From contig NZ_BNBY01000028.1 in the NCBI RefSeq assembly GCF_014656195.1, forward strand, positions 1 through 64,000: 64,000 nt of DNA. Reading direction: 5' to 3'. The translations under genes and the position numbers were made by a program. This document shows, one piece after another, positions 1 through 64,000 of this stretch; position 1 is the first letter of the stretch; each line of letters begins with the position of its first letter. The DNA is from Kitasatospora xanthocidica (GTDB lineage: Bacteria; Actinomycetota; Actinomycetes; Streptomycetales; Streptomycetaceae). Under the pieces are notes generated by a model that was not told where the DNA came from, made no database searches, and was given only the letters and a program-made list of their open reading frames with translations.

Positions 1-128
1 CTCCGGGCCCGGGCCCGGAGCGCGCCGAAACGTTTCTGCCGGGCCGGGCCCGGCCCCTCCCGCTCTCCTCTCCCAACCCCCAACCCCTTCCCTACCCCAC
101 TCCACGGTTGGGAGGAGGAGAGCGGGGA
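1..128. other. Intergenic tail below comEC with a 20-bp palindrome
   Basis: No gene is visible before the comEC stop. Bases 1-20 form a perfect 20-bp palindrome (CTCCGGGCCC and its complement), and a second GGGCC-rich stretch follows at 40-56. These could form the terminator of the comEC operon or belong to a gene beyond the window edge. Bases 76-100 are an unusual C/A-rich stretch with few hairpins. Confidence 0.45.
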
Positions 129-2765
129 TCACCTGGGCGGGGCCCGCGGTGTGCCCGGGGCCTGCCCGGGGCGGGTGGGGGACGCGGAGTCGGCAGCGCC
201 GCGGGGGCGCGACTTGTGGGCCGTGTGGGCCGGCTGCGGGTGGACGGACACCCCGAGCGTGGCCGGGGAGTCACCCGTCACCGCGATGTCGCCCACCCGG
301 TCGGTCCGCAGGACCGTCGCGCCGAGCGCGCGCAGCCGGTCCACCGTCTTCGGGGACGGGTGACCGTACGCATTGCCCTCCCCACAGGAGATGAGGGCCA
401 GTCGGGGCCGTAGCGCGCCGGTCAGGTCCCAGTCCTGATGGGCCGAGCCGTGGTGCGCGACCTTCAGCACGTCAACCTTCCCCAGGTGACCCAACAGGGC
501 CGACTGAGCCTGCGGTTCCAGATCTCCGAGCAGTGCCATGCGTAGTCCTCCTGTCAGTGACACCGTCAATGCGACACTCGCGTTGTTCGCGCCGGGCGCC
601 TCCACGCCCGCCCCGGGAACGGGCCACACCACCTCCCAGGCCAACTCCGGTCCGATCGAGCGCCGTTCACCGCGCCCCGCCCGCAGCAGCGGGACGCCGG
701 CCCCGGCCGCCCAGCCCGCCACCCGGGCCGCCTCGCCCGGCGGCTCGTCCAGCGTCGTGCCCTCGACCGCACCGACCTTGCGCCCCCGCAACACCCCTGG
801 CACACCCTCGACATGGTCGGCGTGGAAGTGCGTCAGCAGCAGGAGCGGCACCGTCGTGATCCCGAGGTCACGCAGACATCTGTCGGCCGCGTTCGGATCC
901 GGCCCGGCGTCGATCACCACCGCGCTGCCCGGCACACCCGCCGTAAGGGCCAACATGTCCCCCTGGCCGACGTCGCACATCGCCAGGCGCCACCCCGGCG
1001 GGGGCCAACCGGTGGCGATCCGGGTGAGTTGCGGTGGGCGCAGCAGGACGGCCAGCAGTACCACCAGCAGCGCCCCCGTCACCAGCACCCGTGCCCCTCG
1101 GTGCCGGTCGCGGGCCGGCGCCCGGATGTCGGGCTCCGCTCTCCTGGGCAGCAGGAGGGGCACGGACCAGCAGAGCGCCAGGACGGCCGATGCGACCGTG
1201 ACCGTCCCGAACCAGCCTCCCGGCCAGGAGAGTTGGCCGCCCGGAAGCTCGGCACCGCGCCGGGCGACCAGCGCGAGCCAGCCGGCCGCCACCCCGGCCG
1301 GGACGGCGAGCAGATGTGCGAGGGCCGGGAGGACCGGCTGCAGGACGAGCACCCCGAAGCCGAGCAGTGTCGCCGGGGCCACGGCCAGCTCGGCCAGCAG
1401 GTTGCAGGGGATGCCGACCAGGCTGACGTGCCCGGACAGCACCACCGTCACCGGCGCGCACAGCGCCTGCGCGGCCGCCGTCGCCGCCAGGGCGCCCGCG
1501 AGGTGGTGCGGCCAGCGCCGGGCCCGCAGGGCCTCGGCCCAGTGCGGGCCGAGCACGAGCAGCCCGGCCGTGGCGAGCACCGAGAGCAGGAAACCGAACG
1601 AGTGGGAGAGGAACGGGTCCAGCAGGACCAGTACCAGGACGGCTCCGGCGAGCGCGGGCACCGCCTGGCGGGGACGGCCGGTGGCCAGGGCCAGCATGCC
1701 GATCAGCCCCGTCCCGGCCGCCCGCAGCACACTGGGCTCGGGGCGGCAGACCGTCACGAAGGCCAGGGTCAGCCCGGTGCCGAGCAGCGCGCCGGTGCGC
1801 AGCGACAGCCCCAGCACCGCGGCCAGCCCGCGCCGTTCCGGGGTCCCGGCCCGGCCGGGCGCGCCCAGCAGCGCGCCGAGGACGATCGCCAGGTTGGCCC
1901 CGCTGACCGCCACCAGGTGAACCAGGTCGGTGGCCCGGAAGGCCTCCTCCAGGTCGTCGGGCACGCGCGAGGTGTCCCCCACGACCAGGCCGGGGAGCAG
2001 CCCGCGCGCGTCCGGTGGAAGCCCGTCGGTGGCCGCGCGCAGGCCCTCACGCAGCCGTCCGGCGATGCGCTGCGGCAGGCTCGGCGGGGCCAGCTGCCGG
2101 GGCGGACCATGGGCGAGCAGCAGCGCCGCGGACTCGGTGTCGTGGCCCTCCCCCGCCGGCTGCACCTCGGCCTCCACGGCCAGCCGCTCGGACGGGAGCA
2201 GCCGTTGCCAGGACTCGGCGTCCGCACCTCGGACCATGACGGTCACCGGTGTGCGCGTCCGGGTGGTGGGGCCGGACGGGAGCAGGGCGACACGGTCGGC
2301 CACGGCGCCCACGGTGAGGAGTGTCCGCCCATCGGTGGTGCCGCCGCGGGAGGTGTGGATCTCGGGGTCTCCGGCGACGGTCAGTTCCACGTCCACCGCC
2401 GGGGCGGGCGTGGCCGCCGGTGAGCGCGGCGTGCTGTGCTCGGCCGCGTCGGCGAGCTCCGGCAGCGGGCCTCGGTGCAGGTCGGCGGTGTGCAGCGGGG
2501 TCGCGATGGCGGCCGCCGCCGCGGTGAGCAGGACGGCTGCCAGAGTCACCGCGGCTCCGCGCAGGCGCAGGACGCCCGGCCGGGCGAGCAGCCGGCCGGC
2601 TACGAGGACGGCGACGCCCGCCGCCGCGAGGACCGGGACCTCGTGCCCCGCCTCCAGACGCAGGAGCGCCGCTGTGACGGCCCAGGCCGAGACGGCGGGC
2701 AGCAGGAGCCGGAAGTCGGCGCCCGAGGAGCGGGCGTGCGGGACCGGGGTGGTGGGAGCGGACAC
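129..2765 (-). CDS. comEC: ComEC/Rec2 family DNA-translocation channel protein
   Basis: A large polytopic membrane protein (878 aa) with the two hallmark parts of ComEC/Rec2. The central hydrophobic competence domain lies at about residues 245-520 and contains VSGANLAI near residue 288. A C-terminal metallo-beta-lactamase fold follows, with THFHADH near residue 650. In naturally competent bacteria ComEC conducts single-stranded DNA across the membrane; its job in streptomycetes is not established. The HxHxDH metal motif is intact, so the nuclease-like domain may be active. The start is a GTG preceded by GGGAGG. The gene follows comEA by 53 nt on the same strand, as in classical comE operons. 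No late-competence or pseudopilin gene is seen nearby. Confidence 0.93.
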   Translation of the reverse strand: MSAPTTPVPHARSSGADFRLLLPAVSAWAVTAALLRLEAGHEVPVLAAAGVAVLVAGRLLARPGVLRLRGAAVTLAAVLLTAAAAAIATPLHTADLHRGPLPELADAAEHSTPRSPAATPAPAVDVELTVAGDPEIHTSRGGTTDGRTLLTVGAVADRVALLPSGPTTRTRTPVTVMVRGADAESWQRLLPSERLAVEAEVQPAGEGHDTESAALLLAHGPPRQLAPPSLPQRIAGRLREGLRAATDGLPPDARGLLPGLVVGDTSRVPDDLEEAFRATDLVHLVAVSGANLAIVLGALLGAPGRAGTPERRGLAAVLGLSLRTGALLGTGLTLAFVTVCRPEPSVLRAAGTGLIGMLALATGRPRQAVPALAGAVLVLVLLDPFLSHSFGFLLSVLATAGLLVLGPHWAEALRARRWPHHLAGALAATAAAQALCAPVTVVLSGHVSLVGIPCNLLAELAVAPATLLGFGVLVLQPVLPALAHLLAVPAGVAAGWLALVARRGAELPGGQLSWPGGWFGTVTVASAVLALCWSVPLLLPRRAEPDIRAPARDRHRGARVLVTGALLVVLLAVLLRPPQLTRIATGWPPPGWRLAMCDVGQGDMLALTAGVPGSAVVIDAGPDPNAADRCLRDLGITTVPLLLLTHFHADHVEGVPGVLRGRKVGAVEGTTLDEPPGEAARVAGWAAGAGVPLLRAGRGERRSIGPELAWEVVWPVPGAGVEAPGANNASVALTVSLTGGLRMALLGDLEPQAQSALLGHLGKVDVLKVAHHGSAHQDWDLTGALRPRLALISCGEGNAYGHPSPKTVDRLRALGATVLRTDRVGDIAVTGDSPATLGVSVHPQPAHTAHKSRPRGAADSASPTRPGQAPGTPRAPPR

Positions 2766-2818
2766 GTCGGTACCTCCCTTCGGAGCGAGGGGAACGGGCG
2801 GAACGGGACGGGGAAGCG

Positions 2819-3859
2819 TCAGAGGGTGAGCAGCGGACGGAGTTCCGCGTACGTGCGGGCGCCGATGCCGCTGACCTGCCGGAGCTGGTCGAGGGAGCGG
2901 AAGGAGCCGTGGGAGGTTCGGTAGGCGAGGATGCGCTGGGCGAGGGTCGGGCCGACGCCGGGGAGGGTGTCGAGCTGTTCGAGGGTGGCTCGGTTGAGGC
3001 TGACGGGTGGTCGGGGCGCGGCGGGCGGCGGAGGTCCGTTTCCGGTCCCGGTGGCCGGGGCGGCGGGGGCCGCGGCCTGCTCGCCGACCATCAGCTGCTC
3101 ACCGTCCGTCAGGACGCGGGCCAGGTTGAGGTTCCTGGTGTCCGTCTCCGGCAGTACCCCGCCCGCGGCCCGCAGGGCGTCGGCCACCCGAGAGCCGCCG
3201 GGCAGGGTGTGCAGGCCGGGAAGGTGGACCCGCCCGCCGATGTCGACCACGACGGCCGCACCGGCGCCGGGCCCGACGCCGCTCCCTGTCCCGTCCCCGA
3301 TACCGGGCACGACGGTGCCGACCTCGGACGGACCGGTCCCAGGCACCGTGTCGCCCGGGGCCTGCGCGGGTGCCCCCGCCAGCGCCGAGGCGGCCGCCAG
3401 CGCGGGTACGGCGACGGTCTCCGGTCTGGCCAGCCAGAAGTGCTGCACCGCGTAGCCCACGGCGAACAGCAGCAGGATGACCAGTCCGGCCACCGCACGC
3501 CGGTCGAGCGCCATCGCCGGGGCGAACGGAGCGAACGGACCGCCCTTCGGACGCACTCCGGTGTCCGGTGGATCCGCCCCGACGCCCGGATCCGCCGCAT
3601 CCGCGCCCGGCAGCGGCGGTGCCGGGCCAGCCGGCGGCCCCGTCGCCGGCCGCTCCCCCGCCGTGAACGCTGCCGTACCCGCGGCCGCCCCCGGGGCTTG
3701 TGCCGGTGCCAGTGCCGGTGCCGGTGTCGGTGTCGGTGTCGAGGAACCGCCAGGGACTCCCACCGGCTCGTCGCCCGTCGGGAGCAGCGCGGCCATCCGC
3801 AGCCGCACCGTCTCGTTGATCGCTTGGCGCTTCGCCGCGCCCAGGCCCATCGTCGTCAT
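2819..3859 (-). CDS. comEA: ComEA-type DNA-binding protein (SLBB plus helix-hairpin-helix)
   Basis: A 346-aa membrane-anchored protein. Residues 1-110 are disordered and rich in Pro, Ala and Thr, including a Thr-Pro repeat near residue 45. A single transmembrane helix lies near residue 130. An SLBB-like domain follows at about 205-260, and the C-terminal 60 residues form a tandem helix-hairpin-helix containing TLPGVGPTLAQRIL. The HhH is the DNA-binding element of ComEA. The long cytoplasmic N-terminus is typical of actinobacterial members. ATG codons at 3859 and 3850 are both possible starts, because the nearest GGAGGA lies rather far upstream. It heads a two-gene operon with comEC, and DnaA-box-like sequences sit 50-125 nt upstream. 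Confidence 0.9.
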   Translation of the reverse strand: MTTMGLGAAKRQAINETVRLRMAALLPTGDEPVGVPGGSSTPTPTPAPALAPAQAPGAAAGTAAFTAGERPATGPPAGPAPPLPGADAADPGVGADPPDTGVRPKGGPFAPFAPAMALDRRAVAGLVILLLFAVGYAVQHFWLARPETVAVPALAAASALAGAPAQAPGDTVPGTGPSEVGTVVPGIGDGTGSGVGPGAGAAVVVDIGGRVHLPGLHTLPGGSRVADALRAAGGVLPETDTRNLNLARVLTDGEQLMVGEQAAAPAAPATGTGNGPPPPAAPRPPVSLNRATLEQLDTLPGVGPTLAQRILAYRTSHGSFRSLDQLRQVSGIGARTYAELRPLLTL

Positions 3860-3895
3860 GCCGAGGACGGTAGGAGTCCTCCGGCGAACGCGTGG

Positions 3896-3901
3896 AAATT
3901 A
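3896..3901 (-). promoter_or_regulatory. Candidate -10 element for comEA
   Basis: The minus strand reads TAATTT, a good match to the TANNNT -10 pattern, 37 nt upstream of the comEA ATG in an otherwise GC-rich stretch. No clear -35 element is visible. The expected -35 position overlaps the first DnaA box. This is inference from sequence only. Confidence 0.35.
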
Positions 3902-3910
3902 CCGAAAGCC

Positions 3911-3984
3911 TGTGGATAACCCGGGGGTTGTGGACAACAAAGGTCACTCACACGAGTGGGCGTAGATCCCGGATGTTGACCACA
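3911..3984. promoter_or_regulatory. Cluster of DnaA-box-like 9-mers upstream of comEA
   Basis: On the minus strand TTATCCACA (3911-3919) is the exact classical DnaA box, and TTGTCCACA (3929-3937) is the box type preferred in Streptomyces oriC. On the plus strand TTGACCACA (3976-3984) differs from the latter at one base. The first two are 18 bp apart in the same orientation. They lie in the presumed comEA promoter, so DnaA could act here as a regulator or be titrated. The 9-mers are seen directly; binding is inferred. Confidence 0.5.
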
Positions 3985-4048
3985 CAACCTACGAGACACC
4001 CCTTCGACCCCCGCCCAACCCCCAACCCCCGGCCCCGCTCCGGCCCCC

Positions 4049-4894
4049 TCAGCGCGGCGCGACCACCACCGCGAGCAGCCCCGGCCCGACGTGCGCGCCG
4101 ATCACCGCCCCCACCTCGCCGACGTACAGCTCCCGCAGCCCCGGCACCCGTGCCCGCAACCGCTCCGCGAGCGGCTCGGCCCGGTCCTCGGCCGCCAGGT
4201 GGTGCACGGTGATGTCGACCTCCCGCTCCCCCGACCGCTCGACCGCGATCTCCTCCAGCCGCGCGATCGCCCGCGACGCCGTCCGCACCTTCTCCAGCGG
4301 CTCGATCCGTCCACCGTCCAGGTGCAGCAGCGGCTTGACCGCCAGCGCGGACCCGAGCAGCGCCCGCGCCGCCCCGATCCGCCCACCCCGGCGCAGGTGT
4401 TCCAGGGTGTCGACGTAGAAGAACCCGCTGGTCGTCGCCGCCCGCCGGGTCGCCGCCTCAGCCGCCTCCGCGAGTCCCTGCCCGGCCGCGATCGACTCGG
4501 CGGCCGCCAGCACCGCGTACCCGAGCGCCATCCCGACCAGTCGGCTGTCCACCACCCGCACCGGTACGGGCGCCTCGGCGGCCGCCAGCCGGGCGGCCTC
4601 GACGGTGCCGGAGAGCTCGCCGGAGATGTGCACCGAGACGATCCCCTTCGCCCCGGCTTCGGCGGCCGCCCGGTAGGTGGCCGCGAAGGTCTCCGGGTTC
4701 GGCCGGGAGGTGGTCACCCGCTGCTTGCCGCGCAGCGCCTCGGCGACGTCCTTCGGGGAGATCTCGACGCCCTCGCTCAGGACCGAGTCACCGACCGCGA
4801 CGCTCAGCGGGACGACCGTGATCCCGTACCGGTCGAGGGCCTCCTGCGGCAGATAGGCCGTGGAATCGGTGACGAGCGCGAGGTCGGAGGGCAT
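4049..4894 (-). CDS. DegV family fatty-acid-binding protein
   Basis: The 281-aa product has the DegV layout: an N-terminal TDSTAYLP segment, TSRPNPETF near residue 65, and SGELSGT near residue 95. These line the fatty-acid pocket in DegV/FakB proteins. In Firmicutes FakB presents fatty acids to the kinase FakA; no FakA partner is nearby, so the exact role here is open. The start is the ATG at 4894, giving the normal family length; a longer upstream reading frame is low-complexity Arg/Gly and was rejected. It is transcribed toward comEA but separated by about 190 nt holding the DnaA boxes. Confidence 0.88.
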   Translation of the reverse strand: MPSDLALVTDSTAYLPQEALDRYGITVVPLSVAVGDSVLSEGVEISPKDVAEALRGKQRVTTSRPNPETFAATYRAAAEAGAKGIVSVHISGELSGTVEAARLAAAEAPVPVRVVDSRLVGMALGYAVLAAAESIAAGQGLAEAAEAATRRAATTSGFFYVDTLEHLRRGGRIGAARALLGSALAVKPLLHLDGGRIEPLEKVRTASRAIARLEEIAVERSGEREVDITVHHLAAEDRAEPLAERLRARVPGLRELYVGEVGAVIGAHVGPGLLAVVVAPR

Positions 4895-5052
4895 GAGGCG
4901 GAGGTTACTCCCCGTCCGTGCGCGAGGACAGCGCCCGCCGGCGGACGACCGCGCCTCGGCCCCGAGGCGCCCGCGAGGCGCCCGGGAGGTACCCGCGACG
5001 TCCCCGCGAGGCGCCGCCCTGTGTGCCCCCGCCCAGGGCCGGCCCCGGACGA
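4895..5052. repeat. GC-rich spacer with three GCGAGGCGCC-type repeats
   Basis: Between the DegV gene and the next gene, copies of CGAGGCGCC recur at roughly 4963, 4974 and 5006 with short GC-rich links. No open frame with a ribosome-binding site was seen. The spacer may hold the DegV promoter, but no convincing -10/-35 pair stands out. Confidence 0.3.
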
Positions 5053-5823
5053 TCAGCCCGCCGAGGACCCCGTCGACGGCTTCCGCAGCCGCTGCGCCAG
5101 CTTGGCCAGCGGATCGGCGAGCCCCAGCAGCTCCTCCGCGCTCGGCCGCCCCTTCCCGTCCGTCAGTCGGGCCCGGGCCGCACCCCCGCCGGCACCGGAG
5201 CGGGACCCGGAACCCGCGCCGGACCCCGAGGATCCAACGGAACCGCCGGCCCCCGCCGCCCCGGTCCCCGACCCGTCCCAGTGCCGCAGCGCCCCCGCCT
5301 CGCTCTCGCACTCCTGGCTGAGCCGGCTCAGCTCGTCGTCCGCGAACCGGTGCATCCGGTCCTGCGCGGCCCAGCGCATGGTCTCAGCGGCGTGCGTGAT
5401 CCGCTCCGCCCGCTCGCGCAGTTCGGGGAGCTTGGCGGCGATCCGCGCGGTGTCCGGCTCGCGTTCGAGCACCCGGAGCTCGCCGTCGAGTTCCGCCGCG
5501 TGGGCGTCGAGCCGGGTGAGCAGGGCGAGCGATTCGCCGAGCTGGCCGTCCTGCGCGAGGCCGCCCTCCAGCACCTGTCGGGTGCCGTCGAGGGAGGTCC
5601 GCAGGCCGAGCCGGACGGTGGCGATCTGCGCGGGCGGGCCGATCTTGGTGTACGTCTTCGCCTTGAGGGTGGCGGTCTCGACGGCGCGCCGGGCGTTGGC
5701 CTCGTACTTCTCGATCTTCGCGCCGACGGCCTTGGCGGCCTTGACCGTGCCGATCACCATCAGGGCGACCACCGTGATCCCGACAAGCAGGACCAGGCCG
5801 ATCATCACGCCGAACACGTCCAT
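5053..5823 (-). CDS. Membrane-anchored helical protein of unknown function
   Basis: A 256-aa protein. Residues 1-28 form one N-terminal transmembrane helix (starting MDVFGVMIGLVLL). A long charged, probably coiled-coil region follows to about residue 175, then a Gly/Ser-rich linker, then a short conserved C-terminus around LADPLAKLAQRLRK. No catalytic motif is recognised. The predicted topology is a short outside tip with a large cytoplasmic helical domain, as in some actinobacterial division or scaffold proteins, but that is only a structural analogy. The ATG at 5823 was chosen because it starts directly at the membrane helix; the frame upstream is a leuS shadow. Confidence 0.7.
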   Translation of the reverse strand: MDVFGVMIGLVLLVGITVVALMVIGTVKAAKAVGAKIEKYEANARRAVETATLKAKTYTKIGPPAQIATVRLGLRTSLDGTRQVLEGGLAQDGQLGESLALLTRLDAHAAELDGELRVLEREPDTARIAAKLPELRERAERITHAAETMRWAAQDRMHRFADDELSRLSQECESEAGALRHWDGSGTGAAGAGGSVGSSGSGAGSGSRSGAGGGAARARLTDGKGRPSAEELLGLADPLAKLAQRLRKPSTGSSAG

Positions 5824-6028
5824 CGCGCGCCACCTTCCGCCACCGTTTCGGGCCCCACCGAGCCCAACGCGGGCCGCATCGCCGAGGGTTCCACGGTAGC
5901 CCCCGTCCCCTCCCGAGGGGGCTCCGAACGGTCCGGAAGGCCGGAGATCAGGGACAGATCCGGGATCTCCCCGAGGGCCCGAGCCCGCCCCACCCCATCC
6001 CGCCCCACCTCCCCACGGAGCAGCGCAC

Positions 6029-6066
6029 CAAAAGCACCGGGCGGGCGCCCCGAAGGACGCCCGCCC
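6029..6066 (-). terminator. Terminator of leuS
   Basis: A perfect 9-bp stem (GGGCGGGCG at 6039-6047 with CGCCCGCCC at 6058-6066) lies about 40 nt past the leuS stop. It is followed on the minus strand, six nucleotides on, by a TTTT run. Confidence 0.75.
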
Positions 6067-6107
6067 GATCGATCGGCCTCGGATCCAGCCCGGAATCCGG
6101 TTCCGAA

Positions 6108-9014
<2,907 letters not shown>

Positions 9015-9100
9015 GGTCCTTCAAGCTCCATCGGTGTCGGTTGGCGAACCGCGCAGGCGGCCGGCGCGTGGGCCCGGCCCGGGACGGGATCGGGGGCGGA

Positions 9101-9127
9101 AAACAAAAAAGCCCCTCGCAGGAGGGG
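9101..9127 (-). terminator. Intrinsic terminator in the leuS leader (attenuator)
   Basis: On the minus strand CCCCTC, a CTGC loop, GAGGGG and C are followed by TTTTTTGTTT, a textbook rho-independent terminator of a kind uncommon in this GC-rich genome. It lies 47 nt past the leader-peptide stop and 87 nt before the leuS ATG, so it would stop transcription before leuS. This is the arrangement expected of an attenuator. Confidence 0.8.
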
Positions 9128-9173
9128 ACGCCACGCCGACTCCGGCACCGCCCGAGGGCTCAGCCGGTCCTGG

Positions 9174-9212
9174 TCAGCGCGGCCGGCTAAGGAGCAGGCG
9201 CACGGTTCGCAT
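9174..9212 (-). CDS. Leucine-rich leader peptide of leuS
   Basis: A 12-codon frame reads MRTVRLLLSRPR and stops. Three consecutive leucine codons, CTG CTC CTT, sit at codons 6-8; CTT is rare in genomes of this type. The stop is followed by an intrinsic terminator and then leuS. The architecture matches classical leader-peptide attenuators: ribosome stalling at the Leu codons when charged tRNA-Leu is low would favour readthrough. There is no Shine-Dalgarno sequence. A TACCCT (TANNNT) -10 lies six nucleotides before the ATG, so translation may be leaderless. Peptide and terminator are visible directly; regulation is inferred. Confidence 0.72.
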   Translation of the reverse strand: MRTVRLLLSRPR

Positions 9213-9218
9213 GGGCTC

Positions 9219-9224
9219 AGGGTA
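9219..9224 (-). promoter_or_regulatory. Candidate -10 for the leuS leader transcript
   Basis: TACCCT on the minus strand would place the transcription start on the A of the leader-peptide ATG (9212). A second candidate, TATACC at about 9252-9257, would give a leader of roughly 30 nt without a ribosome-binding site. No TTGAC-like -35 accompanies either. Confidence 0.4.
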
Positions 9225-9338
9225 CCGCAAGCGGCCCGGCCCGCCGCTGGGTATACCGCCGGGGCCGCGCACGAGCGGGGCCTCTCCCCCACGCCCCCTC
9301 CCCCACGCCCCGCACCCCGGCGCCACCACGCCCCCGCC

Positions 9339-10634
9339 TCAGCGCGCCGCCGTCCGCCCCGCCGCGTCGAAGTCCCGCAGCGCCTTCGCCAGCCGCTCCG
9401 ACTGCATCCCCGCGGCGAGCGAGCGCGCCAGCGCCGCGGTGCGGGCGGCCTCCCGCTGGTCGCCGAGCCGCCGGTGGGTCTCGGCGAGGCGCACCATCAG
9501 CAGCGCCTTGGAGCGTGCCCGCCCGGGTCCGAGCCCCGCGACCGCCTCGGCGAGCGGGGCCTTGGCGAGCCGGGCCCGGCCGAGTGCCAGCCGCCCCTCC
9601 CCGACCATGCCGGCGAGGGAGGCGCGGGCCTCCTCGGTGCCGGGCACGCCGTCCAGTTCGGCGAAGGCCCGGGCGGCGGCGGCCTCGGCCCGGTCCGGCT
9701 CGCCACGGCGGCCGTAGGCGCGGGCGAGCCGGCCGAGCTGGCGGGCCCGGCCGGTGGGGCCGAGGGCCGCGCCGTGGGCCTCCAGGGCGCCCTCCAGGGC
9801 GGAGACGGCGTCCAGGCCGCGCCCGCCGGGGCCCTGGGTGGCGAGCACCACCAGTGCGCCGAGCACGGCGACGCCGAGCCGGGGGTCGCCGCTGACGTGG
9901 GCGGCGCGCAGCGCGGCGACGAAGGCGCGTTGCGCGGCCGCGTCGTGGCCGAGGTCGTACGCGGCCCAGCCGGCCAGTCGGGCGAGCCTGCTGGCGGTGC
10001 CGTACAGCTCGCGTCCCAGCCGTTCGTCGTAGGCGCCGAGTTCCAGCAGCTTGGCGAGCATGGCGAGTTCAGCCCTGGTGGGGCCGAGGACGAGGCCGCC
10101 GCCGCAGGACCGTTCGAGTCGCTGTTTGCTGCGGTAGGACAGGCCGAGTTCGCCGACCAGCGCGGCTTCCACGCGCAGCGCGCCCTCGCCGCCGCCGACG
10201 GGCGGGGGCGGGGAGGTGAACCGGGCGGCGGCCTGGTCGAGGTCGGCGTTGCGGAAGAGGTCGGTGAGGCGGACCGGACCGGCGTCGGTGGCGGCCTCGC
10301 GCAGCGCGGTCTGGGCGGTGTCGGCGGTCCACGGGTCGGTGAGCAGCCGGGGCGAGAGGATCTTGGCGCCGCGGTGGCCGCCCATCCGGCCCCAGAGCTG
10401 CTCGTAGGTGACGGCGATGCCGAGGGTGCGGCTGAGCACTTCGCAGACCGCCTGGTCGTGCGGGCTGCGCGGCACCATGCCGCGGTCGCGCCACTTGTAG
10501 GGGGCGGTGGAGCTGATGGCGAGGCCCGGCGGCAGGGCGAGGCTCACCTCGCGGGCGAGCCGTTCCGGACTCCATCCGAGCTGGTGGAGTATCCGGGCCA
10601 GTTCCTCGTTCCGCCTTCGCTCCAGATCGGCCAT
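9339..10634 (-). CDS. HTH regulator with helical-repeat C-terminus
   Basis: A 431-aa cytoplasmic protein. The N-terminal 85 residues resemble a divergent XRE-like helix-turn-helix (ARILHQLGWSPERLAREV then PYKWRDRGMVP). The rest is an Ala/Leu/Arg-rich succession of helical pairs, with LARAYGRRGEPDRAEAAAA near residue 310, typical of TPR-like scaffolds. Streptomycetes carry many such HTH-TPR regulators, some affecting antibiotic production and sporulation, but I cannot assign this one. The ATG at 10634 follows a weak ribosome site. It sits alone between the leuS leader and a tRNA-Ala gene, so it is probably monocistronic. The DNA target is unknown. Confidence 0.7.
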   Translation of the reverse strand: MADLERRRNEELARILHQLGWSPERLAREVSLALPPGLAISSTAPYKWRDRGMVPRSPHDQAVCEVLSRTLGIAVTYEQLWGRMGGHRGAKILSPRLLTDPWTADTAQTALREAATDAGPVRLTDLFRNADLDQAAARFTSPPPPVGGGEGALRVEAALVGELGLSYRSKQRLERSCGGGLVLGPTRAELAMLAKLLELGAYDERLGRELYGTASRLARLAGWAAYDLGHDAAAQRAFVAALRAAHVSGDPRLGVAVLGALVVLATQGPGGRGLDAVSALEGALEAHGAALGPTGRARQLGRLARAYGRRGEPDRAEAAAARAFAELDGVPGTEEARASLAGMVGEGRLALGRARLAKAPLAEAVAGLGPGRARSKALLMVRLAETHRRLGDQREAARTAALARSLAAGMQSERLAKALRDFDAAGRTAAR

Positions 10635-10691
10635 GGCACGACGGTAGCGGGATTCCCGGCCGTCCCGCGGGTGGCACGGTCGAAACGGCGA

Positions 10692-10722
10692 AGAGCCGCC
10701 TCCCGTTTCGGGAGGCGGCTCT
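10692..10722 (-). terminator. Terminator of tRNA-Ala copy 1
   Basis: A stem of 14 bp (AGAGCCGCCTCCCG paired with CGGGAGGCGGCTCT, loop TTT) lies ten nucleotides past the tRNA 3' end on the minus strand. No long T-run follows, as is common for tRNA terminators in GC-rich actinobacteria. Confidence 0.75.
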
Positions 10723-10731
10723 CGACTGCTG

Positions 10732-10804
<73 letters not shown>

Positions 10805-10998
10805 TTGACCTGCTTCGTCGCCTTGGTCTTTCGGCCGTTTCCGTCCGGTTTCCCTTGGCGACATCGACTACTTTACACGGTCCGGGGCGTGCTCCAGAAA
10901 TCCGTTTCCCGGAGCCCGCCCCACCCCCTCCCCGAAGTCCCCCGGCGCCCAGCGCCCAAGCCCCCGCCCCGGCCCCCGAGCCCCCAGGCACGCCCCTC

Positions 10999-12438
10999 CT
11001 ACCGCGCCGCCCGCCGCCCACGCGCCGCGAAGCCGGCGGTGAGGAGCACCACGACGGCGTTGACCAGCAGCGTGGTCCACAGCGCGTGCCCGGACTCGGC
11101 GGCCGGCGCCGGCAGGTCGACCTGCCCGAGGAACACCGAGCCGAGCACCGCGACGCCGAGCACCTGCCCGAGCTGGATGACCGTCACCATCACCCCGCTG
11201 GCGTCGGCCGCGTCCTCGGGCGCCACCCCGGCGAGCGCCCGGGCGAACAGCGGCGCGTACGCGCAGCCGGCGACCAGGCCGAGCGCGGCCATCTCGGCCA
11301 GCGGCCCCGCCCCGATCCCGGCGCCGTCGCCGAGCAGGACGCCCAGCAGCAGGTAGCCGCCGGAGAGGAGCACCGCGGCGACCGTCGGCAGGGCGCCGTG
11401 CAGCCGGCCGGGCAGCCGGTGCCAGTGCATGCTGGACAGGCCGAAGCCGACGGCGACGGGCGCCGAGCAGAGCCCGGCCGCCAGGGCGGTGTGGCCGAGC
11501 CCGGCCTGCTGGTGCAGGGCGAAGGCGAACATGAACCCGGCGAAGGCCGCCATGATCGCGAACAGTCCGGCCGCCGCCGGCCGCAGTCCGGGGGCGCGCA
11601 GCACCCGTCCGGCGATCAGCGGCTGGCCGCCGGCGCGGGCGATCCGGCGCTCGACCACCACGAAGAGGGCGAACAGCAGCACGCTGCCCGCGATCATCGC
11701 CCAGCCCCAGGCGGGCCAGCCGAGCTCGTGGCCGAGGACGAGCGGCACCACCAGCAGGCCGAGCGCCGCGCCGAGCACCACCAGGCCGGGGACGTCGAAG
11801 CCGCGGGTGGCGTCGCCGGGCAGCCGGGGCAGCAGCCGGGCGCCGGCGGCGAGCAGCAGCACCCCGATCGGCACGTTGACCAGGAACACCGGCCGCCATC
11901 CGCTGCCGAACAGGTCGGCGCTGACCAGCACGCCGCCGAGCACCTGGCCGAGGGCCATGCCGCCGGCCAGGACGGCCGAGTAGAGGCCGAGCGCCCGGGT
12001 GCGGGCGGCGCCGGTGAAGGTGCGCTGCAGCAGGCTCATCACCTGCGGCACCATCAGCGCCGAGCCGGCGCCCTGGAGCAGCCGGAAGGCGATCAGCCAG
12101 CCGGTGGACGGGGCGAGGCCGCAGGCCAGCGAGGTGGCGGTGAAGGCGGCCAGGCCGAGCTGGAACATCCGGCTGTAGCCGTGGCGGGCGCCCAGCCGGG
12201 CCCCGGTGATGAGCAGCACGGCGTAGCTGATGGTGTAGCCGGCGATGACCAGCTGCAGGGCGGCACCGGAGGCGCCGAGGTCGGTACGGATGGTGGGGAC
12301 CGCGACGTTGACGATGGAGACGTCGAGCACGGCCATGAACTGCCCGCACAGGACGAGCGCGAGGAGCAGCCCTGGCCGTACGGCCGGTGCTCCGGTGGTG
12401 CCGCCGACCGCGCCGGGCCGGATCTGGAGGTCCGTCAT
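10999..12438 (-). CDS. MFS drug/metabolite exporter, DHA2-like (14 TM)
   Basis: A 479-aa polytopic membrane protein. Motif GARLGARHGYSRMFQLG near residue 95 matches the MFS loop 2-3 signature, and VLDVSIVNVAVPTI in the first helix matches the DHA2 family motif D1. About fourteen hydrophobic helices follow, so proton-driven export of drugs or metabolites is expected. The ATG at 12438 is chosen because the first helix begins right after a 20-residue N-terminus; the longer upstream frame is antisense to the divergent regulator. It shares a 103-bp intergenic region with that regulator, the usual sign of local control. The substrate cannot be read from sequence. Confidence 0.88.
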   Translation of the reverse strand: MTDLQIRPGAVGGTTGAPAVRPGLLLALVLCGQFMAVLDVSIVNVAVPTIRTDLGASGAALQLVIAGYTISYAVLLITGARLGARHGYSRMFQLGLAAFTATSLACGLAPSTGWLIAFRLLQGAGSALMVPQVMSLLQRTFTGAARTRALGLYSAVLAGGMALGQVLGGVLVSADLFGSGWRPVFLVNVPIGVLLLAAGARLLPRLPGDATRGFDVPGLVVLGAALGLLVVPLVLGHELGWPAWGWAMIAGSVLLFALFVVVERRIARAGGQPLIAGRVLRAPGLRPAAAGLFAIMAAFAGFMFAFALHQQAGLGHTALAAGLCSAPVAVGFGLSSMHWHRLPGRLHGALPTVAAVLLSGGYLLLGVLLGDGAGIGAGPLAEMAALGLVAGCAYAPLFARALAGVAPEDAADASGVMVTVIQLGQVLGVAVLGSVFLGQVDLPAPAAESGHALWTTLLVNAVVVLLTAGFAARGRRAAR

Positions 12439-12461
12439 GGCAGCCAGCCTGCGGCCGTGCC

Positions 12462-12498
12462 GGTACTGGTGGTTAGAGCCTGCTGATCCTGGTACTGG
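12462..12498. promoter_or_regulatory. Candidate operator between exporter and regulator
   Basis: The octamer GGTACTGG occurs at 12462-12469 and again at 12491-12498, in the same orientation and 29 bp apart, inside the 103-bp divergent promoter region. A spacing of nearly three helical turns would put both on one DNA face. Binding by the adjacent XRE/MmyB-type regulator is inferred from position. Confidence 0.4.
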
Positions 12499-12541
12499 CA
12501 GCACCTGTATCGCCCGCCGGTGCTGCGGCACGATGGTGGCC

Positions 12542-13441
12542 ATGACCGTGCTGGAGGAACTCCCGACCGCGGCGGGCGGGCGCGACCGCCGCCGTACCGA
12601 GCTGGCCCGCTTCCTGAAGGCCTGCCGGGCGCGGGTCGCCCCCGAGGAGGTCGGGCTGCCGCCCGGGCTGCGCCGTCGGACGCCGGGGCTGCGGCGCGAG
12701 GAGGTGGCGCAGCTCGCCGGGGTCGGGGTCACCTGGTACACGTGGCTGGAGCAGGGGCGGCCGATCAACGCGAGCGAGCAGGTGCTGCTGGCGGTGGCCC
12801 GGGCGCTGCGGCTGGACGGCACCGAGCGCGAGCACCTGTTCGGGCTGGCCGGGATGTCCCCGTCGCCGCACGCGCAGCCGGCGCCGCCGGAGCTGAGCCC
12901 GTCGATCCAGGTGATCCTGGACTCCCTCGCCCCGCTGCCGGCGGCGGTCTCCAACACCCGTTTCGACGTGCTGAGCTACAACGGGCCGTACCGTTCGCTG
13001 TTCGGCACCGAGCGGATGCGCCCGGTCGGCGGGGTCGTCTTCAACAGCCTCTGGTGCATGCTGACCGCCCCGCCGTGCTGCAACCCGTGTGGGAACCGGG
13101 ACGAGGCGCTGCCGCGGATGGTGGCGGTGCTGCGCTCGGCGTACGGCAAGCACGTGGGCGAGCCGGCCTGGGAGGAGCACGTGCAGCGGCTGTCGGCTCG
13201 CAGCGGGCTGTTCCGGGAGCTGTGGGCCCGCCAGGAGGTCGCGCCGCCGGAGACCTGGCTGCGGATCTTCCGGCACCCGCAGCTCGGGGTGCTGCGGGTG
13301 AACGCCACGTACCTGACGATCCCGGGGGTGCCGGAGTGCTACATCGTGGTGTACCTCCCGGCGGACCCGGAGGACCGGGAGCGGGTGGAACGGCTCGGCT
13401 CGCTGCCGCCGGGCGGCTGGACGCACGTCTGCGAGCAGTGA
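12542..13441 (+). CDS. XRE-family regulator with MmyB-like ligand domain
   Basis: A 299-aa one-component regulator. Residues 15-100 form an HTH domain with the conserved RRTPGLRREEVAQLAGVG and WLEQGR motifs. Residues about 115-290 match the MmyB-like ligand-binding domain, related to PAS folds. In streptomycetes these proteins usually control a divergently transcribed oxidoreductase or transporter, which fits the exporter next door. A cysteine cluster (CC-NPC near residues 179-183) is unusual and might sense metal or redox state. ATG 12542 is used; an in-frame ATG nine nucleotides upstream is an alternative. It ends just before the terminator of the downstream tRNA-Ala pair. Confidence 0.87.
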   Translation: MTVLEELPTAAGGRDRRRTELARFLKACRARVAPEEVGLPPGLRRRTPGLRREEVAQLAGVGVTWYTWLEQGRPINASEQVLLAVARALRLDGTEREHLFGLAGMSPSPHAQPAPPELSPSIQVILDSLAPLPAAVSNTRFDVLSYNGPYRSLFGTERMRPVGGVVFNSLWCMLTAPPCCNPCGNRDEALPRMVAVLRSAYGKHVGEPAWEEHVQRLSARSGLFRELWARQEVAPPETWLRIFRHPQLGVLRVNATYLTIPGVPECYIVVYLPADPEDRERVERLGSLPPGGWTHVCEQ

Positions 13442-13456
13442 CGGGCGCGCGAACGC

Positions 13457-13491
13457 CGGAAGGCCGCCACCCCTCGGGTGACGGCCTTCCG
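13457..13491 (-). terminator. Terminator after the tandem tRNA-Ala pair
   Basis: A 16-bp stem with one mismatch (CGGAAGGCCGCCACCC against GGGTGACGGCCTTCCG) with a three-base loop, eight nucleotides past tRNA copy 2. It may also stop the convergent regulator transcript. Confidence 0.7.
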
Positions 13492-13499
13492 AACTGCTG

Positions 13500-13572
<73 letters not shown>

Positions 13573-13619
13573 GCGACACGGACGACCCTGGCTGACTGAC
13601 CACGACCGCCGATGCGGAG

Positions 13620-13692
<73 letters not shown>

Positions 13693-13925
13693 GCACTCAC
13701 CGGATCTCCCGCTTCCCTTCCGGGCCGCGTTCCTTCCCTGCGAACGAGGAAGACTCTAGCTGGTCAGGGCCGGAACTGCGAAATCCGCCCTCGTGAGGCC
13801 CCCGCCGGACCTCCGTCGAGGCCCCCACCGGGCCCCCGCGAGGAACCCTGCGGCCCCCCGCGGACCCGCGCCGGACGCCCGTGCCGAACCGCTGCCGCGC
13901 CACTACCGAACCGCTGCCGTACCGC
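13693..13925. other. Gene-free spacer with tRNA promoter and a short direct repeat
   Basis: Holds the presumed promoter of the tandem tRNA-Ala pair. The rest is proline-codon-like GC-rich sequence in which CCGAACCGCTGCCG is directly repeated (about 13883 and 13907). No gene is supported. Confidence 0.5.
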
Positions 13926-14576
13926 TCAGGTGTCGTCGCCGATGACCGGCTGCGGGAGCGTGCCCGCGTTGTGCTCCAGCAGGCGCCAGCCGCGCGCCCC
14001 GTGGCCGAGCACCGACCAGCAGCAGTTGGACAGTCCGCCGAAGCGCTCCCACTGGGGCGGCTCCAGGTCCAGCAGGCGCCCGAGCATGGTGCGGATCGTC
14101 CCGCCGTGGCTGACCACGACCAGCGTGCCGTCCTCCGGCAGCTTGCCGACGGCCTCCAGCACCAGCGGCACCGAGCGGTCGGCGACCTCGGTGGCCAGCT
14201 CGCCACCGCCGCCGCGCCGCACCGGCTCGCCGGCCGCCCAGGCCGCGTACTCCTCGGGGAAGCGCTCGCGGATCTCGGCGTTGGTCAGGCCCTGCCAGGA
14301 GCCCGCGTAGGTCTCCCGCAGGCCCTCGTGGTGGGTCACGTCGAGCCCGGTGACCGCGGCGAGCTCGTCGGCGGTGCGCCGGGCGCGCTTGAGGTCCGAG
14401 GAGATCACCAGGTCGGGGCGGAGCCCGGAGAGCAGCCGGGCCGCCCGCTGGGCCTGAAGGACGCCCTGGCCGGTCAGCTCGATGTCCGTGGTGCCCTGGA
14501 ACCGCGACTCGAGGTTCCAGGACGTCTGGCCGTGCCGCCAGAAGACGATGCGCGGGCCTCGCGCGCCGCGGCTCAG
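13926..14576 (-). CDS. Histidine phosphatase (phosphoglycerate-mutase-like)
   Basis: A 216-aa histidine phosphatase with the catalytic RHG near residue 15-17 (WRHGQTSWN), a second arginine in SSDLKRARRTADEL, and the second catalytic histidine in VVSHGGTIR. Substrates of such broad-family members range from sugar phosphates to nucleotides and cannot be told here. The first ATG/GTG in frame (14408) lies after the RHG motif and cannot be the true start. The only plausible start is CTG at 14576, overlapping the rsfS stop as CTGA, with GAGGA eight nucleotides upstream. Together with nadD, the LCP gene and rsfS it forms one operon. Confidence 0.88.
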   Translation of the reverse strand: MSRGARGPRIVFWRHGQTSWNLESRFQGTTDIELTGQGVLQAQRAARLLSGLRPDLVISSDLKRARRTADELAAVTGLDVTHHEGLRETYAGSWQGLTNAEIRERFPEEYAAWAAGEPVRRGGGGELATEVADRSVPLVLEAVGKLPEDGTLVVVSHGGTIRTMLGRLLDLEPPQWERFGGLSNCCWSVLGHGARGWRLLEHNAGTLPQPVIGDDT

Positions 14577-15031
14577 TGCAGGTCCTCGGGCTTGCCGAAG
14601 TCGTCGGCCGGGGCGAGGGCGTTGCCGGCCTCGTCGGTGTGCGCGTCGGGACGGTTGCGCGAGGCCAGGGCGTCCTCGGGCAGCGGCAGCTCGGGGCAGT
14701 CCTTCCAGAGCCGGTCGAGCGAGTAGAAGGAGCGCTCCTCGGAGTGCTGGACGTGCACGACGATGTCCAGGTAGTCGAGCAGGATCCAGCGGCCCTCGCG
14801 CTCGCCCTCGCGGCGCACCGGCTTGATGTCCAGCTGCTCGCGCAGCTGGTCCTCGATCTCCTCGGCGATCGAGCGGACCTGGCGGTCGTTGTTCGCGGAG
14901 GCGATCAGGAAGGCGTCGGTGATCGACAGCACCTCGCTGACGTCGAAGGCGATGATGTTGTGCGCGAGCTTGTCGGCCGCCGCCTGGGCGGCGACGTTGA
15001 TGAGCTGCTGGCTGTGGTCGGTGACGGTCAC
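14573..15031 (-). CDS. rsfS: Ribosome silencing factor RsfS
   Basis: A 152-aa RsfS/YbeB/iojap protein, which binds ribosomal protein L14 and blocks subunit joining when nutrients are scarce. The conserved core (AFDVSEVLSITDAFLIAS, then WILLDYLDIVVHV and FYSLDRLW) is complete. A 40-residue acidic C-terminal tail, common in actinobacteria, follows. The start is GTG 15031 with GGAAGA upstream; a longer upstream frame lacks conservation-like features. Its stop overlaps the next gene's CTG start, implying translational coupling. The nadD-rsfS neighbourhood is widespread in bacteria. Confidence 0.93.
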   Translation of the reverse strand: MTVTDHSQQLINVAAQAAADKLAHNIIAFDVSEVLSITDAFLIASANNDRQVRSIAEEIEDQLREQLDIKPVRREGEREGRWILLDYLDIVVHVQHSEERSFYSLDRLWKDCPELPLPEDALASRNRPDAHTDEAGNALAPADDFGKPEDLH

Positions 15032-15107
15032 GGTGATCTTCCGGCTCGGCTGCGTGGGGCGCGCCCCGGCAACTGGGCCGGGGTCGCCTTCCAGGATCTC
15101 ACGCCGC

Positions 15108-15144
15108 CCGGGCGGGCCCGGAACCGTTTTCCGGGCCCCGCCCG
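15108..15144 (-). terminator. Hairpin between LCP gene and rsfS
   Basis: GGGCGGGCCCGGAA pairs with TTCCGGGCCCCGCCC with a single-base bulge, in the 205-nt gap between the LCP stop and the rsfS start. It lacks a T-run and may only attenuate read-through or protect an mRNA end. Confidence 0.4.
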
Positions 15145-15236
15145 TGCCCGCCCGGGCCGCCGCACCGCCCACGGCCCGGGCGACGGGGCCGGCCACCGGG
15201 GGCCGGGCCGCCGTCGCGCGGGTGTCCGTCGCCGTC

Positions 15237-17081
15237 CTACGGGTTCTTCGGTGCCTGGTAGTCCTTGCCGAGCACGACCAGCAGGTCCGCGTTCTGGGTG
15301 TCCCCGGTGACCTTCTTCAGCGCCGTGTCCGGCAGGCCGAGGCTGGTCGCCAGCGACTTCGCCGCGCCCTGTCGGGCGTCGTCGGTGTAGCGGATCTCAC
15401 TGGTGGCCTGCGCGGCGGTCTTGGCCCCGCCGGGGATGAAGGTCAGGCCGGAGTTGACGATCTGGACCTGCGCGGCGGCGGCCGCGGCGTCGTTGCCGCT
15501 GGCGTCCTGCAGCGCGACCCGGGCGGGGGCGTTGCTGGCGGCCGCGGACTTCACGGTGCCGCCCAGCACGTCCTTGACCTGCTTGCCCGCGGTCGCCTCG
15601 TCCAGGCTGCCGTCCGGCTTGACGGTCAGCGCGGTGGTGCCGAAGTGGCCGCCCTTCGCCTGCTGGGCGAGCTGGACGAGCACCCCGGCGAGGGCGTCCT
15701 CGGGCAGTGAGGGGTCGAGGACCGCGTTCATCCGGTGCACGTCGTCCTTGGCGTCCTTGAACTCGGTCGGCATGGTGCGCACCACCGCGTCCATGACCTG
15801 CCCGAACCGGGCCAGCTGGGCGTCCCGGTTCTCGCCCGGGTTCTGCAGGGTGGCGTACGCGACCGCGGCCTTCCCGCTCAGCATGGTGTTCTTCCCGGCC
15901 GCGGACAGCAGCTTGCCGTCCGGCTTGCCGCCCTCGTGGGTCTCGGCGTTGGTGTCCACCCGGACCCCGCCGAGCTGGGAGACCAGCAGTTCCAGGTACG
16001 GGGTGTCCAGCCGCCAGGTGCCGGCCACCGGGGCGCCGAGCACGGTGGACAGGCCGTCCCGGGTCGCCGAGGCGCCGATGCTGTCCATGGCCTGGCCGAT
16101 GGTGGTGACCGGCGGGTCGCCGGGGCCGGGCAGCCGCAGGTTGTCGGGCAGCAGCAGCACGGTGCCCTTCTTCCCGGAGGCGTCGTCGACCAGCAGCGCG
16201 CTGGACACCTTGCCCTGCAGGTCGCGCAGGTGGACGACGTTGACCTGGCGCCCGCCGGCCGCGGCGGCCGCGGTCGGCTTGTCGCCGGTGAACCACAGGT
16301 AGCCGCCGACACCGCCCGCCGTGAGCGCCACCACCACGCCCAGGCCGATCAGCCGGTTGCGCAGCTTGCGGCGGCGCTCGGCGCGCACCTCGCTGCGGGA
16401 CTCGGCGAACTTCAGCCAGTCGATGACGTCCTCGGTCTCCTCCGCCTCCTCGTCGACGAAGGTGAACTCGCCCGTGGTGTAGCCGTCCTTGGGCGCCTTG
16501 CTCCCGGCCTTGCCGCCGCGGGCCCCGGCGACCTGCTCGGACGGCGACCGGTCCTTGGCCGGCGCCGGCGCCGCCTCCGCGGCGGGCCGGTTCGCCCGCG
16601 GGCGCGGCGGCACGGCGGCGGGGGCCACCGGCTCGACGGGCGCGGGCGCGGGCGCGGCGGCCTCGGGCGCCGCAGCCTCGGGCTGGTACGGCTGCTGGTA
16701 GTCCTGCTGCCCCTGGTAGCCCTGCTGCTGGTAGCCGTACGGGTCCTGGGTGTAGACGGGCTGCCCGTACTGGTCGTACTGCGGCTGCCCGTACGACTCG
16801 TACCCCTGCTGCTGCGGATACCCCTGGCCCTGACCGTTCTGCTGGTAGCCGTCGTAGCCCTGCTGCCCCTGGTAGCCCTGCTGCTGGTAGCCGTACGGGT
16901 CCTGGGTGTAGACGGGCTGCCCGTACTGGTCGTACTGCGGCTGCCCGTACGACTCGTACCCCTGCTGCTGCGAATACCCCTGGCTCTGGCCCTGACCCTG
17001 GCCCTGACCCTGGTACGGCTGCTGGTACTGCCCGGTGGACCAGTCCTCCGGCCGCTGCTGGCCGCCGCTGCGATCCGTCAT
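15237..17081 (-). CDS. LytR-CpsA-Psr (LCP) family protein with LytR_C domain
   Basis: A 614-aa membrane protein. Residues 1-150 are a Gln/Tyr/Gly-rich disordered cytoplasmic tail containing two near-identical 52-residue repeats. An Ala/Pro-rich linker follows, then one transmembrane helix near residue 255, an extracytoplasmic LCP-type domain (about 280-440) and a C-terminal LytR_C domain (about 505-590). LCP enzymes attach teichoic-acid-like polymers or other glycans to peptidoglycan from lipid carriers. The LCP core here is rather divergent, so catalysis is not assured. ATG 17081 begins the repeat tail. The gene lies 14 nt behind nadD and upstream of rsfS in the same operon. Confidence 0.82.
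   Translation of the reverse strand: MTDRSGGQQRPEDWSTGQYQQPYQGQGQGQGQSQGYSQQQGYESYGQPQYDQYGQPVYTQDPYGYQQQGYQGQQGYDGYQQNGQGQGYPQQQGYESYGQPQYDQYGQPVYTQDPYGYQQQGYQGQQDYQQPYQPEAAAPEAAAPAPAPVEPVAPAAVPPRPRANRPAAEAAPAPAKDRSPSEQVAGARGGKAGSKAPKDGYTTGEFTFVDEEAEETEDVIDWLKFAESRSEVRAERRRKLRNRLIGLGVVVALTAGGVGGYLWFTGDKPTAAAAAGGRQVNVVHLRDLQGKVSSALLVDDASGKKGTVLLLPDNLRLPGPGDPPVTTIGQAMDSIGASATRDGLSTVLGAPVAGTWRLDTPYLELLVSQLGGVRVDTNAETHEGGKPDGKLLSAAGKNTMLSGKAAVAYATLQNPGENRDAQLARFGQVMDAVVRTMPTEFKDAKDDVHRMNAVLDPSLPEDALAGVLVQLAQQAKGGHFGTTALTVKPDGSLDEATAGKQVKDVLGGTVKSAAASNAPARVALQDASGNDAAAAAAQVQIVNSGLTFIPGGAKTAAQATSEIRYTDDARQGAAKSLATSLGLPDTALKKVTGDTQNADLLVVLGKDYQAPKNP
16703..16816 (-). repeat. Direct repeat copy A inside the LCP gene
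   Basis: 114 bp identical to 16859-16972 (copy B), period 156 bp (52 codons). Both encode the same Gln/Tyr/Gly-rich stretch with the core QPQYDQYGQPVYTQDPYGY. Perfect identity, including synonymous positions, indicates a recent tandem duplication or ongoing gene conversion. Confidence 0.92.
16859..16972 (-). repeat. Direct repeat copy B inside the LCP gene
   Basis: Second copy of the 114-bp unit. Identity breaks at both ends at single base differences (16702/16858 and 16817/16973). In-frame loss or gain of the 156-bp unit would lengthen or shorten the cytoplasmic tail by 52 residues without a frameshift. Confidence 0.92.
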
Positions 17082-17095
17082 GCGCCGCTCCTGGC

Positions 17096-17728
17096 TCAGG
17101 TCCCGCGCGGCGCGTACAGCGCCCGCTTGTCGATGTAGCGGACCACGCCGTCCGGGACGAGGTACCAGACCGGCTCGCCCTTGGCGACCCGGTTGCGGCA
17201 GTCCGTGGAGGAGATGGCCAGGGCCGGGACCTCCACCAGGGAGACCCCGCCCACCGGAAGCCCGGCGTCCGAGAGAGTGTGCCCCGGGCGGGTGCATCCG
17301 ATGAAGTGGGCCAGCGAGAAGAGTTCGTCGGAGTCGCGCCAGGACAGGATCTGGGCGAGCGCGTCGGCGCCGGTGATGAAGAAGAGGTCGGCGTCCGGGT
17401 GCAGGGCGTGCAGGTCGCGCAGGGTGTCGACGGTGTAGGTCGGACCCTGGCGGTCGATGTCGATCCGGCTGACCGAGAACTGCGGGTTCTCGGCGGTGGC
17501 GATGACCGTCATCAGGTAGCGGTCCTCGGCCGGGGTGACGTGCCGGTCGCTCTTCTGCCACGGCTGACCGGTCGGGACGAAGATCACCTCGTCCAGGTGG
17601 AACGCGCTCGCGACCTCACTGGCGGCGACGAGGTGGCCGTGATGGATCGGGTCGAAGGTGCCGCCCATCACGCCGAGGCGCTTCTTCACCGGTTCCGGTC
17701 CGCCGGGATTCCCGGCCTGCTCTCCCAT
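17096..17728 (-). CDS. nadD: Nicotinate-nucleotide adenylyltransferase
   Basis: A 210-aa NadD, which converts nicotinate mononucleotide and ATP to deamido-NAD in NAD synthesis. The nucleotidyltransferase signature [11 protein letters not shown] is at about residues 22-32, and the ISSTDCR motif near residue 170 completes the site. The start is set at ATG 17728 (MGEQ...), which fits typical streptomycete homologues; ATG 17740 and an internal GTG are alternatives. It is the first gene of the nadD-LCP-rsfS-phosphatase operon, with a tandem-repeat array immediately upstream. Confidence 0.95.
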
Positions 17729-17779
17729 GCCGCCACACATTACGCGACACCCGTTACGGTGCGGGAACGGCCGGGTGGG

Positions 17780-17935
17780 GGTCCTCCGCAGACCCGGTGG
17801 GGGCGGCCCGCAGACCCGGTGACGGACCGGCGACGACCCCGGTTACGGACCGGCGACGACCCCCGGCCACGGCCCCACGGCAACCCCGGCCACGGCCCCA
17901 CGGCAACCCCGGTTTCGGCCCCGGCGGCGACGGTC
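17780..17935. repeat. Array of about six degenerate 22-23-bp tandem repeats
   Basis: Upstream of nadD several units recur with a 22-23-bp period: CCGCAGACCCGGTG at 17786 and 17808, ACGGACCGGCGACGACCCC at 17822 and 17845, and GGCCACGGCCCCACGGCAACC at 17865 and 17888, followed by a decayed unit. All share CGG..CCCCGG cores, so the array looks like one motif drifting along its length. No gene overlaps it. It could be a minisatellite or a binding-site array. Confidence 0.7.
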
Positions 17936-17972
17936 CACGCACCCGCCGGGGGGTGTCCGCGGATATGCGTGA

Positions 17973-18003
17973 GGGAGCGGCCGGCCGGTGGCCGGACGCT
18001 CCC
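17973..18003 (-). terminator. Terminator of the 51-aa membrane protein gene
   Basis: GGGAGCG (17973-17979) pairs with CGCTCCC (17997-18003), enclosing a GGCC-rich loop, about 20 nt past the stop at 18025. Confidence 0.55.
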
Positions 18004-18024
18004 CGAGCGGTCCGCGGAGCGGGC

Positions 18025-18180
18025 TCAGCGGTCCCGGTTGAAGCGGGTGGTGATGAAGAGCAGGAGCAGCAGGATCACCAGGGCGGCGCCACCCGTCAGA
18101 GCCGGGTTCAGGCTGTCGTGGTTGCCCCCCTCGCTCTCGGCGAGCAGGTTCAGAACAGGGAGTGCGGCGGCAGTGCTCAT
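18025..18180 (-). CDS. Tiny single-pass membrane protein (51 aa)
   Basis: 51 residues: a short polar N-terminus, one strongly hydrophobic helix (AALVILLLLLFITT) near residues 31-45, and a basic end RFNRDR. The positive-inside rule predicts an extracytoplasmic N-terminus. ATG 18180 has GAAGG upstream. No family is recognised. It is followed upstream by a second tiny protein of similar build (18374-18520), and both start MST. Proteins of this size are often missed; the evidence is composition, ribosome site and terminator. Confidence 0.68.
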   Translation of the reverse strand: MSTAAALPVLNLLAESEGGNHDSLNPALTGGAALVILLLLLFITTRFNRDR

Positions 18181-18373
18181 CGTCGGCGGGACCTTCTCGG
18201 CTCGGTGAACGGACCTGGGGGTTGTTCCGGGCCGGTGAGGGCCCACCCGTCATCGTACGGGGGGTCGCACCGCAACCGCTCGGCGGCCCACCGCCGCTGA
18301 AGGGGCGTGAGCCGGGGTGGCCCGGACCGGACCCGAGGGGCCCGCGAGGCCGGTCGCCACCGGGCCCCGGGGT

Positions 18374-18520
18374 CTAGTTTCCGCGGAAGGCGCGGGCCAT
18401 CAGCCAGACCAGCAGGCCGACGCCCACGAAGGAGGCGACGATGATGATCCGCAGGAAGAGGCCCGGGCCGGCCTCGTCGGAGATGGGCGCGGCCAGGCTG
18501 ACAAGCGCGTCGGTGGACAT
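18374..18520 (-). CDS. Tiny single-pass membrane protein (48 aa)
   Basis: 48 residues: an N-terminal MSTDALVSLAAP segment, one transmembrane helix (IIIVASFVGVGLLVWLMA), and a basic tail RAFRGN. ATG 18520 is preceded by GAGGAGC, a good ribosome site. It is separated by 193 nt from the 51-aa protein and has the same size and topology, so the pair may be diverged paralogues. No function is known to me. Confidence 0.68.
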   Translation of the reverse strand: MSTDALVSLAAPISDEAGPGLFLRIIIVASFVGVGLLVWLMARAFRGN

Positions 18521-18767
18521 CTGGGGGCTCCTCGAACTGCTCGGTACCGCGGCCGGGTCCGGTCTCGGTGGTCCAGGGCAATCAGGGTAAACCGGCCTCA
18601 CACCGGCACCCCTCACCGGCCCCTGTGGCGCGCCCCGCCCGCGCGTACGCTGGCGCCGGGGACGAGTACGCAACCACGGACGTTGCACAGACAGTCGTTG
18701 AAGGCGAAGACCAGCGGGGGGCCGGCCAGCGGGCCGCGGCCGCCGTCGACCAGGAGGTACTCAGACC
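18521..18767 (+). promoter_or_regulatory. Divergent promoter region before the M48 protease
   Basis: Carries a -10-like TACGCT at 18646-18651 on the plus strand and a strong GGAGG ribosome site at 18751-18755. No reading frame in it is supported. Confidence 0.4.
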
Positions 18768-19859
18768 ATGACCGACACGACCGCGAAGACCCCGAGCCGT
18801 CGCCGCGAGCGCTTCCCCGGCATCTCCACCCGCGCCTGGGAGCACCCGGCGGACCGCTCGGCGCTGGTGGCCCTGCGCAAGCTGTCCGGCTTCGACGACA
18901 TCCTGAAAAAGCTCGCCGGCCTGGTCTCCGAGCGCTCGATCCGGCTGATGTTCCTGGCCACCGCGGTGAAGACCTCCGAGCGGCAGTTCCCCGAGCTCCA
19001 CACCATGGTGCGCGACGCCGCCTACGTGCTCGACCTGGAGCAGGTCCCGGACCTGTACGTGACCCAGGACCCGACGGTCAACGCGTTCACCATCGGCATC
19101 GACACCCCGATCATCGTGGTCACCAGCGGCCTGGTCGAGCTGCTCGACGAGGAGGAGCTGCGCTCGGTCATCGGCCACGAGGTCGGCCACGCGATGTCCG
19201 GCCACGCCGTCTACCGGACGATGCTGATGATCCTCACCAACATCGCCACCCGGATCGCCTGGGTGCCGCTCGGCAACCTGGCGATCATGGCGCTGGTCAC
19301 CGCGCTCAAGGAGTGGTTCCGCAAGGCGGAGCTGTCCAGCGACCGGGCCGGCCTGCTCGCCGGGCAGGACCTCCAGGCATCCATGCGGGCCCTGATGAAG
19401 CTGGCCGGCGGGCACAACCTGGCCGAGATGAACGTCGACGCCTTCCTGGAGCAGGCCGAGGAGTACGAGAAGGCCGGCGACCTGCGCGACGGCGTGCTCA
19501 AGCTGCTCCAGGTGCTGCCGCAGACCCACCCCTTCGCGGTGACCCGGGTCGCCCAGCTGAAGAAGTGGGCGGAGAGCGACGAGTACCGCTCGATCCTGGC
19601 GGGCGCCTACCCGCGCCGCTCGGACGACCGGGACACCTCGGTCGGCGAGCAGTGGAAGGCCGCCGCCGACCACTACACGACCTCGGTGAAGGAGAGCAAG
19701 GACCCGCTGATGGGCCTGCTGCGGGACGTCGCCGGCGGCGCCGCGACCGTGGGCGGCAAGCTCCGCGACACCTTCACCGGCGCCACCAACCGCGGCGGCT
19801 CGAACGGGAACGGGAACGGAAACGGCTCGAACGGGTCCGACGACCGCAGCGGCAGCTGA
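18768..19859 (+). CDS. M48-family zinc metalloprotease
   Basis: A 363-aa Ste24/HtpX-like metallopeptidase. The zinc-binding HEVGH is at about residues 136-140, and a downstream ELSSDRAG segment near residue 188 provides the third ligand in this family. Two hydrophobic segments between them, around residues 150-180, may anchor it in the membrane. The C-terminus ends in a Gly/Asn/Ser repeat tail. HtpX-type proteases degrade misfolded membrane proteins; whether this one does is inferred. The ATG at 18768 has GGAGG at ideal distance. It is plus-strand and convergent with the next gene, sharing a bidirectional terminator. Confidence 0.86.
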   Translation: MTDTTAKTPSRRRERFPGISTRAWEHPADRSALVALRKLSGFDDILKKLAGLVSERSIRLMFLATAVKTSERQFPELHTMVRDAAYVLDLEQVPDLYVTQDPTVNAFTIGIDTPIIVVTSGLVELLDEEELRSVIGHEVGHAMSGHAVYRTMLMILTNIATRIAWVPLGNLAIMALVTALKEWFRKAELSSDRAGLLAGQDLQASMRALMKLAGGHNLAEMNVDAFLEQAEEYEKAGDLRDGVLKLLQVLPQTHPFAVTRVAQLKKWAESDEYRSILAGAYPRRSDDRDTSVGEQWKAAADHYTTSVKESKDPLMGLLRDVAGGAATVGGKLRDTFTGATNRGGSNGNGNGNGSNGSDDRSGS

Positions 19860-19930
19860 ACCCCGGCCGCCGAGCGCGGACACCGGGCGCGGGCTCCGGG
19901 CGCGCGGAGCACCGAACGCCGAACACCGCC

Positions 19931-19964
19931 GACGGCCGGTGACCCACCCGGGTCACCGGCCGTC
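19931..19964. terminator. Bidirectional terminator after the M48 gene
   Basis: A perfect 15-bp stem (GACGGCCGGTGACCC paired with GGGTCACCGGCCGTC) and a four-base loop, between two convergent genes. Confidence 0.8.
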
Positions 19965-20029
19965 CGGCCACCCAGCCATCCGAGTCGTCCGAGCCCCCTC
20001 AACCTCCGCCGGCGCGGCGGCCCCGGCCC

Positions 20030-21091
20030 TCAGCTCCCCGCCAGCACCCCGCACACCTGCCACCCGGGCCGGGCGTGGTTGCCGGGGTCGACCGCCGTCG
20101 GCGGCGCGACCACGGTGCCCTGCGCGGTGGCCAGCACCGGCTGCAGGAAGCCCGCCATCGAGGTGCCGCAGGGCTCCGGCCCGGCCTGCAGCACCGAGTC
20201 CACCAGCCGCAGCTGCGCCGAGGCCAGGTCGACCCGGTCGAACTGGAAGGTCAGCTGCCGCCGCACGGTCTCCAGGGTGACCGGCGCTCCGGCCGGGGCT
20301 CCGGCCGGCTTCAGCGCGTAGACGAAGGTGTGGTCGGTGGTGATCTGCAGCGTCCCGCTGTCCGCCTCGTCGATCCTCATCGCGCCGGCCACCTTGACGG
20401 TGTCCGAGGCCAGCGCGACCTGGGCCGGGTCGAAGCGGACCAGCCAGCCGGTCACCGCGTGGTGCCGGTCGTCCACCGGCTGGGTCACGCCCGCGTCGAA
20501 CTCCGCCTGCTCACCGGGCGTGACGAAGGCCCGGACGTCCGCGGTGGCGCCCCGGACCAGGGCGGTCGGGGCCAGCGAGGAGGCGACCAGGTAGCGCTGG
20601 ACGGTGTCGAGCGCCTTGGTCACCTCGACCCGGCCGAAGTGCTCGGTGGCCGCCCCGGTCGGGGTGTTCAGCCCGAGCGTGCCGTCCCCGTACCCGGGTG
20701 GCAGGGCGGCGAAGGGGTTCGCCGGGTCGGCGACCGGGCGGACGGCCGAAGCCGGGCTCAACGCGACCAGACTGACGGTCAGTTGGCTTCCTTCGGGCCG
20801 GGCCGGGATCCCCTTCGGCGAGCTGATCCCGAAGTACACCGCGGCCCCGAAGGCGAACAGGATGAGCAGCAGCAGGGCGAGCGCCTGGCGCGGGACGCTG
20901 CCCAGCGGGCCGAGCCGTACCCGCTGCCGGGTCGCCTTGCCGAAGGAGCCCGCCAGCCGCTCCCGGGCGGACAGCTCCTGGATCCGGGCAGCCCGGACGA
21001 ACGATTCGTCGAACACGACGGACCGGAATTCGTCCTCGTTGCCGGAACCGCCCTCGGGCGGACCCTCAGGAGGCTCTCGCGGGTCACCCAT
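20030..21091 (-). CDS. Bitopic membrane protein with VVFDESFVR signature
   Basis: A 353-aa protein. The cytoplasmic N-terminus contains the signature DEFRSVVFDESFVRAA near residues 20-36, then one transmembrane helix near residue 75-95. The large extracytoplasmic domain (about 100-353) looks like a mixed alpha/beta receptor or TcpC/VirB8-like fold. The neighbouring gene at 21282 carries the same signature. From memory, S. coelicolor has two adjacent genes here, one of which (SCO2584) was reported in the spore-wall synthesising complex with the Mre proteins; homology is suggested by position only. ATG 21091 was chosen as the last start before the signature; the longer frame is low-complexity. 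Confidence 0.7.
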   Translation of the reverse strand: MGDPREPPEGPPEGGSGNEDEFRSVVFDESFVRAARIQELSARERLAGSFGKATRQRVRLGPLGSVPRQALALLLLILFAFGAAVYFGISSPKGIPARPEGSQLTVSLVALSPASAVRPVADPANPFAALPPGYGDGTLGLNTPTGAATEHFGRVEVTKALDTVQRYLVASSLAPTALVRGATADVRAFVTPGEQAEFDAGVTQPVDDRHHAVTGWLVRFDPAQVALASDTVKVAGAMRIDEADSGTLQITTDHTFVYALKPAGAPAGAPVTLETVRRQLTFQFDRVDLASAQLRLVDSVLQAGPEPCGTSMAGFLQPVLATAQGTVVAPPTAVDPGNHARPGWQVCGVLAGS

Positions 21092-21281
21092 AACACCAGG
21101 GTAGGCGGACACCCGCGCCGCCACGAGGGTCCTCGCACAGATTCCCGGGGACGCTCCGTGACCACCCGCCGGGGGCCCGCACCGCACCGCCGCCCGACCG
21201 CCCTCCGACTGCCACCCGACCGGCGGCACCCGGGGCAGCCGCAGCCGGTCCGGGGCCGGTCCGGGGCCGGTCCGGGCCGGT

Positions 21282-21866
21282 CTAGCCGGCGGGTGCGGTG
21301 ACCACCAGCGGCGGCTCGGCCGGGACGGGACGCTGGTCCACCCCGGCGCTGCTGCTGCCGGACTCCGGTCTGCGCGACGTGCCCGAGGAGCCGCCCACGC
21401 CCTGGGAGATCGCCGCGACCGCCACCGCGACCAGGCTCACGCCCATGATCACGGCGAGCACCCAGGCCACCGGCCGGTGCCAGCGCTGCTGGGCCACGTA
21501 CCGGCCGCGGGCGCGCACCGGGTCGTAGCCGCGCCGCCACCGGCGTCGGCCGGGTCGGTCGACCGCCCGGCCCGGTCCCGACCAGGGGTCGGGGTAGAGG
21601 TGGTCCGCGTCGAGTCCGGTCGGGTACGGGCGCAGCTCCAGCGGCAGCCCGTCACCGGCCGAGACGTCATAGCTCCAGCCCGGGCCCGCGCTGTCCGACT
21701 CGAACCGGGCCTCGGCGGCGGCGAGTTGCCGCTCCTTGGCGGTCGGCTCGTGCACGGCGGCGGACCGGACGAAGGCCTCATCGAAGACCACGGTGGCGAA
21801 CTCGTCGTCCGCACCACCGTGGTCGGCGCCGTCGGGGTACGGCAAGCCCCCCACATCCTCAGCCAC
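21282..21866 (-). CDS. Bitopic membrane protein with VVFDEAFVR signature
   Basis: A 194-aa protein starting at GTG 21866. Residues about 20-50 hold ATVVFDEAFVRSA followed by a charged helix, the same signature as the adjacent 353-aa protein. A Trp/Arg-rich juxtamembrane region precedes one transmembrane helix near residue 135-155, and the outside tail is a short Ser/Pro-rich segment. The two genes are 190 nt apart on one strand and probably arose by duplication of the cytoplasmic module. Its role is unknown; a link to sporulation wall synthesis is a guess from synteny. Confidence 0.68.
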   Translation of the reverse strand: MAEDVGGLPYPDGADHGGADDEFATVVFDEAFVRSAAVHEPTAKERQLAAAEARFESDSAGPGWSYDVSAGDGLPLELRPYPTGLDADHLYPDPWSGPGRAVDRPGRRRWRRGYDPVRARGRYVAQQRWHRPVAWVLAVIMGVSLVAVAVAAISQGVGGSSGTSRRPESGSSSAGVDQRPVPAEPPLVVTAPAG

Positions 21867-21955
21867 GGATTCAGCGTATTACCGGTCGGGCGTTTTGTCT
21901 GTGGCTCCCGGCAGTTGGTCCGTCACACGTGTGACGGACGGCCCGCGGCGACGGC

Positions 21956-23278
21956 TCAGCGGGCGTCCTGGGTGCCACCGACGGTCTGCGTCGCCTCGCC
22001 CCGCACGTGCCCGTCACCGGTGACGATGTACTTGGTGCTGGTCAGCTCCGGCAGGCCCATCGGGCCGCGGGCGTGCAGCTTCTGGGTGGAGATGCCGATC
22101 TCCGCGCCGAAGCCGAACTCGCCGCCGTCGGTGAACCGGGTGGAGGCGTTGACGGCCACCGTGGTCGAGTCGACCAGTTGGGTGAAGCGGCGGGCGGCGG
22201 CCTGCGAGGTGGTGACGATCGCCTCGGTGTGGCCGGAGGACCAGCGGCGGATGTGCGCGACGGCGGCCTCCAGCGAGGGCACCACGGCCGCGGCCAGGTC
22301 CAGCGAGAGGTACTCGGCGCCCCAGTCCTCGTCGGTCGCGGGCAGCACGGTGGCCGGGCCGCCCTCGGCGGCCTTGAGCACCGCCTCGTCGCCGTGCACG
22401 GTCACCCCGGCCCCGGCCAGGGCGGCCAGCGCGAGCGGCAGGAAGGCGTCCGCGACGTCCTGGTGGACCAGCAGCGTCTCGGCCGCGTTGCAGACGCTGA
22501 CCCGCTGCGCCTTGGAGTTCAGCAGGATGCCGACGGCCATCGCGAGGTCGGTCTCGGCGTCCACGTACACGTGGCAGTTGCCGGTGCCGGTCTCGATCAC
22601 CGGGACGGTCGAGCCCTCGACGACGGTGCGGATCAGCGAGGCGCCGCCGCGCGGGATCAGCACGTCGACGAGGCCGCGGGCGCGCATCAGCTCCTGCACG
22701 GACTCCCGGCTCTCCCCCGGCACCAGCTGGATCACGTCGGCGGGCAGCCCGGCCGCGACGACGGCGTCCCGCAGGACGGCGACCAGCGCGGTGTTGGAGC
22801 GGTAGGCCGAGGCCGAGCCGCGCAGCAGCACCGCGTTGCCGGACTTGAGGCAGAGCGCGGCGGCGTCGGCGGTGACGTTCGGGCGGGCCTCGTAGATGAT
22901 CCCGACCACGCCGAGCGGCACCCGCACCTGCCGCACGTCCAGGCCGTTCGGCAGGGTGTAGCCGCGCACCACCTCGCCGACCGGGTCGGGCAGGCCGGCC
23001 ACGTCGCGCACGTCGGAGGCGATCGCGGCGACCCGCTCGTCGGTCAGCGTCAGCCGGTCGATCACCGACTCGGCCGTCCCGGCCTCCCGGGCCCGGGCGA
23101 CGTCCTCGGCGTTGGCCGCGACGATCTCGGCACTGCGGGCCACCAGCGCGTCCGCGATCGCCACCAGCGCGGCGTCCTTCGCCTTGCGCGGCAGCGGGGC
23201 GAGCGCGGCGGCGGCCTCCCGGGCTCGGCGCGCTACGGCGAGGACGGGGCTGTCGGCGGTGGCGAGGTCGCTGGTCAT
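21956..23278 (-). CDS. proA: Glutamate-5-semialdehyde dehydrogenase (gamma-glutamyl phosphate reductase)
   Basis: A 440-aa enzyme that reduces gamma-glutamyl phosphate with NADPH in proline synthesis. The catalytic cysteine lies in [12 protein letters not shown] near residue 262. The conserved [14 protein letters not shown] and [13 protein letters not shown] segments are present, and length is normal. ATG 23278 fits the family. The partner proB lies 1 kb upstream on the same strand, separated by a small conserved gene and an inverted-repeat element, so the classical pair is loosened but kept in order. Confidence 0.97.
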
Positions 23279-23418
23279 GCCGCCAAGGGTAGCGACTGCG
23301 CCCGCCCCGCCGATCCCCTATTTCGCCCGGTGAGACACCGTCCGGGCGCACGTCCGGGCGCACGTCCGGGCGCACCCCTCAGAACGACGCACCCCGCGCG
23401 GTACGGGTGCGCCCCGCC

Positions 23419-23943
23419 TCAGTACGGGTGCACCCCGCCCAGGTGCGGCGGCGGATCGCCGAAGCCCTCCGCCACCCGCTTGTGGTACGTCGCCCGGTCG
23501 ACCACCTCCAGCCCGACGATCTCCCACGGCGGCAGCTTGGCGGTGACCTTGTGCTCGCCCCAGAGCCGCAGCGCTATGGCCGCCGCGTCGTGCAGGTCCC
23601 GGGCCTGTTCCCAGTACCGGATCTCGGCGTGGTCGGCCGCGTAGCGGGCGGTCAGGAAGAACGAGTGGTCGTGCGCCAGCCGTTCCAGTGAGGCGCGCAG
23701 CGCGGACAGCGGGGTGACCTGCCCGGCCACGCTCAGCACCACGTGCCACAGCCGTGCCTGCTCGGGCACGGTGGGCGGGTCCGCCGCGTCGGCGCGCTGG
23801 GGCCGTGGCCTGCGCGTCCCGCCCGGTCCCTGGGGCGGCGGACCGGCCGGCTCGGCGGGGCCGTCCCCGCGTCCGCCGTCGATGCTGGTCAGCCGCCGGC
23901 CCGCCGTCCCTCCGGTCAGCGCTGCCTCGCGCCTGCGTTCCAC
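23419..23943 (-). CDS. Conserved hypothetical protein between proA and proB
   Basis: A 174-aa protein. The first 70 residues are disordered and Gly/Pro/Arg-rich; the last 105 form a compact alpha/beta domain from ARLWHVVLSVAGQVTPL to EIVGLEVVDRATYHKR. GTG 23943 is chosen because AGGAGG sits six nucleotides upstream. A GTG at 24222 would give 267 aa but would run through a MITE-like element and has weaker support. From memory, Streptomyces genomes keep a small gene here between proA and proB. No motif reveals a function. Confidence 0.7.
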   Translation of the reverse strand: MERRREAALTGGTAGRRLTSIDGGRGDGPAEPAGPPPQGPGGTRRPRPQRADAADPPTVPEQARLWHVVLSVAGQVTPLSALRASLERLAHDHSFFLTARYAADHAEIRYWEQARDLHDAAAIALRLWGEHKVTAKLPPWEIVGLEVVDRATYHKRVAEGFGDPPPHLGGVHPY

Positions 23944-24108
23944 CGGCGGCCTCCTGTTCGGCGATCTCGTGTCGTCCCCACCGGCCCCGCCGGCCCTCGG
24001 CCGACCGGTCCGGCTGCGCCCCTCCTCGCCCGTGGCCGGGCCGCTCCGGGTACGGAGCGGCCCGCCGTCCGCGCTGCGCCGCTCGGCCGGCGGCCGGTGC
24101 CGGCCCCT

Positions 24109-24271
24109 GGGGCCTGTCTCTCGGGTCCTTGCCGGGCCCGCGACGCCAGGGCACGCACCTCGCCGCGTTGTCGTCGGTCGCCGATGCTCCGCATGGACTC
24201 CCTCCTCCGCCTTGCGATGCACGCACCCTGACGCCGCGGCCTGATCCGACGAAACCCAAGAGACAGGCCCC
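24109..24271. mobile_element. 163-bp inverted-repeat element (MITE or IS remnant)
   Basis: The ends are inverted repeats GGGGCCTGTCTCT (24109-24121) and AGAGACAGGCCCC (24259-24271). Extending inward, 17 of 18 bases match (GGGGCCTGTCTCTYGGGT). There is no room for a transposase. The interior holds a GGAGGAGGGAGTCC ribosome-site-like run before an ATG (24194) on the minus strand. It resembles ends of IS5-like elements I recall from streptomycetes. No target-site duplication was recognised. It lies 7 bp past the proB stop. Confidence 0.55.
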
Positions 24272-24278
24272 GGGTCGG

Positions 24279-25415
24279 TCAGCCGCGCAGAACGACCAGG
24301 TCGTCGCGGTGGACGACCTCGCGCTCGTACGCGGCGCCGAACTCCTGGGCCAGGTCGCGGGTGGACCGGCCGAGCAGGCGGGGCAACTCCCTCGCATCAA
24401 AGTTGACCAGTCCGCGAGCCACGATGTGGCCGTTTTCACCAAGAAGGTCCACCGGATCACCCGCGGCGAACTCCCCGTCGACCTTGGTGACCCCGGCCGG
24501 CAGCAGCGAGGCACCGCCGGAGACGACCGCGTCGACGGCGCCCGCGTCCAGGTGCAGGGCGCCGCGCGGGCTGCTGGCGTGGGCCAGCCAGAGCATCCGG
24601 TCGGAGGTGCGGGCGCCGGTGCGCAGGAAGAGGGTGCCGGTGGGGCGGCCGGCCAGCGCGTCGGCGGCGTGGCTGGCGGCGGTGAGCACCACGGGGATGC
24701 CGGCGCCGGTGGCGATCCGGGCCGCCTCGACCTTGGTGACCATGCCGCCGGTGCCGACCCCGGCCTTGCCGGCGCTGCCGATCTCGATGCCGTCGAGGTC
24801 GTGCGGGCCGCCGACCCGGGCGATCCGGCTGGTGCCGGGCCGGGAGGGGTCGCCGTCGTACAGGCCGTCGACGTCGGAGAGCAGCACCAGCAGGTCGGCC
24901 CGGACGAGGTGGGCGACCAGGGCGGCGAGCCGGTCGTTGTCGCCGAACTTGATTTCGGCGGTGGCGACGGTGTCGTTCTCGTTGACGACCGGCATCGCGC
25001 CCATCGCCAGCAGCTGGTCCAGGGTGCGGTAGGCGTTGCGGTAGTGGGCGCGGCGGCTGGCGTCCTCGGCGGTGAGCAGCACCTGGCCGACCCGGATGCC
25101 GTACCGGGCGAAGGAGGCGGTGTACCGGGCGACGAGCAGGCCCTGGCCGACGCTGGCGGCGGCCTGCTGGCGGGCCAGGTCCTTGGGCCGCTTGTCGAGG
25201 CCGAGCGGGGCGAGTCCGGCGGCGATGGCACCGGAGGAGACGAGGACGACCTCCGGGGCGTCGGGGCGGCTGCGCACCTTGGCGAGCGCGTCCACCAGGG
25301 CGTCGACGCGGTCGGCGTCCAGGCCGCCGGCCGCCGTGGTGAGTGAGGAGGAGCCGACCTTGACCACGATCCGCCGTGCGGTCAGCACCTCCTCCCGCAG
25401 AGAGTCCTGGCTCAT
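24279..25415 (-). CDS. proB: Glutamate 5-kinase
   Basis: A 378-aa enzyme that phosphorylates glutamate in the first step of proline synthesis. The N-terminal amino-acid-kinase domain (1-260) shows VVKVGSSSLT, SSGAIAAG and VVNENDTV. The C-terminal PUA domain (about 285-375) is present, as in feedback-regulated bacterial enzymes. ATG 25415 precedes MSQDSLREE. It is the upstream partner of proA. From memory, obg-proB-proA is the usual streptomycete order; here a plus-strand lipoprotein gene separates proB from obg. Confidence 0.97.
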   Translation of the reverse strand: MSQDSLREEVLTARRIVVKVGSSSLTTAAGGLDADRVDALVDALAKVRSRPDAPEVVLVSSGAIAAGLAPLGLDKRPKDLARQQAAASVGQGLLVARYTASFARYGIRVGQVLLTAEDASRRAHYRNAYRTLDQLLAMGAMPVVNENDTVATAEIKFGDNDRLAALVAHLVRADLLVLLSDVDGLYDGDPSRPGTSRIARVGGPHDLDGIEIGSAGKAGVGTGGMVTKVEAARIATGAGIPVVLTAASHAADALAGRPTGTLFLRTGARTSDRMLWLAHASSPRGALHLDAGAVDAVVSGGASLLPAGVTKVDGEFAAGDPVDLLGENGHIVARGLVNFDARELPRLLGRSTRDLAQEFGAAYEREVVHRDDLVVLRG

Positions 25416-25728
25416 CTCGCTGTACGCCCTTCCGGTGTGGTGCGGGTACGGCGGACCCTGGCCCGGCCGTCACCCCCGAAATCTACGCGATTCGCGCAGG
25501 TCCCCCGCGGTCGTTTCACCGGCTGGACCCGACCTGGTCACGGACGTGCCACAGCCCGTACGGCAATCCGGATGGCTGGTATGGTCCCTGACCGAAAGCC
25601 AGATCGGGGGACGGCTTCTTGCCCGCTGGACCCATTTCGTCTTCGACCCTTCCTGTCACGAGAGGGCGGCGCCGCACTGGGCAGGCCGGCAACGGTTCGC
25701 GGCCGCGCGCCCGGGAGAAAAGCGCATC
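25416..25728. promoter_or_regulatory. 313-bp divergent spacer between proB and the lipoprotein gene
   Basis: Must contain promoters for both genes. A -10-like TATGGT on the plus strand lies at 25580-25585 in a locally AT-richer patch. No -35 or palindromic operator was convincing. No additional gene is supported. Confidence 0.4.
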
Positions 25729-26520
25729 ATGCGTTCGTACACCACCAAGCTGACCGTCGCCGCCCTGGCGGCGGCCACCGCCCTGTCCCTCGCGGCCTGC
25801 GGCCCGGACAACGCGGACACCCCGGCCGGGACCGGTGGCGCCACCGGCGCCGCTCCCGCCCCGACCACCGGCGGCCCGGGCGCCACCGCGGGGGGCGCGG
25901 CCGGCGGTTCGACCGCCGCCCCGACGGGCGGGGCCACCGGGGGCGCGACGGGCGGCGCCGCCACGGGCGGGGCCACTGGAGGCACGGCCACCCCCGGTGC
26001 CACGGGCGGTGCCGGTACGGCCGGCGCCGCGGGCGGCGGTGCGGGCGGCGGCAAGCTGCCGCAGGCCGGCACCTCGGTGAAGTTCGGCCAGCCCGCCACC
26101 GTGGACTTCGCCGACAAGACCTTCAACGCCGCCGCCAAGCTGGAGATCACCGTCACCGGTGTCGTCCCGGGCTCCGTCAAGGACCTCCAGGACGCCAAGG
26201 CCTCCACCGCGGGTCTGGACGGCCGTGCGCTGTTCTACGTCAGCTGGACCATGAAGAACATGTCGGACGCGAAGCTGACCTTCGCCGCCCCGAACTCCAA
26301 GTTCAAGGTCTACGACGCCGCCGGCAACCTCGGGATGTTCGCCAACTCGGCCGCCAACCCGGTCGCCAAGTGCAACACCCCGAGCTTCTCGGGTGCCACC
26401 AAGGGCGTCGAGTTCAAGGGCTGCGACATCGTCAGCTTCCAGGCCGGCGCCACCCCGGTGATGGTCGGCTACGGCGACTCGACCGACATCAGCAAGGTCC
26501 AGGCCGCCTGGACCAAGTGA
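25729..26520 (+). CDS. Secreted lipoprotein with Gly/Ala/Thr linker
   Basis: A 263-aa predicted lipoprotein. The signal peptide ends in the lipobox LAAC with Cys24. A low-complexity Gly/Ala/Thr/Pro linker follows to about residue 115. The C-terminal domain (about 120-263) has a beta-rich pattern with two cysteines around 220-235 (CNTPSF and GCDIVSF) likely to form a disulfide. It resembles small actinobacterial DUF4352-like surface lipoproteins, but I cannot assign it. ATG 25729 is preceded by GGGAGAA. It is plus-strand between minus-strand core genes, suggesting insertion. It ends at a 20-bp terminator shared with obg. Confidence 0.8.
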   Translation: MRSYTTKLTVAALAAATALSLAACGPDNADTPAGTGGATGAAPAPTTGGPGATAGGAAGGSTAAPTGGATGGATGGAATGGATGGTATPGATGGAGTAGAAGGGAGGGKLPQAGTSVKFGQPATVDFADKTFNAAAKLEITVTGVVPGSVKDLQDAKASTAGLDGRALFYVSWTMKNMSDAKLTFAAPNSKFKVYDAAGNLGMFANSAANPVAKCNTPSFSGATKGVEFKGCDIVSFQAGATPVMVGYGDSTDISKVQAAWTK

Positions 26521-26542
26521 TGCCCGGTCACCCCTGAGCACG

Positions 26543-26586
26543 ACGAACGGCCCCCGCCACCTGTCGAGGTGGCGGGGGCCGTTCGT
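26543..26586. terminator. Bidirectional terminator, lipoprotein gene / obg
   Basis: A perfect 20-bp stem (26543-26562 with 26567-26586) and a GTCG loop, placed symmetrically between the convergent stops at 26520 and 26646. Confidence 0.88.
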
Positions 26587-26645
26587 CACACCGGAGCTGT
26601 TCGCGTCAGCGGGCTCCGGATCCAGCGGACCCGGTCCGAGCGCGC

Positions 26646-28124
26646 TCAGTCCTCGTCGTCGTCGCCCTCGATGGCGGCCTGGCGGCCGCTGGACAGCGCC
26701 TCGAAGGCGAGGAACTCGGCCTCGGCCGCGTCCCGGCCCTTCTGCTTCTCGCGGCGGCGGTCGACCGCCGGGCGCTGGGTCTCCATCCGGTGGTCCTCAC
26801 CGCGGCGGCCGAGCATCTCGGCGCCGGCGGCCATGGTCGGCTCCCAGTCGAAGACGACGGCGTTCTCGTCCGGGCCGATGATGACGGTGTCGCCCTCGTG
26901 CGCCCCGACCTTCCAGAGCTTCTCCTCGACACCGAGACGGGCCAGCCGGTCGGCGAGGTAGCCGACGGCCTCGTCGTTGGAGAAGTCGGTCTGGCGGACC
27001 CAGCGCTCCGGCTTGACGCCGCGGATGCGGAAGGCGCCGTCCTCCTCGGTGATGGTGAAGCCCTCGTCGTCGACGGCCTTGGGCCGCAGCACGATCCGGG
27101 TGGACTCCTCGGCCGGCTTGGCGGCGCGCGCCTCGCCGACGATCCCGGCCAGCGCGAAGCTCAGCTCGCGCAGGCCCTTGCGGGAGGCGGCGGAGACCTC
27201 GAACACCCGGTAGCCGCGCTCCTCCAGGGAGGCGCGGGTGAGGTCGGCGATGTCCTGGCCGTCCGGCACGTCGATCTTGTTGAGCGCGACCAGGCGCGGG
27301 CGGTCGTCCAGGCCGCCGTACTCGGAGAGCTCGGCCTCGATGGTCTCCAGGTCGGTCAGCGGGTCGCGGCCGGGCTCCAGGGTGGCGCAGTCCAGCACGT
27401 GCACCAGCACCGAACAGCGCTCGACGTGCCGCAGGAACTCCAGGCCCAGGCCACGGCCCTGGCTGGCGCCCGGGATCAGGCCGGGGACATCGGCGATGGT
27501 GTAGACGGTGTCGCCCGCGGTGACCACGCCCAGGTTGGGGATCAGGGTGGTGAACGGGTAGTCCGCGATCTTCGGCTTGGCGGCGGAGAGCACCGAGATC
27601 AGCGAGGACTTGCCGGCGCTCGGGTAGCCCACCAGGGCCACGTCGGCGACGGACTTGAGCTCCATCACGATGTCGCGGGCCTCGCCGGGCTCGCCGAGCA
27701 GCGCGAAGCCGGGCGCCTTGCGGCGGGCCGAGGCCAGCGCGGCGTTGCCGAGGCCGCCGCGGCCGCCCTGGGCGGCGACGAAGCTGGTGCCGTGCCCGAC
27801 CAGGTCGGCCAGCACGTTGCCGGCGCGGTCCAGCACCACGGTGCCGTCCGGCACGATCAGGACGAGGTCGCCGCCGTCCGCGCCGGTGCGGTTGCCGCCG
27901 GCGCCGGGCTTGCCGTTGGTGGCCTTGCGCTTGGGCGAGTGGTGGTACTCGAGCAGGGTGGTGACCTGCGAGTCCACGGTGAGGATGACGCTGCCGCCCT
28001 CCCCACCGTTGCCGCCGTCCGGGCCGCCGAGCGGCTTGAACTTCTCGCGGTGCACGGAGGCGCAGCCGTGGCCCCCGTTACCCGCGGCGACGTGAAGTTC
28101 GACGCGGTCCACGAAGGTGGTCAT
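26646..28124 (-). CDS. obg: Obg/CgtA GTPase
   Basis: A 492-aa essential GTPase in 50S assembly and, in Streptomyces, in control of the onset of development. The Gly-rich Obg fold covers about 1-158. The G domain holds GYPSAGKSS (G1), DVPGL (G3) and NKIDV (G4). The C-terminal OCT domain follows at about 345-430, then an acidic tail. ATG 28124 has GGAGG upstream. It lies 121 nt after rpmA on the same strand; rplU-rpmA-obg is a widespread operon that couples the GTPase to large-subunit proteins. Confidence 0.97.
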
Positions 28125-28245
28125 GGGTGTGCCTCCAGTGCGCGAGAGTCTGCTTGCTACCTGCGTAAAGCGTGAAGGGTGGACCGGAGAATTCCGGCCC
28201 ACCCCTCACTGTGAGTCGTCACACGACTCGGGAGTCCGCGGGGAC

Positions 28246-28503
28246 TCAGGCCTCGACGGCCACGATGTTGACGACCTTGCGGCCACGACGGTTGCCGAAC
28301 TGCACGGCACCGGCGGTCAGCGCGAACAGGGTGTCGTCGCCACCGCGACCGACGCCCGCACCCGGGTGGAAGTGGGTGCCACGCTGGCGGACGAGGATCT
28401 CGCCGGCCGAGACGACCTGGCCGCCGAAGCGCTTCACGCCGAGGCGCTGGGCGTTCGAGTCACGGCCGTTACGGGTAGAGCTTGCGCCCTTCTTGTGTGC
28501 CAT
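28246..28503 (-). CDS. rpmA: 50S ribosomal protein L27
   Basis: An 85-aa L27, whose N-terminal tail reaches the peptidyl-transferase centre. The start [20 protein letters not shown] is the typical unprocessed actinobacterial form, without the Firmicutes cleavage extension. It starts at ATG 28503, 14 nt after rplU, in the rplU-rpmA-obg operon. Confidence 0.98.
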
Positions 28504-28517
28504 ATCTCGCTATCCCC

Positions 28518-28835
28518 TTACTTGCTGACCGAGTCGATGCTGGTGATGCGCACCGCGGTGTGCTGCTGGCGGTGGCCCTGACGGCGGCGGTAGCCGGTCT
28601 TGTTCTTGTAACGCAGGATGACGATCTTGTCACCCTTGGTCTGGTCGACCACCTCGGCGTGAGCCTTCACGCCGGCCAGGACCCACGGGTCGGAGGTGAC
28701 AGCGTCACCGTCGACGACGAGGAGGGTCGAGAGCTCGACCGAGTCACCCGGCTTGGCCTCGATACGGTCGATCTCCAGCACGTCGCCCACGGCGACCTTG
28801 TGCTGGCGGCCGCCTGCGCGAACGATCGCGTACAT
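28518..28835 (-). CDS. rplU: 50S ribosomal protein L21
   Basis: A 105-aa L21 with the conserved [14 protein letters not shown] start and the C-terminal [15 protein letters not shown]-binding patch. First gene of the rplU-rpmA-obg operon. A long (about 130 nt) untranslated leader precedes it, which may carry autoregulatory structure as L21 leaders do in other phyla. Confidence 0.98.
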
Positions 28836-28986
28836 GCGGTACCTGCTTTCCTTGCTCGGTCGGAACCCCCGACGCCAGCCACCTGGGTACGGACACAGGA
28901 GCCTCTTCCCTCACTCGCCGCGCGAACGCGGTGACCTCGGGAAGGTGATGTGCTCGGGAGCATGGCGTAGACACGCCAGTGGTCAA
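28836..28986 (-). promoter_or_regulatory. rplU leader and candidate promoter
   Basis: A clean -35 TTGACC on the minus strand sits at 28981-28986. The matching -10 is less clear, about 17-18 nt downstream around 28958-28963. The 120-nt leader between it and the rplU ATG has G/A-rich segments and GGTGGCTGGCG-like pairing potential, and ends with GGAAAGCAGG. An L21-type autoregulatory leader is possible but not shown. Confidence 0.45.
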
Positions 28987-29065
28987 GAATACGGACCGGC
29001 CGCCCGGGGGGCAAACCGGCCCGCACGGCCCGGGGCGGAAGTGGCTCCCGCCCCGGGCGTGGGCA

Positions 29066-32000
29066 CTACTCGGCCGTCGTATCACCCTCGGCGGCCGCGG
29101 CCTTCTTGGCCGCCGCGCTCGTCCGCTTGGTAGCGGTCTTGCGGGCGGTGGTCTTCTTGGCCGCCGTGGTCGTCTTCTTGGCGGCGGTCTTCTTCGCGGC
29201 GGTCTTGCGAGCGGCCCGCTTCTTCGGCGCCGGCGCCTCCTCTGCGGCGGGAGCCTCGGCGGCGGGAGCCTCGGCGGCCTCCGCGGCCGGGGTCTCGACG
29301 GCCACGGCCTCCGCGACCACGACGGGCTCACCCGGCGCCTCGGCGACGGCCTGGGCGGCGGCCTCCGCGACGGCCGGGGCAGCGGCCTCCAGGGCCGCCT
29401 CCAGCGCCGCCTCGGCCTTCGCCTGGAGCACCACGATCTCGGCGGTGCCCGGCGAACCGGCCGGAGCCGTCGCCTTACGCACCGCGCGGCGGCGCTGACG
29501 GCCCGCCGGAGCGGCCGGCGCGGGCTCCGCGACGGCCGGGGCCTCGACGACCGGAGCCTGCGCGACGGCCTCCACGACCTCCACGGCCTCGACGCCCGGG
29601 ACCTCCAGAGCCAGCTGGCCCTCGATCTCCTCGCGCACCGGCTCGGCCGGCTCGACGACGGCCTCCACGGCCGCCGGCTCGGTCACGACGGCCACCGCGG
29701 CCTCGACGGCCTGCGGCTCCTCCTGGCCCGCGCCGCCCTTGCCCCGACGACGGCGCTTGCCGCCGACGGCCTCGCCCGCCGGGACGGACGGGGCGTGCAC
29801 GTGGGCGCTCGGCTGCTCCATGTGGACGATGACACCGCGGCCGTTGCAGTGCACGCAGGCCTCGGAGAAGGACTCCAGCAGGCCCTGGCCGACCCGCTTG
29901 CGGGTCATCTGGACCAGGCCCAGCGAGGTGACCTCGGCCACCTGGTGCTTGGTCCGGTCCCGGCCCAGGCACTCCAGCAGACGGCGCAGCACCAGGTCGC
30001 GGTTGGACTCCAGCACCATGTCGATGAAGTCGATCACGATGATGCCGCCGAGGTCGCGCAGCCGCAGCTGGCGCACGATCTCCTCGGCCGCCTCGATGTT
30101 GTTGCGGGTGACCGTCTCCTCCAGGTTGCCGCCCTGGCCGACGAACTTCCCGGTGTTGACGTCGATGACGACCATCGCCTCGGTGCGGTCGATCACCAGC
30201 GAACCGCCGCTGGGCAGCCAGACCTTGCGGTCCAGCGCCTTCATCAGCTGCTCGTCGATCCGGTAGGTGGCGAACACGTCCACCTCGGAGGTCCACCGCT
30301 GGAGGCGCTCGGCGAGGTCCGGGGCCACGTTGGAGACGTACTCGTGGATGGTCTTCCACGCCTCGTCGCCGGAGACGATGACCTTGGTGAAGTCCTCGTT
30401 GAAGATGTCGCGGACGACCCGGACGGTCATGTCCGGCTCGCCGTACAGCAGCGCCGGGGCGTTGCCGGTGGCGGCCTTCTTGCGGATGTCCTCCCACTGC
30501 TGCTGCAGCCGCTGGACGTCGCGGGTCAGCTCCTCCTCGGAGGCGCCCTCGGCGGCGGTGCGCACGATGACGCCCGCGTCGTCCGGGACGATCTTCTTGA
30601 GGATCTGCTTCAGACGGGCGCGCTCGTTCTCGGGCAGCTTGCGCGAGATGCCGGTCATCGAGCCCTCGGGCACGTAGACCAGGTAGCGGCCGGGCAGCGA
30701 GATCTGGCTGGTCAGGCGGGCGCCCTTGTGGCCGATCGGGTCCTTGGAGACCTGCACCAGCACGGACTGGCCGGACTTCAGCACCGACTCGATCCGGCGC
30801 GGACCGCCGTGGCCCAGCGCACCGAAGTTGACCTCACCGGCGTACAGCACCGCGTTGCGGCCCTTGCCGATGTCGACGAAGGCGGCCTCCATCGACGGCA
30901 GCACGTTCTGGACCTTGCCCAGGTAGACGTTGCCGACGTACGAGGTGGCCTGCTCCTTGTTGACGTAGTGCTCGACCAGGACGCCGTCCTCGAGGACGCC
31001 GATCTGGGTCCGCAGGCCGTTCTGGCGCACCACCATGACGCGCTCGACCGACTCCCGGCGGGCCAGGAACTCGGCCTCGGTGATGATCGGCACCCGGCGG
31101 CGGCCCAGCTCGCGGCCCTCGCGGCGGCGCTGCTTCTTCGCCTCCAGACGGGTCGAGCCCTTGATGGACTGCACCTCGTCCGGGTCGAAGGACGGCTCGG
31201 TGGAGCGGCGGCGCGGCTCGCGCACCTTCACCACCGTGCGGACGCCGTCCTCGGTGGTCTCGGCGGTCTCGACGGCGCCGGCCTCACCGCTGCGGCGGCG
31301 ACGGCGACGGCGACGGCGCGACGAGGACAGGCCGGCGGCCAGGTCGTCGTCGTCCTCGTCCTCGTCGAGGACGGCCGCGGCCGGCTCCTCGGCGACGGGC
31401 TGCTCGGTCTCGACGGCCTCAGCGGCGTCGAACTCCTCGGCCTCACCGCGACGGCGGCGACGGCCACCCCGGCGGCGACGGCGCGACGGACGGCCGTCCT
31501 CCCACTCGTCCTCGGCCTCCGGACCGGCGACGGGGGCCTCCACGACGGGCGCCTCGACGACGGGCACCTCGACCGGGGCCTCGACGACGACCGGCGCCTC
31601 GACGACCGGCTTGGCGGCGACGGGCTTGGCGGCGGCCGACCGGCCGGCGCCCTTGCGGCGGGTCGGCTCGACCCGGGTGCGGACCCGGCGGCGGCGGCCG
31701 ACGCCGCTGTACTCGAACTCGTCGTCCTCGGTGGACTCGGCCTGCGCCGGGGCCTCGGCCTGCACCGGAGCCTGCGCCGGGGCCGGGGCGGCGACGGCGG
31801 GCTGCGCGGCCGCGGCCGGCGCGACGTAGGGGGCGGGCTCCTGGAAGACCGGGGCCTGGAAGACGGCGGTGGCCGGGCGGACGGCGCGGCGGCGCGTCCG
31901 GTGCGGCGGCTCGGCCTCGGCGACCGGAGCGGGGGCCGGAGCGGCGGCGGCCGGGGCGGCCTCCTCCTCGGGCTCCTCGGCGACGGCCGGCTCCTCGGCC

Positions 32001-32638
32001 TGCGGCTCCTCGGCGGCCGGCTCCTCGACCGGGGCCTCGACGACCGGCGCGGCCTCGACCACGCGACGGCGGCGGGGGCGACGGGCCGGAGCGGCGGGGG
32101 CCTCCTCGGCCGCCGGCTCGGCGACGGGGGCGGCGGCGGGCGCGGGGGTCTCGACGACCGTGGCCTCGACCACGGGCGCCTCGGCCTCGGCGGCGGGCGC
32201 ACCGGCCGGAGCCTCGGCGCGCTTGCGGGCGCGGCGGGCCCGGGCGGGCTTCTCGGCCACCGGCTCGGCAGCCGGAGCGGCGATCGGCTCAGCGGGCTTC
32301 TCGGCGACGGGGGCGGCCTCGGCCGGCGCCGCCTCGGGCGTCCCGGCCGGGGCCTCGGCGCGCTTGCGGGTCCGGCGGGCCCGGACCGGCTTCTCGGCGG
32401 CCGGCTCGGCGGCCGGCTTCTCGGCAGCCGGGGCCGGAGCGGCCTCGGTCGTCGGCGCCTCGGCCGGCACCACGGTCTCGGCCGCCTCGACGGCCGCACC
32501 CTGGGGGGTGCCCGCCGGGCGGGAGACCGCGCGGCGACGACGGCGCGGCGGCGCGGCGGACGCGCCCTCACCGCCGGTCGCGGTGGTTTCGTTCGGTTCC
32601 GTGGCCGCGGTCTGCTGCGGATCGGTGTTATCGAGCAT
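29066..32638 (-). CDS. rne: Ribonuclease E/G with extended N- and C-terminal arms
   Basis: A 1190-aa endoribonuclease for mRNA decay and rRNA/tRNA processing. The catalytic core lies centrally (about 520-940). The S1 domain contains NVYLGKVQNVL near 570. The catalytic Asp pair sits in VVIDVNTGKF near 824 and IIVIDFIDM near 868, and the Zn-link CVHCNGRG is near 929. The N-terminal 520 residues are disordered, alternating Ala/Pro/Glu stretches with Arg-rich blocks such as SSSRRRRRRRRRS. The C-terminal 240 end in a Lys/Ala tail like histone H1. Catalytic core between two arms is the streptomycete arrangement. ATG 32638 has GGGAGA upstream. Confidence 0.95.
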   Translation of the reverse strand: MLDNTDPQQTAATEPNETTATGGEGASAAPPRRRRRAVSRPAGTPQGAAVEAAETVVPAEAPTTEAAPAPAAEKPAAEPAAEKPVRARRTRKRAEAPAGTPEAAPAEAAPVAEKPAEPIAAPAAEPVAEKPARARRARKRAEAPAGAPAAEAEAPVVEATVVETPAPAAAPVAEPAAEEAPAAPARRPRRRRVVEAAPVVEAPVEEPAAEEPQAEEPAVAEEPEEEAAPAAAAPAPAPVAEAEPPHRTRRRAVRPATAVFQAPVFQEPAPYVAPAAAAQPAVAAPAPAQAPVQAEAPAQAESTEDDEFEYSGVGRRRRVRTRVEPTRRKGAGRSAAAKPVAAKPVVEAPVVVEAPVEVPVVEAPVVEAPVAGPEAEDEWEDGRPSRRRRRGGRRRRRGEAEEFDAAEAVETEQPVAEEPAAAVLDEDEDDDDLAAGLSSSRRRRRRRRRSGEAGAVETAETTEDGVRTVVKVREPRRRSTEPSFDPDEVQSIKGSTRLEAKKQRRREGRELGRRRVPIITEAEFLARRESVERVMVVRQNGLRTQIGVLEDGVLVEHYVNKEQATSYVGNVYLGKVQNVLPSMEAAFVDIGKGRNAVLYAGEVNFGALGHGGPRRIESVLKSGQSVLVQVSKDPIGHKGARLTSQISLPGRYLVYVPEGSMTGISRKLPENERARLKQILKKIVPDDAGVIVRTAAEGASEEELTRDVQRLQQQWEDIRKKAATGNAPALLYGEPDMTVRVVRDIFNEDFTKVIVSGDEAWKTIHEYVSNVAPDLAERLQRWTSEVDVFATYRIDEQLMKALDRKVWLPSGGSLVIDRTEAMVVIDVNTGKFVGQGGNLEETVTRNNIEAAEEIVRQLRLRDLGGIIVIDFIDMVLESNRDLVLRRLLECLGRDRTKHQVAEVTSLGLVQMTRKRVGQGLLESFSEACVHCNGRGVIVHMEQPSAHVHAPSVPAGEAVGGKRRRRGKGGAGQEEPQAVEAAVAVVTEPAAVEAVVEPAEPVREEIEGQLALEVPGVEAVEVVEAVAQAPVVEAPAVAEPAPAAPAGRQRRRAVRKATAPAGSPGTAEIVVLQAKAEAALEAALEAAAPAVAEAAAQAVAEAPGEPVVVAEAVAVETPAAEAAEAPAAEAPAAEEAPAPKKRAARKTAAKKTAAKKTTTAAKKTTARKTATKRTSAAAKKAAAAEGDTTAE

Positions 32639-33034
32639 GCGGGTGGATCTCCCGTCAGGCCCCCGGGCTCCGCATCCGGGCACGGCACGGCACCTGCGGG
32701 TGGCCGGCATCTCGAGGATGCTCGGGCCGGACCCGTTCACGGTGCCGCCGTGCGGACGCGAGGCCGCACAGGGGCTCGTAGTCTCGCTCGGCGCCCCGCG
32801 CTCGGCGGGGTGTCGAAAGTCTTCTGGTCTGACCAGTCTTCTGAGGTTTTCCCAAGCTGCGCCGTCCCCCAACCCCGGGTGGCTCCCGGACGGGGCCCCG
32901 GGCCCACCGGCCGTCCTGGCCGGCAGGCCCCGGGTGACAGGCCTGTGCTGCGACGACGCTCGCTCCCCTGGGGAGCCGCGGGAACCCTGGAGGACCATCG
33001 GGTCCAGTGAGGCACTGGACCCGGCCTCCGCCCG
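32639..33034 (-). promoter_or_regulatory. 396-bp rne leader with repeated CAGAAGACT
   Basis: No gene is supported. On the minus strand CAGAAGACT occurs twice 17 bp apart (plus-strand coordinates 32818-32826 and 32835-32843). Between and overlapping them is CTGGTCAGACCAG, a short hairpin. The locally lower GC suggests a regulatory site roughly 180-220 nt before the rne start. Autoregulation of rne through its leader is known in E. coli; here it is only a possibility. Confidence 0.4.
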
Positions 33035-33835
33035 CTAGGCGGGCGCGGTAGCGCGCGGCCCGGCGTCCGGCTCCGAGCCGGCCGGGGCCGCGGCGCGGTC
33101 GAGCGCCAGCGGGTCGGTCACCGTGCCGGTCCCCTCGTCGAGCGGCCCCTGCGCCAGCCTGGTCACCTCTGCGGGGACCGGCGGCGCCAGGTCGGCCGTC
33201 GCACGGAGACCGGACAATACGTCGTCGGGTCGTACGGCGGGTGTGGCGTGTCGTACTACCAGGCGCAGTATCGCACAGGGACGGCCGGTCCGAACATCGC
33301 GGTCCGTTCCGGCCTCCGTGTCCGCACCGCCGTCGACCTGGGGCGGGAGGACGTCGAGCGCCGCCACCGCGCCGCGCGCGTCGAATACCCGCACGCCGTT
33401 CTTGGTGACACGTTCGACCTCGACCCGCTCCTCGGCCAGGAAACGCGCCACGGCGCCGGCCGCCTCGTCCGGCTCCACGCCGTCGAGCCTGACCAGCCAC
33501 TCGGAGGCCTCCAGGCGCTCCACGAAGTTCGGGGTGCGCACCTCGACCGCGTCGATCACGTCGAGGCCGTTCGGCAGCGACTCGTCCAGCTGCGCCCGCA
33601 ACTGCTCCGGGTCACGGACGGCGGCCAGGCCGATCTCCAGGTACTCCGCCTCGCTGGCCACCCCGGTCGGGGCGGCGTTGGCGTAGGAGACCTTGGGGTG
33701 CGGGGTGAAGCCGGCCGAGTAGGCCATCGGAACGGCCGACCGGCGCAGGGCGCGCTCGAAGGCGCGCTGGAAGTCACGGTGGCTGGTGAAGCGGAGCCGG
33801 CCGCGCTTGGTGTAGCGGAGACGAATCCGCTGCAC
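33035..33835 (-). CDS. TIGR03936-family radical-SAM-associated protein (DUF2344)
   Basis: A 266-aa cytoplasmic protein with the DUF2344 opening QRIRLRYTKRGRLRFTSHRD and the conserved AYSAGFTPHPKVSYANAAPTG segment. In many bacteria this domain is fused to, or adjacent to, the TIGR03960-type radical SAM protein, as here. Function is unestablished; proximity to rne, rplU and rpmA suggests RNA or ribosome modification. The last 60 residues are Pro/Ala-rich. ATG 33835 is used. The upstream radical SAM gene is 250 nt away, separated by a hairpin. Confidence 0.9.
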   Translation of the reverse strand: MQRIRLRYTKRGRLRFTSHRDFQRAFERALRRSAVPMAYSAGFTPHPKVSYANAAPTGVASEAEYLEIGLAAVRDPEQLRAQLDESLPNGLDVIDAVEVRTPNFVERLEASEWLVRLDGVEPDEAAGAVARFLAEERVEVERVTKNGVRVFDARGAVAALDVLPPQVDGGADTEAGTDRDVRTGRPCAILRLVVRHATPAVRPDDVLSGLRATADLAPPVPAEVTRLAQGPLDEGTGTVTDPLALDRAAAPAGSEPDAGPRATAPA

Positions 33836-34005
33836 CGTCGGCGCGGGCGGCGGACCGTCGGGCGTACGGCGTGCCAGGGTCGCTCAGTCCTTAGTCAGTT
33901 GTCCCCGTCCGGCGCGGCGTCTTCCCGCCACTGCCCGGACTCTGTCACCTCAAAGGGTACGCGCCCCACCGCCCCGCTCGCTCCGCCCCTGGTCAGCCAC
34001 GCCCC

Positions 34006-34037
34006 GGGCCCCGGCCGGAACCTTCCGACCGGGGCCC
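34006..34037 (-). terminator. Hairpin after the TIGR03960-type gene
   Basis: GGGCCCCGG (34006-34014) pairs with CCGGGGCCC (34029-34037), extended by a few inner pairs, 48 nt past the stop at 34086. No T-run. Confidence 0.55.
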
Positions 34038-34085
34038 AGGGTGTGGGAACCGTCACTCGCCGACGACCACCGCCGACGCCCGCGG

Positions 34086-36014
<1,929 letters not shown>

Positions 36015-36583
36015 GTACTAGGAACCCTTACGACGTGATTCGGTGCCGCGAGTCGGCACGGGAGGGGTGACCCTCAAGGGTAGCCCAATCCGGGGATCGG
36101 ACCGTCTGCCCCCGGGCGCGGGCCCACCGCGCTCCGGCGCGACCCGACCGCTCGGTGCCCGCCCCGGTACGCGCAGTGCGCGCCCGCCGCCCGGCGCCGT
36201 CCGCCGTTGACACGCCCGGACGGCCCGTGCGGTACTGACAGGGCTCCGCCAAGGGCAGGGCCGCGCCAGGGCACGGCTCCGCCAAGGGCAGCTCCCCGCC
36301 AGGGGCACGGCTCCGCCTGGCCCATCTGGACCCCTTCCGGACAAGGGAGTTGGGTCGTACGCTCGGGCCCTCGCCGGAGTTCCCCCCGGCGCTGCCCCTC
36401 TCCCTCCCCCACGCCCGCACGGCCCCGTCCACCCTCACCAGGCCCGTCCCGTGTCCGCCCGGCCGCCGTCCCCGGCCCGCGGTGCCCGTCCCCCGCCCGC
36501 GCCCCGTGCCCGGCGGCGCACCCGCGCGCCGGCCGAGGGCGCCCGGCCGCCGGGCGGGCCGTACGACCGGCGCAAGGAGAACC
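36015..36583. other. 569-bp divergent spacer with tandem repeats
   Basis: Lies between the radical SAM gene (minus) and the carboxypeptidase-like gene (plus). It holds TTGACA at 36207-36212 without a good -10, the repeat array described separately, and a long Pro/Arg-codon-like GC-rich stretch (36370-36560). The plus-strand frame open through it lacks a start site and looks spurious. Confidence 0.5.
36242..36325. repeat. Two and a half tandem repeats of 33-34 bp
   Basis: GGCTCCGCCAAGGGCAG occurs at 36242-36258 and 36275-36291, with GGCTCCGCC again at 36309-36317. The links CCGCGCCAGGGCAC and CTCCCCGCCAGGGGCAC are also related. Each unit holds small complementary GGC/GCC arms. It lies about 230-310 nt upstream of the radical SAM start. 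Confidence 0.75.
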
Positions 36584-37885
36584 ATGACCGACACCGGTCG
36601 GCGGATCCGCCCCCTCCGGCCCCTCGACTCCCGTCCGGCCCGCTACCCCACGGCGGCCCAGGCCGAGTGCGCGGCCCGACGGCTCGCCCTGCGCCACCCG
36701 GACCGCTGCCGGCTGCGCGAGGTGGGCCGTTCCCGGGCCGGGCGCCCGCTGCTGCTGCTCTCCGTGGACCGCGGCCCGCGCGCCGTGCTGGTGGTCGGCG
36801 GCCCGCATCCGAACGAGCCGATCGGCACCGCCGGGGCGGTCCGGCTGGCCGAGCTGCTGCTGGAGCGCCCCGCCCGTCCGGGGCTGTCCTGGCACCTGCT
36901 GCTCTGCCTCGACCCGGACGGCGCCGCGCTGAACGCCGGCTGGCTGGACGGCCCGCTCACCATGGGCCGCCACTACGAGCACTTCTTCCGGCCCTCCTTC
37001 GAGGAGCAGCCGGAGCTGTTGCCCGCCCCCGGCGGCGGCCGCCCGCCGATGCCGGAGAGCCTGGCGCTGACCGGCCTGATCGACGAGCTGCGCCCGTTCC
37101 TGCAGTGCTCGCTGCACGGGGTGGACTTCGGCGGCGCCTTCGTGCAGCTCACCGGCCCGGTGCCCGGTCTGGCCGAGCGGTTCGCCCGCTCCGCCGAGCG
37201 GGCCGGCCTGCCGCTGGACGTGGACTCCTACGACGCGATCGGCTGGGCCAGCCCCGCCCCCGGCACGTATCTGATGCCGGCGCCCGGCAGCCGGGAGGCC
37301 TCCCGGGCGCTGCCGGACGAGCCGGAGCTGTCGACCTGGTCCTACGCCGCCCGGCAGGGGGCGGTCACGGCCGTGCTGGAGGTGCCGATGTGGGCGGTGG
37401 ACGCGGTCGGCGACGGCCGCCCCCACCCGGCCGGGCCGCGGGCCCTCGCGGCCGCCGCCCGGGACCTCACCGCGCGCGCCGAGGAGCTGCGGGCGGTGCT
37501 CGCCCGGGTCCCCGCGCACGGCCACGAGGCGTACGGCCCGCTGGTGCGCACCGCCGAGTTCAGTCTGGCGGTGGCGCCGCGGGTGGCGCAGGAGTGGCTG
37601 GACCGCTGGAGCCCCGAGCCGCTCTCCTGTTCGCGGGTGACCACCGTCGGGCTGGTCGCGGCCCGGTTGCCGCTGCGGGTCGCTTCGGTGCTGCTGCGGC
37701 TGCTCGCGGACGCCCGCGGCCCTGGCGCGGAGGCCGCCCGGGAGCGCGCCCGGGGTGTCGTGGCCGACAGTCTGGACCGGCTGCGCAACCGCTTCGGCGC
37801 CCGCTGGGTGCCGGTGCAGGAGCAGTTGGCGCACCAGACCCGCGCCGTCCTCGCGGCCGCCGACTGCCTGCTCCAGTTGACCTGA
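36584..37885 (+). CDS. M14-like zinc carboxypeptidase family protein
   Basis: A 433-aa cytoplasmic protein without a signal peptide. Zinc-site residues of the M14 fold are visible: HPNEP (His75, Glu78) and the third ligand His in CSLHGVDFGG near residue 180. VLEVPMW near 265 likely contributes the catalytic Glu. The lack of a signal peptide suggests an intracellular peptidase or amidase, perhaps acting on muropeptides or small peptides. ATG 36584 is preceded by AAGGAGAACC. It stands alone on the plus strand, convergent with rodA, and looks like an insertion beside the cell-wall cluster. Confidence 0.78.
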   Translation: MTDTGRRIRPLRPLDSRPARYPTAAQAECAARRLALRHPDRCRLREVGRSRAGRPLLLLSVDRGPRAVLVVGGPHPNEPIGTAGAVRLAELLLERPARPGLSWHLLLCLDPDGAALNAGWLDGPLTMGRHYEHFFRPSFEEQPELLPAPGGGRPPMPESLALTGLIDELRPFLQCSLHGVDFGGAFVQLTGPVPGLAERFARSAERAGLPLDVDSYDAIGWASPAPGTYLMPAPGSREASRALPDEPELSTWSYAARQGAVTAVLEVPMWAVDAVGDGRPHPAGPRALAAAARDLTARAEELRAVLARVPAHGHEAYGPLVRTAEFSLAVAPRVAQEWLDRWSPEPLSCSRVTTVGLVAARLPLRVASVLLRLLADARGPGAEAARERARGVVADSLDRLRNRFGARWVPVQEQLAHQTRAVLAAADCLLQLT

Positions 37886-37918
37886 CGATACGTCAACTCC
37901 AATGGAGAGAAAGCGAAA

Positions 37919-37948
37919 GGGCCGGTCCGGGATTCCCCGGACCGGCCC
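37919..37948. terminator. Terminator between carboxypeptidase-like gene and rodA
   Basis: A perfect 13-bp stem (GGGCCGGTCCGGG with CCCGGACCGGCCC) and an ATTC loop. On the minus strand it is followed by CCTTTCGCTTTCTCTC, so it best serves rodA, but it lies past both convergent stops. Confidence 0.8.
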
Positions 37949-37980
37949 CGCCGCGCACCCGCTCAGGCCGCTCAGGCCGC

Positions 37981-39180
37981 TCAGGCCGCTATCGGCCGCT
38001 GGCTGCGCACCGCCTGGAGCAGCCCGATCGCCAGCCAGTTCGCGAACATCGACGACCCGCCGTACGAGACGAACGGCAGCGGGATGCCGGCGACCGGCAT
38101 GATGCCCAGGCACATCCCTATGTTCTCGAAGGCCTGGAAGGACAGCCAGGCGACGATCCCGGCCGCCACGATCGTGCCGTAGAGGTCGGTCGCCTGCCGG
38201 GCGATCCGGCAGGCCCGCCACAGCACCACGCCGACCAGCAGGATGATCGCCAGCGCTCCGACGAAGCCCAGTTCCTCGCCGGCGACGGTGAACACGAAGT
38301 CGGTCTGCTGCTCCGGCACGAACTGCCCGGTGGTCTGGGTCCCGTGGAACAGGCCCTTGCCGGTGAGTCCGCCCGAGCCGATCGCGATCCGGGCCTGCGC
38401 GGTGTTGTAGCCGACGCCGTTGGGGTCCAGCTGTGGGTTGGCGAAGGCCGCGAAGCGGTCGATCTGGTACTTGCTGAGCAGCCCGAACTTCCAGATCGCC
38501 ACGCAGCCGGCGGCGCCCGCCATCAGCAGTCCGAGGACCCAGCGGTTGGCCGCGCCGGAGCCGAGCAGGATGCCCAGCACGATCGCGGCCATCACCATCA
38601 CCGAGCCGGCGTCCGGCATCAGCATCACGACGGCCATCGGCAGGCCGGCCCAGACCAGGCCCCGGAACACGGCCCGGTGCGAGGGGAACTCCCGCTCCCC
38701 CGCGTCCACCTGGTCGGACAGCACGACCGCCATCGCCAGGACGATCGCCAGCTTCGCGAACTCGGCGGGCTGGATCGAGAAGCCGCCGCCGAGCTGGATC
38801 CACGAGTGCGCGCCGTTGATGGTCGAGCCCAGCGGGCTGAGCGTCGCCGCCAGCAGCACGATCACGCCGACGTACAGGAACGGCACCAGGGTGCGGAAAC
38901 GCCGGCTCCCTATCGCTATCACGACGGAGCACAGCACCAGCCCGACCACGAAGTTGGTCAGGTGCCGGTACAGGAAGTACTGCGGGTCCCCGTGGGTGAG
39001 GGAGTCGCGCCCGCGGGTGGCCGACCAGACCAGCAGCGAGCTGCCCGCCGAGAGGGCGAGCGCGGCCAGCAGCAGTATCCAGTCCAGCCGCCAGAGCGGG
39101 GAGTCCTTGGCGAGGGTCTTGGGGACCCCTCTGCGCTGCGGGGCCAGCCGCAGCTGCCGGTAGGAGCCGTAGGAGGTCAT
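37981..39180 (-). CDS. rodA: SEDS peptidoglycan glycosyltransferase RodA
   Basis: A 399-aa polytopic SEDS protein that polymerises lipid II with a class B PBP. Key segments: MPDAGS in place of the common QPDLGT; EQQTDFVF, whose Asp matches the catalytic residue of RodA; FENIGM and VSYGGSS near the C-terminus. Ten hydrophobic helices are expected. In S. coelicolor the gene in this position is known as sfr and serves spore-wall synthesis; that name is from memory. ATG 39180 overlaps the pbp2 stop by four bases (ATGA), so the two are translationally coupled. Confidence 0.94.
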   Translation of the reverse strand: MTSYGSYRQLRLAPQRRGVPKTLAKDSPLWRLDWILLLAALALSAGSSLLVWSATRGRDSLTHGDPQYFLYRHLTNFVVGLVLCSVVIAIGSRRFRTLVPFLYVGVIVLLAATLSPLGSTINGAHSWIQLGGGFSIQPAEFAKLAIVLAMAVVLSDQVDAGEREFPSHRAVFRGLVWAGLPMAVVMLMPDAGSVMVMAAIVLGILLGSGAANRWVLGLLMAGAAGCVAIWKFGLLSKYQIDRFAAFANPQLDPNGVGYNTAQARIAIGSGGLTGKGLFHGTQTTGQFVPEQQTDFVFTVAGEELGFVGALAIILLVGVVLWRACRIARQATDLYGTIVAAGIVAWLSFQAFENIGMCLGIMPVAGIPLPFVSYGGSSMFANWLAIGLLQAVRSQRPIAA

Positions 39181-41471
39181 GCCCGTCCCCTTCCCGGGCC
39201 GCGGCCGGGTTCGAGCGCGGCGTCGGCCGCGGTGTACGACGCCGGATGGTCGGTCGGCGGTGCCTCGTCGAGGAAGGCCGACGCGGGGGCCGGGGCCGCC
39301 TGCGCCGAGGCAGCCGGGGCGACCGGGGCACCAGCGACGCCCGCCGCCCCGCCGCCGGAGTACCCGACCGGCTTGATGATCGCCGTGCCGTCCGGGTTGA
39401 ACTTCGGCAGCTCGGCCTGCGGGGCGGGCAGCAGCGCCTTGCCGTTGTCGATGTTGCCCTTGTCGTCCACGCCGTACAGCGCCTGGTAGATCCGGCGGAT
39501 GGCGTCACCGGAGCCGCCGGAGCCGGTGCCGCCCTGGCTGATCGTCATGACGACCGCGTAGTCCTTGCTGTACGTGGTCAGCCAGGAGGTGGTCTGCTTG
39601 CCCTCGACCTCGGCGGTGCCGGTCTTGGCGTGCAGCGCGATCTTGTCCTGCGGCCAGCCGGCCTGGACGAACTTCCAGGCCGCGGTGCCGCTCTTGACGA
39701 CGCCCTCGGTGGCCTGGTTGATGTAGCTCAGCAGCTTCTCGTCGCCGGGGAACTTGGCGTCCGCCTGCGGGGCGATCTCGCGGACGAGGTCCCCGCCCGG
39801 GCTTATCACCGCCTTGGCGATGGTCGGCCGGTAGAAGGTGCCGCCGTTGGCCAGCGCCGAGTAGATCCGGGCCATCTGGACCGGGGTGACGAGGGTGTCG
39901 CCCTGGCCGATCGCGAAGTTGACGGCGTCACCGGCGCGCATCTGGTAGCCGTCGACGCAGTTCTCCCGGGCGATCTGGTCCGAGAAGCTGGTGCCGCCCT
40001 TCTTCGCCTGGGCGCACCAGGCGTCCTTGTTGTTGTCGTAGAAGGACTGCTTCCACTGCCGGTCCGGCACCCGGCCGGTCACCTCGGACGGCAGGTCGAT
40101 GCCGGTCTTGGCGCCGAGGCCGAACTCGTGGGCGGTCTTGAAGAACCAGTCGGCCGGCTCCTTCTTCGGCTTGATGCCGCCGTCCTTCAGCCACTGGTCG
40201 TTCGCCAGGCCGTAGAAGACGGTGTCGCAGGAGACCTCCAGCGCCTTCTCCAGCGTGATGGAGCCGAAGTTCTCGCTCTCGAAGTTCTTGAACTCGCGGC
40301 CGCCGATGGTCAGGCTCTTGGGGCACGGGTAGGTGCCGTCCAGGGAGTAGCCGGCCTGCACGGCGGCGGTGGTGGAGATGACCTTGAAGGTCGAGCCGGG
40401 GGCGGACTGACCCTGTATGGCCCGGTTGAGCAGCGGGAAGTTGGACTCCTTGCTGGTCAGCGACTGGTAGTCCTTGCCGCTGATGCCGCCCACCCAGAGG
40501 TTCGGGTCGTAGGTCGGGGCGCTGGCCATCGCGACGATCCGGCCGGTGTGCACGTCCATCACCACGGCGGCGCCGGAGTCGGCCTCGTAGTTGCGGTTGG
40601 TGACCTTGTCGAAGGTGTTCCGGGCGTCGTTCATGGCCTGGACGAGGTTGTCCTCGACCACCTTCTGCACCCGGGCGTCGATGCTGGTGACCAGGTTGTC
40701 GCCGGTCTTCGGGGAGACCGTGCCGGCGGTGCCGATCACCCGGCCGAGGTTGTCCACCTCCAGCTTGGTGATGCCGGCGGTGCCGCGCAGGTCGCGGTCG
40801 TACACCGATTCCAGGCCGGCCCGGCCGATCTGGTCGGCGGGCAGGTACCGGTCCAGGCCGCTCCTGTCGGCGGTCTTGCTGACCTCCTCGTCGGTGACCG
40901 GCGAGAGGTAGCCGAGCACCTGGGCGAGGTTGGCGCCCTCGGCGCCGGTGTAGCGGCGTACGGCGGTGGGCTGCGCGGTGACCCCGGGGAAGTCCTCGCG
41001 GCGCTCCATCATCTGCATCGCCTGCTGGGTGGTCGCGTCCTTGGTCACCGGGATCGGCTGGTAGGGCGAGCCGTTCCAGCAGGGCTGCGGGGTCTTGGCG
41101 TCGCAGAGCCGGACCTTCTCCTGGACGTCCTTGGCGGGCATCCCGAGCACCTCGGCGAGCCGGGCCAGGACCGCCTTGCCGCCGTCCTTCTGCTGCAGCA
41201 GCGAGGTGCGGCTGACGGAGACCACCAGGCGGGTCTCGTTGCCGGCCAGCACCCGCCCGGAGGCGTCCAGGATCTCGCCGCGGACGGCCGGTTCGACCAC
41301 CTCGCGGATGTGGTTGCCGGTCGCCTTGGCCGTGTACTCCTTGGCGTTGCGGATCTGCAGGTACCACAGCCGCCCGCCGAGGGTGGCGAGCAGCGACAGC
41401 ACCAGGATCTGCAGCACCACCAGACGGATCGTCACCCGCCGGGTGCGGCCGGTCTCGGGGATGTTGCTCAC
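39177..41471 (-). CDS. mrdA: Class B penicillin-binding protein 2
   Basis: A 764-aa peptidoglycan transpeptidase. One N-terminal transmembrane helix (about 16-38), a PBP dimerisation domain, then the transpeptidase domain with SxxK as STFK near residue 359 and KTG near 614 (HAKTGTAEV). The middle SxN element appears as SCD in EVSCDTVFYG. A Pro/Ala-rich tail follows residue 710. It pairs with RodA and works with MreC/MreD; in streptomycetes the cluster acts in spore-wall and aerial growth. ATG 41471 is used. Inserts such as the CNGSPY segment are typical of actinobacterial PBP2. Confidence 0.95.
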   Translation of the reverse strand: MSNIPETGRTRRVTIRLVVLQILVLSLLATLGGRLWYLQIRNAKEYTAKATGNHIREVVEPAVRGEILDASGRVLAGNETRLVVSVSRTSLLQQKDGGKAVLARLAEVLGMPAKDVQEKVRLCDAKTPQPCWNGSPYQPIPVTKDATTQQAMQMMERREDFPGVTAQPTAVRRYTGAEGANLAQVLGYLSPVTDEEVSKTADRSGLDRYLPADQIGRAGLESVYDRDLRGTAGITKLEVDNLGRVIGTAGTVSPKTGDNLVTSIDARVQKVVEDNLVQAMNDARNTFDKVTNRNYEADSGAAVVMDVHTGRIVAMASAPTYDPNLWVGGISGKDYQSLTSKESNFPLLNRAIQGQSAPGSTFKVISTTAAVQAGYSLDGTYPCPKSLTIGGREFKNFESENFGSITLEKALEVSCDTVFYGLANDQWLKDGGIKPKKEPADWFFKTAHEFGLGAKTGIDLPSEVTGRVPDRQWKQSFYDNNKDAWCAQAKKGGTSFSDQIARENCVDGYQMRAGDAVNFAIGQGDTLVTPVQMARIYSALANGGTFYRPTIAKAVISPGGDLVREIAPQADAKFPGDEKLLSYINQATEGVVKSGTAAWKFVQAGWPQDKIALHAKTGTAEVEGKQTTSWLTTYSKDYAVVMTISQGGTGSGGSGDAIRRIYQALYGVDDKGNIDNGKALLPAPQAELPKFNPDGTAIIKPVGYSGGGAAGVAGAPVAPAASAQAAPAPASAFLDEAPPTDHPASYTAADAALEPGRGPGRGRA

Positions 41472-41522
41472 GTCTCGTGCGCTCCAGGGTGCGGGGAAGT
41501 CGGGAGGTCGGGGCCGGACCGG

Positions 41523-42167
41523 TTACGGGCGGCGGGCGAAGCCGGGCACGCGCCGCTTCCGGTAGCCCGGCCCGGAGGAGACCTCGCGGGTGGTGCGGTA
41601 GCGGGCCAGCGAGCCCAGGCCCAGGCCGGGGCCGCTCTCGTCGTCGTCGGCGGCGGCCACCGGGTCGCGCCCGAAGCGGCGGCCGAGCAGCATCACCAGC
41701 GGCACCACGAACGGCGCCAGCAGCAGGTCGTAGAGCAGGGCGCTGATCACCAGGCCGCCGAGGCCGACGTGCCGGGCCGCGGTGTCGCCGACCAGGGCGC
41801 CGACCGTGGCGTACAGCAGCGTGGAGGCGACCGCCGCGGCGCCCACCACCAGCAGCGCGCTGGCGACGGAGCGCTGGCGGCCGTGGTCGGGGCGCAGCAG
41901 TCCGGCGGCGTAGCCCATCAGGCAGAGCACCAGCGCGTAGCGGCCGATCGCGTGGTCGGAGGGCGGTGCGAGGTCGGCCAGCAGGCCGGCGGTGAAGCCG
42001 ACCAGGCAGCCGCCGGTGGGCCCGTAGACCATGGCCAGGCCGACCACGACGAGCAGCAGTATGTCCGGGGTGGCTCCCGGGAGCTGGAGCCGGCCGAAGA
42101 CGCTGACCTGGAGGATCAGGCCGAACAGCATCAGGACGGCGGAGACGGGGATGCGGGCGAGGCGCAT
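41523..42167 (-). CDS. mreD: Rod-shape-determining membrane protein MreD
   Basis: A 214-aa protein with five to six hydrophobic helices over residues 5-165 and the typical start with short basic N-terminus (MRLARIP). A 45-residue charged cytoplasmic tail ends KRRVPGFARRP. MreD links MreC to the RodA/PBP2 pair. It starts three nucleotides after the mreC stop, so coupling is likely, and is followed by pbp2 after 51 nt. Sequence conservation of MreD is low; assignment rests on topology and operon position. Confidence 0.9.
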   Translation of the reverse strand: MRLARIPVSAVLMLFGLILQVSVFGRLQLPGATPDILLLVVVGLAMVYGPTGGCLVGFTAGLLADLAPPSDHAIGRYALVLCLMGYAAGLLRPDHGRQRSVASALLVVGAAAVASTLLYATVGALVGDTAARHVGLGGLVISALLYDLLLAPFVVPLVMLLGRRFGRDPVAAADDDESGPGLGLGSLARYRTTREVSSGPGYRKRRVPGFARRP

Positions 42168-42170
42168 GGC

Positions 42171-43130
42171 TCAGTTCCCCCCAGTGGGCTTGGCGGGCGG
42201 GGCGGCGGGCGCGGAGGCCGGGGCCTGGCCCGGGGCGGGCGCGGCGGGGGCCTGGCCCTGGCCCGCGGCGGGGGCCGGCGGCAGGACGGCGTCGCGGGGG
42301 TCGGCGCGCGGGGGCACGACCACGACGCCGACCAGGTCCAGCCGGGTGAACTGGACGAAGGGCTCGACCAGGACGGTCTTGGTCAGCTGGCCCGCGTTGG
42401 CCTGGACCTCGGTGACCTTGCCGACCGGGACGCCGGGCACGAACGGGCGGCCGCTCTGCGAGCCGAAGGTGACCAGCCGGTCGCCGGCCTTGACCTGGGC
42501 CTTGCCGTTGAGCAGGGAGACCTTCATCGGGCTGTCGCCGCCGCCGGAGGCGAAGCCGATCTCGCCGGTGCCCTCCAGCCGGGTGCCGGCCGAGAAGCCG
42601 GGGTCGGAGGCGAGCAGCACGGTGGCGGTGGTCGGGGCGACGGTGGTGATCCGGCCGACCAGGCCCTGGCCGTTGATCACGGTCATGTCGCGGGTGAGGC
42701 CGTCGTCGCCGCCGGCGTCGATGGTGATGGTCCAGGAGAAGCCCTGGGCCGGGCCGATCGCGATGACCTGGGCGGCCTTGACGGTGTAGCCGCCGGCGCC
42801 GGCGGTGCGCAGCAGGTCGTCCAGCTGCTTGGTGCGGCCGGCGGCCATGTCGGAGGAGGCGAGCTTCTGCCGCAGTTCGGTGTTCTCGCGGGCGAGCTGG
42901 TCGGTGCGGCCGCTGTTGGTCGCGGTGTCCCGGAAGGCCCGGACGGTGTCGGCGACGGGGTCGACGACGGTGGCGGCGCCGCGCTCGACCGGTCCGAGGA
43001 CGGTGGCGGCCGCGTGCCGGGCGGGGCCGAGCGGGGAGTCCTCACCGCCCTTGATGTCCACGGTGATCAGCGCGAAGGCGACGGCCACCAGCAGGATGAG
43101 CAGCAGCCGGCTCTCTCGTGTGTCCCTCAC
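42171..43130 (-). CDS. mreC: Rod-shape-determining protein MreC
   Basis: A 319-aa bitopic protein. One transmembrane helix at residues 9-24, a coiled-coil around 60-100 (LARENTELRQKLASSD), two beta-barrel domains with VKAAQVIAIGPAQGFSWTITID and GQGLVGRI, then a Pro/Ala-rich extracellular tail. MreC organises PBP2 and RodA outside the membrane. ATG 43130 matches the family. It is 105 nt downstream of mreB, with a hairpin between them. Confidence 0.95.
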   Translation of the reverse strand: MRDTRESRLLLILLVAVAFALITVDIKGGEDSPLGPARHAAATVLGPVERGAATVVDPVADTVRAFRDTATNSGRTDQLARENTELRQKLASSDMAAGRTKQLDDLLRTAGAGGYTVKAAQVIAIGPAQGFSWTITIDAGGDDGLTRDMTVINGQGLVGRITTVAPTTATVLLASDPGFSAGTRLEGTGEIGFASGGGDSPMKVSLLNGKAQVKAGDRLVTFGSQSGRPFVPGVPVGKVTEVQANAGQLTKTVLVEPFVQFTRLDLVGVVVVPPRADPRDAVLPPAPAAGQGQAPAAPAPGQAPASAPAAPPAKPTGGN

Positions 43131-43160
43131 GGTGCTGGTACTGCCCCTTCGTACCTGGCG

Positions 43161-43189
43161 GCCGCCCGGGGCTGTGGGGCCCGGGCGGC
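43161..43189 (-). terminator. Hairpin between mreB and mreC
   Basis: GCCGCCCGGG pairs with CCCGGGCGGC (10 bp, 9-nt loop) in the 105-nt gap. It lacks a T-run. It may partly terminate mreB transcripts or stabilise their 3' ends, adjusting the mreB to mreCD ratio. Confidence 0.45.
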
Positions 43190-43235
43190 GGCCCGTCAGT
43201 CGAGTGTCGGATGTGCGGTGGTGCTGGCGCTGGTA

Positions 43236-44273
<1,038 letters not shown>

Positions 44274-44582
44274 GGGGTGTAGGTGCCTTCCCGGGCTCGG
44301 AGTTCATGGGGGGTGGACGACTGCGTGCGCCCACGCTTGGGCGGAGACCAGCTGAGCTGCCTTACCGGGCCCTTGAGTCGCGTCCATCGTAGTCACGCCG
44401 TGCGGTACGGACGTCGACGTGGGGCATACCGTCCATTGTCCGGAGCGTGATCGCTTCTCCCAGGATTGGGACGCCGTGTCGGCCCCCCCAGTTCCCTATT
44501 TCCCGATAAGAATGCCCCGGCCGGGCCAATGGTCCCGACCGGGGCAGTCCCAAGGTCCTCCGGGCGTGTCGCCCGGGCCGGC
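44274..44582 (-). promoter_or_regulatory. mreB leader and ndk tail region
   Basis: Contains the ndk terminator (44513-44546) and about 240 nt that should carry mreB promoters. A -10-like TACGAT on the minus strand lies near 44391-44396. A 24-codon frame beginning MDGMPHVDVRTARR (about 44362-44436) is open but lacks a good ribosome site. Confidence 0.45.
44513..44546 (-). terminator. Terminator of ndk
   Basis: TGCCCCGGCCGGGCC pairs with GGTCCCGACCGGGGCA with one bulge and one mismatch. On the minus strand it is followed by TTCTTATCGG, a partial T-run. Confidence 0.72.
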
Positions 44583-44996
44583 TCAGGCGTGGGCCGGGAA
44601 GAAGATCTTGATCTCGCGCTCGGCGGACTCCGGGGAGTCGGAGGCGTGGATCAGGTTCTCGCGGGTGATCGTCGCGTAGTCGCCGCGGATGGTGCCGGCG
44701 CCGGCCTCCAGCGGGTTTGTGGCCCCGGCGAGCATGCGGATGCCCTTGACGACCTCCTCGCCCTCGACGATCAGCGCGATCGACGGGCCGGAGGTCATGA
44801 ACTCCAGCAGCGGCTCGTAGAACGGGCGGCCGACGTGCTCCGCGTAGTGCTGCTCCAGCGTCGCCCGGTCGAAGGTGCGCAGCTCGACGGCGCCGAAGCG
44901 CCAGCCGGCCTTGCGCTCGATGCGGCTGATGATCTCGCCCGCCAGGCCGCGGCGGACGGCGTCGGGCTTGAGCAGGACGAGAGTGCGCTGGGACAC
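44583..44996 (-). CDS. ndk: Nucleoside diphosphate kinase
   Basis: A 137-aa NDK that equilibrates NTP pools through a phospho-histidine. The catalytic His is in NLIHASDSPESAEREI near residue 117, and the family signature is complete. Start MSQRTLVLLKPDAV at ATG 44996. Length is normal. It lies between the DUF4233 gene and mreB, the order I recall for Streptomyces. Confidence 0.98.
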   Translation of the reverse strand: MSQRTLVLLKPDAVRRGLAGEIISRIERKAGWRFGAVELRTFDRATLEQHYAEHVGRPFYEPLLEFMTSGPSIALIVEGEEVVKGIRMLAGATNPLEAGAGTIRGDYATITRENLIHASDSPESAEREIKIFFPAHA

Positions 44997-45124
44997 GGTG
45001 CGTCTCCTGGGGATTCGGTTCGACGGACGGTCGGGTCGACGAGTGGGCCGACACGGCAGAGGTTACCTTGCGTACACGGCGTGTCGGTGCGCTGGTCCGG
45101 GCCCCCGGACCGCTACGGCCGGGC

Positions 45125-45484
45125 CTATGCGGCGGCGGCCTCGGCGGCGGCCTCGGCGGCGGCCGCGCGGGCGGCCTTGAACGCGTCCACCTTGCGGCCG
45201 TAGTGCACCGAGCACCACCAGAGGCCGGCGAAGACCACGCCGAGGCCGAACATCGTCGGCAGGACGAAGCCGGCGGCGATCAGGCCGATCTGCAGCGCCC
45301 AGCCGATCTGCACCGCGCCGGGCCGGTCGATCATGCCGCAGAGCGCGACGCACAGGGCCATCGCGATGCCGCTGACCGTCCAGATCTCCCCGGTGGAGAC
45401 GTCGGTGAGCCGCATCGCGACCAGCGCCGCGAACATGATCAGCAACGCCTCGCCGATCAGCGTCGAGGAGCAGAGCGTCCTCAT
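45125..45484 (-). CDS. DUF4233 membrane protein downstream of folC
   Basis: A 119-aa protein with four hydrophobic segments (starting MRTLCSSTLIGEALLIMFAAL) and an alanine-rich C-terminal tail after residue 95. The DUF4233 family regularly follows folC in actinobacteria; its function is unknown. ATG 45484 lies one base after the folC stop, with GGGAGG inside the folC end, so translation is coupled. The tail (AAAEAAAEAAAA) is a helix-forming repeat. Confidence 0.88.
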   Translation of the reverse strand: MRTLCSSTLIGEALLIMFAALVAMRLTDVSTGEIWTVSGIAMALCVALCGMIDRPGAVQIGWALQIGLIAAGFVLPTMFGLGVVFAGLWWCSVHYGRKVDAFKAARAAAAEAAAEAAAA

Positions 45485-45485
45485 G

Positions 45486-46883
45486 TCACTTCCTCCCGAG
45501 CAGCAGGCGGGCCTCGCCCACCGTGATGACCGAACCGGTGACCAGCACCCCGGCGCCGCCGAGGTCGCCCTCCTCCTCGGCGAGGGTGACGGCCGCGGCG
45601 ATGGCGTCGTCGAGCCTGGGCTCGACCTGCACGCGGTCCTCGCCGAAGACCTCGACCGCCAGGGCGGCGAGCGCGTCCACGTCCATCGCGCGGTGGGTGG
45701 AGTTCTGGGTGATGACGACCTCGGCCAGGATCGGCTCGAAGGCCTCCAGCACGCCGGCCACGTCCTTGTCCCCGGAGGTGCCGATCACGCCGACCAGCCG
45801 GGTGAAGCCGAAGGACTCGGTGAGCGCGGCGACGGTGGCCTGGGCGCCGTGCGGGTTGTGCGCGGCGTCCAGGAGGATCGTGGGGCTGCGGCGCACGATC
45901 TCCAGGCGGCCCGGGGAGGAGACGCCGGCGAAGCCCTGGCGGACCTTGTCCACGTCGAGCTGTCCGCCGCGGGCGCCGCCGACGCCGAAGAAGGCCTCGA
46001 CCGCCGCCAGCGCCAGCGCCGCGTTCTGCGCCTGGTACTCGCCGTGCAGCGGGATGAAGACGTCCTCGTACTCCTCGCCGCCGAGTCCGCGCAGCGTCAC
46101 CAGCTGGCCGCCGACCGCGAGTTCGCGGCGGATCACGCCGAACTCCATGCCCTCGCGGGCGACCGTGGCGTCGACCTCGACGGCGCGGCGCAGGATGACC
46201 TGGGCGGCGTCCAGCTGCTGCTGGGCGACGACGGCGACGGCACCGGACTTGATGATCCCGGACTTCTCGCCGGCGATCTCGCCGGTGGTCTCGCCGAGCT
46301 TGTCGGTGTGGTCCAGGCCGATCGGGGTGATCACGGCGACGCCGGCGTCGATGACGTTGGTGGCGTCCCAGGAGCCGCCCATGCCGACCTCGACCACGCC
46401 GACGTCCACCGGGGCGTCGGCGAAGGCGGCGTAGGCCATGCCGGTGAGCACCTCGAAGAAGGACATCGGCACCGGCTGCGCCGCGTCGACCATCCGCACG
46501 TAGGGCTCGATGTCGCGGTAGACCTCGACGAAGCGCTCGGGGCTGATCGGGGCGCCGTCGAGGCTGATCCGCTCGGTGACGGACTCCACGTGCGGGCTGG
46601 TGTAGCGGCCGGTGCGCAGCTCGAAGGTGTTGAGCAGCTGCTCGATCATCCGGGCGGTAGAGGTCTTGCCGTTGGTGCCGGTGATGTGGATGGAGGGGAA
46701 GGACCGCTGGGGCTGGCCCAGGATGTCCATCAGCGCCTCGATCCGGTCGAGGGAGGGCTCAAGCTTGTTCTCCGGCCAGCGCTCGGAGAGTTCCACCTCG
46801 ACGTCGCGCAGGGCGTCTCCGGTGCCGCCGTCGGCGGGGCGGATGGTGTACGGATTCGGGTCGGCCTTGTCACTCACGTCCAC
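45486..46883 (-). CDS. folC: Folylpolyglutamate/dihydrofolate synthase
   Basis: A 465-aa Mur-ligase-like enzyme that adds glutamates to folates. P-loop HITGTNGKTSTAR near residue 67, the metal-site region VVEVGMGGSWDATN near 165, and DAAHNPHG near 325 are conserved. Two GTG codons six bases apart (46883, 46877) are possible starts. It heads a two-gene unit with the DUF4233 gene. Upstream lies a tandem-repeat patch and the divergent glycosyltransferase gene. Confidence 0.95.
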   Translation of the reverse strand: MDVSDKADPNPYTIRPADGGTGDALRDVEVELSERWPENKLEPSLDRIEALMDILGQPQRSFPSIHITGTNGKTSTARMIEQLLNTFELRTGRYTSPHVESVTERISLDGAPISPERFVEVYRDIEPYVRMVDAAQPVPMSFFEVLTGMAYAAFADAPVDVGVVEVGMGGSWDATNVIDAGVAVITPIGLDHTDKLGETTGEIAGEKSGIIKSGAVAVVAQQQLDAAQVILRRAVEVDATVAREGMEFGVIRRELAVGGQLVTLRGLGGEEYEDVFIPLHGEYQAQNAALALAAVEAFFGVGGARGGQLDVDKVRQGFAGVSSPGRLEIVRRSPTILLDAAHNPHGAQATVAALTESFGFTRLVGVIGTSGDKDVAGVLEAFEPILAEVVITQNSTHRAMDVDALAALAVEVFGEDRVQVEPRLDDAIAAAVTLAEEEGDLGGAGVLVTGSVITVGEARLLLGRK

Positions 46884-46916
46884 AGTCTACGGAGCGGTGG
46901 CGGGGCGTCCTCACAG

Positions 46917-46976
46917 GGTGAGAGCGGGGGTGAGGGCTGGGGTGAGGCCTGGGGCGAGGGCCGGGGTGAGAACGGC
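46917..46976. repeat. Five in-phase 12-bp tandem repeats
   Basis: Consensus GGTGAGGGCYGG repeats exactly every 12 bp from 46917 to 46976 (variants GGTGAGAGCGGG, GGTGAGGGCTGG, GGTGAGGCCTGG, GGCGAGGGCCGG, GGTGAGAACGGC). It lies between the divergent folC and glycosyltransferase genes, about 35 nt from the folC start. Confidence 0.85.
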
Positions 46977-47110
46977 CACTTTGTCCGGTCTTCCACCACA
47001 CCTTCCAGTTTGATCGCTTTACTATCTCTTTGGCGAGTTTGAACCGCAATGAAGCATCGATTCGCAGCCGACAGGAGCCACCAGCCTTTGATCACAAGGA
47101 GCACCGCGCC
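46977..47110 (+). promoter_or_regulatory. AT-richer promoter region of the GT2/epimerase pair
   Basis: A locally AT-rich patch around CAGTTTGATCGCTTTACTATCTC (47007-47029) contains the -10-like TACTAT. The ribosome site AAGGAG at 47096-47101 is ideally placed for ATG 47111. No -35 is convincing. The patch stands out from the surrounding GC-rich DNA. Confidence 0.45.
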
Positions 47111-48544
47111 ATGCCCGACGCCCTGCACGAGTGGATCGAGCTTCGCCAGGACGCCGTCGTCTGGGTCGCCGGACTGATCTCGCTGGCCCTCGTCGGCTAC
47201 ATGGTGCTCGTCTTCGGACGCTTCCTCGTGTACTGGGCCGGCTCCCGCCACGCCTTCAAGCACGGCCGGCCCGCCGAGCCCGGCGACCCCGCCGCCTTCG
47301 AGTGGCACCTGGTGATCCCCTGCCGCGACGAGGAGGCCGTGGTCACCCAGACCCTGGACGGCCTGCGGGCCGCCGCGCCCGAGGCGCACCTGTGGGTGAT
47401 CGACGACGACAGCGAGGACGCCACCCGCGAGCTCGTGCTCGCCGCGGCCGCCCGCGACCCGCGCGTCCACCTCGTCCAGCGCCGCCGCCCGCACGCCCGG
47501 ATCGGCAAGGGCGCCGCCCTCAACGCCGCCTACCGGGAGATCTCCGACCGGCTGCCCCGGTCCACCGACCGCTCCCGGGTGGTGATCGGCGTGGTCGACG
47601 CCGACGGCCAGCTCGACCCCGGCACCCTCGCCCGGGTCTGCAACGCCAAGGCGCTCGGCCGGCCCGACACCGGCGCCGTCCAGATCGGCGTCCGGATGCG
47701 CAACGCCGACGACGAGCTCCCGCTGCCCGGGCGCGGCCGCGCCGCCAACGCGCTGGCCCGCGCGCTCGTCCGGATGCAGGACGTCGAGTTCCAGGCCAAC
47801 AACGCCGGCATGCAGCTGCTGCGCCGCCGCACCGGCAGCGTCGGCCTCGGCGGCAACGGCCAGTTCGTCCGGCTCACCGCCCTCGACTCGCTCACCGCCG
47901 AGGAGGGCCGGGCCGGCCGCCCCTGGCCCGAGCGCGCGCTGCTGGAGGACTACGAATCCGGCCTGGACCTGCGCCTGGCCGGCTGGCGGCTCACCCATGT
48001 CACCGAGACCCAGGTCTCCCAGGAGGGCCTGGTCTCGCTGCGCCGCTTCCTCACCCAGCGCACCCGCTGGGCCCAGGGCAACATGCAGTGCCTGCGCTAC
48101 ACCGGCCGGGTGCTGCGCTCCCCGCACTACACCTGGTCCGGCAAGGCCGAGGTGATGTACACCTTCCTGCAGCCCGTGGTCTGCGTGCTGCTGGTGCTGC
48201 TGTTCCCGCTCTCGCTCGGGATCACCGCCGCCGGGCTGGTGCTCTTCCCCGCCGAGACCGCCGACTTCCAGCTCCGCTTCGGGCCGTGGATGCTGCTCGC
48301 CTTCCTGCTCGCCACGCTGCCGATGGTGTTCTGGGGCCTCGCCTACCGCCGGGCCGTCCACCCCGACCGCGGCCGGCTCACCGGGCTGCTCTGGGGCGTG
48401 CTGGTCTGGCTCTACGCCTACCACCTGTTCGTGGTCGCGGCCCGGGCCGCCGTCCGGATGCTGCTCGGACGCAACGGCTGGGCCAAGACCCGCCGCAACG
48501 CCGAGCAGGTCGGCCTCGGCGCCCCCACCGCGCTCGAGTCCTGA
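47111..48544 (+). CDS. Membrane-bound GT2 glycosyltransferase (processive type)
   Basis: A 477-aa protein. One N-terminal transmembrane helix (about 18-40), then a GT2 catalytic domain with DDDSED near residue 98, DADG near 163, a LLEDYESG acceptor segment near 280, and QRTRW near 317. The last corresponds to the Q(Q/R)xRW motif of processive synthases such as cellulose, chitin and hyaluronan synthases. Three to four C-terminal helices (about 345-450) follow. A secreted polysaccharide made from UDP-sugars is likely. The next gene encodes a UDP-GlcNAc 2-epimerase, so UDP-ManNAc or a derivative may be a substrate. ATG 47111 has AAGGAG. Confidence 0.85.
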   Translation: MPDALHEWIELRQDAVVWVAGLISLALVGYMVLVFGRFLVYWAGSRHAFKHGRPAEPGDPAAFEWHLVIPCRDEEAVVTQTLDGLRAAAPEAHLWVIDDDSEDATRELVLAAAARDPRVHLVQRRRPHARIGKGAALNAAYREISDRLPRSTDRSRVVIGVVDADGQLDPGTLARVCNAKALGRPDTGAVQIGVRMRNADDELPLPGRGRAANALARALVRMQDVEFQANNAGMQLLRRRTGSVGLGGNGQFVRLTALDSLTAEEGRAGRPWPERALLEDYESGLDLRLAGWRLTHVTETQVSQEGLVSLRRFLTQRTRWAQGNMQCLRYTGRVLRSPHYTWSGKAEVMYTFLQPVVCVLLVLLFPLSLGITAAGLVLFPAETADFQLRFGPWMLLAFLLATLPMVFWGLAYRRAVHPDRGRLTGLLWGVLVWLYAYHLFVVAARAAVRMLLGRNGWAKTRRNAEQVGLGAPTALES

Positions 48545-48597
48545 GCCGCCGCCCCTCCCCCCTCGCTTCCTCCCCACGTCCCCACCGGAGCCCCCGC

Positions 48598-49743
48598 ATG
48601 AGCACGTGTCTGCCCCCGTCCAGCGTCGCCGTCGTCCTCGGGACCCGCCCCGAGCTGGTCAAGCTCGCCCCGCTGATCCACGAACTCGGCGACGCCACCC
48701 GACTGGTGCACACCGGCCAGCACTGGGACGAGGCGATGTCCGGGCGCTTCCTGCGCGACCTGGACCTGCCCCGGCCCGAGCTGCTCACCGGTGTCGGCGG
48801 CCGCCCCCGGGCCGGCCAGATCGCCCAGTCCCTGGGCCAGCTGGACGCCGCCTTCGCCGAGGACCGGCCCGTCGCCGTGGTCGTCCAGGGCGACACCAAC
48901 GCCACCCTCGCCGGGGCGCTGGCCGCCAACGCCCGGGGGATCCCGCTGGTCCACGTCGAGGCCGGGCTGCGCAGCTTCGACCGGGCGATGCCCGAGGAGC
49001 ACAACCGGGTGATGGTCGACCACGTCTCCGACCTGCTCTGCGCCGCCACCGGGGACAACGTCGCCAACCTGCGCGCCGAGTCCCTGGCCGAGGAGCGGAT
49101 CGCGCTCACCGGCAACACCGTCGTCGAGGTGGTCCGCCGTCAGCTGCCGGACGCGGCCGCCCGCGCCGCGCTGCTCGCGGCGCACGGGCTTCGCCCGGAC
49201 GGGTACGTGCTGGCCACCGTGCACCGCCCGGAGAACACCGACACCGCCGAGGCACTCGGCGCCGTGCTCGCCGAACTGGACCGGATCGCCCGGGCCGGCA
49301 CCCCGGTGCTGTTCCCGATGCACCCGCGCACCCGGGCCGCCGTCGAGCGCTTCGGCCTGGACGGCCTGCTGGAGCGGCTGGCCGTCACCGGGCCGGTCGG
49401 CTACGGCGACTTCCTGGGCCTGGCGAGCCACGCGGCGCTGCTGGTCTCCGACTCCGGCGGCGTGCAGGAGGAGTGCACCGTGCTCGGCCGTCCGCTGCTG
49501 GTGGTGCGCCGCTCCACCGAGCGCCCGGAGGCCGTGGCGGCCGGCTTCGCCGCGCTGGTGGGCCCGGGCGAGGAGCTGGGCGGGCTGGCCCGCGACTGGC
49601 TCACCGACACCCCCGAACGCCTCGCCCGGCTGGCGGCCACCCCTAGCCCGTACGGCGACGGCCTGGCCTCGGCCCGGATCGCCGCGCTGACCGCCGCGCT
49701 CGCCGAGCCCGCCGACGCCGAGGCACGGCCGCTCGCCGCCTAG
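48598..49743 (+). CDS. wecB: UDP-N-acetylglucosamine 2-epimerase (non-hydrolysing)
   Basis: A 381-aa GT-B-fold epimerase that interconverts UDP-GlcNAc and UDP-ManNAc. Conserved parts: GTRPELVKLAPL at residues 14-25, HTGQHWDE near 40, GDTN near 99, HVEAGLRS near 119, EEHNR near 134, HRPENT near 205, and DSGGVQEE near 285. ATG 48598 follows CCGGAG. It lies 53 nt after the GT2 gene and ends in plus-strand isolation, so the pair forms a two-gene exopolysaccharide module. No UDP-ManNAc dehydrogenase (wecC) is adjacent, so plain ManNAc incorporation is possible. Confidence 0.92.
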   Translation: MSTCLPPSSVAVVLGTRPELVKLAPLIHELGDATRLVHTGQHWDEAMSGRFLRDLDLPRPELLTGVGGRPRAGQIAQSLGQLDAAFAEDRPVAVVVQGDTNATLAGALAANARGIPLVHVEAGLRSFDRAMPEEHNRVMVDHVSDLLCAATGDNVANLRAESLAEERIALTGNTVVEVVRRQLPDAAARAALLAAHGLRPDGYVLATVHRPENTDTAEALGAVLAELDRIARAGTPVLFPMHPRTRAAVERFGLDGLLERLAVTGPVGYGDFLGLASHAALLVSDSGGVQEECTVLGRPLLVVRRSTERPEAVAAGFAALVGPGEELGGLARDWLTDTPERLARLAATPSPYGDGLASARIAALTAALAEPADAEARPLAA

Positions 49744-49832
49744 GCGTGTCCTGACCGCGGGACCGATCCACTCCACCGTGTGGGGCAAGTCGCTTTTCCC
49801 GAAGGGGACTTGAGTTATCAACAGGTCGGAGC

Positions 49833-50357
49833 TCAGACCCCGGCCCGGGCCTCCGGCACATGCGCGGCGGCGCCGTGCCGACGGCGCAACTCGGCGGTGA
49901 TCTCGGCGAGTTCGCCCTCCGGCAGCAGCGGCAGCATCATCGCCACGCCCTGCAGCAGACCGCCCAGCAGGAAGGTGGTGTCGGCCGTCGAGGCGACCAG
50001 GCCGCGGACCTCGCCCACCTCGCCGGCCGCCACCGCCTCGATCAGCCGGGCGGCGTTCGCGCTCTCCTCGTCCACCGCGACCGCGCCGGTGTCGGCCGGG
50101 GCGCGCCGGGCCATCGCCCGCAGCACCCGGTCGCCGACCTCGGGCGCGTACGCCTTGCGGACGGCCTCGGCGGCGATCCAGGCGAGCAGCGTGGTCACCT
50201 CGCGTTCGGCGCGCTCGGCGAACAACAGGTCCAGCTCGTGGTCGAACGCGAGCTGGTTCCCGTGCCGGAAGGCGAGCAGCAGGGTCGCCGCCCTGGCCTT
50301 GGCCTCCTCGACCATCTCGGCAGGCAGTTCGTCGGCCAACTCCTCGGTCACCACCAC
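49833..50357 (-). CDS. Hypothetical helical protein
   Basis: A 174-aa, mostly alpha-helical, Ala/Glu/Leu-rich cytoplasmic protein. GTG 50357 is chosen since GGGAGGGC precedes it; two further GTG codons follow directly, and an upstream GTG (50447) would add 30 residues. No motif is recognised. A hydrophobic stretch (FLLGGLLQGVAMMLPLL) near residue 140 could be amphipathic rather than transmembrane. It is flanked by the epimerase gene and by an unusually AT-rich region holding palindromes. Confidence 0.6.
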   Translation of the reverse strand: MVVTEELADELPAEMVEEAKARAATLLLAFRHGNQLAFDHELDLLFAERAEREVTTLLAWIAAEAVRKAYAPEVGDRVLRAMARRAPADTGAVAVDEESANAARLIEAVAAGEVGEVRGLVASTADTTFLLGGLLQGVAMMLPLLPEGELAEITAELRRRHGAAAHVPEARAGV

Positions 50358-50625
50358 GCCGTGCCCTCCCGTCCGTCGCCCATCAGGAACACCCCGCAGG
50401 AACGCTCGGAAGAAACGTCCTTCGGAAACTCCGTGCACACCGTACACATCCGACCTGCAAACTTCGGCGAACGCGCGCGGGCAAGACCGGAATCAATTCG
50501 CTCGGAATAGGACCTCACCCGGTCCAGGATGAATATTCGCCGGAAGGGAGCAATGTTGCTGCGCTATTAGGCGTAACGAAAGCGCCCCCGAGGCGGAACC
50601 GGGAGCACGGGGCGCGAAACGCCGA
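50358..50625. promoter_or_regulatory. AT-rich regulatory island between hypothetical gene and valS
   Basis: GC content falls noticeably across 50440-50580. It holds a perfect GAATATTC palindrome (50531-50538) and AGCAA-TG-TTGCT (50549-50560). On the plus strand a five-codon frame, MLLRY then TAG, follows GGAAGGGAG (50553-50570). On the minus strand -10-like CTATTCCG occurs near 50505. Most likely this is the promoter and operator of the 174-aa gene. Confidence 0.5.
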
Positions 50626-50662
50626 AGGGGCCGCACCCCGCGTGTCGCGGAGTGCGGCCCCT
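50626..50662 (-). terminator. Terminator of valS
   Basis: An outer 11-bp stem (AGGGGCCGCAC with GTGCGGCCCCT) encloses a 5-bp inner stem (CCGCG/CGCGG). It lies 18 nt past the valS stop. Confidence 0.8.
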
Positions 50663-50679
50663 CACGGGCCGGTGGCGGC

Positions 50680-53316
50680 TCAGCCCTGCGGCAGCGCCGC
50701 GAGCTGGGCGGTGATCCGGGCGATGTCGGCCTCGGCGGCCTCCTGCCGCGTCTTGATCTTGGCGACCACCTCGTCCGGCGCCTTGGCGAGGAACGCCTCG
50801 TTGCCGAGCTTGGCGGTGGTCTGGGCCTTCTCCTTCTCGGCGGCCGCGAGGTCCTTGGCGAGGCGCTTGCGCTCCGCCGCGACGTCGATGGTGCCGGAGA
50901 GGTCCAGCGCCACGGTGGCGCCGGCGACCGGCAGCGAGGCGGTGGCCGCGAAGCCCTCCTCGGGGGCGGTCAGCCGCAGCAGCGAGCGGATCGCGTCCTC
51001 GTGGGCGGCCAGCGTGGTGCCGTCCAGGTCCAGCTGGGCCGGGACGCGCTGGCCCGGCTTGAGGCCCTGGTCCGTGCGGAACCGGCGGACCTCGGTGACG
51101 ACCTGCTGCAGCGTGGCGATCTCCGCCTCGGCCGCGGCGTCGCGGAAGCCGCTGTCCTGCGGCCAGTCGGCGATGACCACCGACTCGGCACCGGTCAGCG
51201 TGGTCCACAGCGTCTCGGTGACGAAGGGGACGATCGGGTGCAGCAGGCGCAGGGTGACGTCCAGGACCTCGCCGAGCACCCGGCGCGCGGCGTCGGCCTG
51301 CGGGCCGCCCTTGGCCAGGGTGGTCTTGGAGAGCTCGACGTACCAGTCGAAGACCTCGTCCCAGGCGAAGTGGTACAGCGCCTCGGAGAGCTTGGAGAAC
51401 TGGTAGTCCTCGTACAGCCCGTCCACCTCGGCGACGGTGCTGTTGAGGCGCGACAGGATCCAGCGGTCGCTCGCGGTCAGCTCCTCCGGCGCGGGCAGCG
51501 GGCCCTCGACGGTGGCGCCGTTCATCAGCGCGAAGCGGGTGGCGTTCCAGATCTTGTTGGCGAAGTTGCGCGCCGCCTGGACCCAGTCCTCGCCGATCGG
51601 CACGTCGACGCCCGGGTTGGCACCGCGCGCCAGGGTGAAGCGCAGCGCGTCGGAGCCGTACTTGTCCATCCAGTCCAGCGGGTTGACCACGTTGCCGAAG
51701 GACTTCGACATCTTCTTGCCGTTCTGGTCACGGACCATGCCGTGCAGCGCGATGGTGTGGAACGGCGGGGTGCCGTCCATCGCGTAGAGGCCGAACATCA
51801 TCATCCGGGCGACCCAGAAGAACAGGATGTCGTAGCCGGTGACCAGGACGGAGTTCGGGTAGAACTTCGCGAGGCTCTCGGTCTGCTCCGGCCAGCCGAG
51901 CGTGGAGAACGGCCACAGGCCGGAGGAGAACCAGGTGTCCAGGACGTCGGTGTCCTGGTGCCAGCCCTCGCCCGTCGGCGGCTGCTCGTCGGGGCCGACG
52001 CAGACGATCTCGCCGTTCGGGCCGTACCAGACCGGGATGCGGTGGCCCCACCACAGCTGGCGCGAGATGCACCAGTCGTGCAGGTTGTCGACCCAGTCGA
52101 AGTACCGCTTCTCCATCTCCTGCGGGTGGATCTTGACCTTGCCGTCGCGGACCGCGTCACCGGCGGCCTGGGCGAGCGGGCCGACCTTGACCCACCACTG
52201 CATGGACAGCCGCGGCTCGATGGTGGTCTTGCAGCGCGAGCAGTGGCCCACCGAGTGGGTGTACGGGCGCTTCTCGGCGACGATCCGGCCCTCGGCGCGC
52301 AGCGCGGCGACGATCGCCGAGCGGGCCTCCAGGCGGTCCAGGCCGAGGAAGGGGCCGTGCACGGTGATGACGGCGTGCTCGTCCATGACGGCGATGTTCG
52401 GCAGGTCGTGCCGCTGGCCGATCTCGAAGTCGTTCGGGTCGTGCGCGGGCGTCACCTTGACGGCGCCGGTGCCGAACTCCGGATCGACGTGGGTGTCGGC
52501 GACGATCGGGATCCGGCGGCCGGTCAGCGGCAGCTCGATCTCGGTGCCGACCAGGTGCTTGTAGCGCTCGTCCTCCGGGTGGACGGCGACCGCGGTGTCG
52601 CCCAGCATCGTCTCGGCGCGGGTGGTGGCCACGACGATGGAGTTCTCGCCCTCGCCGTAGCGGATCGAGACCAGCTCGCCGTCGTCGTCCTGGTACTCCA
52701 CCTCGATGTCCGAGATGGCGGTCAGGCAGCGCGGGCACCAGTTGATGATGCGCTCGGCGCGGTAGATCAGCTCGTCGTCGTAGAGCTTCTTGAAGATGGT
52801 CTGGACGGCCTGGGACAGGCCCTCGTCCATCGTGAAGCGCTCGCGGGACCAGTCGACGCCGTCGCCCAGGCGCCGCATCTGGCCGGAGATCTGGCCGCCG
52901 GACTCCGCCTTCCACTTCCAGACGCGCTCGACGAAGGCCTCGCGGCCCAGGTCGTGGCGGGACTTGCCCTCCTTGGCGAGCTCGCGCTCGACCACGTTCT
53001 GGGTGGCGATGCCGGCGTGGTCCATGCCGGGCTGCCACAGGGCCTCGAAGCCCTGCATGCGCTTGCGGCGGACCAGGGCGTCGATCAGCGTGTGCTCGAA
53101 GGCGTGGCCCAGGTGCAGGCTGCCGGTGACGTTCGGCGGCGGGATGACGATGGTGAACGGGGGCTTGTCGCTCTTGGCGTCCGCGGTGAAGTAGCCACGC
53201 TCTACCCAGCGCTCGTACAGCTCGCCCTCTACGTCCGCTGGGGTGTAGGTCGTCGGGAGGGTCGCCGCGTCGTCCCCGGTGGTGCTCACGGGGCGCTGGT
53301 TCGTCGTGTCGGTCAC
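50680..53316 (-). CDS. valS: Valyl-tRNA synthetase
   Basis: An 878-aa class Ia synthetase. HIGH motif as HLGH in [17 protein letters not shown] near residue 63; editing domain with [11 protein letters not shown] near 235; KMSKS in [10 protein letters not shown] near 535; a C-terminal coiled-coil arm over the last 65 residues is present, as required for tRNA-Val binding. The start is GTG 53316 (TDTTNQRP...). No ribosome site precedes it, but TAAACT ends seven bases upstream, so the mRNA may be leaderless. A later GTG (VSTTG) is an alternative. Confidence 0.97.
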
Positions 53317-53323
53317 GACGCAC

Positions 53324-53352
53324 AGTTTACGTAACCGTGGGGGCGGGTCACG
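53324..53352 (-). promoter_or_regulatory. Candidate promoter for leaderless valS mRNA
   Basis: Minus strand: -10 TAAACT (TANNNT) ends seven bases before the GTG start. A -35-like CGTGAC lies 17 bp further upstream. Transcription would begin at or next to the start codon, consistent with the missing Shine-Dalgarno. Confidence 0.5.
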
Positions 53353-53507
53353 AACCGCTTTCGGTCCGTGGACCCGCCGCGCCCGAACGGGCCCCGGACG
53401 GGTGCCGTGCGGTACCGTGCCCGGGCGTTCGTCCGGTTGACCGGGCGTACACGGAACGACTCCACACCGAGACAGGCCGCGGGTGCGGCGGGGGAGCACA
53501 GACGCAG

Positions 53508-54311
53508 ATGTACGGCCAGGGACAGCAGTATCCGCAGGGACAGCCGCAGCAGCCTTACGGTGGCCAGCCGCCGTACGGCCAGCCCCCGCAGCAGCCCTAC
53601 GGCGCCCCGCAGCCCCAGTACGGCTACCCGCCGCAGCAGCCCTACGGCGCGCCCCAGCAGCCGTACGGGGTGCCGCCGCAGGCGCCGTACGGGCAGCCGG
53701 GTTACCCGCAGCCGCCGCGGAAGGGCAAGGGCGGCCTGGTCGTCGGCCTGGTGATCGGCGCGCTGGTGCTGGGCGGCGGCGGCTTCGCCGCGTGGAAGTT
53801 CCTCGGCGGCGACAAGGGCGGCCAGTACAAGATCACCGCCCCGCAGACCCTGGCCGACGGCTACGTCCAGAAGTCGGCCAAGGAGCAGGCCGCCGACATG
53901 AGCAAGCCCGGGGCGTCCAAGTTCGGCACCGACCTGCAGGTCCTGGTGGCCAGCTACAGCAAGAGCTCGGACCCGATGGACACCTTCTCGGTGGTCGGCG
54001 TCTACGGCAACCTCAACGACCCCGCGCAGATCATCGAGGACTCCAAGAAGGACGGCGACGGCCTGTCCACGTCGATGGCCGACTTCCCGGCGCAGGACGC
54101 CAACAACTCCGGGGCGAAGCTCTCCTGCGGCACCTCGACCATGCTCGGCAAGCCCGGCCCGACGATCTGCGTGTGGGCGGACAAGTCCACCACCGGCCGG
54201 GTCTCCTTCACCAAGGTCAGCCTGAGCGGTGGCGGCGGCCAGGCGCTCACCGCGGAGCAGGCGGCCGCCAAGACCCGGACGATCCGCGACGCCATGGTCG
54301 TCGCCAAGTAG
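53508..54311 (+). CDS. QQPYG-repeat membrane-anchored protein
   Basis: A 267-aa protein. Residues 1-70 are a disordered tail of about ten QQPYG/QPPYG repeats. One transmembrane helix ([21 protein letters not shown]) lies near residues 80-100. The extracytoplasmic domain (about 110-267) has a cysteine pair (SCG and ICV) likely disulfide-bonded. The layout resembles many actinobacterial surface proteins with a Pro/Gln/Tyr/Gly cytoplasmic tail and the LCP protein at 15237 in this window. Function is unknown. ATG 53508 follows GGGGGAG. It shares a terminator with convergent clpX. Confidence 0.78.
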
Positions 54312-54336
54312 CGCCCGCGCCGGACGGCGCGCGCAC

Positions 54337-54380
54337 GCGAGAGGGGCCCCGCACCGGATCCGGTGCGGGGCCCCTCTCGC
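54337..54380. terminator. 44-bp perfect palindrome, clpX / membrane protein terminator
   Basis: Two perfect 22-nt arms (54337-54358 and 54359-54380) meet at GGATCC with no loop. It lies between convergent stops at 54311 and 54394. In RNA it would form a very stable hairpin. Confidence 0.85.
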
Positions 54381-54393
54381 GGAACGGCCTCGG

Positions 54394-55683
<1,290 letters not shown>

Positions 55684-55879
55684 GAGGTGCTTCCCCTTCG
55701 CCAGGGGCCCCGCAGGGGTTCCGGGGCCTGGTGCTGTGGACCGTCAACGCCGACGGCGCTCGGTCTCGCTATCCGACGGTACTCTGCCGGGCCCTTGATT
55801 CCGTCCTCTTCGCCGGGTCTGCCCTACGCCCTGGGCGAATTGATACCGAACAGATGCCGTGGCACGGCGCCGCCGACGG
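55684..55879 (-). promoter_or_regulatory. clpX promoter region
   Basis: Untranslated region between the clpP2 terminator and clpX. A slightly AT-richer patch around 55770-55850 may hold the promoter, but no clear -10/-35 pair was seen. Confidence 0.35.
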
Positions 55880-55922
55880 GTCGGGGCGGGACTCGCACCA
55901 GGGGTGCGTGCCCCGCCCCGAC
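55880..55922 (-). terminator. Terminator of the clpP1-clpP2 operon
   Basis: GTCGGGGCGGG (55880-55890) pairs with CCCGCCCCGAC (55912-55922), with an inner CGCACC/GGTGCG stem. It lies 42 nt past the clpP2 stop. Confidence 0.75.
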
Positions 55923-55963
55923 GGGTCCTCCGTGCCCGCCCGCGGACCCGGAGGGAGCCGGCC

Positions 55964-56626
55964 TCAGGAGGTCAGCGAGGTCTTGCGGGTGGAGATGATC
56001 TGGTCGATCAGGCCGTACTCGGCGGCCTCCTCGGCGGTGAGGATCTTGTCGCGCTCGATGTCCTCGCGGACCTGCTCCACCGACTTGTTGGAGTGCTTGG
56101 AGAGCATCTGCTCCAGCTGCTCGCGCATCCGGAAGATCTCCTTGGCCTGGATCTCCAGGTCGGACACCTGGCCGCGGCCGGTCTCGGTGTACGGCTGGTG
56201 GATCAGGATCCGGGCGTTCGGCAGCGCCATCCGCTTGCCGGGGGTGCCGGCGGCGAGCAGCACGGCCGCGGCGGAGGCCGCCTGGCCCATGCAGACCGTG
56301 GTGATGTCCGGCTTCACGTACTGCATGGTGTCGTAGATGGCCGTCAGGGCCGTGAACGAGCCGCCGGGCGAGTTGATGTACATCTGGATCTCGCGGTCCG
56401 GGTCCATCGACTCCAGGCACAGCAGCTGGGCCATGATGTCGTTCGCCGAGACGTCGTCCACCTGGGAGCCGAGGAAGATGATGCGCTCCTCGAACAGCTT
56501 GGCGTACGGGTCGTACTCGCGGATGCCCTGCGTGGTGCGCTCGACGAAGCGCGGGACGATGTAGCGGCCCTCCGCGCGCATGTCCTCGACGCGGGCCTGG
56601 GCGGACGACAGGCTGGGGATGTTCAT
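55964..56626 (-). CDS. clpP2: ATP-dependent Clp protease proteolytic subunit 2
   Basis: A 220-aa serine protease subunit. Catalytic triad: Ser in [10 protein letters not shown] near residue 117, His in RILIHQPY near 142, Asp in the following helix region. [21 protein letters not shown] is conserved. ClpP1 and ClpP2 form mixed barrels that degrade unfolded or tagged proteins with ClpX or ClpC. ATG 56626; an N-terminal propeptide of about 15 residues is expected to be cleaved. It follows clpP1 by 56 nt. Confidence 0.97.
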
Positions 56627-56682
56627 GGGGATTCTGGTCCTCCGGGGCGTTGTGGCTGTGGTCTCGTGGGCCGGGCCGAGGC

Positions 56683-57321
56683 TCAGGCGCCCGTGCCGCC
56701 GCCGCCGGGGACGTCCGCGGCGCTGTGCATGATCGCGTCGATGAGGCCGTACTCCAGGGCCTCCTCCGGGCTGAACCAGCGGTCGCGGTCGGAGTCCCGG
56801 GTGATCTGCTCGAAGGACTGGCCGCTGTGGAAGGCGATCAGCTCGGACATCCGCTTCTTGGTGCGGAGCAGCTGCTCGGCCTGGATGCGGATGTCGGTGG
56901 CGGAGCCGCCCAGGCCCGCGGAGGGCTGGTGCATCAGGATGTTGGCGTTCGGCAGCGAGAAGCGCTTGCCCTTGGCGCCGGCCGTCAGCAGGAACTGGCC
57001 CATCGAGGCGGCCATGCCCATCGCGATGGTGACGACGTCGTTCTTGATGTACTGCATGGTGTCGTAGATCGCCATGCCGGCCGAGATCGAGCCGCCCGGG
57101 GAGTTGATGTAGAGGAAGATGTCCTTTTCCGGGTCCGCGGCCAGCAGCAGCAGCTGCGCGGTGATCTTGTTGGCGATGTCGTCGTCGACCTGCTGGCCGA
57201 GGAAGATGATCCGCTCGTTCAGCAGCCGGTTGTAGACCTGGTCGCCAAGGCCGCCGAGCACGTCACCAGCGGCGGCGTGCGGCGCCATCGGGCCAGGCAT
57301 CTGCATCTGCGGGAACGTCAC
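56683..57321 (-). CDS. clpP1: ATP-dependent Clp protease proteolytic subunit 1
   Basis: A 212-aa ClpP subunit with Ser in [10 protein letters not shown] near residue 105, His in ILMHQP near 130, and the [11 protein letters not shown] loop. The first 20 residues (Met/Pro/Ala-rich) are probably removed. ATG 57321 is used; a second ATG (MPGPM) follows. clpP1 is first in the clpP1-clpP2 operon, preceded by a ClgR box and a TAGGGT -10, matching known ClgR activation of clpP1 in Streptomyces. Confidence 0.97.
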
Positions 57322-57417
57322 TTAGCCACCTGCTCAGTCGTTTTGGACGGTCGCTCGACGGCCGTCACGATGTCGCACAGCTTCCGGGTATCACGTCGTG
57401 ATTGTCGCTGTCCAAGG

Positions 57418-57423
57418 ACCCTA
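57418..57423 (-). promoter_or_regulatory. Candidate -10 of the clpP1 promoter
   Basis: TAGGGT on the minus strand, 95 nt upstream of the clpP1 start and about 40 bp downstream of the ClgR box. This spacing suits an activator bound next to the -35 region. Confidence 0.5.
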
Positions 57424-57461
57424 ACGCGCAGGCCGGGCCGCAGAATCCCTCACGCAGAACT

Positions 57462-57475
57462 GTTCGCTGTGAGCG
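57462..57475. promoter_or_regulatory. ClgR-binding site upstream of clpP1
   Basis: GTTCGC-TGTGA-GCG matches the published Streptomyces ClgR consensus GTTCGC-N5-GCG exactly (consensus from memory). It lies about 140 bp before clpP1, the known target of this activator. The clgR gene itself is not in the window. Confidence 0.78.
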
Positions 57476-57504
57476 CAGGGTCGCGACGGCCCGCGGGCGG
57501 GAAG

Positions 57505-57545
57505 ACAGCGGGCCCGGACACCATGACGGCGTCCGGGCCCGCTGT
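57505..57545 (-). terminator. Terminator of tig
   Basis: A perfect 15-bp stem (ACAGCGGGCCCGGAC with GTCCGGGCCCGCTGT) with an 11-nt loop, 23 nt past the tig stop. It isolates tig from the clpP1 promoter. Confidence 0.82.
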
Positions 57546-57568
57546 GTGCCTCAGGGGGCTGCCGGGGC

Positions 57569-58957
57569 TCAGGCCTCGGTCTTCTCCTCGGCGGCCTCGG
57601 CGGCGGGGGCCTCGACGGTCTCGGCCGTCTCGTCCTCGTCGTCGAAGTTGATCTCGTTGCCCTCGGTGTCGACGACCTTGGCGGCCTCGACCACCGTGGC
57701 CAGCGCCTTGCCACGGGCGACCTCGCCGACCAGCAGCGGCACCTGGCCACCCTGGACGACCTGCTGCGCGAACTGGTCGGGGGTGAGACCCGAGCCGGCG
57801 GCGCGGCGGATGAGGTGCTCGGTCAGCTCCTCCTGGTTAACACCCAGCTCCTCGTCGGCGACGATCTGGTCCAGGACGAACTGGGTCTTGATGCCCTTCT
57901 TCGCCTGCTCCTCGATCTCCGCGTCCCACTCCTCGCGGGTCTTGCCCTGGGTCTCCAGGTAAGCCTCGAGGTTCAGGCCCATCGGCTCCAGCTGGTGGTG
58001 CTCGACGTTGTGCTTGCGGGTCTGGATCTCGTCCGCGAGGAGCTTCTCGGGGTACTCGATCTCGACCAGCGCCAGCAGGGCGTCCAGCACCTTCTCCTGG
58101 GCCTGGGTGGCCTGGTCGTACTCCTTCATGCGCTCCAGGCGCTTGCGGGAGTCGGCGCGGAGCTCCTCCAGGGTGTCGAACTCGCTGGCCAGCTGGGCGA
58201 ACTCGTCGTCCAGCTCCGGCAGCTCCTTCTCCTGGACGGTGGTGACGGTGACGGTGACCTCGGAGGTCTTGCCCGCCTGGGTGCCACCCTTGAGCTCGGT
58301 CTCGAAGGTCTTCTCCTCGCCGGCCGACAGGCCGACGACGGCCTCGTCGATGCCGTCGATCAGACGGCCCGAGCCGATCTCGTAGCTCACGCCGGTGGCG
58401 GTGCCGTCGTCCGGCACCTCACCGTCGACCTTGGCGACGAGGTCGACGACCACGATGTCACCGGCGGCCGCGGCGCGCTCGACGTCCTTGACCGACGAGA
58501 AGCGCTCGCGCAGCTGCTCCAGCGACTTCTCGATGTCCTCGTCGGCGACGACGATCGGGTCGACCGTCACCTCGATGGAGGAGAACTCCGGAAGGGTGAT
58601 CTCCGGACGGATGTCCACCTCGGCGGTGAACTTCAGGTCACCGCCGTCGGCGATCGTCTCGACACCCTCGATGTTGGTGATGTCGGGCTGGCCGAGGACC
58701 TCGATCTTGCCCTCGTCGACGGCCTGCGTGTAGAAGCGCGGCAGGGCGTCGTTGACGGCCTCTTCCAGCACGGCGCCACGGCCGAAACGCTGGTCGATGA
58801 CGCGAGCCGGGATCTTGCCCTTGCGGAAGCCCGGAACCGTGACCTGCTGGTTGATCTTCTTGTACGCCGCGTCGAGGCTGGGCTTGAGCTCCTCGAAGGG
58901 CACCTCGACGGTGAGTCGAACCCGCGTGGGGTTCAGAGTCTCGACGGCGCTCTTCAC
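57569..58957 (-). CDS. tig: Trigger factor
   Basis: A 462-aa ribosome-associated chaperone and prolyl isomerase. The ribosome-docking signature [14 protein letters not shown] lies near residue 42. An FKBP-like PPIase domain spans about 155-240, and the C-terminal arms continue to residue 430. An acidic tail (Asp/Glu/Ala-rich) ends the protein. GTG 58957 follows AGGAGACC. It is monocistronic between a tRNA-Pro gene and the clp operon, a grouping shared widely because the genes cooperate in protein quality control. Confidence 0.97.
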
Positions 58958-59250
58958 GGTTAGGTCTCCTAGGGGCTTGCGGTCAGGTTGTCTCCGCCCG
59001 GCCGCGCCGCCCGGCCGGAGCCGGAAGGGTGGGTCGGGCGAGACGGGCGATGGGCGGTTGGAGCTGCATCTCCCGTGGGGTGGACGGTGAGCTTGACTCC
59101 TCGCCCTCGTGCGGTTGACCTGGGTTGACGCCGCAGGGACTACCGCCAGCGCCCCATCCTACCGGTACCACGAAAGGCGGACGCCAGGCGCCACCGTACC
59201 GGCCGAACAGAACAGGGCCCCGCCCCGGTGGGCGAGACCCTGCCGCACTG
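58958..59250 (-). other. tig leader and tRNA-Pro tail region
   Basis: 293 bp with no supported gene. Short stretches near 59060-59110 are AT-richer and probably carry the tig promoter. No strong operator or riboswitch-like fold was noticed. Confidence 0.4.
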
Positions 59251-59324
59251 TCGGGGTGGCCGGATTCGAACCGACGGCCTTCCGCTCCCAAAGCGGACGC
59301 GCTACCAAACTGCGCCACACCCCG
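59251..59324 (-). tRNA. tRNA-Pro (anticodon TGG)
   Basis: A 74-nt cloverleaf: acceptor CGGGGTG/CACCCCG, anticodon loop TTTGGGA giving TGG, T-loop TTCGAAT, discriminator A. The C1:G72 pair is characteristic of proline tRNAs. CCA is not encoded. It is divergent from tRNA-Gly. Confidence 0.95.
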
Positions 59325-59484
59325 TGGTGCCGAGAGGAAGCGTACACGGCGGGCCTGTTCGGCTCGCCGGGTATTGCGCGCGGGCCATTCCGCGCGGGCG
59401 CGGGGCGACGCGGGCGGACGGGCGCGCGGGGGTGCGCGACGGGGGTTCCCGAAATGGAGTGTGCACGCGGGCGGCCGGACCAGG

Positions 59485-59490
59485 TACGCT
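59485..59490 (+). promoter_or_regulatory. Candidate -10 of the tRNA-Gly promoter
   Basis: TACGCT (TANNNT) lies 39 nt before the tRNA-Gly 5' end. No -35 is obvious. Confidence 0.45.
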
Positions 59491-59529
59491 GTTGCCCGAA
59501 CTTCCGGCCGGTGACGGCTGGGGGGTCAC

Positions 59530-59600
59530 GCGGGCGTAGCTCAATGGTAGAGCCCTAGTCTTCCAAACTAGTCACGCGAGTTCGATTCTCGTCGCCCGCT
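59530..59600 (+). tRNA. tRNA-Gly (anticodon TCC)
   Basis: A 71-nt cloverleaf: acceptor GCGGGCG/CGCCCGC, anticodon loop CTTCCAA giving TCC, T-loop TTCGATT, discriminator T. All stems pair. A terminator follows directly. Confidence 0.96.
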
Positions 59601-59606
59601 CCTCGT

Positions 59607-59648
59607 CCGGCCCCGGCGCGCATTCCGCGCCGGGGCCGGTTGCGTTTC
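59607..59648 (+). terminator. Terminator of tRNA-Gly
   Basis: A perfect 14-bp stem (CCGGCCCCGGCGCG with CGCGCCGGGGCCGG, loop CATTC) followed by TTGCGTTT on the plus strand. Confidence 0.85.
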
Positions 59649-59678
59649 CGGGGCCCGTGCGCCCCTCCCCCGCCCCGC

Positions 59679-60293
59679 TCAGAGTCCGAGGCGGGCGGCC
59701 CTGGCCGCGGCCCGGTCGAGCAGCAGGTGGACGTCGCCCTCCCGGGTGGTGGGGCGGTCGTTGAACTCGTCCGGGGAGCGCGCCGGGCGTCCGGTGCCGT
59801 GCAGCACCTCCATCAGCTGGACCCGGGCGGTGCGGACCGTGGCCGGGGTGCCGTAGCCGTGCGCCAGCACGGCGGCCTGGGCGCCGAGCAGGCAGACCCG
59901 ACCTCCCTCGTCCCACATCGCGCCCTGCAGCCAGCCGTGGACGCCGATGTAGCGGGAGGCCAGCCGGAGGTGGTCGGCCGCGGTGACCGGGACCGGACGG
60001 GCCGGGCGGCGCAGCGCCCGGTCGAGCAGGGTCGCCCGGGGCACCGGGTGGCCGGCGAACCAGGGGCTCGCGGTACGGCCGTACGGGCAGACGTACGGTC
60101 CGGGGGCGCGCGCGGGGGCGGGCAGCGAGGCGAGGTAGGCCTCGATCTCGGCGACCAGGCCGGAGGCGTCCGGGCGGAGCGGGAACGGGCGGGACGGGAA
60201 CGGGCCGGACGGGTGCGGGCCGGGCGGGTGCTGCCGGAGCGGGTGCGGCCGGGCCGGGGGCGGAGGGGGCGTCGGGTCGGTGGTGCGGGGCAT
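59679..60293 (-). CDS. Hypothetical protein (DUF6197-like)
   Basis: A 204-aa protein. The first 60 residues are Pro/His/Arg-rich and disordered. The remainder has the pattern LRLASRYIGVHGWLQGAMW then GGRVCLLGAQAA, which I recall from streptomycete DUF6197 proteins; that match is tentative. ATG 60293 is preceded by GGAGAG, and the longer frame lacks such a site. No catalytic residues are recognised. It lies convergent to tRNA-Gly and divergent from the 263-aa gene. Confidence 0.65.
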   Translation of the reverse strand: MPRTTDPTPPPPPARPHPLRQHPPGPHPSGPFPSRPFPLRPDASGLVAEIEAYLASLPAPARAPGPYVCPYGRTASPWFAGHPVPRATLLDRALRRPARPVPVTAADHLRLASRYIGVHGWLQGAMWDEGGRVCLLGAQAAVLAHGYGTPATVRTARVQLMEVLHGTGRPARSPDEFNDRPTTREGDVHLLLDRAAARAARLGL

Positions 60294-60483
60294 GCGGGCT
60301 CTCCGGGCGGAAGGCGTGCGGGTTCCGCTGCCCAAAGTGGGGCATTCAGAACAATTCCGCGACCGGAGGGCCGGGAAGTCCGAATGGTTTCCCGGTTGGG
60401 TGTCGGGCCGATAGCCTCGGCGGCGTTCGAGTGCAGTTCGAGCGCGAGCTCAGCCGCCGCGCTCCCAAGGTGGAGGAGTCGCG

Positions 60484-61275
60484 GTGGGTCCGCAGGAGCG
60501 ACTGGCCGTCATACAGCGCTGTGTGGTCCGGGAGATGGCGCGACTGGGCCAGGTGTTCAGGCTGGACGGCGAGGTGGTGCGCGGCCCCGGCACCACGGCG
60601 GTGGCGGTGCGCGAGCACCCCGGGGACGACGGCGCCGGCCACGTGGACCTCGGCTTCGTACTGCAACTCGGCCGGGCGGACGCGCCGGTGGTGTGGGACT
60701 GCGCGGCCGGCCTCGGCAAGACCGAGGAGGAGAAGCTCGCCAACGCGGTGAAGATGTGGGCGACCACCACCGCCTCGGTGCTGGTCGAGCTCGCCGAGGG
60801 GCGCGGGGTGCACGCCGACCACCCGGACCTGCCCGAACTCCCGGGCTGGCGCGCGGTCCAGGGGCCGGCCGCGGTGTTCGGCTTCGGCAACGAGCACTTG
60901 GCGGGGTGGCTCGCCGAGAACCGGGTGCTCCCGGCGCTGGCCCCCGCCCTGCGCGCGGAACTGACCGGTCCGGGGCCGGTCGGGGTCAAGCTCTTCCTGG
61001 GCGGGAAGGCCGGGGACGACGTCGCCGAGGTCCGGGTGGGCGGCGAGGTGTCGGAGGCGGCGTCGGCCGCGCTGCGCGCGCTGGACTGGCCGCGGGGCGA
61101 ACGGCTGTGCTGGGCACGGCTGTTCGTCCTGTTGACGGCCGAGCGGACGGCCCCGGGGCGGACCACGCCGACGGGCGCCGTGGCACCCGCGCCGATGCGC
61201 GCCCCGGCCCCGGCGGCCGCACGCCCCCGGGGACTGTTCGCTCGCTGGCGGGAGGCCAGACGGGCCGGGCGGTGA
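60484..61275 (+). CDS. Hypothetical protein (DUF6348-like)
   Basis: A 263-aa protein starting at GTG 60484, with GGAGG upstream. The core (about 10-215) alternates strands and helices, with the conserved-looking VWDCAAGLGKTEEEKLANAV; this is not a Walker A motif despite GLGKT. The last 45 residues are Pro/Ala/Arg-rich. I recall similar sequences labelled DUF6348 in streptomycetes, tentatively. No function can be given. It ends at a bidirectional terminator shared with the small membrane protein gene. Confidence 0.68.
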   Translation: MGPQERLAVIQRCVVREMARLGQVFRLDGEVVRGPGTTAVAVREHPGDDGAGHVDLGFVLQLGRADAPVVWDCAAGLGKTEEEKLANAVKMWATTTASVLVELAEGRGVHADHPDLPELPGWRAVQGPAAVFGFGNEHLAGWLAENRVLPALAPALRAELTGPGPVGVKLFLGGKAGDDVAEVRVGGEVSEAASAALRALDWPRGERLCWARLFVLLTAERTAPGRTTPTGAVAPAPMRAPAPAAARPRGLFARWREARRAGR

Positions 61276-61282
61276 AGGTTGC

Positions 61283-61310
61283 TCGCCCGCTCCGACCGAT
61301 GAGCGGGCGA
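61283..61310. terminator. Bidirectional terminator 61275/61321
   Basis: A 10-bp stem TCGCCCGCTC/GAGCGGGCGA between two convergent stops. Confidence 0.72.
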
Positions 61311-61320
61311 TGCGGTCGGA

Positions 61321-61518
61321 TCAGCCCCCGGTGATGCTGGAGATGCTGTGCGCCAGGTTGGCCAGCAGGGAGTTGATCGAGGTCGCGACCGTGGTCTCGT
61401 GCAGCATGAAGCCGAACAGGGCGGCGACGATCGCGTGCGGGATCTTCATCTGCTTGTTGCGGATGAAGATGATGCTCAGGATCGCGAACAGGACCAGCGC
61501 GGAGACGGAGAGTGCCAC
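61321..61518 (-). CDS. Small membrane protein (65 aa)
   Basis: 65 residues with two hydrophobic segments: ALSVSALVLFAILSIIFI at the N-terminus and IVAALFGFMLHETTVA in the middle. The loop RNKQMKIPH is basic. GTG 61518 has GAGGAAGTGA upstream. No family is recognised, but codon use and ribosome site support it. A 46-codon frame with its own ribosome-site-like sequence lies just upstream (61539-61679). Confidence 0.7.
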   Translation of the reverse strand: MALSVSALVLFAILSIIFIRNKQMKIPHAIVAALFGFMLHETTVATSINSLLANLAHSISSITGG

Positions 61519-61538
61519 CCGGACTCACTTCCTCGTTT

Positions 61539-61679
61539 TCATAGCGGGGTGCCACCACCCGGCGACACCAGCGAAAGCCGGACCCCGGCATGTCCCACGG
61601 TCCCGAGGCGGAATCGCGGACCGTCCGACACACCGCCGGTGAGGGAGGCCACGGTCGACCGCTGTCTGTCGTGCCGCAT
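61539..61679 (-). CDS. Possible 46-aa upstream ORF
   Basis: ATG 61679 follows AGGGGGCG and reads 46 codons (MRHDRQRSTVASLTGG...), stopping 20 nt before the small membrane gene. The product is basic and has no recognisable domain. It may be a leader peptide or chance; support is ribosome-site spacing only. Confidence 0.25.
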   Translation of the reverse strand: MRHDRQRSTVASLTGGVSDGPRFRLGTVGHAGVRLSLVSPGGGTPL

Positions 61680-61757
61680 GTGACGCCCCCTATCCCCCGA
61701 ATCCTGAACAGTCCCGCCCGGACTCAGTGTGGTCGACCGTGCCGATTGCGTAAAGGT

Positions 61758-61768
61758 CTGACAGTCAG
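61758..61768. promoter_or_regulatory. CTGACAGTCAG palindrome
   Basis: Perfect 5-1-5 inverted repeat about 240 bp upstream of the small membrane gene and 80 bp upstream of the possible upstream ORF. It could be an operator; no matching regulator is identified. Confidence 0.35.
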
Positions 61769-61998
61769 CCCAGCGCCGATATCCTGCGATGCGAGACGAG
61801 TTTCCGCCGACCGGGACGATAGCCGAGCCGCGCTGACGGATCGTCGGCGGGGCCGTGCTGAGCGGCCGGGAAGCGGTCGGGGGCGGGTAGCGGAAGCCGC
61901 TGGTCCGGTCCGTCGGCGGGCCGTCCGATTTGGCCGAAGATCAGCTGCCTGGCTTGACAGCCGATGCCCGCGGCATGTGCACGCGAGCGGGTCGCGGC

Positions 61999-63225
61999 TC
62001 AGTCGCGCCAGAGCAGCAGCACCGCGCGGTCGTCGTTGATGTCCCGGGCCACGGTTTCGATCAGCGCGGCGGCGGCGCCCGCACCCGCGCCCCGGTCGGC
62101 ACCGGGCACCAGCCGGTCGGCCTCCCCCATCAGCCGGTCCATGCCCTCCGTGAGGTCCCGCCCCGGCGCCTCGACCATGCCGTCGGTGCACAGCAGCAGG
62201 ACGTCCCCCCGGTTCAGCCGGCCGCGCACGCCCTCGAACTTGGCGCCGTCGTAGATCCCCAGCAGCGGGCCCTCGGCCTGCTTGACCTCCCAGCGCCCGG
62301 CGCCGGCCAGGCGCTGCATGCCCGGCAGGTGCCCGGCCGACAGCAGCTCGTACTCGCCGGTGTCCAGGTCCAGCACCAGGTGGACGGCGGTGGCGAAGCC
62401 CTCCTCCCAGGACTGGCGCAGCAGGTAGCCGTTGGCGGCGGGCAGGAAGTCGTGCGCGGGCAGCGAGCCGACCAGGCCGCCGAAGGCGCCGGAGAGCAGC
62501 AGCGCGCGGGAGCCGGCGTCCATGCCCTTGCCGGAGACGTCCGCGAGGACCACCTCCAGCAGCCGCTGGCCGGGGCCGGTCCGAGCGGCGACCACGAAGT
62601 CCCCGGAGAAGGACTGGCCGCCGGCCGGGCGCAGCGCCATGTCCGCGTGCCAGCCGGCCGGCAGCGCGGGCACCCGGCTCTGCACCCGAAGGCGCTCGCG
62701 CAGGTCGAAGAGCATGGTGGAGCCGCCCCACCAGGGCACGCCGACCCTGGCCCGGAACTGGGCCAGCAGCAGTCCGCCCACCCCGGCGGCGCCGACCACC
62801 AGGGCCGCGCCCGGGGTCACGCCGTAGACGTAGGCCTCCGGGTTGTCGCTGGCGACCCGCTGGCCGGTGTGGATCACGGACTCGGCGGAGAGGCCGAGTG
62901 CGGCGAGCGCGTAGAGCACCACCAGGCTGCCGGGGCGCAGCAGCAGCGCGCCGGCCAGGATCGGCAGGACCAGGGAGGTGGGCGGGGCCCAGTCGGGCAT
63001 CCAGATGTTGAGCAGGATCAGCAGGGGGACGAGCAGGGCGAGCGCGCAGAGCACCGGCCAGTCGGCGGCGCCGCCGCGGAAGTAGTCCACACCGGCGTTG
63101 CGCAGCCTTCGGCGGACCCGGCGGAGCTTCTTGCGCAACCGGGCCGTCACGGGGTCGGACGCCGTGGTGGCGCCGGGCCTCGTCGCAGTCGTCTGGGGCG
63201 GTGCGCCCGGCGGTCTGCCAGCCAT
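61999..63225 (-). CDS. PP2C/SpoIIE-type membrane serine phosphatase
   Basis: A 408-aa protein. Four to five hydrophobic helices (about 55-165) are followed by a PP2C-type SpoIIE domain (about 195-408). Metal-binding and fold motifs are present: SGDFV, VLADVSGKGMDAG, LLSAGHLPGM, LLLCTDGMVEA and DINDDRAVLLLW. Such phosphatases usually dephosphorylate anti-anti-sigma factors in partner-switching systems that control stress or development sigma factors. No anti-sigma or sigma gene is adjacent, so the partner is elsewhere. ATG 63225 is chosen; a GTG further upstream would add 36 residues. Confidence 0.87.
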   Translation of the reverse strand: MAGRPPGAPPQTTATRPGATTASDPVTARLRKKLRRVRRRLRNAGVDYFRGGAADWPVLCALALLVPLLILLNIWMPDWAPPTSLVLPILAGALLLRPGSLVVLYALAALGLSAESVIHTGQRVASDNPEAYVYGVTPGAALVVGAAGVGGLLLAQFRARVGVPWWGGSTMLFDLRERLRVQSRVPALPAGWHADMALRPAGGQSFSGDFVVAARTGPGQRLLEVVLADVSGKGMDAGSRALLLSGAFGGLVGSLPAHDFLPAANGYLLRQSWEEGFATAVHLVLDLDTGEYELLSAGHLPGMQRLAGAGRWEVKQAEGPLLGIYDGAKFEGVRGRLNRGDVLLLCTDGMVEAPGRDLTEGMDRLMGEADRLVPGADRGAGAGAAAALIETVARDINDDRAVLLLWRD

Positions 63226-63333
63226 GGGGTCCGACCCTATCCACGGGCACGGCCCGGCGTCGACGGCTCGGACGCGGGCGGGTGCGCCGGGGTGCGGGGC
63301 GCTCAGTGGGTTTCGGCCGATCGGGGTGGTCAC

Positions 63334-63485
63334 GGGCGCGTCGTCAGGAGGCGTACACCGGTTGGGCGTACGAATCTCGTGGTCGGCGCGTGCGCCCCGC
63401 GCGCGGGGCCGTCCGCGCGCCGGGGCCTGTGTCCGATCCCACAGGGCGACCGGGGCCCGGGACTGCGGCGGCCGGGGACGGCGGC
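63334..63485. other. Spacer between rpiB and the phosphatase
   Basis: GC-rich gene-free DNA. It probably contains the phosphatase promoter; a TAGGGT-like -10 lies just before its ATG (about 63234-63239). Confidence 0.35.
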
Positions 63486-63515
63486 GGCCGGCCGCACGGG
63501 AGCGTGCGGCCGGCC
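63486..63515 (-). terminator. Terminator of rpiB
   Basis: A perfect 12-bp stem GGCCGGCCGCAC/GTGCGGCCGGCC with a six-base loop, 24 nt past the rpiB stop. Confidence 0.8.
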
Positions 63516-63538
63516 GTTGGCGGACGGGGGGGGTGGGA

Positions 63539-64000
63539 TCAGCCCTGGGGGTGGTGGGCCGGGATCGGCGGGAGCTCGCCGGTGGTCTCGTACTCGCTCA
63601 GCATCTCGATCCGGCGGGTGTGCCGCGGCTCGCCGCTGTACGGGGTGGCGAGGAAGACCTCGACGAACTTGGTGGCCTCCTCCTCCGTGTGCATCCGGCC
63701 GCCGATGGAGATCACGTTGGCGTTGTTGTGCTGACGGCCGAGCTCGGCGGTCTGCGTGCTCCAGGCCAGTGCGGCCCGGACGCCCTTGACCTTGTTGGCG
63801 GCGATCGCCTCGCCGTTGCCCGAGCCGCCGATCACGATGCCCAGGGCCTCGGGGTCGGCGGCGGTGCGCTCGGCGGCGCGCAGGCAGAACGGCGGGTAGT
63901 CGTCCTCGGCGTCGTAGATGTGCGGCCCGCAGTCGACCGGCTCGTGGCCGGCCCCCTTGAGCCACTCCACGAGGTGGTTCTTCAGTTCGTATCCGGCATG
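63539..64000 (-). CDS. rpiB: Ribose-5-phosphate isomerase B (5' end beyond window)
   Basis: 153 codons are visible; the frame runs off the window at 64000, with HAGYELKNHL as the first visible residues, so only the first few codons are missing. RpiB interconverts ribulose-5- and ribose-5-phosphate in the pentose phosphate pathway. GGSGNGEAIAANKVKG near residue 65 of the visible part carries the Glu that serves as catalytic base in actinobacterial RpiB, in place of Cys. GRMHTEEEA and RHTRRIEML complete the family pattern. A GTG at 63970 is internal and not the start. Confidence 0.93.
   Translation of the reverse strand, partial: HAGYELKNHLVEWLKGAGHEPVDCGPHIYDAEDDYPPFCLRAAERTAADPEALGIVIGGSGNGEAIAANKVKGVRAALAWSTQTAELGRQHNNANVISIGGRMHTEEEATKFVEVFLATPYSGEPRHTRRIEMLSEYETTGELPPIPAHHPQG

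Follow-up and report, generated by a model that had tools for sequence, protein, structure and literature searches.

Layout of the leuS upstream region

The window, a stretch of 64,000 nucleotides from Kitasatospora xanthocidica, carries on its minus strand the leucyl-tRNA synthetase gene leuS, preceded by a −10 box, a short leader frame, a stem that we term P1 and an intrinsic terminator (Table 1). The 12-codon frame, the U-tailed hairpin and leuS described in the earlier note are all present on the minus-strand reading, on which the codons of the frame run ATGCGAACCGTGCGC CTG CTC CTT AGCCGGCCGCGC TGA. Within positions 8900–9500, this hairpin is the sole terminator-like site, with 0.2 such sites expected in shuffles. 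The signature of leader end, partner strand and CCCCT has a single occurrence in the 9.3-Mb genome, elsewhere in which no further copies of the leuS leader element were found. A search of positions 8900–9400 against Rfam, including the T-box, gave no match at E-values up to 1. The fold of the whole leader in the window has a z-score of only −0.98, a value that is uninformative because the sequence is rich in G+C. Three tRNA-Ala(GGC) genes also lie near leuS on the minus strand, at 10731–10804, 13499–13572 and 13619–13692.

Table 1 Features of the leuS upstream region in the window
Feature	Position	Strand	Remarks
NsdA-family TPR regulator gene	9339–10634	−	Upstream neighbour, same strand as leuS; ends 127 nt before the leader
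−10 box TACCCT (TANNNT), putative leaderless promoter	9224–9219	−	6 nt 5′ of the leader ATG
Leader ORF MRTVRLLLSRPR*, 12 codons	9212–9174	−	ATG 9212–9210, stop 9176–9174; near-identical peptide at the same place in relatives
Leu codons CTG CTC CTT	9197–9189	−	Last one, CTT 9191–9189, is the probable control codon
P1 5′ strand GCCGCGCTGA	9183–9174	−	Complementary to 9139–9130; overlaps the last codons and stop of the leader
Variable linker, 34 nt	9173–9140	−	Predicted nested hairpin P2 (folding); length and sequence differ between families
P1 3′ strand TCGGCGTGGC	9139–9130	−	2-nt gap to the terminator 5′ arm
Intrinsic terminator hairpin CCCCTC-CTGC-GAGGGG	9127–9112	−	Terminator scan and conservation
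U tract CTTTTTTGTTTT	9111–9100	−	Directly after the hairpin; read from the sequence
leuS, leucyl-tRNA synthetase, putative regulated gene	9014–6108	−	TIGR00396, 871 bits (cut-off 548)

Distribution of the element

Upstream regions of leuS were collected from named genomes, from relatives and from an even sample of the class. A leader frame is present in 160 loci; 5 loci were added and 2 without a clear layout dropped, and the annotated set comprises 162 elements. The closest named relative is S. novaecaesareae, followed by Kitasatospora cheerisanensis. Within the class, about a dozen family-level groups carry the element, as does one group from another class of the phylum. It is present in Streptomyces, Kitasatospora, Streptantibioticus, Micromonospora and Plantactinospora, in Amycolatopsis, Lentzea, Actinophytocola and Jiangella, and in the further groups f2, f3, f11, f26, f28, f30 and f37. 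A covariance model places it 5′ of leuS in f70, which belongs to the other class, and in f5, whose leuS product shares only about 44% identity with the LeuRS of the window. No leader was found in f6, f15, f18, f24 and some other groups, for which the covariance model shows no divergent forms either. The ATG, Leu run, stop and terminator, whose conservation the earlier note had proposed to examine, are kept across Streptomyces, Kitasatospora and well beyond; since the frame, its CTT codon, the −10 spacing and the terminator recur 5′ of leuS across families, their arrangement is more than chance.

Two groups depart from the common layout. The f5 loci L278 and L282–L289 belong to another LeuRS lineage, and in them the leader stops before P1 and the P1 sequences have diverged. 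In f26 (L134, L135 and L165), the leader and P1 are retained, with CTC in place of CTT and a hairpin that has no U run, which gives the impression of an element in change or decay.

The suggestion that the frame may be leaderless is supported by its spacing. In 157 of 157 annotated loci, 6 or 7 nt separate the end of a TANNNT motif from a downstream in-frame start codon (ATG or GTG), where chance would give 0.008 per position in neighbouring DNA; as these loci are related, the figure describes conservation of the spacing and not 157 independent trials. The transcript would begin with the A of the leader ATG or with a base adjacent to it, as measured for the S. lividans orthologue by published RNA-seq.

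The last leucine codon

The last leucine codon of the leader is CTT in 160 of the 162 annotated elements and CTC in two (f26), and the first and second leucine codons vary freely. CTT is as rare as the earlier note supposed, accounting for 15 of the 1,493 leucine codons (1.0%) in 31 genes of the window, in which 67% are CTG. The number of leucine codons ranges from four down to one across leaders, and CTT is retained as the number falls: L145 and L202 have two, and in L189 (MASQQQRLIGPR) the single leucine codon is CTT. Most f5 leaders have CTT as well, and one (L288) has CTA. In every locus of the class-wide set, CTT lies 9 nt 5′ of P1. The tRNA-Leu anticodons found in the genome are GAG (two copies), CAG (two copies), TAA and TAG, and tRNA-Leu(GAG) is expected to read both CTC and CTT. 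In the Salmonella leu leader, the use of rare control codons (CUA) is known to be important, as discussed in PMC1183508.

Conservation of CTT and its surroundings as an RNA or protein-binding motif, and not as a codon, would account for the A that usually follows CTT, often as AGC, in leuS and leuA leaders, and covariation cannot show at invariant bases. We nevertheless regard this explanation as improbable: CTT stands in frame in all leaders, the consensus fold contains no partner strand for it, and the exceptions are other leucine codons, CTC in f26 and CTA in L288. In addition, 25 of 25 leuA leaders from the same order have CTT as the last codon of their Leu run, an observation that speaks for a role as a codon more than for one in RNA structure.

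The P1 stem

P1 joins the end of the leader frame, GCCGCGCTGA, to a strand located 0–5 nt before the terminator arm, with 9 of 9 pairs in nearly all loci. Among the aligned cells 97.5% are paired, with 15 two-sided changes as against 2.4 in shuffles; the rows were placed by best complement beside the terminator, which biases them towards pairing, a bias addressed by slid controls, in which 44–61% are paired, and by an independent, unguided RNAalifold run, which returns P1 and the terminator only. In Micromonospora-type leaders, an Arg codon CGC has become the Cys codon TGC and the opposite P1 base has changed to match. The stem persists where the frame ends before it, in L147–L149, L080, L213 and all of f5. 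In f5, own partner strands give better pairing than swapped ones, and 21 of 10,000 shuffles reach the observed value, in a set that includes one wrongly anchored locus.

In overlapping the end of the leader frame, P1 takes the position of the 1:2-type stem of classical attenuators. Nearly all families have a UG 10–11 nt past P1, including those with a different loop sequence, a spacing that would correspond to the geometry of a hairpin-dependent pause. Together with the published trp model, in which the 1:2 pause hairpin is melted by the ribosome, this spacing suggests that P1 is a 1:2 hairpin.

Proposed mechanism and ribosome states

We consider it probable that the element is a ribosome-mediated, leucine-sensing transcription attenuator of leuS, and the leader and hairpin very probably switch leuS on when leucine runs short. 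Leader-peptide attenuation of leuS, put forward in the earlier note, is also the best reading here, with the conserved leader, terminator and −10 box in its support. In the mechanism we propose, a ribosome would begin translating the leaderless 12-codon frame before RNA polymerase has left the leader. With leucine plentiful, it would read CTG CTC CTT through to the stop and then leave, upon which P1 would form and the abutting terminator would end transcription. With leucyl-tRNA scarce, it would stall on the rare CTT; given the fixed distance between CTT and P1 and a standard footprint, the leading edge of the stalled ribosome would reach over the first bases of the P1 5′ strand. P1 would thereby be weakened, the polymerase would no longer be held and terminated as it is with leucine plentiful, and leuS would be transcribed.

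Ribosome positions were represented by folding with the covered region barred from pairing, on the assumption that the ribosome extends 13 nt beyond the first A-site base; were this footprint wrong by 3 nt, a different codon would be implicated. P1 is predicted to form while leucine codon 1 or 2 is in the A site, and in most families it loses strength once codon 3 is there. The window does not follow this pattern, as its P1 is still predicted with codon 3 in the A site (0.99). That a stall at codon 1 or 2 leaves P1 free counts against the proposed mechanism, which therefore fits only if CTT becomes limiting first. For two other leaders of S. coelicolor, PMC1262725 quotes codon changes that were without effect (ilvB) or inconsistent with classical attenuation (leuA).

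The terminator is predicted in almost every ribosome state by equilibrium folding. The competing antiterminator fold that the earlier note had proposed to look for is absent in conserved form: ribosome-state equilibrium folding, loop shuffles and RNAalifold did not reveal a conserved antiterminator exclusive with the terminator. Two candidates were set aside. Pairing of the P1 3′ strand with the terminator loop appears in many partial folds, yet it is no better than with shuffled or random loops and is broken in f34; a pairing between the Leu codons and the 3′ arm of the terminator was noted by eye only, and its logic runs the wrong way. Because no conserved antiterminator was found, we infer the step from stalling to failure of termination, and two structural models remain.

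One of them is the mechanism set out above. In the other, P1 itself would be the antiterminator: a ribosome stalled on the Leu codons would leave the P1 5′ strand free and P1, forming right beside the terminator, would hinder it, and a ribosome at the stop would cover P1 and let the terminator work. Just 0–5 nt separate P1 from the terminator 5′ arm in every family and, as P1 stays intact in the folding when the ribosome is at codon 1 or 2, any early leucine stall would give the right response. However, no base belongs to both P1 and the terminator, the two are predicted to form together, and the short fixed distance from CTT places a ribosome stalled there partly on P1. A terminator is not known to be blocked simply by a stem next to it, and we hold this second model to be unlikely.

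Prediction of the terminator in all states (almost all, as given above) also agrees with a reading without leucine sensing: the terminator would simply close an upstream transcript or restrain leuS constitutively, and the frame would be a uORF that is either incidental or a translational enhancer. A suitable upstream gene exists in the same-strand NsdA-family regulator, which ends 127 nt away at 9339. The conservation across families of a rare leucine codon, of the CTT–P1 spacing and of the predicted leaderless start, with CTT favoured likewise in leuA leaders, would be hard to explain in this way, and we judge such a reading to be highly improbable.

Returning to the preferred leucine-sensing attenuator, a broader proposal can be made tentatively, although we find it somewhat doubtful. 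The element may be an old actinobacterial RNA element, present in two LeuRS lineages and two classes, in which a lone rare CTT, set at a constant distance from a stem that abuts the terminator, would be the whole leucine sensor; there would be no classical antiterminator, and the ribosome would control a pause or protector stem.

Relation to known attenuators

Classical attenuators 5′ of leuS were predicted for S. coelicolor and S. avermitilis by Seliverstov and co-workers in 2005 (PMC1262725), and the 2021 reannotation of S. lividans TK24 (PMC8079986) describes leuL2, MRAVRLLLSEPR, which is leaderless by RNA-seq and is followed by a hairpin and U run. The element in the window is the orthologue of this Streptomyces leuS attenuator: it shares with leuL2 the gene, the place, a 12-residue leader (MRAVRLLLSEPR compared with MRTVRLLLSRPR), the leaderless start (here predicted from the −10 spacing) and the hairpin with its U run. 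The reading as a leuS leucine attenuator is well supported but not new, and such control is less unfamiliar for a leucyl-tRNA synthetase than the earlier note held, having been published in both 2005 and 2021. Within the literature covered, the additions made here are the phylum-wide spread, the fixed CTT and P1. The published accounts are limited to Streptomyces and describe the attenuator as classical, with an antiterminator, whereas the conserved part identified here is the terminator-adjacent P1; the 'antiterminator' of PMC1262725 may be P1.

Similar to the enterobacterial trp and leu attenuators, the leuS element has a leader peptide with control codons, rare control codons, a 1:2 hairpin over the frame end and an intrinsic terminator. 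It differs from them in its putative leaderless start, its synthetase target, the abutment of P1 on the terminator and the lack of a clear 2:3 pairing. As in T-box leaders of synthetase genes, charging of the cognate tRNA would be sensed to control a synthetase, but there is no T-box match here and the sensor would be the translating ribosome.

Leaderless leucine leader control of leucyl-tRNA synthetase would thus be widespread in the phylum and no peculiarity of Streptomyces. The natural variants, with one leucine codon, early stops or a changed P1, suggest that one codon and one stem are the parts that count. They make two general questions testable: which isoacceptor is read by an attenuator, and how attenuation proceeds where no antiterminator is evident.

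For leuA, the S. lividans reannotation lists a leader of its own, leuL1 (PMC8079986). The actinobacterial LEU element of leuA leaders has in common with the leuS element a near-leaderless leucine leader and a Leu run ending in CTT. It differs in having been published without a typical terminator and with its run of Leu codons described as pairing with the leuA Shine–Dalgarno box (PMC1262725, PMC8079986). The genome of the window holds two leuA-like genes with short leader frames, each containing CTT CTT CTT: one at L226:1182 on the plus strand, with the leader MRNGLLLLSCRVEGL, and one at L227:1228 on the minus strand, with a frame containing GGLLLGG.
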